Shown here: positions 1-22,360 of the stretch, one piece after another
Layout: every line of letters starts with the position of its first letter
How positions within the stretch are numbered: position 1 is the stretch's first letter
Virus record (IMG/VR): IMGVR_UViG_3300033553_000270
Span: 1 to 22,360 of that record
Source of the DNA: a virus
Length of the DNA stretch: 22,360 bases
Direction: 5' to 3' (one strand)
Notes under the pieces: model-generated
What the model was told of the DNA's origin: nothing
What the model saw: only the letters and a program-made list of their open reading frames with translations
Database searches by the model: none
Translations under genes and position numbers: made by a program

Positions 1-990
1 CGGACGTCCAAGTTTAGGAAGAAGTCTTTGAGTTGCTTGATTTAACTTAGTCTCCATCCATTCAATGTGGGTAGGAACTCTAACAGTTTTACCCTTATTT
101 GAAATAGCTCTACGAATACTTTGATCAATCCACCAAGTTGCATAAGTAGATACTTTAGTCTTTTTAGACGAATCAAACTTATCAACAGCCTTCATTAAGC
201 CAATGTTTCCTTCTTGAATTAAGTCATCAAAGTCAAGACCTTTATTCACGAACTTCTTTGCTCTAGAAACCACAAGTCTAAGATTCTTCGTGATTAACTT
301 GTTCTTGTATTGAGATGCTTGAGATTCTAATGAAGCAATGTTTCCAAAGATCGACTTAACTTCGTCAATATTATGAATGTTAAGTGTCTTATATACGTCG
401 TTAAGCTCGTTAAGGGACTGCTTCCATTCATTTAATTTATTAGTCAATCTAATATCATTAAGATTGAATTCAAGTTTTAAACGAAGCCCTAATTCTGGGG
501 CGTTATTTAAAATTTGACGACGAATTTCTTCATCAGACTCTTTTGAAAAGTAACGTTTAATTGTAATGTATTTAGCTTCAGCATCTTGAATCTTAACGTA
601 TTTCTTCTTAATCTCAGTAACTACGCCATGGATAATTGTTCCAGTTAAAGATACATCATTTAATGTTGTAGTTAAGAACTCAACATCTCCGTTGTCCAAT
701 TCTGAAATAAGAGATTTGAATTTAGATAAGATTTCGTCTTGAAGAGACTTACTAGAATCTTCATCGAGTTTCTTAGAGATATCTATAATAGATTCTCCAG
801 ATGAATCAAGACTCATCAAATAAGTCTTAAGTTCTTTTCGAGCATACGTAGTCACTAGAAGATTTGTTAAAATCTCTTTTTGAAAGACTTCAACGTTTTT
901 GATTAAATGTTCTTCTTGTTCTCTAGTGAGTAATGGACCTGAATCGATTGCGTTTAAGTACGAGTATGCAGACTCTTTTTTGTTATACAT
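1..990 (-). CDS. RpoD-like sigma-70 factor (N-terminal part; cut by window edge)
   Basis: 330 codons run from ATG at 990 to the window edge, so the C-terminal part (regions 3 and 4) is not visible. Residues 8-34 resemble sigma region 1.2 (LLTREQEE). Residues 35-230 are a long divergent segment, like the non-conserved region of primary sigmas. Residues 231-311 are a clear region 2: [14 protein letters not shown], then [20 protein letters not shown] (252-271), then [16 protein letters not shown] (281-296) and VRVPTHIEW. This block is much closer to RpoD than to small phage sigmas such as T4 gp55. In the -10 recognition helix, the position of E. coli R436 is Asp289 and that of T440 is Arg293, while Q437 is kept. 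The expected role is to direct host RNA polymerase to phage promoters. It is divergent from the dUTPase operon. Ribosome site AGGGGG lies just before the start. Confidence 0.93.
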
Positions 991-1018
991 TGTAGAACCC
1001 CCTACAGTTGTTATTGTA
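991..1018 (-). promoter_or_regulatory. Sigma-gene leader: SD in a hairpin loop, weak promoter just upstream
   Basis: Read on the minus strand, TGTAG and CTACA (1002-1006 and 991-995) form a 5-bp stem directly before the ATG. The six-base loop is GGGGTT and holds the Shine-Dalgarno core. A weak promoter, TGTACA, 16 bases, TACAAT (-10 at 1013-1018), would start transcription near 1006, so the mRNA would begin with this hairpin. The hairpin is seen in the sequence; promoter use and any translational control are inferred. Confidence 0.35.
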
Positions 1019-1154
1019 ACTTGATTAGTAATTCTGTACATAAGTTTTTCAGTTGTCTATTACTTAGACGATCGCGATGTACATAGTTTTGACGATTAGA
1101 CAGTTCATTCACTTATTCACAATAACTTGGAATAATAACGACTGCGAGGTAACT

Positions 1155-1592
1155 ATGATCATCACAAAAGTCAGAGAAGTTAAAACACCAACTAGAGGTA
1201 CAAAAGATTCAGCCGGACTGGACTTTTATATCCCATTCGATCAACCATCTTTCACGCTAAAACCAGGCGAATCTATCAACATCCCATCCGGTATAAAGAT
1301 GGTGATTCCTAAAGGATATGCCGGTATTTTCTTCAACAAATCAGGCGTTGCAGTTAAGTCGCTGTTCGTTGGTGCGTGCGTTGTAGACTCCGATTATCGT
1401 GGTGAAGTGCATCTTAACATTCACAATGTTGGGCAAGACATTAGGCATTTTTTGCCTGGCGAAAAGGTTACTCAAATGGTTATTTTACCAGTTGCTCTAG
1501 TCTCACTTAGAGAAGTGACAAACGAACACTTCGAGTCTCAAGATTCGACTGAACGTGGCAACGGCGGCTTTGGTTCAACTGGAAAATTCTAG
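1155..1592 (+). CDS. dut: Trimeric dUTPase
   Basis: Hydrolyses dUTP to dUMP and pyrophosphate, keeping uracil out of DNA and supplying dUMP. All five motifs of the homotrimeric family are present in order: I, SAGLDFYIP (19-27); II, NKSG (61-64); III, VVDSDYRGE (76-84) with catalytic Asp78; IV, GEKVTQMVI (102-110); V, RGNGGFGST (134-142). The length of 145 aa is usual. Motif II has Lys where PRSG is common. The frame is open from an ATG at 1077, but that extension has no ribosome site and the family domain starts at the inner ATG at 1155, which follows GAGG (1146-1149) at good spacing. First gene of the nucleotide block; stop 7 bases before the next start. In T4 the analogous step also removes dCTP; whether this enzyme does cannot be read from sequence. 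Confidence 0.93.
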   Translation: MIITKVREVKTPTRGTKDSAGLDFYIPFDQPSFTLKPGESINIPSGIKMVIPKGYAGIFFNKSGVAVKSLFVGACVVDSDYRGEVHLNIHNVGQDIRHFLPGEKVTQMVILPVALVSLREVTNEHFESQDSTERGNGGFGSTGKF

Positions 1593-1599
1593 GAGTAAT

Positions 1600-2424
1600 A
1601 TGAGAACATACAATACTGTACATGAAGCGTATTTAGGCACATTAGCGGACGTATACGATAATCCAGAATACGTATCTGCACCCAGAGGACAAAAAGTTCG
1701 TGAGAAACTAAATTATCAGTTTACAATCACTAATCCAATTGTGGAACCAGTAGTTACAAAAGATTCGGCCAGGAATAAAGTGATTGAATCCTATTCTCAA
1801 AAAGAATTCGATTTATACGAGAGCTGCGATAACTCAGTTGAAGCTTTTGGTAAAGCATCTAAGTTTTGGCTTCAATTAGCTAATCCAGATCAAACAGTTA
1901 ACTCAGCTTACGGTTATCTTATATGGAAGAACAAATCACACGGTAAACCCACATTTGAAATGGCTGAGGCCTTCAAAGAAATTAAAGATGAAGCAGATAA
2001 GAATCAATATCTCACACAGTCTCAAATCAATGAAATCTCTACGTTAACTGAAGAGGGTTTAAGAACTCCATGGGAATGGGCTAAATTATCTTTGATAGCC
2101 GATAAAGACTCTAGGCAAGCTATTCTAAGATTTAGTTTACCTGAACACCAATGGATTGGTAATAAAGATCAAACTTGTACTTTACATGGATTCTTTATGA
2201 TCCGAGAAGACAAGTTAAATTTAACCATCAACATGAGATCTAATGATTTAACTCTTGGACTGGTTTATGATCTTCCATGGTTTATTAGTTTAATCCATAA
2301 AATGGTTGATGAATTAAAAGATGTTTACCCAAACTTAAAAGTTGGCAATTATACTCACTACGTACATAATCTTCACATCTATGATCGTGATGAAGATAAG
2401 ATCCTTAAAATGCTAGGGAGATAA
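1600..2424 (+). CDS. dCMP hydroxymethylase-like enzyme (thymidylate synthase fold)
   Basis: A 274-aa thymidylate-synthase-family protein. Visible landmarks: YG..IW (104-109), SRQAILRF (171-178) with the phosphate-binding Arg172, catalytic Cys193 in QTCTLHGFF, RSND (213-216), GLVYD (220-224) and HIY (259-261) matching E. coli TS His207 and Tyr209. Cys193 to Arg213 is 20 residues, exactly the Cys146 to Arg166 spacing of E. coli TS, so the ungapped counterpart of TS Asn177 is Asp224. In TS that Asn reads dUMP; in T4 dCMP hydroxymethylase it is Asp and reads the cytosine amino group. The likely product is therefore 5-hydroxymethyl-dCMP; a dCMP methylase is the main alternative. The ATG at 1600 follows AGGAG at 1591-1595. 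Flanked by dUTPase and a nucleotide kinase, which fits a modified-dCTP pathway. Confidence 0.82.
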   Translation: MRTYNTVHEAYLGTLADVYDNPEYVSAPRGQKVREKLNYQFTITNPIVEPVVTKDSARNKVIESYSQKEFDLYESCDNSVEAFGKASKFWLQLANPDQTVNSAYGYLIWKNKSHGKPTFEMAEAFKEIKDEADKNQYLTQSQINEISTLTEEGLRTPWEWAKLSLIADKDSRQAILRFSLPEHQWIGNKDQTCTLHGFFMIREDKLNLTINMRSNDLTLGLVYDLPWFISLIHKMVDELKDVYPNLKVGNYTHYVHNLHIYDRDEDKILKMLGR

Positions 2425-2426
2425 TT

Positions 2427-2699
2427 ATGCAAGCTTCAAAAATACAGGACATGCCGTTTGGAATCGTAGGAACGTACGTAGAAAAAGTTAAAGGTAAATT
2501 TGGATTTGATTATGTATATAACCGTCCAGATAAAGGATTAATCAAAATACTAGGGATCACAGCTATTCATAATTTTATGAAAACAGTAAAACCTGGACAA
2601 TTAGTTTATGTAAAATGCGTAGGTACGACTGATTGGGTCGATTCTCAGGGCGAAATTAAACAGAAAATTAACGTTCAAGCGGAGATCGTAAGTGAATAA
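2427..2699 (+). CDS. Small OB-fold-like protein, possible ssDNA binder
   Basis: A 90-aa protein that I cannot assign firmly. The order is GIVGTYVEKVKGKFGFDYVY (12-31), a central ILGITAIHNFMKTVKPGQLVYVKCVG, then an INVQAEIV ending. This alternation of strands with a PGQLVYVK turn resembles the small OB-fold, SSB-like proteins found in many large phages. It is basic overall. The start follows AGGGAG (2415-2420) and begins two bases after the hydroxymethylase stop; its 3' end overlaps the kinase gene by 8 bases, so it is cotranslated with nucleotide-metabolism genes. The OB-fold reading rests on pattern resemblance only. Confidence 0.5.
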   Translation: MQASKIQDMPFGIVGTYVEKVKGKFGFDYVYNRPDKGLIKILGITAIHNFMKTVKPGQLVYVKCVGTTDWVDSQGEIKQKINVQAEIVSE

Positions 2700-3366
2700 G
2701 AAATATATGATTGATGGAATTGATCGCTTAGGTAAATCATCATTAATTAAAAGACTCCAAGAAGAGTTTGGATATCATTTAGTTATTCATGGAGATAAGC
2801 CTAAAGTTCTTCCAAGAGACTTAGAAACAGCTAGAGTTTTAAAGAGTAGTTCTAAGTACATGTTAGACAATCAAGGTATGTACAACCATAAGCCAGAAGA
2901 TAGAGCTCAAATGAAACTACATTTAGATTTATCTGATGAAAATCTGGCTAGATACATTTATCAAGAAATCGCAAACATGACCATGTTCAACATCTTAAGT
3001 ACAAGTGCTCCTTTGATTTTCGATAGAACGCACTTAGGTGAAATGGTTTATGCACCACTTTATAGAAAGTATCCAGGTGAATACGTTTTCGACATTGAAA
3101 AACGATTCATTAAAGATAACTATAAAGCAGCTTTCAACACTAGGTTGATTCTATTGACTACTTCAGATACATCGATCTTAGAAGATGATGGACTATCTTT
3201 CGACTTCTCTAAAAAAGATGACGAACAAAAGATGTTTATAGAAGCTTTTAAAAAGTCTGAACTTCCTAAAATAATGGTGGATGTCTATGATCCAATTCAC
3301 CATACGTATAAATCTTATGAAGATATTTTTCAAGAGGTTCTACGTAAAAGTTCACAATTAAAATAG
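2692..3366 (+). CDS. P-loop deoxynucleoside monophosphate kinase (thymidylate kinase-like)
   Basis: A 224-aa kinase predicted to phosphorylate a deoxynucleoside monophosphate with ATP. The Walker A motif is DGIDRLGKSS (8-17), matching the EGIDGAGKST style of thymidylate kinases. IFDRTHLGEMVYAPLYR (109-125) is the DR-containing base-binding motif of the family. The start is GTG at 2692, inside the end of the preceding gene, with GGAG (2681-2684) at good spacing. Placed after a dCMP hydroxymethylase-like gene, its natural substrate may be hydroxymethyl-dCMP, as for T4 gp1; this is inferred from context, since specificity is not readable here. dTMP kinase activity remains possible. Last gene of the nucleotide block. 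Confidence 0.82.
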   Translation: MNKKYMIDGIDRLGKSSLIKRLQEEFGYHLVIHGDKPKVLPRDLETARVLKSSSKYMLDNQGMYNHKPEDRAQMKLHLDLSDENLARYIYQEIANMTMFNILSTSAPLIFDRTHLGEMVYAPLYRKYPGEYVFDIEKRFIKDNYKAAFNTRLILLTTSDTSILEDDGLSFDFSKKDDEQKMFIEAFKKSELPKIMVDVYDPIHHTYKSYEDIFQEVLRKSSQLK

Positions 3367-3389
3367 TTAAAGCTAAAATGAATTAAACG

Positions 3390-3404
3390 AATCCTAGGAG
3401 GATT
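3390..3404 (+). promoter_or_regulatory. Hairpin that buries the Shine-Dalgarno of the 3408 gene
   Basis: AATCCT (3390-3395) and AGGATT (3399-3404) form a perfect 6-bp stem with a three-base loop. The strong ribosome site AGGAGG (3396-3401) lies in the loop and 3' arm, so it is partly hidden when folded. The ATG is at 3408. Any regulatory effect is inferred. Confidence 0.35.
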
Positions 3405-3407
3405 ACA

Positions 3408-3698
3408 ATGGATAACCAAGAACAACCAGTTGAAACAAAAACTGAACCTTCTAAACTCTCTCAAAAAGATGCGATTTACAATTATGTAATGTCCGCATTA
3501 AACAACAAACCTGCTGAAGGCCAAAAGCTTAAGGAATTAGTAGACAAAGACGTACGTAAAGTAGTTCGTCAAAAACTATTCCAAGCATTCAAAACTGGCG
3601 AGATTAAGATATCTAAACAATACGATGATTCAAAGTTGAAAAAGTATTGCTCAGGTTTAATCAATAACTGGTTAGAAAAAGATCCAAGATTTAACTAA
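3408..3698 (+). CDS. Conserved-looking 96-aa phage protein, function unknown
   Basis: The first 20 residues are polar and likely disordered (EQPVETKTEPSK). The rest is helical and basic: KDVRKVVRQKLFQAFKTGEI (48-67), then KKYCSGLINNWLEKDPRFN at the C-terminus. The compact helical core with many Lys and Arg suggests a nucleic-acid or protein adaptor, but no catalytic motif is seen and I do not assign a function. The start follows a very strong AGGAGG. It lies after the nucleotide kinase and before the tRNA-like element, so it bridges the nucleotide block and the structural block. Confidence 0.75.
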   Translation: MDNQEQPVETKTEPSKLSQKDAIYNYVMSALNNKPAEGQKLKELVDKDVRKVVRQKLFQAFKTGEIKISKQYDDSKLKKYCSGLINNWLEKDPRFN

Positions 3699-3702
3699 TA
3701 TC

Positions 3703-3773
3703 GATGTCGTCGTTCAAATAGTAGGACGTGGGATTTTAAACCCGAGATGTAGGTGCAACTCCTACCGACATCG
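3703..3773 (+). tRNA. Degenerate tRNA or tRNA-like RNA, identity unclear
   Basis: A cloverleaf can be drawn. Acceptor: GATGTCG (3703-3709) with CGACATC (3766-3772), 7 perfect pairs, extendable by two outward. D stem: GTTC (3712-3715) with GGAC (3724-3727). T arm: GTAGG (3749-3753), loop TGCAACT, CCTAC (3761-3765). U8, A14, G19, A21, U54, C56 and A58 are present. Oddities: position 18 is A and position 55 is G, so both partners of the usual G18-psi55 contact are changed. The anticodon arm is poor: only TGGG/CCCG pairs around an 8-base loop ATTTTAAA. A 7-base reading gives anticodon UUA, the other register UUU (Lys). No CCA is encoded. It may be a diverged tRNA, a non-decoding tRNA mimic or a processing signal. 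Confidence 0.45.
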
Positions 3774-3787
3774 ACCTCGAGGACTAT

Positions 3788-3997
3788 ATGATTGAATATC
3801 TTAAAAAGTTACAAGCCAATGCAATCAAGGTGGCCGAACCATTAATCGCCCCATTCTTGACTATAATTTTAATCACAATTGTGGTAAGTGTTGTCTCATT
3901 TAGACTACTATGGTCTAATGATACCTTCCACACAGTATTCTTGACCGTTCTTCTTTATAAGTCGGCATTGAAGATTACGAAGGACTTCTTAGATTGA
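3788..3997 (+). CDS. Small membrane protein, function unknown
   Basis: A 69-aa protein with an amphipathic Lys-containing N-terminus (MIEYLKKLQANAIK), a strongly hydrophobic segment at about 18-42 (LIAPFLTIILITIVVSVVSF) and a second weakly hydrophobic stretch at about 48-60. One or two membrane passes are predicted. Size and topology would suit a holin-like or other small phage membrane protein, but nothing specific supports lysis: no endolysin is visible nearby and the context is the junction with structural genes. The start follows GAGGA (3779-3783). Its TGA stop overlaps a promoter-like element for the next gene. Confidence 0.7.
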   Translation: MIEYLKKLQANAIKVAEPLIAPFLTIILITIVVSVVSFRLLWSNDTFHTVFLTVLLYKSALKITKDFLD

Positions 3998-4003
3998 TAT
4001 AAT
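3995..4003 (+). promoter_or_regulatory. Extended -10 promoter candidate at the start of the structural block
   Basis: TGATATAAT is a perfect extended -10 (TGN-TATAAT) with the hexamer at 3998-4003. The identical 9-mer recurs at 11552-11560 before the second tail block. No good -35 is visible, which extended -10 promoters can tolerate. The expected start point, about 7 bases on, falls at or next to the ATG at 4010. Confidence 0.45.
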
Positions 4004-4009
4004 TTAAGT

Positions 4010-4801
4010 ATGTCGGACATATCATTTAAAATTAGGGCTGAAGCATTAGGGAAAACCCTAGAAAATCTAGCACCTAAAATCGAAGCAGAAGTTAATGAGG
4101 CTGTAAAGAATCTAGCCCACGCAGCTTATATTGAGATGACGGCTTTAATCCAAAGAAAACAAATAACCGATACTAATCGTCAAGACTATCTTAAAGGTTT
4201 AAGATTCACCGAGTTAGGCGACAATGGTTATTTAATTCACTTAGAAGGTGAATGGGCGAATAAATTAGAAAATGGTTACGGTCCGTATTCTTTAAGAGAG
4301 ATTCTTTTAAAGTCTAAAAAGATAGTTCAAGTAGGTCCTAGAACTGGTCAACCGTGGGTCCAAACCAATGCTGAAGGTAAGAAATATGGACACGTTCCAT
4401 TTGACCACCATCCGCACCGAGGAACCCAATCTGGAGACTTAGCTACCGACATCAAGAAGTTGTCGGCTAATAATGCTTTTGGAAAACCTCAAAGTCTTAC
4501 TGAGATATTTAAAGGGGTTAACGGAAACCCATTAGATTCAGGGTCTGGAATAAATACAAGACCTGTAGCTGTTGTTAAATCACTTCCAGATGGAGCATCG
4601 AAGAATTTAATGAATATGGCTAAGTTCCAAAAGGTCCATGAATCTGGAGCCGTCTCTTCAACTTATATGACTTGGAGAACTATTTCAGAAAGCGGACGAG
4701 ATTGGACACACCCGGGTTCAAAAGGTTACGAGATCTTCAAACAAGCTGAAAAATGGGTTGAAGCTGAGATGGACAACATCATTAAAACATTGTTAAAATA
4801 G
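4010..4801 (+). CDS. Virion structural protein, probable neck/tail completion (HK97 gp10-like)
   Basis: A 263-aa protein. The C-terminal pattern WRTISESGRDWTHPGSKGYE (222-241), followed by an aromatic-rich helix to the end, matches the F-R-T-S...W-HPG...G layout common in HK97 gp10-like tail completion proteins and their relatives in large phages. The N-terminal 60 residues form a helical segment (AEVNEAVKNLAHAAYIEMTALIQ), also usual for that group. Position upstream of sheath and tube agrees with a role at the head-tail junction. There is no recognisable Shine-Dalgarno before the ATG; an extended -10 element ends 6 bases upstream. No catalytic motifs. The assignment to this family is moderate and the exact place in the virion is inferred. 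Confidence 0.65.
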   Translation: MSDISFKIRAEALGKTLENLAPKIEAEVNEAVKNLAHAAYIEMTALIQRKQITDTNRQDYLKGLRFTELGDNGYLIHLEGEWANKLENGYGPYSLREILLKSKKIVQVGPRTGQPWVQTNAEGKKYGHVPFDHHPHRGTQSGDLATDIKKLSANNAFGKPQSLTEIFKGVNGNPLDSGSGINTRPVAVVKSLPDGASKNLMNMAKFQKVHESGAVSSTYMTWRTISESGRDWTHPGSKGYEIFKQAEKWVEAEMDNIIKTLLK

Positions 4802-4808
4802 GACTCAT

Positions 4809-5705
4809 ATGCAAGGCTTTATACTACCCGAATTAATCATTGAATCAATCATCCGAGATGGTTTAGCTAATATTAAAGCTAATCCAACCATTATAGACTC
4901 AGTATTTGCTCAACTTACAAGAGCTTATGCAAGCCGTAAATATGGTGCGTCTGAAATTGAGAAGATTAAAGGCTTAATCAATAAAGAAATTGCAGTTCTG
5001 TTTAGCTACCATGAAGTAGACGCTCAGCCAATGGCGTATTCTATTATGATTGGAGCAGATAATGAAAATAAACAAAGAACCCATATAGATGACCACTATG
5101 AAGAACTAGTAGAAAATATAGCAGATGCTGATGAACTTCAAGCTCTTCACCGTGTTGACAACATCGAAGTCCTAAGCTATGAAGAACGCACTGGTAAAGT
5201 CACGGTTGCAGATACTACTGATTTGTCACCAGTCTATAAGAACATGTTATTTGTGGATGCCGGCGATACTGAATACATTATCTTAGGAGGCATTAATAAT
5301 ACTCCAGGTGATAAGTCGTTCTTTATTCAAAAGCAAGCAGAACTAACAATATCAGGATCTGACGCCCATATTAAATCTAGCCTCGATTATAAACAATATG
5401 AAGTCAAAGGAACTACGAGTGCCGTTAATTTGGTTTTAGGGGTTCATTCGAAAGATGCCCTAACTACTAAGTATCTTTATATCCTTCTTAAATATTTCAT
5501 CCTTTCAAGAAAGAAAGACCTTATCAAAAGAGGGTTCTATCTTGCCACATACGACGGATCTGACTTTAATAGAGATTCTCAATTCGTAGGCGATCACGTT
5601 TTTACAAGATTTCTTACAGTCGGTGGAAAAATCGATGATACATGGAGATCGGACGAAGTCGTTCTTATCGATAACATCGTCATTAATCCAATCCCTATTG
5701 ATTAA
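4809..5705 (+). CDS. Structural protein of the neck/tail-terminator region, unassigned
   Basis: A 298-aa protein with a helical N-terminus (LPELIIESIIRDGLANIKAN, 6-25) and a C-terminal beta-rich half ending in VVLIDNIVINPIPID. No motif gives a specific function. The layout, a helical start followed by a beta domain and a position directly upstream of the sheath gene, fits a neck, tail terminator or sheath-initiator component. It starts 7 bases after the preceding stop with AGGA at 4800-4803, so it is in the same transcription unit. Confidence is high that this is a real gene and low for the precise role. Confidence 0.6.
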   Translation: MQGFILPELIIESIIRDGLANIKANPTIIDSVFAQLTRAYASRKYGASEIEKIKGLINKEIAVLFSYHEVDAQPMAYSIMIGADNENKQRTHIDDHYEELVENIADADELQALHRVDNIEVLSYEERTGKVTVADTTDLSPVYKNMLFVDAGDTEYIILGGINNTPGDKSFFIQKQAELTISGSDAHIKSSLDYKQYEVKGTTSAVNLVLGVHSKDALTTKYLYILLKYFILSRKKDLIKRGFYLATYDGSDFNRDSQFVGDHVFTRFLTVGGKIDDTWRSDEVVLIDNIVINPIPID

Positions 5706-5739
5706 AATGCTTGGCTATAATTTTAGATAGAATTAGCCC

Positions 5740-5955
5740 ATGAGTAAGCAACGTAAAGGGCAATCCGAAAAATCTATAGAAATTAAAGAAGTTAAGTCGG
5801 AATCCGTATCGTTTACTGCCTTTTTCCAAGAATGCCTATGTAAAGGCTTAGTTAAGTCATGGCAAGAACGAGAGATTCAAGCGTTCTTTAAAGATATTGG
5901 GTTAAAAGATAAAGAACCCTTAGATACATATAAGATCGCACTAGTTAAATTTTAA
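5740..5955 (+). CDS. Small protein of unknown function before the sheath gene
   Basis: A 71-aa protein with a Lys/Glu-rich, probably disordered first 25 residues and a helical C-terminal part (FTAFFQECLCKGLVKSWQER). Two Cys at 33 and 35 do not form a metal site. No family is recognised. The start lacks a clear Shine-Dalgarno; TATAAT at 5716-5721 lies about 18 bases upstream of the ATG, so a short-leader transcript is possible. It is included because the frame fills the gap between two structural genes on the same strand with matching base composition. Confidence 0.6.
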   Translation: MSKQRKGQSEKSIEIKEVKSESVSFTAFFQECLCKGLVKSWQEREIQAFFKDIGLKDKEPLDTYKIALVKF

Positions 5956-5978
5956 ATAGTTAAGTTAAGGAGACTAAG

Positions 5979-7835
5979 ATGTCTATTAAGAAATCGTTTA
6001 ATGCTAAGTCAATCAGAAAACCTGGTTCGTACTCAAAGCAAAAAGTTGACAACTCAGCTGGAGCTCCATTAAGAGCAACAGATACGTTAATGATCGTTGG
6101 AGAATCTTCAAAAGGTGCTCCTGGCGTTACTTCAGGAATTGTTGAATTTGCTGCTGAAAGACTTTCAGATTTGATTGCTACTTTCGGTTCAGGTCCAATC
6201 GTTGATGCAGCCGTTGCTGCAGCTCGTCCATCTAAGCAAAATGGTGTAGGTGGTGCATCAGTTATTAAGGTTTATAAAACAAACGCTTCTACGCAAGCTA
6301 CGGCAGCTCTAAAGAAGTCTACTTCTAATATCTACGCTGTTAAAGACGCTGCATTTGGTGCTGAAGGAAACGACCTATCAGTTATCGTTACTGATGGTGA
6401 TACTGCTAATCAAAAAATTATCTCAATCGCTAAAGTTGGTGATACAACTGAAGCTATCGGACAAAACGCTGCACAATCAGTAATCACTGTAGAATATACT
6501 GGTGACGGTTCGGCTGCTACTATGACGATCGCTGGTTCAACTCAACAAGGTAAAACTCTAGTTACGGCATTAACTGCTCAAACTGATGGTTCAGCTAACC
6601 TGAACGTTACTTTAAAGAACTATACAATGAAAACTCTTGTAGATTACATCAACGCTCAAGTTGGATACTCTGCAACTCTTAACACTGTATCTCTATCTCA
6701 AAAATCTGCAATTGAGCTTGATCCAATTACAGCTCAAGACATCACGTCTGCAAAAATTCAATATAGAACTCAAAGAGAGATTCTTGAACTTCTAAATACT
6801 TCAGGAAGAGTTGAAGCTTCAATCGAAGCTGTTTCAGTTGTTGGAATTATCGACTCAGGAACTACATTCCTTGTGGGTGGTTCTCAAGGTGCTTCTGCAA
6901 ACTCAAACTTCTCTGCAGGTTTCTCTGCATCTTTATCTGAAGATTACAACGTTCTTCTTCCAGCAGTAAGTCGTGACGCTTCTGAAGATGTTGCTGATGC
7001 AATTCAAGGTTTCACTGATCCATCATCGTCTTATACGGTTAACGCTGTATTGGTTGCTGCTGATACTCACTTAAGATTAAGAGGCGATACTAAAAACCGT
7101 AAAGAAGCTCAAGGTTTTGCAGGTATCCGTAAATCAACTAAAGCTGATGCATTTGCTGCAATCGCTGGAATTGGTTCTGAATATATGCAAATCACTATGC
7201 AAGATTGTATGATCATTGCAGCTGATGGTAATGAAACGTTTATGCACCCGCACATCACGGCAGCCCTTGCAGCTGGTATGAGATTGGGTCAAGCGGTTGG
7301 AGAGCCACTTACTTTCAAATTCCCTAACGTAATTCAAGTTGGTCATTTCTTAAATCCAGAAACTGGTCTTGCAGCTGGTGATTTTAATCCTGGTTTAGAT
7401 TATGATGCAGCTATTGATGCTGGTGTTCTATACTTAGAAAAAGCATCTGGTGGATTTAGATGGGTTGTTGATAACACGACTTACGGAATTGATGATTCAT
7501 TCATTTATAACCGTGGATCAGTTATGGCTGCTGCGATGTTCGTAAGCAAAACTCTTAGAGAGACTGCTGAACTTGCGTTCGTAGGTAAAAAAGTGTCAAA
7601 CGGTGCTGCTAGTTCAATCAAAAACGTTGTTAGAAATAAACTACGTGAACTTAATGCTCCTGACGTAAATATCATTACTGCTTCGCAAGATGCTCCAGAA
7701 GGTTTCCGCGAAGATACATTTGTTGTTACAGTAGTAGGAAACACTGCAACGGTGCAAGTCGAGTATAAACCAGTTCAAGGTTTAGACTTCGTATTCTTCG
7801 ATTTTACGATCGGGGACATCAAGCAAACAGCATAG
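5979..7835 (+). CDS. Contractile tail sheath protein
   Basis: A 618-aa protein that polymerises around the tail tube and contracts on infection. The start of the body, DTLMIVGESSKGAPG (35-49), matches sheath N-terminal domains. The C-terminal half has the conserved core: MQDCMIIAADG, HPHITAALAAGMRLG, LYLEKASGGFRWVVDNTTYG, FIYNRGSVMAA, and a terminal beta domain ending FVFFDFTIGDIKQTA, which corresponds to the domain that hooks neighbouring subunits. An Ala/Thr/Gly-rich segment at about 100-260 is a variable outer domain, which accounts for a length at the larger end for sheaths. The start follows AAGGAG. It is the first of three closely spaced genes (sheath, linker, tube). Confidence 0.95.
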   Translation: MSIKKSFNAKSIRKPGSYSKQKVDNSAGAPLRATDTLMIVGESSKGAPGVTSGIVEFAAERLSDLIATFGSGPIVDAAVAAARPSKQNGVGGASVIKVYKTNASTQATAALKKSTSNIYAVKDAAFGAEGNDLSVIVTDGDTANQKIISIAKVGDTTEAIGQNAAQSVITVEYTGDGSAATMTIAGSTQQGKTLVTALTAQTDGSANLNVTLKNYTMKTLVDYINAQVGYSATLNTVSLSQKSAIELDPITAQDITSAKIQYRTQREILELLNTSGRVEASIEAVSVVGIIDSGTTFLVGGSQGASANSNFSAGFSASLSEDYNVLLPAVSRDASEDVADAIQGFTDPSSSYTVNAVLVAADTHLRLRGDTKNRKEAQGFAGIRKSTKADAFAAIAGIGSEYMQITMQDCMIIAADGNETFMHPHITAALAAGMRLGQAVGEPLTFKFPNVIQVGHFLNPETGLAAGDFNPGLDYDAAIDAGVLYLEKASGGFRWVVDNTTYGIDDSFIYNRGSVMAAAMFVSKTLRETAELAFVGKKVSNGAASSIKNVVRNKLRELNAPDVNIITASQDAPEGFREDTFVVTVVGNTATVQVEYKPVQGLDFVFFDFTIGDIKQTA

Positions 7836-7843
7836 GAACGTAA

Positions 7844-8347
7844 ATGAGTAAAGTAGTTAATTGGGGCGCACCTAAAATTGCATCGAATAATAGAGCTCCT
7901 GGAACGTATAATTCGTTTCAGGAACTTCTAGAAAAGTCAAATGCAATCCATGCAGAACAGCAAGCGGCTCAAGCATATCTACAAAAAGCAATGCCTGCTA
8001 TGGTTGCTTTGTTAGAATATAAGTTAAGAAATCAAGAGCCTCTAATCGTTATGAGACCTCTTAGATATCAAACTAGTGAAATCGTTAAAGGTGATGCCAT
8101 CGATGATGCCTTCTACAATAGAAGATCAGATGAAAAGCCTAACGATAAGTTCACGGATATAGTTAAGACGATTATGCCAGGAACTCAATTAATGTTGAAG
8201 TCGCTGGACACGGCACTTCAAGAATTCGTTTTTGTAGATGCAGTAGGAAATGAACACGCGTTGAATTTTGCTGAAAGAAACAACTTATTGACGCAGACGA
8301 ATATTTACGAAGAAGCTAAACAGTTTTTAGAAGGTAAAGGAGAATAG
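7844..8347 (+). CDS. Unknown protein between sheath and tube genes
   Basis: A 167-aa protein, not recognised. The N-terminus has a short low-complexity lead (NWGAPKIASNNRAPGTYNSF) followed by a helical stretch (about 28-62, rich in Ala and Gln), then MRPLRYQTSEI and a mixed C-terminal part. The gene starts 8 bases after the sheath stop with AGGA, and ends 1 base before the tube ATG, whose ribosome site AAAGGAG lies in this gene's last codons. The tight packing suggests a stoichiometric or assembly role alongside sheath and tube. It has no zinc, nucleotide or membrane motif. Confidence 0.6.
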   Translation: MSKVVNWGAPKIASNNRAPGTYNSFQELLEKSNAIHAEQQAAQAYLQKAMPAMVALLEYKLRNQEPLIVMRPLRYQTSEIVKGDAIDDAFYNRRSDEKPNDKFTDIVKTIMPGTQLMLKSLDTALQEFVFVDAVGNEHALNFAERNNLLTQTNIYEEAKQFLEGKGE

Positions 8348-8348
8348 T

Positions 8349-8756
8349 ATGAGTAAGGTTTTAACGGGTTCGAAAGCAGCCCTAAAGATCAATGGTGTTA
8401 AAGTTGGATACGTTGGTGGAGTAAACATCGACGAAACTAACGAACTTACAGACATTGACGTTCTAGATCAATTAGAAGTTGCTGAACATGCTGAAACAGC
8501 TCACAAGGTTTCTTTTAGCTGTAACATGTTCAAAATCGATGGAAACTCTACAACTCAATTAGGGATTTCTGCAGCGAACATTAAAGACATCATGAGTCAA
8601 CCTGAGTTGACGATGGAACTTTATAATACAGTTGACGATAGAGTTGAATACACTATCTCAGGTGTTAAGTGGGCAGGTGGTTCTGGTTCTGTTGATGCTC
8701 GTGGAGTATGGCAAGGAACTTGGAACTTTAAAGGAAGAATCGGTCGCGGTATGTAA
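8349..8756 (+). CDS. Tail tube protein
   Basis: A 135-aa beta-rich protein. KAALKINGVKVGYVGGVNID (9-28), the central LYNTVDDRVEYTISGVKWAG and the C-terminal GVWQGTWNFKGRIG give the alternating-strand pattern of the short contractile-phage tube fold. Such proteins stack as hexamers to make the inner conduit inside the sheath. Size (130-170 aa is usual) and position right after the sheath and linker genes agree. It begins 1 base after the upstream stop with a perfect AAAGGAG. It is followed immediately by two hairpins, the second a strong terminator, which closes this operon. Confidence 0.82.
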   Translation: MSKVLTGSKAALKINGVKVGYVGGVNIDETNELTDIDVLDQLEVAEHAETAHKVSFSCNMFKIDGNSTTQLGISAANIKDIMSQPELTMELYNTVDDRVEYTISGVKWAGGSGSVDARGVWQGTWNFKGRIGRGM

Positions 8757-8762
8757 TTGCTG

Positions 8763-8834
8763 GTGCTAAGTTCTTTTGGCACGATATGGGCTCTGTAGAG
8801 AAATTCCCCCTTCTTTACAGAGCCTTTTTATTTT
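8763..8834 (+). terminator. Intrinsic terminator after the tube gene, with a preceding hairpin
   Basis: The terminator stem pairs 8789-8802 with 8811-8824 (GGCTCTGTAGAGAA with TTCTTTACAGAGCC): 14 pairs including one G-U. The loop is ATTCCCCC and the tract TTTTTATTTT follows at 8825-8834. Just before it, GTGCTAA (8763-8769) pairs with TTGGCAC (8776-8782), possibly a 3' mRNA-stabilising hairpin. The structure is one-directional: read on the minus strand no T-tract follows, so it is a poor stop for the convergent cassette. Confidence 0.88.
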
Positions 8835-9060
8835 AGAAAAATGAACCACCTTCATAATCATCGTCCTCGCCATCTTCTTCATCGTCAACATTCTCAGAAA
8901 TCTCGATATGTTCTAATTCTGTTGCCTGCTCAAGTCCAATTACTGTGGGACGTCCACACAACAAACAAGCGTCTAATTCACTAGAGATGTCATCGCACTT
9001 TGTGCAGTATCCGTGACCTTCATCTTCGTGTTCATCGTACTGTCTTTGAGTCATTCTCAT
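8833..9060 (-). CDS. Zinc-ribbon protein with acidic tail
   Basis: A 75-aa protein with Cys19-x2-Cys22 (CTKC) and Cys32-x2-Cys35 (CLLC), a compact four-Cys zinc-ribbon or rubredoxin-like knuckle with only nine residues between the pairs. From about residue 46 on it is strongly acidic, with a Glu/Asp run at 59-70, suggesting a flexible tail that could mimic nucleic acid or bind a basic partner. The exact function is unknown. Its ribosome site AAGGAG lies inside the last codons of the cytochrome-like gene. Last gene of the reverse cassette; its stop abuts the terminator T-tract of the opposing tube operon. Confidence 0.75.
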   Translation of the reverse strand: MRMTQRQYDEHEDEGHGYCTKCDDISSELDACLLCGRPTVIGLEQATELEHIEISENVDDEEDGEDDDYEGGSFF

Positions 9061-9062
9061 AA

Positions 9063-9362
9063 TTACTCCTTGCTTCCTTGATTGTACCAGTCTCTAAATA
9101 GAGCCCGTTGTTCGTTAGTTAATGTTTTACCGGCTGGCATACTTTTATCGATCACTACTCTTTGATAAATAAGTTGACGACGATTATAAGCATTTTCATA
9201 AATAGAATAGTCTCTTATTCCATCGTTATGACAACTAATGCATACGGTCGACGTAATAGGTTTAATTTGGTCGTTAAAGGTTACGTTAGTGGTAACTGTA
9301 ACTTGAGATTTTTCACCGCAAGAAACGGAAAATAGAACCACTATAAGTATAATGGCTCTCAT
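9063..9362 (-). CDS. Mono-haem cytochrome c-like lipoprotein
   Basis: A 99-aa protein. The N-terminus MRAIILIVVLFSVSC is a short lipoprotein-type signal with Cys15 as probable lipidated residue (the lipobox is slightly atypical at -3). The mature part has CISCH (41-45), the CXXCH motif for covalent haem c. SMPAG (74-78) supplies a plausible distal Met75, followed by the helix LTNEQRALFRDWYNQG (81-96) ending as in small bacterial cytochrome c domains. If lipidated and haem-loaded it would be a membrane-anchored periplasmic electron carrier; it would depend on host Sec, lipoprotein and cytochrome c maturation systems. Its ATG overlaps the TGA of the 42-aa membrane gene (ATGA), indicating coupled translation. 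Cytochromes are not part of standard phage gene sets. Haem binding is predicted from motifs only. Confidence 0.78.
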   Translation of the reverse strand: MRAIILIVVLFSVSCGEKSQVTVTTNVTFNDQIKPITSTVCISCHNDGIRDYSIYENAYNRRQLIYQRVVIDKSMPAGKTLTNEQRALFRDWYNQGSKE

Positions 9363-9487
9363 TGATCTTTCTTCTTTTTAAGGAGTTTTTTGAGACCCAG
9401 GGCTCCAAGAACTAGGAATCCGCCTGGTGTAATGGTGGCAAGTACGCCGATAATGATGAGTTTCTTCCAATCTGGTTTGTTAGCCAT
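9359..9487 (-). CDS. 42-aa single-pass membrane protein
   Basis: Translation from ATG at 9487 gives MANKPDWKKLIIIGVLATIT, then PGGFLVLGALGLKKLL and a terminal KKKKDQ. One membrane segment (about 10-32) is flanked by Lys on both sides, with a strongly basic tail. The ribosome site AAGAGG has good spacing but lies in the 3' arm of a hairpin (9492-9523). The stop overlaps the next start as ATGA, tying its translation to the cytochrome-like lipoprotein. It could anchor or partner that protein or act independently; the sequence does not decide. Base composition and codon use fit its neighbours. Confidence 0.7.
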   Translation of the reverse strand: MANKPDWKKLIIIGVLATITPGGFLVLGALGLKKLLKKKKDQ

Positions 9488-9491
9488 AAAA

Positions 9492-9523
9492 CCTCTTGGG
9501 ACGATGATAACAATCCCAAGAGG
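9492..9523 (-). promoter_or_regulatory. Perfect 10-bp inverted repeat covering a ribosome site
   Basis: CCTCTTGGGA (9492-9501) and TCCCAAGAGG (9514-9523) are exact inverse copies with a 12-base loop. On the minus-strand mRNA the 3' arm ends in AAGAGG, the Shine-Dalgarno of the 42-aa gene, followed by only TTTT before the ATG at 9487. It could hide the ribosome site, act as a weak terminator after the 66-aa gene, or serve as an operator. The repeat is seen directly; the role is inferred. Confidence 0.6.
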
Positions 9524-9532
9524 CAAAGTAAA

Positions 9533-9733
9533 CTAGTCAAGAACTTTAATTTGATCCAGAAATATGGCTGTTGCAGGGTCAACCAATATCTGTTTATGAC
9601 ACTTTGGACAAACTAAGTTGCCTAAGCGGCGTAGGGCAATTTCTACTTCGAACATAGTGAATTGGTCACACTTGGAACAATAGAGGTTATTTAGTTGTTT
9701 ATGGCGGCTTAGGTCCGCAACTGTGACTTCCAC
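9533..9733 (-). CDS. Small zinc-ribbon protein
   Basis: A 66-aa protein with Cys19-x2-Cys22 (CSKC) and Cys42-x2-Cys45 (CPKC) separated by 19 residues, the classic zinc-ribbon spacing. The intervening segment FTMFEVEIALRRLGNLV supplies the strands. The start is GTG at 9733 with AGGAAG upstream at acceptable spacing. Such small ribbons in phages are often adaptors for nucleic acid or RNA polymerase, but no specific function can be assigned. It lies 2 bases from the end of the 77-aa gene, and a strong inverted repeat follows its stop. Confidence 0.72.
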   Translation of the reverse strand: MEVTVADLSRHKQLNNLYCSKCDQFTMFEVEIALRRLGNLVCPKCHKQILVDPATAIFLDQIKVLD

Positions 9734-9735
9734 GG

Positions 9736-9969
9736 CTATACTTCCTGTAATACCAACCTAAAGACTCGAGCTTTTGCGCTTTTACGGTGCGCTTTATCTT
9801 TGGTTTTTTCTTCGAAGTCAGATAACGCCTCTTTGGCATTCTTGAATAGGGACTTTTCAGCGACTAAGACGTTCTTACCAGGTTTAACTTCCTCTGGAAC
9901 GCCATAACGATCCATACCTTGTTTAAGCGTCTCTCCAGATTTGATCCAACCGTATCCGATAACTTTCAT
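9736..9969 (-). CDS. Small basic protein, function unknown
   Basis: A 77-aa protein, not recognised. It starts MKVIGYGWIKSGETL, has a central helical part rich in Lys and Glu (FKNAKEALSDFEEKTKDKAH) and a short C-terminal strand (ARVFRLVLQEV). It is basic overall. The start follows GGAGG at ideal spacing. It is the first gene downstream of the 120-base non-coding gap that holds a 19-bp palindrome, so it may begin a second transcription unit inside the reverse cassette. No membrane or metal motif. Confidence 0.68.
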   Translation of the reverse strand: MKVIGYGWIKSGETLKQGMDRYGVPEEVKPGKNVLVAEKSLFKNAKEALSDFEEKTKDKAHRKSAKARVFRLVLQEV

Positions 9970-10064
9970 AGTGCCTCCATCGTAAGCTTAACATGTTAAT
10001 TTGTTAAGTCGTATGAATACACTCTAAAACGGCGACTATACTTTGAACAATAAATTATAGGGAT

Positions 10065-10083
10065 TGTGTAAAAATTATACACA
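10065..10083. promoter_or_regulatory. 19-bp operator-like palindrome in the cassette's internal gap
   Basis: TGTGTAAAAATTATACACA has 9-base half sites with one mismatch around a central A. The minus-strand TATAAT (10074-10079) lies inside it and a second minus-strand TATAAT is at 10054-10059, both upstream of the 77-aa gene at 9969. A repressor bound here would cover the -10. No good -35 is visible. The gap 9970-10089 holds nothing else that I recognise. Confidence 0.45.
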
Positions 10084-10089
10084 TAAGAA

Positions 10090-10257
10090 TTAAGATGCTA
10101 GTTTTACATCTTCAGAATGCATCATGTATATCAACTGTATACCATCGACGTGGTTGACACCCATAGCTATAAAGTCATATTTCAACGATGGACCATCCGC
10201 CACGTGAACCATACACCATGATTTATCAGCAGACAGAACGATCTTATCGATTACCAT
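10090..10257 (-). CDS. 55-aa protein overlapping the subtilase gene end
   Basis: The ATG at 10257 has a near-perfect ribosome site (AAAGGAG, 6 bases away) located in the last codons of the subtilase gene. The two coding regions overlap by 14 bases. The protein begins MVIDKIVLSADKSW, continues CMVHVADGPSLKYDFIAMG and ends in MMHSEDVKLAS. It looks like a small alpha/beta domain and has no known motif. The strong start signal and overlap make it a likely real, coupled gene. Function unknown. Confidence 0.6.
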   Translation of the reverse strand: MVIDKIVLSADKSWCMVHVADGPSLKYDFIAMGVNHVDGIQLIYMMHSEDVKLAS

Positions 10258-10945
10258 TGAGTGCTCCTTTTATTTGTGCACAACGTAACTTTAAAGCTTT
10301 ATGCATTGCTATGGCCGTGGCCTGAGAAGTTCCTCTTAATGACTGATATTTGCCATCATTAAAAGTAGATTTAATATAATCACCGTATTCTTTAATTGCT
10401 AACTTATGAGTGTTGGAATAACTGCACGTTTTACAAACGGCTTGGACCATATGAACATTGGTCATATTATGTTTATACCTATAAGCTGAAGGATAATAAA
10501 CAACTTTGCCACCTAATGCTTCTCCGTTATTTCCTGCAGCAACATATACTTCACCTTTATATTGTCTAAATGATTGATGCTCTGCTTTAATATAGCCTGG
10601 ACCATTACTACTAATGTTTACATAATCAAAATTCTCTCTACGAGCTCTTTTCATGCAATTAGAAATACCTTCAAGTTCAGCGAAATAATCATAATATTTA
10701 CATGAATGAATCTTGACTTCAGGACACAGTGGATCATTTAGATCTTTGCCTAAAGCAACAATTCCGGCAATATGAGTGCCGTGCCCAGTACGATCTACAT
10801 AATTATCTGAATAGTCGTATTGAACACTCGTCAAATCTGAATGTGGTGCAATTCCAGTATCCACAATAAGGACTTTGATCTCGTTATTCATAGGTTCGAC
10901 AGAACCGACATAAAGCATCGTCAATAATAAAGTTGTATATTTCAT
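10244..10945 (-). CDS. Secreted minimal subtilisin-like serine protease (S8)
   Basis: A 233-aa protease with the full subtilase triad in order: Asp29 in VLIVDTGI, His55 in TGHGTHIAG, Ser207 in RGTSQATA, plus the oxyanion Asn139 in AAGNNG. The N-terminus MKYTTLLLTMLYVGSVEP looks like a short signal peptide, with the catalytic domain starting straight after it and no room for the usual prodomain of about 70-80 aa. Several Cys (74, 82, 97, 171, 174) could form disulfides outside the cytoplasm. It is small for S8 (catalytic domains are usually about 270 aa or more). The start follows TAGGAG. It sits second in the reverse cassette, 1 base after the upstream stop. Possible roles are processing of virion or host surface proteins, lysis support, or an anti-competitor function; none is proven. 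Confidence 0.88.
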   Translation of the reverse strand: MKYTTLLLTMLYVGSVEPMNNEIKVLIVDTGIAPHSDLTSVQYDYSDNYVDRTGHGTHIAGIVALGKDLNDPLCPEVKIHSCKYYDYFAELEGISNCMKRARRENFDYVNISSNGPGYIKAEHQSFRQYKGEVYVAAGNNGEALGGKVVYYPSAYRYKHNMTNVHMVQAVCKTCSYSNTHKLAIKEYGDYIKSTFNDGKYQSLRGTSQATAIAMHKALKLRCAQIKGALNGNR

Positions 10946-10946
10946 C

Positions 10947-11444
10947 TTAAACTCCTAGAAGTTTATGGAGTCTTTCAGACACTTCTACTGAAGCGATTCT
11001 TAAATAGTGATCATAGATACGATAATAAAGAAGACGTGCATATTTAGCGTACGCAGCTTCTAAGTCATCATGAAACCATTCAGAATTTTGATTAGCATTT
11101 GCGACGTAGCTCTTAACATTAAAAGAAATATGACATACATCATAATCTTCCATGAATTCAGAACCTAGTTTGTCAATTAACAACAACGTCTTCTTTCCAC
11201 GAAAACCTTCGAATAGTTCTTTAATATCTTCTTGACATTGGTGGAATTCTGCCATTTTAGCGATATCTGCTTTTTGTTGAATCTCTAAAGTCGCAGCTGC
11301 AATTGCAGTTCTACGATCAAGTTCAGCATCTATTAATATAAAGATTGGGTGATTTTCAGAAAGATCATTAAGAATGTTATACAAAAAATCTTCAGATAAT
11401 CTAGTGACGTTCTCGGCTGTAACTTTGATATTTTTGTTAAACAT
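10947..11444 (-). CDS. Helical protein of unknown function, first gene of the reverse cassette
   Basis: A 165-aa protein, mostly helical by composition. An N-terminal part (NILNDLSENHPIFILIDAEL) is followed by an Ala/Gln/Glu-rich helix (about 45-80, AIAAATLEIQQKADIAKMAE), a central VCHISFNVKSYV segment and a C-terminal helix with many Tyr and Arg (YAKYARLLYYRIYDHYLRI). No signal, membrane or catalytic motif. The start follows AGGGGG at good spacing. The upstream gap (11445-11599) is shared with the divergent chaperone genes; a weak minus-strand TATAGT lies at 11454-11459. Function unknown. Confidence 0.7.
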   Translation of the reverse strand: MFNKNIKVTAENVTRLSEDFLYNILNDLSENHPIFILIDAELDRRTAIAAATLEIQQKADIAKMAEFHQCQEDIKELFEGFRGKKTLLLIDKLGSEFMEDYDVCHISFNVKSYVANANQNSEWFHDDLEAAYAKYARLLYYRIYDHYLRIASVEVSERLHKLLGV

Positions 11445-11530
11445 GTTTACCCCCTGACTATACTATCCAGCTTTCTTTATAAGGTTAACTAAACCACGTA
11501 ACTATATTTTAAGTAGTTGATACTAAAGCA

Positions 11531-11560
11531 TTCACCTACATAGATCCACCATGATATAAT
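11531..11560 (+). promoter_or_regulatory. Extended -10 promoter for the tail chaperone to baseplate block
   Basis: TGATATAAT at 11552-11560 is a perfect extended -10, with a weak -35 TTCACC at 11531-11536 and an 18-base spacer. The start point would fall near 11567, about 33 bases before the ATG at 11600, whose ribosome site is GGAG. It supports restart of plus-strand transcription after the reverse cassette. Confidence 0.6.
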
Positions 11561-11599
11561 ATCAAACAGATAGATTAGATTTAGATTGGAGATAAAAAC

Positions 11600-11998
11600 A
11601 TGAGCAAAAACAATAGCTTAATTGATGAGCTACCCGATACTCGACACCAATTCGAAATTGACCTTCAAGGCAAAGTAACTAAAAAGCGTTTCGCAGGTGA
11701 GTTTGCCTGCAAAATCCCAAATATTAAAGACCAAGCTATGATCGCCAAACATCAAGCCATGTTAAATGGCGAATACCCAATCTATTTAGATGCTGGTGTT
11801 TTAAAAGTCCATCAAATGATTGCGTACTTACGTTATACATTGACAGAATACCCACTTTTTTGGAAACAATCAGATTTAGGTTATGAATTACGTGACTTTA
11901 ATATTATTGAAGCTGTTTACGATGAAGTCTTGGCCTTTGAAGATGAATGGTTGAAGCAAATCTGGGGTACAAATGACGGATCCAAAACCGAAGGTTGA
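11600..11998 (+). CDS. Probable tail assembly chaperone, first of an overlapping pair
   Basis: A 132-aa protein. The first part (DELPDTRHQFEIDLQGKVTK, then KRFAGEFACKIPNIKDQAMI) is beta-rich, followed by helices (VLKVHQMIAYLRYTLTEYPL, then YDEVLAFEDEWLKQIWG). Small acidic proteins of this shape, encoded directly before the tape measure and overlapping a second small gene, are typical tail chaperones that coat the tape measure during assembly. The start follows GGAG. The 3' end overlaps the next gene by 26 bases in the +1/-2 relative frame. The call rests mainly on position and layout; sequence motifs for this group are weak. Confidence 0.58.
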   Translation: MSKNNSLIDELPDTRHQFEIDLQGKVTKKRFAGEFACKIPNIKDQAMIAKHQAMLNGEYPIYLDAGVLKVHQMIAYLRYTLTEYPLFWKQSDLGYELRDFNIIEAVYDEVLAFEDEWLKQIWGTNDGSKTEG

Positions 11999-12371
11999 TC
12001 CTTATAAAGGTATCAAATATATAGGGTATCGCATAAGTCAACTTCCAGATCGTTATAATATGTCAGACTTGATCAGATACGCTAAATTTGTCTTAGCTTC
12101 CAAGACTCATAGACTTTTAAAAGATCCTATTTGGGATGACTATACAGTCGAAGAACTATTAATCGAGTTTTACGCTCATCAATTTAATGATTCTAAAGAA
12201 GCCAGAATCGCGTTTGAACAGTCTTTAGACATTGCAACCGACAACGTAGACGACTTTGCGGCGTGGGCTGATGCAGAGATAGCTAAAGAAGATAAAATTA
12301 GAGAGAAGACGTTAAGCGAGTTAGAGGATTCAGTTTCCTTCAGTCCATCCGACGTCATGGGAGATGATTAG
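11973..12371 (+). CDS. Probable second tail assembly chaperone (T-like)
   Basis: A 132-aa helical, acidic protein (IAFEQSLDIATDNVDDFAAW and an Asp/Glu-rich end) immediately before the tape measure. Its frame is offset +1 (equivalently -2) relative to the upstream gene. It may be made from its own ATG at 11973, preceded by GGGG (11964-11967) at 5 bases, or as a fusion by programmed frameshift in the 11955-11998 overlap. The stop TAG shares its last base with the GTG start of the tape measure. It corresponds by position to the T part of the lambda G/GT pair; homology is not demonstrated. Confidence 0.55.
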   Translation: MTDPKPKVDPYKGIKYIGYRISQLPDRYNMSDLIRYAKFVLASKTHRLLKDPIWDDYTVEELLIEFYAHQFNDSKEARIAFEQSLDIATDNVDDFAAWADAEIAKEDKIREKTLSELEDSVSFSPSDVMGDD

Positions 12372-14332
12372 TGACCACTCAATTAAAAATTACAGCCGAT
12401 ACATCTGATGTAAAGAAAAGTATACTTGACATCGGTAAATCAGTCAAGGACCTTAAAGGCTCCAAAGTAGCTATATTTTCAGCTGAAGATAAGAAGTTCC
12501 TTAAAGGTGAAATGAAGAAAGAAATAGGCTTAATGAAACAAAAGCTTAAAGATAACCGAGCCGAGATTTCAGCTGCAGTTAAAGAACAACAAAAAATGGT
12601 TGAAGGTTCTAAAGAGGAACTTGAATTACGTAAAAAGATTCTAGAAGCATATAAAGTTCAAGCCAAATTAGGTAGAGACTTAGGCCAAGCTCAAAAAGGT
12701 TCAAAAGACACAAAAAACAATACCGGTGGAATAATGGATTCGGTATTAGGAATTGCTCGAATGATTCCGGCATTGGCTGCAGCCGCCACGATTGGTTATG
12801 CCCTCAGTAAAGGGAAAGCCTCTAGTGATCAATATGTGGGCGGATCTGGTTCAAGAAACCAATTAAAAGGCTTAGGAGTCAGCGATGAAAACTTCGGGTC
12901 GCCTGAACAACTCGCTCGAGTAGGATTAACCGAACAAGACATGATTCAAAGACGAAACGACGCTACTTCCACATTAGGCCGTCAAGGAAGTGGTAACGAA
13001 ACTGAAATGAGAAAAGCAGCCTTTGAAAGAGCTTATGGCCTTCAAGGTGGAACTATGACTGGAATCGCCGGGCAACTTAGAGGCCAAAAAGGTGGTGAAG
13101 GTGCCAATGATGCTCAAATGAAATTACAAGCTTCAGTATTTGCATCTGGTATTGAAGATGCAATTGGTCCTTACTTACAATCAGCAGTTCAATTATTAAC
13201 TTCAATCAACGAAGCAGGAACGGCTAATACGGACGAAATCACAAATTTAATGGCTCAATTAACTAAAGATGGTCAACGCACGCCGGAATTGATTGCTAAA
13301 ACGTTCGCAGGAATGGATTCAGCAGTTAAAGGTGCAACTGGTGAAAACAGTGCATTTTTACAAACAGCATTTGCTCGTTCTGGAATTGGAGGCGGTACTT
13401 TAGGCGGAACTAAATACGCAATGTCATCAGGTGGAATCATGGGTCAAAACCGTGGAGAACTTGAGAAGCGTGGCTATAATAAAGATTTATTAGACAATAT
13501 GGAAAACGGTGGAATGTTTACTGGAGCAGGTAAACGTACGGGCGCAATACTAGATCAAATAAAAAGTTCAGGCGGTCTAAAAGCAGGTGAGAGTGTCGGC
13601 GGCGTTAAGAGTAGCGATCAAATGGTCGGTATGAATAATTTAGCAAACAACGTATTTGGAACTAAAGGCGATCAAGGTTTTGATGCTTTAATGATGCTTG
13701 AAAAAGTTCAAAATAAACAAATGAGCCAAAAACAATTTGATGAAAAATTGAAGAAGATGAAAGAAGGAGAAGATCCGTCTTTATCTAGACTCGATACAAT
13801 CAATAAGAGTTTATCTGGTCAAACTGAATTGTTGAGTAATATCAATACGAATTTAATGGAAGCTTTAGGTAAACAAACAGCTCAAGGTCGAAACGCTTTA
13901 GTGCGTTCAGACAATCAAGGAATTATCGGAGTTGATAGTGTCGCAGGAGCAGTTAACGAGAGCGGCTTGACTAAAGGGGCTGGAGACCTTGCAGAAGGTT
14001 CTGGTAGAGCGATGAACTCAGGTATTCTAGGTGAGAAGATGGCTGATTGGTCGGGTAAAGGAAGAGCTGCTCGAGCTAAAGTTGCACACATGACTTCTGA
14101 ATCTGGAGTTGTTGAATTCGCTAAAAAACGCAGAGATGAAGGTAAAGGCTTCATTGGAATGAGCGACGAAGAAATTGAAAAGAAAGTACACGCTACAATG
14201 AGTAAATCTGGATTAGCTAAAGATATTGGTAAAGAAGTAGGAAAGGCAATGAAAGAAGCTCCTATTACGAATACTAATATCAATAAAATTCAAATGCCAG
14301 ATGGTAGTGTTACAAATAGGATTAATAAATAA
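12371..14332 (+). CDS. Tape measure protein
   Basis: A 653-aa protein starting at GTG, with GGGAG (12359-12363) as ribosome site. The N-terminal 110 residues are charged and coiled-coil-like (many Lys/Glu/Gln), followed by a hydrophobic segment at about 124-146 (LGIARMIPALAAAATIGYAL), then a long Gly/Ser/Ala-rich central part and a Lys-rich helical C-terminus. This coil plus hydrophobic segment layout, together with position after the chaperones and before the hub, is characteristic. Tape measure length scales with tail length at roughly 1.5 angstrom per residue, which would give a tail of about 95-100 nm. The gene is large but modest for this class. The stop shares bases with the next ATG (TAATG). 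Confidence 0.85.
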   Translation: MTTQLKITADTSDVKKSILDIGKSVKDLKGSKVAIFSAEDKKFLKGEMKKEIGLMKQKLKDNRAEISAAVKEQQKMVEGSKEELELRKKILEAYKVQAKLGRDLGQAQKGSKDTKNNTGGIMDSVLGIARMIPALAAAATIGYALSKGKASSDQYVGGSGSRNQLKGLGVSDENFGSPEQLARVGLTEQDMIQRRNDATSTLGRQGSGNETEMRKAAFERAYGLQGGTMTGIAGQLRGQKGGEGANDAQMKLQASVFASGIEDAIGPYLQSAVQLLTSINEAGTANTDEITNLMAQLTKDGQRTPELIAKTFAGMDSAVKGATGENSAFLQTAFARSGIGGGTLGGTKYAMSSGGIMGQNRGELEKRGYNKDLLDNMENGGMFTGAGKRTGAILDQIKSSGGLKAGESVGGVKSSDQMVGMNNLANNVFGTKGDQGFDALMMLEKVQNKQMSQKQFDEKLKKMKEGEDPSLSRLDTINKSLSGQTELLSNINTNLMEALGKQTAQGRNALVRSDNQGIIGVDSVAGAVNESGLTKGAGDLAEGSGRAMNSGILGEKMADWSGKGRAARAKVAHMTSESGVVEFAKKRRDEGKGFIGMSDEEIEKKVHATMSKSGLAKDIGKEVGKAMKEAPITNTNINKIQMPDGSVTNRINK

Positions 14333-15930
14333 TGGCTAGACAAAATAAATACAAGTATAGTAATGAAACTAAAGATGTTACATCTCAATGCAAGGTCATT
14401 GTTTATCCTTGGAAGAATAATTTGACGGATGGAGAGATCTCAGATGCAGAACTTGCTTCGGCTTCTCGTTTAGATATTTCAAGTCAAGTTCAGCATGTAT
14501 CATATTCAAAGAACATGGGAAGCGCTGCAGGTGCATTCAGTATTACATTGACTAATTCACCAAATTACGGAAGTAATGATTGGAAAGATATTATTAAACG
14601 TGGATTTTGGTGTTTGATTTATATGTCAACCGATGGAGACTTAGAACTTGCCCAAGAAGTATCACCTAAAAAGCCAAGACTTGCAGAAGCTAAGAAGATT
14701 AGATGTGTTGGATATATCGAAAGAGTTGGCGTGACTGGAACGGCTCAAGAAAATAGATCTATAGACATTGGTTTTACGGTTACAGGTAGAGACTTTGGAA
14801 TCATCTATGAAGAGACTGAAATTTGGCACAACCTATTTCAATACGACAAAATATTATTAGACTCAATCGCTCAGACCCAATTGAATGTGGTAGGGAACGT
14901 TAGGATTCATCAAGCTATTAAGACTGTTCATGATTTATTCTATTTCCCACAAAATCTACCTGGTGCTAAAGTTGGAGACAACAAGAGTTTACTCTCAATT
15001 GGACTTCAGTGGTTACTTCCTAAAGAGATGTTGATCGACTTAGGATATAACTTGACGCAATTGACTAAAGGTACATTTTGGGGTGCAATTCCAAATACAT
15101 TCCAACCTGAAGTAACTGGTGCAGGTATTGCTGTAGATAAGCCTGGAGATTACCTCTCAGGAAATGCTTGGGAACAATTAAAGCGTTTAAGTATTCCAGC
15201 CTTCCATGAACTGTTCTGCGAGATGGATTCAAATAATAAACCTAGACTAAACTTCAGACCAATTCCTTGGGGGATTGATCAAGATAAATATTCAAAAAAT
15301 GCAGTGAACATTAAACTATATAAAGATATTCCAGCGGTGGTAGTTCCTGCAATTGATCTATACGACTTCGATTTAGGTGAAGATGATCATAATAGATACA
15401 ACTCATTTTTGGCCACGGTATCTACAAGCATGATTAATACCGAAGATAATATTTCATTGTTATTAGGAAAAGATTACCCTAAGAATAATTATGCCTCAAT
15501 TCGTCGCCACGGTTTTAGACCGATGCACGTTACGGTAGATTCAATTGTTAAAAATGAAGAACTTGGAAATGGTTCAGCGGACCAGGCTCAATTAATTGAG
15601 TTTAATGAGATTCTTTATGATTATTGGAATGCTATGGTTTTTGCTGAAACTGGATCCATTTCAAAATTAGGAACTAATGATATTCGAGTAGGTATTTGCT
15701 TAAAGTTTAAAGATGATGTTCCTTATTTGTCAACTAAAAGATATTATATCGAAGGCTATACTGACTCGTTTACAGTCGAAGAAAATAGATCTTGTTCATG
15801 GGTTCAAGAAGTAAGCGTAACTAGAGGCTTTGAAGAATCTGATTTAAGAGCTAAGAAAGGATTCTCTTCAAGAAACGTAGAATTCTCTGGTGCAGGTGAA
15901 TTTACGAAAGGAAACACTGGAACTAAATAA
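14332..15930 (+). CDS. Baseplate hub protein (gp27 / gpD-like)
   Basis: A 532-aa protein. The N-terminal part carries VQHVSYSKNMGSAAGAFSIT (53-72), the first beta barrel region of gp27/gpD-type hubs, followed by a VGYIERVGV strand (residues near 126-134). The C-terminal end has YYIEGYTDSFTVEENRSCSW and QEVSVTRGFEE, the last hub barrel. Hub proteins form the trimeric platform that joins tail tube to spike. Position between tape measure and spike genes is the standard order. The gene is joined to both neighbours by TAATG overlaps, so translation is coupled; no strong ribosome site is needed. A long central helical insertion (about 170-290) is a phage-specific feature. Confidence 0.8.
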   Translation: MARQNKYKYSNETKDVTSQCKVIVYPWKNNLTDGEISDAELASASRLDISSQVQHVSYSKNMGSAAGAFSITLTNSPNYGSNDWKDIIKRGFWCLIYMSTDGDLELAQEVSPKKPRLAEAKKIRCVGYIERVGVTGTAQENRSIDIGFTVTGRDFGIIYEETEIWHNLFQYDKILLDSIAQTQLNVVGNVRIHQAIKTVHDLFYFPQNLPGAKVGDNKSLLSIGLQWLLPKEMLIDLGYNLTQLTKGTFWGAIPNTFQPEVTGAGIAVDKPGDYLSGNAWEQLKRLSIPAFHELFCEMDSNNKPRLNFRPIPWGIDQDKYSKNAVNIKLYKDIPAVVVPAIDLYDFDLGEDDHNRYNSFLATVSTSMINTEDNISLLLGKDYPKNNYASIRRHGFRPMHVTVDSIVKNEELGNGSADQAQLIEFNEILYDYWNAMVFAETGSISKLGTNDIRVGICLKFKDDVPYLSTKRYYIEGYTDSFTVEENRSCSWVQEVSVTRGFEESDLRAKKGFSSRNVEFSGAGEFTKGNTGTK

Positions 15931-16859
15931 TGAAACAACGTGCAAATGGTGCCATTCAATCATCTAATACTCCAGTATATTCTAATGCTGGAAATCACCG
16001 TGAAGACTTTGCGCTATATCGTTGTATGATCATCGATGTTTTGTATACTGATGATGATAAAAACATCTCTAAGAATTCAAAGAATCCTGAAGTATTATAT
16101 GAATGCATTATTTTAGGAGGCCAAGCTTCAGGTCAAACTCTTTCATTTTGTAGACTTGCATCATATTTAGATGGATCTAATTACTCAGAAAGAACCTTAA
16201 CTAAAGCTTCAAAAGATATATCAAAGACTAAGTTATCAGATAATGATGGCGATTTAGTTTACGTCCAATTCATTCAAGGTCACGATGCATATCCTGTAAT
16301 TGTAGGAATGGCTCGTGGATTAAACCAACAAGTCGGTGCTAAAAAAGCAGATGGACCTAGATTCATTGAAAGCTTTAATGGCATGGAAACCTTGATCGAT
16401 AATAAAGGTGAATATAAACGTACAATGAAAGGTGGATCGGCCACTGAAGGTAAATTTAAAGCTAATGATGCTGCTGTAATTACTGAAGCCTGGACTACTG
16501 AGAAGATCTCAACTACATTCAAATCTGGTTTAACCGTGACAATGGATGGCGCAGGTGATAAAGTTGAATTTACAACTAAAGGTGGAGTTGTTGGATCGTT
16601 CGATGGAACTGGAAATAAAATATCGATTAAAGCAGGAGCTTCTGAAGTTTTAATTGATGGAGCGTCTGGAAAGATTAGTATAAAAGGTGAAATGATTGAT
16701 TTAGGAAGTTCTGTTTCAGACTTCGTGACTATGTTTACTGAATTGGCTACAGCATTTAATTCGCATACCCATTTAGGAAACCTCGCAGCTCCAACATCGC
16801 CTCCTCAGGCTCCGTTGCTATCAACTGTAGGTTCTCAGACCGTAAAAGTTCAACCGTAA
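15930..16859 (+). CDS. Baseplate central spike (gpV/gp5-like) with HxH tip
   Basis: A 309-aa spike. An OB-fold-like part covers roughly 20-135 (DNDGDLVYVQFIQGHDAYPV near 102-121). A repetitive beta stretch follows (KVEFTTKGGVVGSFDGTGNK, then ISIKAGASEVLIDGASGKIS), like the triple-stranded beta helix of spike proteins. The C-terminal tip has SHTHLGN with His279 and His281 in the HxH arrangement that holds an iron ion in P2 gpV-type spikes, then TSPPQAPL. There is no lysozyme domain, unlike T4 gp5. Start overlaps the hub stop (TAATG). It should form the membrane-piercing needle under the hub. Confidence 0.85.
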   Translation: MKQRANGAIQSSNTPVYSNAGNHREDFALYRCMIIDVLYTDDDKNISKNSKNPEVLYECIILGGQASGQTLSFCRLASYLDGSNYSERTLTKASKDISKTKLSDNDGDLVYVQFIQGHDAYPVIVGMARGLNQQVGAKKADGPRFIESFNGMETLIDNKGEYKRTMKGGSATEGKFKANDAAVITEAWTTEKISTTFKSGLTVTMDGAGDKVEFTTKGGVVGSFDGTGNKISIKAGASEVLIDGASGKISIKGEMIDLGSSVSDFVTMFTELATAFNSHTHLGNLAAPTSPPQAPLLSTVGSQTVKVQP

Positions 16860-16868
16860 GGATTTAAT

Positions 16869-18077
16869 ATGCCAGGACCAACATTAACGCCGGAACAAAT
16901 TGCGCAAATGAAAAAGGAATCAGCTAAAGCTACTGCAGCTGCTGAAACTTTCACGGCTCAAATTGCAGCGCAACAAGCAAGAGCCGCTGAATTAGCGTTA
17001 GTAGACTCTGCATTCAAATCATTCTTTGATTACTACAATGATCAAATTATTGTTAAATACGATGCTGAACGCAAATTATTAAATGGTAATTACGTCGCAG
17101 CTCCTATAACTGAAGCCGATGTTTTAAGTTGTGCCAATTTAGCTGGAGGTAGGATTCAACCAACTATGCCGGCAACTGATGTTATTCGACTTCCTCAATT
17201 CGACGGAAGCCCTTTAATTGTGGATCCTATTAACGAGATTCAATTAATGACGGACCAAGCTACGGCAGAAACCACATTAGTTTCAGGTTTCGGTGGATCT
17301 CCTTTAAGTCCAACCGTCGTGACCGACTCAGCCATTGCTACAGGCGTAACAGCTCTTAAATTAACCGACCCTACTTCTGCATTTTATATTGCACCAAATC
17401 AAGTGTTCATCGTATCTAATGGTTCAGACTTTGCAGTCATTAAAGCAATTACAGCAGTTCTAGAAGACGATCCAGTTCCTCCTCCGTACGTAATGAATTT
17501 AGACATTGAGATTTTAGTTCAACCGACTGGAACCCTTTCAACTGGACTTTCATTATTGTCTTTTTCTGGATTCTCAAATGGTGAAAGGGCTATCAAAACC
17601 GCAAGTGATCCTGCGATGCAACCATTTATGGATTACTTAATTCTTGAACTTCAAAATAAAGTTAACGGAAGAATCACTAACCTTACGGCTCAGTTGACTT
17701 CAATTTCAACTAATCAAGATCCTGAAGGAACGGCTGAATTTACTCAAGCCACTACAAACGTGAATACCAGTAAGACTTTCTTGACTAATTACATTATTTC
17801 TACTGATATTTCAGATGCAGGGTTTACCACTACATCTGCAGAAAGAAGCACTAGATCTAGCCAGGCTACTGCCAGAGTTGCAGAAATAGCCTCAGCTTAT
17901 ACTGGAAGAACCCTTAATTATTACGATCAAAGGTATAATTTTGCAAATAATCGAGCAAATACTGCTCGAGGATCTCTAAGACTTCAAAAGAACTCAGAAG
18001 CAGGAGCCGCTACTTCTGGAGCATACGCGTCTACTCTCGGCGACCAGGCCTCAGCAATTGGTAGCATCCTTCCTTAA
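16869..18077 (+). CDS. Baseplate-region structural protein, function unknown
   Basis: A 402-aa protein, not recognised. The N-terminus (about 5-45) and the region at about 245-330 are Ala/Gln/Thr-rich and likely coiled coil (KATAAAETFTAQIAAQQARA). The middle (about 100-230) is beta-rich with many Pro, Thr and Val, and includes FYIAPNQVFIVSNGSDFAVI. The last 50 residues are helical and polar. It sits between the spike and a wedge gene, with AAGGAT as ribosome site and 9 bases from the spike stop. By position it should be a baseplate or baseplate-assembly protein, possibly a trimer with coils. No enzymatic motif. Contractile tail clusters often carry lineage-specific genes at this place. Confidence 0.62.
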   Translation: MPGPTLTPEQIAQMKKESAKATAAAETFTAQIAAQQARAAELALVDSAFKSFFDYYNDQIIVKYDAERKLLNGNYVAAPITEADVLSCANLAGGRIQPTMPATDVIRLPQFDGSPLIVDPINEIQLMTDQATAETTLVSGFGGSPLSPTVVTDSAIATGVTALKLTDPTSAFYIAPNQVFIVSNGSDFAVIKAITAVLEDDPVPPPYVMNLDIEILVQPTGTLSTGLSLLSFSGFSNGERAIKTASDPAMQPFMDYLILELQNKVNGRITNLTAQLTSISTNQDPEGTAEFTQATTNVNTSKTFLTNYIISTDISDAGFTTTSAERSTRSSQATARVAEIASAYTGRTLNYYDQRYNFANNRANTARGSLRLQKNSEAGAATSGAYASTLGDQASAIGSILP

Positions 18078-18118
18078 GTTGATAAAATCTAAAACAGATT
18101 AAGATAGGAGATTAATAG

Positions 18119-20266
18119 ATGCCTGGAATTTCAGACCTGGTTAATAACATTACCGGATCAGTCAACGGACTCATCGCCGATTTAAAAGGCGAGTCTAGAA
18201 ACGTCGTTGAATACCACCAAGATGAAAGCTCGTACAAGTCGGTTCAGTCAACATTGATTGCTTCGAACTGGATGAAGTTAAGTTTCCCATATACATTTTC
18301 AGTTGTTAATTTAGACGATCCATCAGATGACTTTACTTCTGGTTTCTCTGATTTTAAATTGCCTTTAGCACCTCAGTCGATTAATCAACGTGAAGAACCT
18401 GCAACTAATTCAAAAGCCTCTCAAGGTGGAACTACTACCAACCATAATGGTATGGGTTACAAGACATTAATGATCGCAGGAACCACGGGTCTTGCACCAT
18501 TTCGCGGAGATGGCGGAGTTAATAAGAAAACTGGTGAAGCTATCTTTCAACCTAAAGAATTGAAATATAAATCAGGCCACGAAGTATTCATCCATTTAAG
18601 AAACTGGTTTAGAACTTATTATGAATGGAAGAAGAAACAAGGCTCAGATGCCAAGAACTTTAGACTAGTCTTTAAGAACTATAAAGACGGTGAATTCCTA
18701 ATTGTGGAATTGGTCTCATTTGAAATGGATCGCCAAGCTGCTAAATCATTACTGTACGACTATAAGATAGAGCTTAAAGTGTTATCACACTTCGAATTCA
18801 CTACACCACAATCAAAATTAGGGTTCTTAGCTGATGCTGATGCATTCTTAGATGATGCTTTAGACAAAATCTCTACAGCTCGTGGCGTATTCTTAAGAAC
18901 TCAAGGGATTCTTCGCCAAATTGAAAGTACTTATAATAACTCAGTGCTTGAACCAATGAGACAAGCTACTCTTGCAATCAAGGCAGCATTGGCGGTTCCT
19001 GTAGTTGCAGCAGATATTGCATCACGTACAATCGTTAATACAGTTTCAACAGCTAAAGCATTAGCCATAGTTGCTCGTGAGTTACTAAATACTGTAACTT
19101 TAGGACTAACTGGTAAGTCTCAGACTTTATCTGAAATTGATGGATTATTAGACAAACGTTTATTCGGAAGTAAAAATACATTACAAAAGACAATGGCTGC
19201 AGCTCAGGCCGATGTTAAACAAAACGGTTCAATTGGTCTTTTAAAGCTTGGGGCTTTAATGACTAAGATCGATGCTGGAGCATTTCCAGAAAGAACTTTA
19301 AGTGAGACGGCTAAAGAACAAGCCCAAGCAGCAGAACTTCCAAGAAACTTCTATGAGAACGCAATTGACGAACTAGAAAGAGTTAAGAAGAATGCTGAAG
19401 ACTTCTTCAATTTAGGTTCAGCTGACTATGATGCTATTTTTGACCGTACAGCTACGCTTAATGCAGACGTTTCAAAAGTAACTACTAATGACGAATATGA
19501 TATCTTGTTTGCCTTCAATGAAGCAATCACTGGTTTAAACCTATTATTATCTACGACTGCAATGTTTAAGTCTACGATGGATGCTCAAATTGAAGATATG
19601 AACACTAGATTTAATGGCCAACTTCAATTGACTTCTAAACAAGCTGTTCGTCAAGTTAAACTAAAAGCTGGTCAGTCTCTTGAAAGACTCGCTCAAAAAG
19701 AATTAGGCGACTCTACTCGTTGGGGTGAGATTGTAGAAATCAATGGATTAAAAGCTCCGTATATTTCAGATGATCCTAAAGAGTCAAGAGACGGTGTTTT
19801 AAAAGCTGGTTCAAACATTTTAATTCCGACATCTTTAAAAGATGGATTCTCTGAAACTCCAGTAGGTAAACAAAACAAGTTAACCAAAGGAATGTCAGAG
19901 TTAGAAAGAAATCTTGGAGTAGACTTTAAGATTGACAAAGACTTCGATTTAGTGTTATCATCAAGTGGTGATTTTGAATTAGTGGCCGGTGGCGATAACA
20001 TGACTCAAGGAACAATCCTTAAGTTAAGTTATGAACCAGGCGATGTTATGTTGTATCCTTCTTTAGGAGCAGGTCTTGCAGTTGGTAGAAAGTTTCCACC
20101 GATTGAGGACATAACAGATCGTATTACTAGTTCGTTGTTACAAGACTCAAGAATTAATAAGGTAACTGATATTGCTTTAACCAGAGATGGCGGAGCTTTA
20201 TATATTCAGTTCAACATTTATATTAAACAAATTGACATACCAGTTCCAGTAAAAATAAAGGTGTAA
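18119..20266 (+). CDS. Fused baseplate wedge protein: gp53-like N-terminus, LysM, gp25-like C-terminus
   Basis: A 715-aa protein. The N-terminal region, about 55-230, has FKLPLAPQSINQREEPATNS, GMGYKTLMIAGTTG and FRLVFKNYKDGEFLIVELVS, the layout of LysM-bearing baseplate proteins such as T4 gp53 and XkdP-type genes. Residues about 250-500 are helical. A LysM domain follows at about 511-570 (VKLKAGQSLERLAQKELG, SNILIPTSL). The C-terminal 110 residues are a gp25/W-like wedge domain (LSYEPGDVMLYPSLGAGLAV, DITDRITSSLLQDSRI, then IQFNIYIKQIDIP). In T4 gp25 and gp53 are separate wedge proteins, so this is a natural fusion. Ribosome site AGGAG; the next gene starts 1 base after its stop. Domain calls are by pattern and size. 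Confidence 0.75.
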   Translation: MPGISDLVNNITGSVNGLIADLKGESRNVVEYHQDESSYKSVQSTLIASNWMKLSFPYTFSVVNLDDPSDDFTSGFSDFKLPLAPQSINQREEPATNSKASQGGTTTNHNGMGYKTLMIAGTTGLAPFRGDGGVNKKTGEAIFQPKELKYKSGHEVFIHLRNWFRTYYEWKKKQGSDAKNFRLVFKNYKDGEFLIVELVSFEMDRQAAKSLLYDYKIELKVLSHFEFTTPQSKLGFLADADAFLDDALDKISTARGVFLRTQGILRQIESTYNNSVLEPMRQATLAIKAALAVPVVAADIASRTIVNTVSTAKALAIVARELLNTVTLGLTGKSQTLSEIDGLLDKRLFGSKNTLQKTMAAAQADVKQNGSIGLLKLGALMTKIDAGAFPERTLSETAKEQAQAAELPRNFYENAIDELERVKKNAEDFFNLGSADYDAIFDRTATLNADVSKVTTNDEYDILFAFNEAITGLNLLLSTTAMFKSTMDAQIEDMNTRFNGQLQLTSKQAVRQVKLKAGQSLERLAQKELGDSTRWGEIVEINGLKAPYISDDPKESRDGVLKAGSNILIPTSLKDGFSETPVGKQNKLTKGMSELERNLGVDFKIDKDFDLVLSSSGDFELVAGGDNMTQGTILKLSYEPGDVMLYPSLGAGLAVGRKFPPIEDITDRITSSLLQDSRINKVTDIALTRDGGALYIQFNIYIKQIDIPVPVKIKV

Positions 20267-20267
20267 T

Positions 20268-22360
20268 ATGGGATTAAGATTAAAATCAGAACGTCAAATT
20301 CAAGCCGAGATCTTAGCTCGCTTAATTTCTCAATTAGGGTTGAACGATGTTAACCCAGGTTCAGTTGCAGATGTTTTAACTCAAGCAGTTGCTCAGCAAG
20401 ACTTTGCACTTTATTATCAAATTGCACAAGTTTCTAGGTTAGTGGACATTGATTCACTTACAGGTGATGATCTAGATAACAAGGCATTTGAGTACGGTCT
20501 AGAAAGAGTTCAACCTGCAAAATCTAAAGGAACCATCACGGTTCTTAGACCTGCTGGATTTACCAAAGTATCGACTACCTTTTACGCCGGGTCTCCTGCC
20601 CCAATTGTGGGTGATACTGTAATTGATGTTAATGATGCTTCAAACGTTCTAATCTCCACATCAGGGACTCTTATTCTTGGTCGTGGCACAAATAATGAAG
20701 AGCAAGTGAACTACTCAGTGGTTCCAGTCAATAATACGACGTATTGGAGAATTACGCTTGATTCTGCATTAACTAAAGACCATGCTGTTGAAGAAACGGT
20801 TATTCTTAAGCAAGGGAATGATGAGATCATTTCAGCAGGAACCATCGTTATCGTTCCACCGACTGGAGTTTCAGCAGAAATTCGTTTTGAAACTGATGTA
20901 GATACTATTTTACTTTCAGGTGAAGATCGCGTTATTAATGTCGAAATTACGGCTGTTGAACCAGGGACCGGCGGAAACATTTCAGTTGGATCAATCGATG
21001 GCGTTGCAGCATTTCCTAATGCACCATTTCCTGGAGCTCGCGCAAGAAACGAAACTAAGATTACTACCGGAATTGATTTAGAATCAGATGATCAATTAAG
21101 AGATCGAATCAAGAATTACATTCAAGGTGTTTCTAAAGCTGTTAAACAAGCTATTTACAATTCAATCGTTGGTTTAGTTGATCCTGAAACGGCTAAACGT
21201 GTTGTTTCGGCTTCAATCATTCTTCCAATTGATGTTGCTGGAGATGTTAAAGTTTATATCGATGATGGTCAAGGTTTTGAACCATCGTTTTCATCTCAAG
21301 GTTTTGAGACTGTAATGAGACAATCGACCGGTGGAGAACAACGCCTTCAAATAGATAGATTCCCTATAGTTAAAGCTCAAATTGAATCTAATTCATCTGA
21401 ACCATATAATATGTCATCAGGTGCTTTGATCTTAAACATTCAAGTAGGAAATGTTTCAGAGACTATTACGTTTAACCCGGCTGATTTTAGATTTCCTGAA
21501 ATATCTACAGCTGAAGAGATTGTTTCAATCATTAATAACCGTTCTAATTTGATTGAAGCTAGAACTTCTCAAATTGGTAAATACGTTTTAATTACAGCTA
21601 AAGCTGATATAAATGAATCAATCCAAGTTACTGGTGGTTCTGCCAATGCTCAGATCAACTTCCCTACGGATGAAAAGGTAACATTAAATCTTTATATTGA
21701 TGATGTAAAGATGAATAAAGATGGCCAAACTGCTTTAGTTGATTCAAGAAATTCGTCACCTTATAATTTAAGTGCTATTGGGGCATTTCCTCATACGTTA
21801 ACTTTAATCGTAGATGGAAAGTCTGCTAACCCTCAAACTGCTACAATTCAGGTATCTGATGTAGTAAACCCAGCCTCAGTTACTGTAGCAGAAATATGTA
21901 CAGTAATTAATCGCGACCTTGCAGGTGTTTTAGCAGCTCCGATTGAAAACAATACGAAAGTAAGACTCGTATCACTAACTAAACTAAGTGCATCATCTAA
22001 ATTACAGATTACTGGTGGTTCGATGAACAACTCAATCAACGGGTTGAACATGCCTACGACTCAAGCGGTCGGAGCCAACGGTGATTACACTCTAAATAGA
22101 GAACTAGGGATCCTTGAATTAAAGACTCCTTTAGTTGCAAATCAAGCGGTGACGGTAGGCTCTCAATTCACTAGAGCTAAATTCATTGCTGCAAATGCTG
22201 AATTATATGCCCCAGCTAACGGCCAAACTTTAATCTTTAATGTTGATGGTGGAGCTGATCAAACGATTACGTTCGATGGAACTTTTGGTGCAGGTAAGAC
22301 TGCTCAATTGACTGCTGATTATATTAATGCTATTCTTTTAGGTGCAACTGCTTCGGTAAG
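20268..22360 (+). CDS. Baseplate J-like (gp6-type) wedge protein, cut by window end
   Basis: 697 codons are visible; the 3' end is missing. Residues about 15-85 (PGSVADVLTQAVAQQDFALY, then DSLTGDDLDNKAFEYGLERV) and 240-315 (PGTGGNISVGSIDG, FPGARARNETKI, LESDDQLRDRIKNYIQG) are clear baseplate J family signatures. The protein forms the wedge ring around the hub and works with the gp25-like protein encoded just upstream. From about residue 380 it carries at least three copies of a roughly 90-residue beta-rich module, the last one cut by the edge. This makes it longer than the usual J protein of 300-480 aa. The start follows AAGGTG, 1 base after the upstream stop. Confidence 0.85.
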   Translation, partial: MGLRLKSERQIQAEILARLISQLGLNDVNPGSVADVLTQAVAQQDFALYYQIAQVSRLVDIDSLTGDDLDNKAFEYGLERVQPAKSKGTITVLRPAGFTKVSTTFYAGSPAPIVGDTVIDVNDASNVLISTSGTLILGRGTNNEEQVNYSVVPVNNTTYWRITLDSALTKDHAVEETVILKQGNDEIISAGTIVIVPPTGVSAEIRFETDVDTILLSGEDRVINVEITAVEPGTGGNISVGSIDGVAAFPNAPFPGARARNETKITTGIDLESDDQLRDRIKNYIQGVSKAVKQAIYNSIVGLVDPETAKRVVSASIILPIDVAGDVKVYIDDGQGFEPSFSSQGFETVMRQSTGGEQRLQIDRFPIVKAQIESNSSEPYNMSSGALILNIQVGNVSETITFNPADFRFPEISTAEEIVSIINNRSNLIEARTSQIGKYVLITAKADINESIQVTGGSANAQINFPTDEKVTLNLYIDDVKMNKDGQTALVDSRNSSPYNLSAIGAFPHTLTLIVDGKSANPQTATIQVSDVVNPASVTVAEICTVINRDLAGVLAAPIENNTKVRLVSLTKLSASSKLQITGGSMNNSINGLNMPTTQAVGANGDYTLNRELGILELKTPLVANQAVTVGSQFTRAKFIAANAELYAPANGQTLIFNVDGGADQTITFDGTFGAGKTAQLTADYINAILLGATASV
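21415..22360 (+). repeat. Tandem diverged modules inside the J-like gene
   Basis: Three related segments begin near 21415 (LILNIQVGNVSETITF), 21790 (LTLIVDGKSANPQTATI) and 22220 (LIFNVDGGADQTITF). Copies 1 and 2 continue with an AEEI or AEIC, IN helix and end with a QVTGG or QITGG, then N and NFP or NMP motif. The DNA has diverged but keeps ACTGGTGGTTC near 21630 and 22010. The third copy is cut by the window end. Confidence 0.6.

Follow-up and report, generated by a model that had tools for sequence, protein, structure and literature searches.

A mostly antisense accessory-gene island with a predicted exported subtilase between the tail tube and chaperone genes of uncultured contractile-tailed phages

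Tailed phages can carry accessory cargo genes, or morons, such as bor and lom of phage lambda. HK97 gp15 is a further gene of this kind (PMC9936078). HEG islands and nuclease genes at exchange boundaries have also been described (Barth et al. 2023, PMC10448857). Two phages carry additional genes in the part of the tail gene order that corresponds to the locus reported here. Moonbeam, a Bacillus phage of the Herelleviridae, carries about 7 kb of co-directional genes between tube and chaperone, and the region after the sheath gene of Myxococcus phage Mx1 comprises tRNAs, an HNH endonuclease and a calcineurin-like phosphoesterase. The extra genes of both phages are nearly all co-directional with the tail genes, and no exported subtilase or cytochrome-like gene is annotated among them. 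An earlier note on the present DNA had expected the chaperone genes of most contractile phages to follow the tube gene at once. This applied to the distant relatives L019 and L020 and, by position, to Pseudomonas phage Dolphis, but not to Moonbeam.

The window, as the whole analysed stretch of 22,360 nucleotides from IMG/VR record IMGVR_UViG_3300033553_000270 is termed here, contained eight credible minus-strand genes, m1 to m8, between the tail tube gene (8349-8756, plus strand) and the gene for tail assembly chaperone 1 (11600-11998, plus strand). The tube gene was assigned by gene order, with the sheath gene adjacent, and had orthologues with 39-90% identity in IMG/VR relatives. The chaperone matched PHROG 1038 (tail assembly chaperone, 1.5e-5) and also had orthologues in the relatives. 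Nine minus-strand genes had been proposed and all of their open reading frames were present, but the frame at 9699-9839 showed no coding signal (z -0.4), overlapped two other frames and was dropped. Codon usage supported m1, m2, m3, m5, m6, m7 and m8 as coding (z 2.0-5.9). The tight packing described before was found as gaps of 1-2 bases, a 14-base overlap (10244-10257) and an ATGA overlap (9359-9362), but it was uneven, and two gene pairs were 120 bp (9970-10089) and 45 bp (9488-9532) apart.

An intrinsic terminator was predicted 3' of the tube gene (8788-8835, plus strand). Its 15-pair stem and T-run folded at -23.4 kcal/mol (z -6.4), in agreement with the strong left terminator claimed earlier, and a hairpin with T-run occupied the same position in L007, L008, L009, L012, L013, L016, L017 and L018. 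At the right border, the extended -10 element TGATATAAT (11552-11560, plus strand) is the predicted promoter of the chaperone and tape unit. As a single-sequence signal it was not significant, with 16 promoter-like sites in the region against 15.3 expected, but its TATAAT was invariant among eight aligned island-bearing phages. The conserved leader TTAGATTTAGATTGGAG was located 5' of the chaperone (11575-11591, plus strand); it occurred once in the window and in close versions in L004, L009, L011, L014 and L026. Terminator and conserved promoter together predict two tail transcription units around the island. Only a weak promoter candidate was present for the minus-strand operon, the transcription of which would diverge from the chaperone promoter region.

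The interruption of the tail operon recurred in every same-lineage IMG/VR relative with both borders visible (9/9), each with a mostly minus-strand block at the tube-chaperone junction. Minus-strand genes formed the majority in every island, partial contigs included. The tube-chaperone gap ranged from 783 to 9103 bp in the window and these nine relatives; other late junctions mostly comprised less than 100 bp, and inserts were also present at other tail junctions. In L019 and L020, tube and chaperone were direct neighbours, 82 bp apart and without an island, so that the island counts as an insertion. The tube-chaperone junction is an insertion slot with a strong minus-strand bias. Like morons, the island lies between neighbouring structural genes, is not part of the tail transcription units and encodes products that likely act on the host. 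Unlike morons, it is multi-gene, mostly antisense and fixed at one junction across a whole phage lineage, unrelated subtilases were recruited to the same slot, and its composition is not deviant (37.1% G+C vs 37.5%). Because of this matching composition, we describe the island as working like a moron region and not as a textbook moron.

Island content varied strongly among the relatives. Endonuclease genes were present at the tube edge in seven of them, assigned by families or homology in L004, L011, L014 and L193 and by inspection in L016, L191 and L196. As in HEG islands, these genes lie where a variable region meets an essential structural gene. Unlike HEG islands, the window's own island held no endonuclease gene, and endonuclease genes were absent from the chaperone-side flank. 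The same slot in relatives was also filled by a DNA methylase, MazG, an exonuclease, a phosphoesterase and a 2OG oxygenase. The islands of clade B (L016, L017 and L191) carried cytoplasmic enzymes, with a calcineurin-like phosphoesterase as in Mx1, and no subtilase, so envelope functions do not characterise the entire slot.

Gene m7 (10244-10945, minus strand) encodes a subtilase of 233 aa, and the protease of the earlier note was confirmed by Pfam PF00082 (6e-17; 62 bits against a cut-off of 21.8). A signal helix was predicted at residues 2-14 and the bare catalytic domain started at residue 23. The structure model (pLDDT 90) matched subtilisins at E 1e-15. Catalytic and oxyanion residues were D29, H55, N139 and S207, the catalytic residues being invariant in 12 sequences. 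According to the model, m7 has the Asp, His, Ser and oxyanion Asn of peptidase family S8 in a subtilisin fold; it differs from the family in that the signal peptide is followed directly by the catalytic domain, with no propeptide, and in being phage-encoded. Narrow scans for close relatives of m7, m8 and m2 gave none or one, and alignments and whole-record searches were required. With these, counterparts of m7 were found in all seven members of the window's clade with a visible right border, adjoining the chaperone or one gene away. Scattering of the island genes elsewhere in relatives had been named as evidence against a linked block; in the records searched, the relatives' subtilase occurred only at the tube-chaperone locus and on the minus strand. 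No subtilase match was present in the 119 kb record of L191 or in the records of L016-L018, although their tail genes are homologous.

Monophyly of the island subtilases was rejected (p-AU 4e-51). At least three label changes were forced, and the island subtilases stem from more than one lineage; the tree has several long branches, which leave the plurality of origins better supported than any exact count. One slot at the chaperone side was thus refilled by unrelated subtilase copies. In the one pair tested, L011/L014, dN/dS was 0.21 for the subtilase and 0.16 for the small membrane gene, and the subtilase is under purifying selection. A small one-helix protein accompanied the subtilase in all clade islands.

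Gene m2 (9063-9362, minus strand) encodes a lipoprotein-like, c-type-cytochrome-like protein of 99 aa (CxxCH...MP...W). The earlier designation as a cytochrome-like lipoprotein was borne out by homologues of m2. One was encoded in the L193 island (1.2e-8) and one by the unrelated phage L090 (1.9e-11), each together with a subtilase. CxxCH, Met75-Pro, Trp92 and Gly96 were invariant across m2 and these two proteins, which gives m2 the CxxCH haem-attachment motif and distal Met of c-type cytochromes. Its PF13442 score of 13.4 bits was below the curated cut-off of 27, and m2 is therefore named only 'cytochrome-like'; bacterial homologues matched PF13442 above the cut-off (48 bits for m2's homologue). 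The structure model (pLDDT 39.5) was uninformative on the fold. Bacterial kin were present in 21 of 290 sampled Bdellovibrionota genomes, compared with 2 of 289 Pseudomonadota and 5 of 287 Bacteroidota. The tandem cytochrome c (PF13442-type) lipoproteins of Bdellovibrionota share with m2 about 40% identity, CxxCH, Met-Pro, a C-terminal Trp-Gly and a lipoprotein or membrane anchor. Unlike these tandem-domain proteins, m2 has a single domain in 99 residues and is phage-encoded. A sheath search of 368 Bdellovibrionota genomes revealed no phage of the window's family, so host assignment is indirect, and a pattern scan of GTDB species gave no bacterial match for the tail tube.

The remaining minus-strand genes are small. 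The 75-aa product of m1 (8833-9060; coding z 3.1) carries two CxxC pairs and ends in an acidic tail, and a counterpart was located at the same place in L007 (45% identity, E 1e-13). Gene m3 (9359-9487) encodes a predicted one-helix membrane protein of 42 aa with a PGG motif and a lysine-rich tail; homologues were present in L009 (38 aa, 1.3e-5) and L026 (41 aa, 2.6e-4). A stable minus-strand hairpin (9491-9524; -20.1 kcal/mol, z -4.5) contains the m3 ribosome site AAGAGG in its 3' arm. The 66-aa, zinc-ribbon-like m4 (9533-9733, GTG start) had weak zinc-ribbon matches below cut-off and the lowest coding signal of the eight genes (z 0.7), and its call rests on two paired CxxC motifs. Gene m5 (9736-9969, 77 aa; z 2.9) had no family match in Pfam, PHROGs or NCBIfam. 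The 55-aa m6 (10090-10257) showed partial similarity to the same-place gene in L009 (tblastn 44% over 25 residues, 5e-4). The first gene of the minus operon, m8 (10947-11444, 165 aa; z 5.9), had no relatives in Pfam, PHROGs or the narrow scan.

Several other explanations were weighed. The junction could be a neutral hot spot, a transcription boundary that tolerates the arrival of homing endonucleases and passenger genes, with no function favoured. The tube-edge endonuclease genes, the highly varied content and the additional inserts at other tail junctions fit this unlikely reading, and so does the L011/L014 pair, in which subtilase dS (0.54) exceeded that of the flanking chaperone (0.28) and tube (0.08), an excess predicted by exchange. 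The purifying selection on the cargo, the presence of a subtilase in 7/7 clade members despite more than one origin, and the window's island without an endonuclease gene argue against it. It is rather less probable that the island serves as an auxiliary lysis cassette, in which a holin-like m3 and the products of m7 and m2 contribute to envelope breakage when infection ends. The lysine-rich tail of m3, the hairpin over its ribosome site and the exported protease adjoining a small one-helix protein in L026, L004, L011 and L014 are consistent with such a cassette. However, no lysis genes of known families (endolysin, spanin or holin) were found in the island with Pfam, PHROGs and NCBIfam, proteins of 38-53 aa are small for holins, and clade B lacks the pair of subtilase and one-helix protein.

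The subtilase might instead process tail or baseplate proteins or ride in the virion. Within the window's clade, its fixed position next to the chaperone would suit this, but the predicted signal peptides, the opposite strand outside the tail units, the L191 and L016-L018 records and the unrelated phages that keep exported subtilases among other genes make a role in tail maturation quite improbable. An IetAS-like defence against other phages is the least credible alternative and was rejected: matches to the IetS and 'subtilase' models were weak and limited to the shared S8 core (2.8e-8, covering 70 residues of a model with 826 positions), the IetA-like ATPase partner was missing, the other seven proteins had no PADLOC model match, and the S8 protein is predicted to be exported.

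On balance, we favour with some confidence a conserved island of accessory genes that is fixed at the tube-chaperone junction and has a role at the host envelope. The island is probably a transcriptionally insulated moron or cargo block, the recurrent occupant of which is an exported protease with a small membrane protein, acting in the host periplasm. Its assignment to cargo and not to virion assembly, as in the earlier note, agrees with the variable content, the absence from L019 and L020, the subtilase-free L191, and the terminator and conserved promoter. That an exported protease from more than one source is ever-present in the clade suggests a real job during infection. The presumed site of action of the subtilase, the one-helix protein and the cytochrome-like lipoprotein is the periplasm or inner membrane of the host, which would be a Gram-negative bacterium and possibly one of the Bdellovibrionota. 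In the most likely role, host envelope proteins would be cleaved to exclude superinfecting phages or to aid takeover or lysis. The proposed envelope action thus holds in part: the products of m2, m3 and m7, out of eight genes in the window's island, resemble exported or membrane-bound proteins and the subtilase recurs with a small membrane protein, but relatives also carry cytoplasmic-type enzymes. A joint function is suggested by the conserved linkage of subtilase, small membrane protein and, in two family members, cytochrome-like protein. A narrower proposal, a periplasmic module of these three products that attacks or rewires the respiratory or envelope layer of Bdellovibrionota-type hosts, with selection driving the repeated recruitment of unrelated subtilases into the same slot and orientation, is speculative and improbable as a whole. 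The module would be partly common to otherwise unrelated phages (the window, L193 and L090).

Descriptions of a tube-chaperone island or of a c-type cytochrome lipoprotein in a phage were not found among openly accessible papers, which is weak evidence of novelty. For an uncultured phage family, the island represents a predictable site where host-interaction genes collect, and the locus suggests a tail operon split into two transcription units around antisense cargo. With m2, known phage cargo is extended by a c-type-cytochrome-like protein. The recruitment of a predicted exported subtilase more than once into one slot makes its function, possibly against an envelope target, directly testable.

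The 22,360 bases of the window, the entire IMG/VR record, carry nucleotide-metabolism genes followed by a plus-strand contractile-tail operon. Within it, an island is bordered on the left by the tail tube gene (8349-8756) and on the right by the gene of tail chaperone 1 (11600-11998). Eight credible minus-strand genes lie between them, named from m8, closest to the chaperone and transcribed first, to m1, transcribed last. A packed cassette of nine genes had been proposed in the earlier note; its coordinates and packing agreed with our analysis, but the sole additional minus-strand ORF (9699-9839) lacked a coding signal and was rejected. The packing is broken by two real gaps of 120 bp and 45 bp. 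The larger gap separates m6 from m5 and contains the perfect 12-bp palindrome TTAACATGTTAA (9988-9999), a possible operator for a second minus-strand unit (m5-m1). Elsewhere in the window, a tRNA gene (3703-3773, plus strand) matched Rfam RF00005 with 45 bits and was not called by ARAGORN. From its anticodon loop ATTTTAA, read by inspection, it is probably tRNA-Lys UUU.

About 16 related records were gathered from IMG/VR by one sheath scan and two tube-alignment scans. Wherever a same-lineage record reached both genes, the tube-chaperone gap was long: 2846 bp in the window, 1926 bp in L009, 2386 bp in L011 and L014, 9103 bp in L004, 4164 bp in L016, 1916 bp in L017, 783 bp in L018, about 3.7 kb in L191 and about 5.8 kb in L193. 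It measured 82 bp in two of the most distant relatives, L019 and L020 (tube 39%). Other late-gene junctions were mostly shorter than 100 bp, with longer ones scattered, such as the junction between sheath and next tail gene in L002 (11861-13784), L015 (3263-4581) and L193 (8453-9497). The L002 insert encodes a 600-aa minus-strand protein resembling a homing endonuclease. The minus strand predominated among the gap genes, including those of the partial contigs L007, L008, L012, L013 and L196. Plus-strand exceptions were mainly an endonuclease right after the tube and, in L016 and L017, an exonuclease or 2OG oxygenase. The genes of chaperones 1 and 2 overlap by approximately 17-29 bases in nearly all relatives (window 11973-11998), possibly a sign of frameshifting or of coupled translation.

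The terminator noted earlier at the left border proved strong, and a hairpin with T-run was present 3′ of the tube in nine records (window, L007, L008, L009, L012, L013, L016, L017 and L018). By inspection, L019 showed a weaker hairpin with T-run after the tube and no TATAAT in its 82-bp interval. The extended -10 promoter proposed at the right border was not significant by itself in the window, but gained significance by conservation, because TATAAT upstream of the chaperone was invariant in all eight aligned island-bearing phages; six of these carried TTAGATTTAGATTGGAG or a close version 3′ of it. Based on the hairpins and the conserved TATAAT, tail transcription would stop past the tube and resume ahead of the chaperone, so that neither unit would include the island. 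This boundary may be older than the island. The window itself had no convincing minus-strand promoter, the weak candidate being TTAACC-17-TAGTAT upstream of m8, and a stable hairpin covers the start of m3. A sigma-70-like factor (Sigma70_r2, 2.8e-21) is encoded by the phage (window 1-1041, minus strand; L002 4158-5543). Relatives keep its gene, which is oriented divergently to the late genes, and the factor could read the conserved chaperone promoter.

A minus-strand subtilase adjoined the chaperone in the window's clade (window, L009, L026, L004, L193, L011 and L014), with m8 as the one gene between them in the window, and occurred at no second place in the records searched. All island subtilases of the clade showed a signal-like N-terminus, the catalytic Asp, His and Ser and the oxyanion Asn. 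The predicted model of m7, the window's subtilase (pLDDT 90), placed the subtilisin domain straight after the signal helix, without a propeptide. In the subtilase tree, the window, L009 and L026 clustered inside exported phage subtilases, L011 and L014 fell into a different phage group and L004 and L193 among Bdellovibrionota sequences. A single clade of island subtilases was rejected (p-AU 4e-51 when held together), and well-supported branches forced at least three label changes. Because the tree has long branches, the conclusion that there was more than one origin is firmer than a count of exactly three. For the one pair L011/L014, dN/dS was 0.21 for the subtilase and 0.16 for the small membrane gene beside it.

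A one-helix protein of 38-84 residues accompanied the subtilase in every island of the clade; the copies of the window, L009 and L026 were recognisably homologous. A protease/membrane-protein pair also recurs in phages beyond the island family. In seven phage contigs (L041, L042, L043, L045, L058, L071 and L084), the gene of a non-exported subtilase (about 290-310 aa) overlaps by 4 bases with the next one, whose 65-80 aa product carries a membrane helix at its N-terminus. The lipoprotein-like m2 shares CxxCH, Met-Pro and a C-terminal Trp with its homologues from the L193 island and from the unrelated phage record L090; L090 also encodes a subtilase, 4.7 kb away. Bacterial homologues of m2 scored as cytochrome c and occurred in 21 of 290 Bdellovibrionota genomes, versus 2/289 Pseudomonadota and 5/287 Bacteroidota (both samples). 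The protein was termed cytochrome-like because its own Pfam score was under the cut-off and structure prediction gave no usable model of its fold.

Other cargo varied. Clade B (L016, L017 and L191) held a calcineurin-like phosphoesterase and an exonuclease in place of the subtilase, with an additional 2OG oxygenase in L016 and L191. The L004 island included genes for a DNA methylase, MazG, a HAD protein, metallopeptidase-like proteins and tRNA-Asn. A family of 75-76 aa proteins starting MYRLRDLK was present in the islands of L009 (7916-8143), L004 (9667-9897) and L193 (14879-15109) and absent from the window; no Pfam or PHROG model matched where tested. In seven relatives, endonuclease genes lie at the island's edge next to the tube (for L016, L191 and L196 by inspection only), which suggests that content turnover arises by recombination, in agreement with PMC10448857.

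A search of the open literature found no description of the island. In Bacillus phage Moonbeam the corresponding interval also contains additional genes, and in Myxococcus phage Mx1 a large stretch of accessory genes follows the sheath, but almost all of these genes are co-directional; Pseudomonas phage Dolphis has a tight tube-chaperone arrangement. In the way it works, the island resembles a moron or cargo region, likewise inserted between neighbour genes; its base composition does not deviate, and the candidate for a promoter of its own is weak. Computationally, it is characterised by a fixed slot, orientation bias, insulation signals, turnover, cargo selection (one pair) and a recurrent subtilase. 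A Gram-negative host is probable, and indirect evidence points to Bdellovibrionota as its possible phylum; the sheath was found in 0 of 368 Bdellovibrionota genomes. Divergent transcription would start in the m8-chaperone intergenic region, and m7 and m2 would be exported. They may then act on host envelope proteins, most likely blocking superinfection or aiding takeover or lysis.

Follow-up and report, generated by a model that had tools for sequence, protein, structure and literature searches.

A minus-strand open reading frame at positions 9063–9362 of the viral record IMGVR_UViG_3300033553_000270 raises the question of whether a phage encodes an exported c-type cytochrome, and what such a protein would do during infection. 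Cytochromes c are electron carriers that normally belong to cells. The whole stretch of DNA analysed here, 22,360 nucleotides long, is referred to as the window. The matching plus-strand frame of this ORF holds several stops.

Genome context of the cytochrome gene

The window represents a fragment of a myovirus, since it carries a tail sheath gene; distant relatives of the sheath occur in Mx1 and SPO1-like phages. The tail genes lie on the plus strand, and a block of minus-strand genes fills the gap between the tube-like gene and the gene at 11600–11998. Myovirus structural genes flank the cytochrome ORF on either side, which agrees with a sequence-only reading that had called it a phage gene. 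The features of the region were as follows.

5979–7835 (+): tail sheath protein; tblastn matches to proteins annotated as tail sheath (Mx1, Moonbeam and others)
8349–8756 (+): tail-tube-like protein, left border of the cassette; 39–90% identity in related phages; phrog_985 virion structural protein; named "tube" from its position after the sheath
8833–9060 (−): acidic Cys-containing protein, 75 aa; 2 nt downstream of the cytochrome gene; homologue in phage L090 (45% identity, E 4e-11)
9063–9362 (−): exported mono-haem cytochrome c-like protein, 99 aa; signal/anchor 1–15 (Cys15), CISCH 41–45, Met75-Pro76, Trp92, C-terminal helix 83–94
9359–9487 (−): small membrane peptide, 42 aa, with a "PGG" motif; 4-nt overlap with the cytochrome start; AAGAGG Shine-Dalgarno-like site
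9533–9733 (−): cassette protein, 66 aa, with CxxC pairs (zinc-ribbon-like); weak family matches
9736–9969 (−): cassette protein, 77 aa; no known family matched
10090–10257 (−): cassette ORF, 55 aa, overlapping the end of the protease gene; resembles L092 8233–8391 by eye, unscored
10244–10945 (−): exported S8 (subtilisin-like) protease, 233 aa; PF00082 E 6e-17; catalytic D29, H55, S207 and oxyanion N139 conserved (alignment A13)
10947–11444 (−): first gene of the cassette, 165 aa; no known family matched
11600–11998 (+): conserved post-tube gene, right border of the cassette; 33–63% identity to the genes in this position of related loci; presumed tail-assembly chaperone from its position

The cassette around the cytochrome gene shows operon-like packing and is not a loose insertion. 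The AAGGAG site of the gene for the 75-aa acidic protein sits at the 3' end of the cytochrome gene, and the 42-aa membrane peptide is likely co-translated with the cytochrome.

Tail-tube and sheath profiles recovered approximately 90 related phage loci, some of them overlapping, which are given L numbers here. Tiny membrane peptides with the PGG motif recur in the cassette (window 9359–9487, minus strand; L092 8133–8246; L093 18330–18488), the likeness being judged by eye. The cassettes of relatives also contained a 75–87-aa protein of the pattern MYRxRDLKxGxYQxHxK (L092 7919–8143, L093 18067–18327 and L121 18281–18511), which the window lacks, its cassette having the cytochrome. Homing-endonuclease-like ORFs, recognised by eye, adjoin the sheath and tube genes in L002 (11897–13699 and 14805–16118), L094 (2718–4019) and L097 (4762–6063), so that the sheath/tube gaps look like insertion hot spots. 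Positions 1–1041 (−) of the window encode a phage sigma-70-like factor (phrog_351, E 5e-41) that is truncated by the window edge.

Sequence features of the 99-aa protein

By computation, the 99-aa protein consists of one cytochrome c domain, of the PuuD-C-terminal/PSCyt1 kind, preceded by an N-terminal export signal. The N-terminus, MRAIILIVVLFSVSC15, forms a hydrophobic signal ahead of CISCH (residues 41–45), and the protein has a CxxCH haem-attachment motif behind an export signal as in c-type cytochromes. The residues named in the sequence-only reading (Cys15, C41-I-S-C44-H45 and Met75-Pro76) are all present in the translated ORF, and the C-terminal helix that it had described could be located at residues 83–94 of the AlphaFold2 model. 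Its lipoprotein-type signal held in part: the export signal stands, whereas the lipid anchor is non-canonical and was not conserved in the three phage homologues. Cys15 satisfies a PROSITE-PS51257-like rule for lipid attachment, and the strict lipobox [LVI][ASTVI][GAS]C is broken at −3 (Ser12). A lipidation cysteine was recognisable in none of these three homologues, the N-termini of which are hydrophobic.

When 300 windows were simulated with a Markov model, none of the 7305 ORFs of at least 60 aa combined a signal, CxxCH and a downstream MP; therefore, the combination found in the 99-aa ORF is not a product of chance. CxxCH as such occurred in 16 of these 7305 ORFs.

Profile comparison and predicted structure

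The 99-aa protein is very probably a cytochrome c. A profile search against cytochrome c domains, suggested earlier as a check, was conducted using an HMM of 43 bacterial domains from which the phage protein was left out. It scored the phage protein at 49 bits (E 1e-13), a score that is not fully independent, as the 43 domains had been fetched with patterns from an alignment containing the phage protein. Under the same HMM, the best of 5000 CISCH-preserving shuffles of the phage protein reached 24.1 bits, and among the 4096 frames from the window plus 15 loci of related phages, none other than that of the phage protein exceeded 6.1 bits. Pfam returned sub-threshold matches to three haem-protein families, including similarity to the Haem_bd and PccH families. 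The protein scored 13.4 bits against a cut-off of 27 for PF13442 (Cytochrome_CBB3) and therefore falls outside that family; accepted bacterial domains also fell under this cut-off, among them L010 at 23.7 of 27 bits.

A tblastn search of plasmids matched PuuD urate hydroxylases, at E 4e-4 for the best, along with further CxxCH proteins of bacteria. The phage protein is not itself a PuuD, since the membrane urate oxidase domain PF06181 is absent from its 99 residues. Eighty related loci, mostly from Burkholderiales, were kept from a genome collection of 84,980 species, and the 43 domains of the HMM were drawn from them. The cellular relatives found were parts of much larger proteins, with open frames of 389–1222 aa, and a phylum-wide search around one genome revealed large multi-domain proteins only.

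In an alignment of the phage protein with six bacterial proteins, only C41, C44, H45, M75, P76 and W92 were invariant; in alignment A14, the invariant residues were C41, C44, H45, M75, P76, R86 and W92. Met75 was invariant in alignments of 7, 44 and 25 sequences. Two cysteines, a histidine and a methionine approximately 40 residues further on are the invariant haem-binding residues of PuuD, in which Met385 is the sixth ligand (PMC4562309). Met75 aligns with this methionine, which supports the earlier proposal that it can serve as the sixth ligand.

AlphaFold2 modelling of the phage protein gave a pLDDT of 74.7, and of 83.0 once the phage homologues were added. The models could be superposed on the mono-haem cytochrome PccH with Z scores of 6.9 and 7.5 (2.0–2.1 Å over 72 residues). 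In the first structure comparison, all six chains with Z ≥ 2 were c-type cytochromes or carriers of such domains (hydrazine synthase). The prediction agrees with a cytochrome c fold, with Z staying below 8; Foldseek alone gave no significant PDB or viral match for the model. The structure provides separate support for the identity of the domain, and the mono-haem cytochrome c-like assignment is upheld by the HMM score together with the superposition on PccH.

Cytochrome homologues in related phages

The tube-to-chaperone gap could be read whole in nine loci (the window, L092, L093, L094, L097, L099, L100, L121 and L186), and a cytochrome of the window's family was found in three of them (the window, L121 and L182/L186). 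The homologue of L121, a 114 kb myophage contig, is located at 17958–18284 in the same gap as in the window. L182 and L186 are one 121 kb myophage contig, with the homologue again in this gap. A fourth copy, in L187 (52 kb contig), lies directly behind an exported subtilase gene with a 4-nt overlap; by eye, L187 carries terminase-like and other phage-like genes, and no sheath of the window's group could be detected in it. Going by the coordinates, each of the four phage cytochrome genes shares 4 nt with the gene before it.

The four phage cytochromes have in common the CxxCH, MP and W residues, a C-terminal G-(S/A)-K and an N-terminal hydrophobic stretch, at approximately 28–45% identity. Retention of haem-type residues at this level of divergence suggests selection on the haem site. 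A profile of three of the phage sequences retrieved the fourth at E 4e-20. The L182 and L187 cytochromes formed the sole supported grouping among the four (96/98), and several branches were long; a single phage clade of the four was not rejected (p-AU 0.37), yet not demonstrated either.

The phage homologues were recovered by sheath-based retrieval followed by an HMM scan, and by a phage-only profile. Single-protein searches revealed no relative among phages, viral contigs or genome contigs, profiles with bacterial members had no match in viral contigs, and four queries found no cytochrome homologue in 50,697 phage records. A match in the Leptospira phages LE3/LE4 (E 0.5) was discarded, as it straddles two ORFs and the LE4 stretch has no CxxCH.

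Two further relatives, L112 and L139, carry unrelated small exported cytochromes c above Pfam cut-offs. The gene of L112, a 119 kb phage, is located at 6864–7169 (+), upstream of the sheath gene, and encodes a lipoprotein-like cytochrome c (MKPWGLLSLGLFILGCEDSK...CTSCH...MMP) above the PF00034 (33.9 bits) and PF13442 cut-offs. L139, which is more distantly related by its sheath, encodes a third type of small exported cytochrome c (CTSCHNSNP...AMPP; PF13442 35.8 bits) at 3735–4061 (+), and another lipoprotein-like gene follows. PF13442 matches occurred in at least 4 of the 41 phage records searched whole, a lower bound, as records may be fragments. The window's gene is no isolated case among phages: it belongs to a set of four homologues, and relatives carry two unrelated cytochromes.

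A host-type metabolic gene is thus carried and retained by phages, with three homologues besides that of the window, two of them in the same gap. Since its counterparts in related phages lie at the corresponding position or next to the same exported protease gene, the gene probably functions for the virus, as opposed to being a stray piece of host DNA. Most of the relatives read have no cytochrome gene, which indicates that it is not essential.

Proposed role of the cytochrome and alternatives

Electron transfer during infection is proposed as the role of the cytochrome. The case is evenly balanced, as it is drawn from the fold alone and a cytochrome tethered to the envelope might have a different task. 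Export would run through the host Sec and lipoprotein (or signal-anchor) pathway, which would leave the protein tethered to the envelope, where the host cytochrome c maturation system would couple a single haem to Cys41/Cys44; His45 and Met75 are the predicted haem ligands. The cytochrome may then carry electrons in the periplasm, so that their flow to a host oxidase or reductase is sustained or rerouted and the energy supply would last during phage replication. A haem-assembly gene (PF01578) was absent from the window and from five related phage records, as the sequence-only reading had stated for the phage, so the cytochrome would depend on the host for haem attachment. The host would be Gram-negative, judging by no more than the export/lipid signal and the cytochrome being of a periplasmic kind.

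The catalytic D, H and S and the oxyanion N of the S8 protease are intact in seven phages, and the protein has an N-terminal hydrophobic signal. Its gene is conserved in this gap in several relatives, and also in L187. It is conceivable, if rather doubtful, that the protease and the tethered cytochrome form a mobile phage module, present in phages whose virion genes differ, by which the host's periplasmic respiratory chain would be commandeered or protected, or competing phages kept out, during infection. A direct partnership of the two proteins in one envelope module is judged unlikely; here the protease might trim proteins of the host envelope or of respiration, with the cytochrome re-establishing or diverting the flow of electrons, or the cytochrome might gate the protease through redox state. 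The intact triad is consistent with such a partnership, as is gene order: both genes lie in one minus-strand cassette in the window and L121, and in L187, where this tail sheath is absent, they directly adjoin with the 4-nt overlap. However, the protease is the commoner of the two and linkage is not strict, with the protease alone in L092, L093, L094 and L097 and the cytochrome alone in L182/L186, and the common cassette may merely reflect a common insertion site. The protease of L092 looks lipoprotein-like, and in L187 a membrane protein that is SPFH/prohibitin-like by eye (8871–9719, plus strand) comes just after the protease-cytochrome pair. Assignment of the protease to the IetS defence system was rejected, as the PADLOC matches extend over part of the subtilase domain in a protein that is far longer.

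Small envelope lipoproteins made by phages, such as Llp of T5 and Cor of phi80, act in superinfection exclusion. Following this precedent, the tethered protein could mask or disturb a receptor or a DNA-entry step in the periplasm, with the borrowed cytochrome fold as a scaffold and any haem only stabilising it; such a function would suit the location of the gene, an accessory block on the minus strand that also holds further small genes and the exported protease gene. A mere scaffold would not need the CxxCH, Met and Trp residues kept in four divergent phage copies, however, and the presence of two unrelated cytochromes c in related phages suggests that selection acts on the haem domain, which makes this explanation quite unlikely. 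A haem- or metal-binding protein with another job, such as a redox or gas sensor or a haem scavenger, would be in line with the single haem site, the lack of an enzyme domain and the sub-threshold Haem_bd and PccH similarity; it is very unlikely, as Met-Pro at the sixth-ligand position in all copies would fit, going by PMC4562309, a low-spin His/Met carrier and not a ligand-binding site.

C-type cytochrome domains are common in bacteria. Cellular sequence can also contaminate viral metagenomes (PMC3877843), but a functionless captured host fragment or assembly contaminant is most improbable for a gene that is intact, is packed among phage genes at operon spacing, has the same surroundings in two independent contigs, and whose cellular relatives, as far as found, belong to far larger proteins.

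Comparison with known systems

The electron carrier proposed here can be compared with several known proteins. The C-terminal cytochrome c domain of PuuD has 23–38% identity with the phage protein over approximately 75 residues (PMC4562309), and they have in common the CxxCH, the invariant Met 30–40 residues on, the C-terminal Trp helix and the periplasmic side of the membrane. In PuuD, however, the domain is fused to an eight-helix membrane enzyme domain (Urate_ox_N), whereas the phage protein is a lone domain with a short export signal. The nearest solved fold is PccH of Geobacter sulfurreducens (PDB 4rlr; Z 7.5, 2.0 Å over 72 residues, 21% identity), which differs in being bacterial and longer (126-residue chain), and the phage protein falls under the Pfam PccH cut-off. 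OmcF, an outer-membrane mono-haem cytochrome of Geobacter, resembles the phage protein in its size of approximately 100 aa, its predicted N-terminal lipid anchor and its one c-haem, which has His-Met ligation (PMC6971198), but it is bacterial, cytochrome c6-like in sequence and part of iron respiration. The LIC11213 lipoprotein family (NF047812) and lipoproteins of Bacteroidota are likewise small exported CxxCH proteins, but cellular; Emticicia WP_015031202 matches the phage protein at E 0.01, and NF047812 itself gave no match to it.

Among phage-borne genes, SoxD is a c-type cytochrome subunit reported as an auxiliary metabolic gene of phage contigs, though it belongs to a sulfur-oxidising enzyme and is not a stand-alone carrier; the two reported phage copies lack one or both cytochrome motifs (PMC8190135). 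Cyanophages carry photosynthetic electron-transport genes (PMC5082946). Phage redox genes are thus already known, and the open-access papers searched described no cytochrome c carried by a phage as a stand-alone protein. If the recurrent phage cytochrome c is what it appears to be, phages of some Gram-negative hosts would handle respiration directly in the periplasm.
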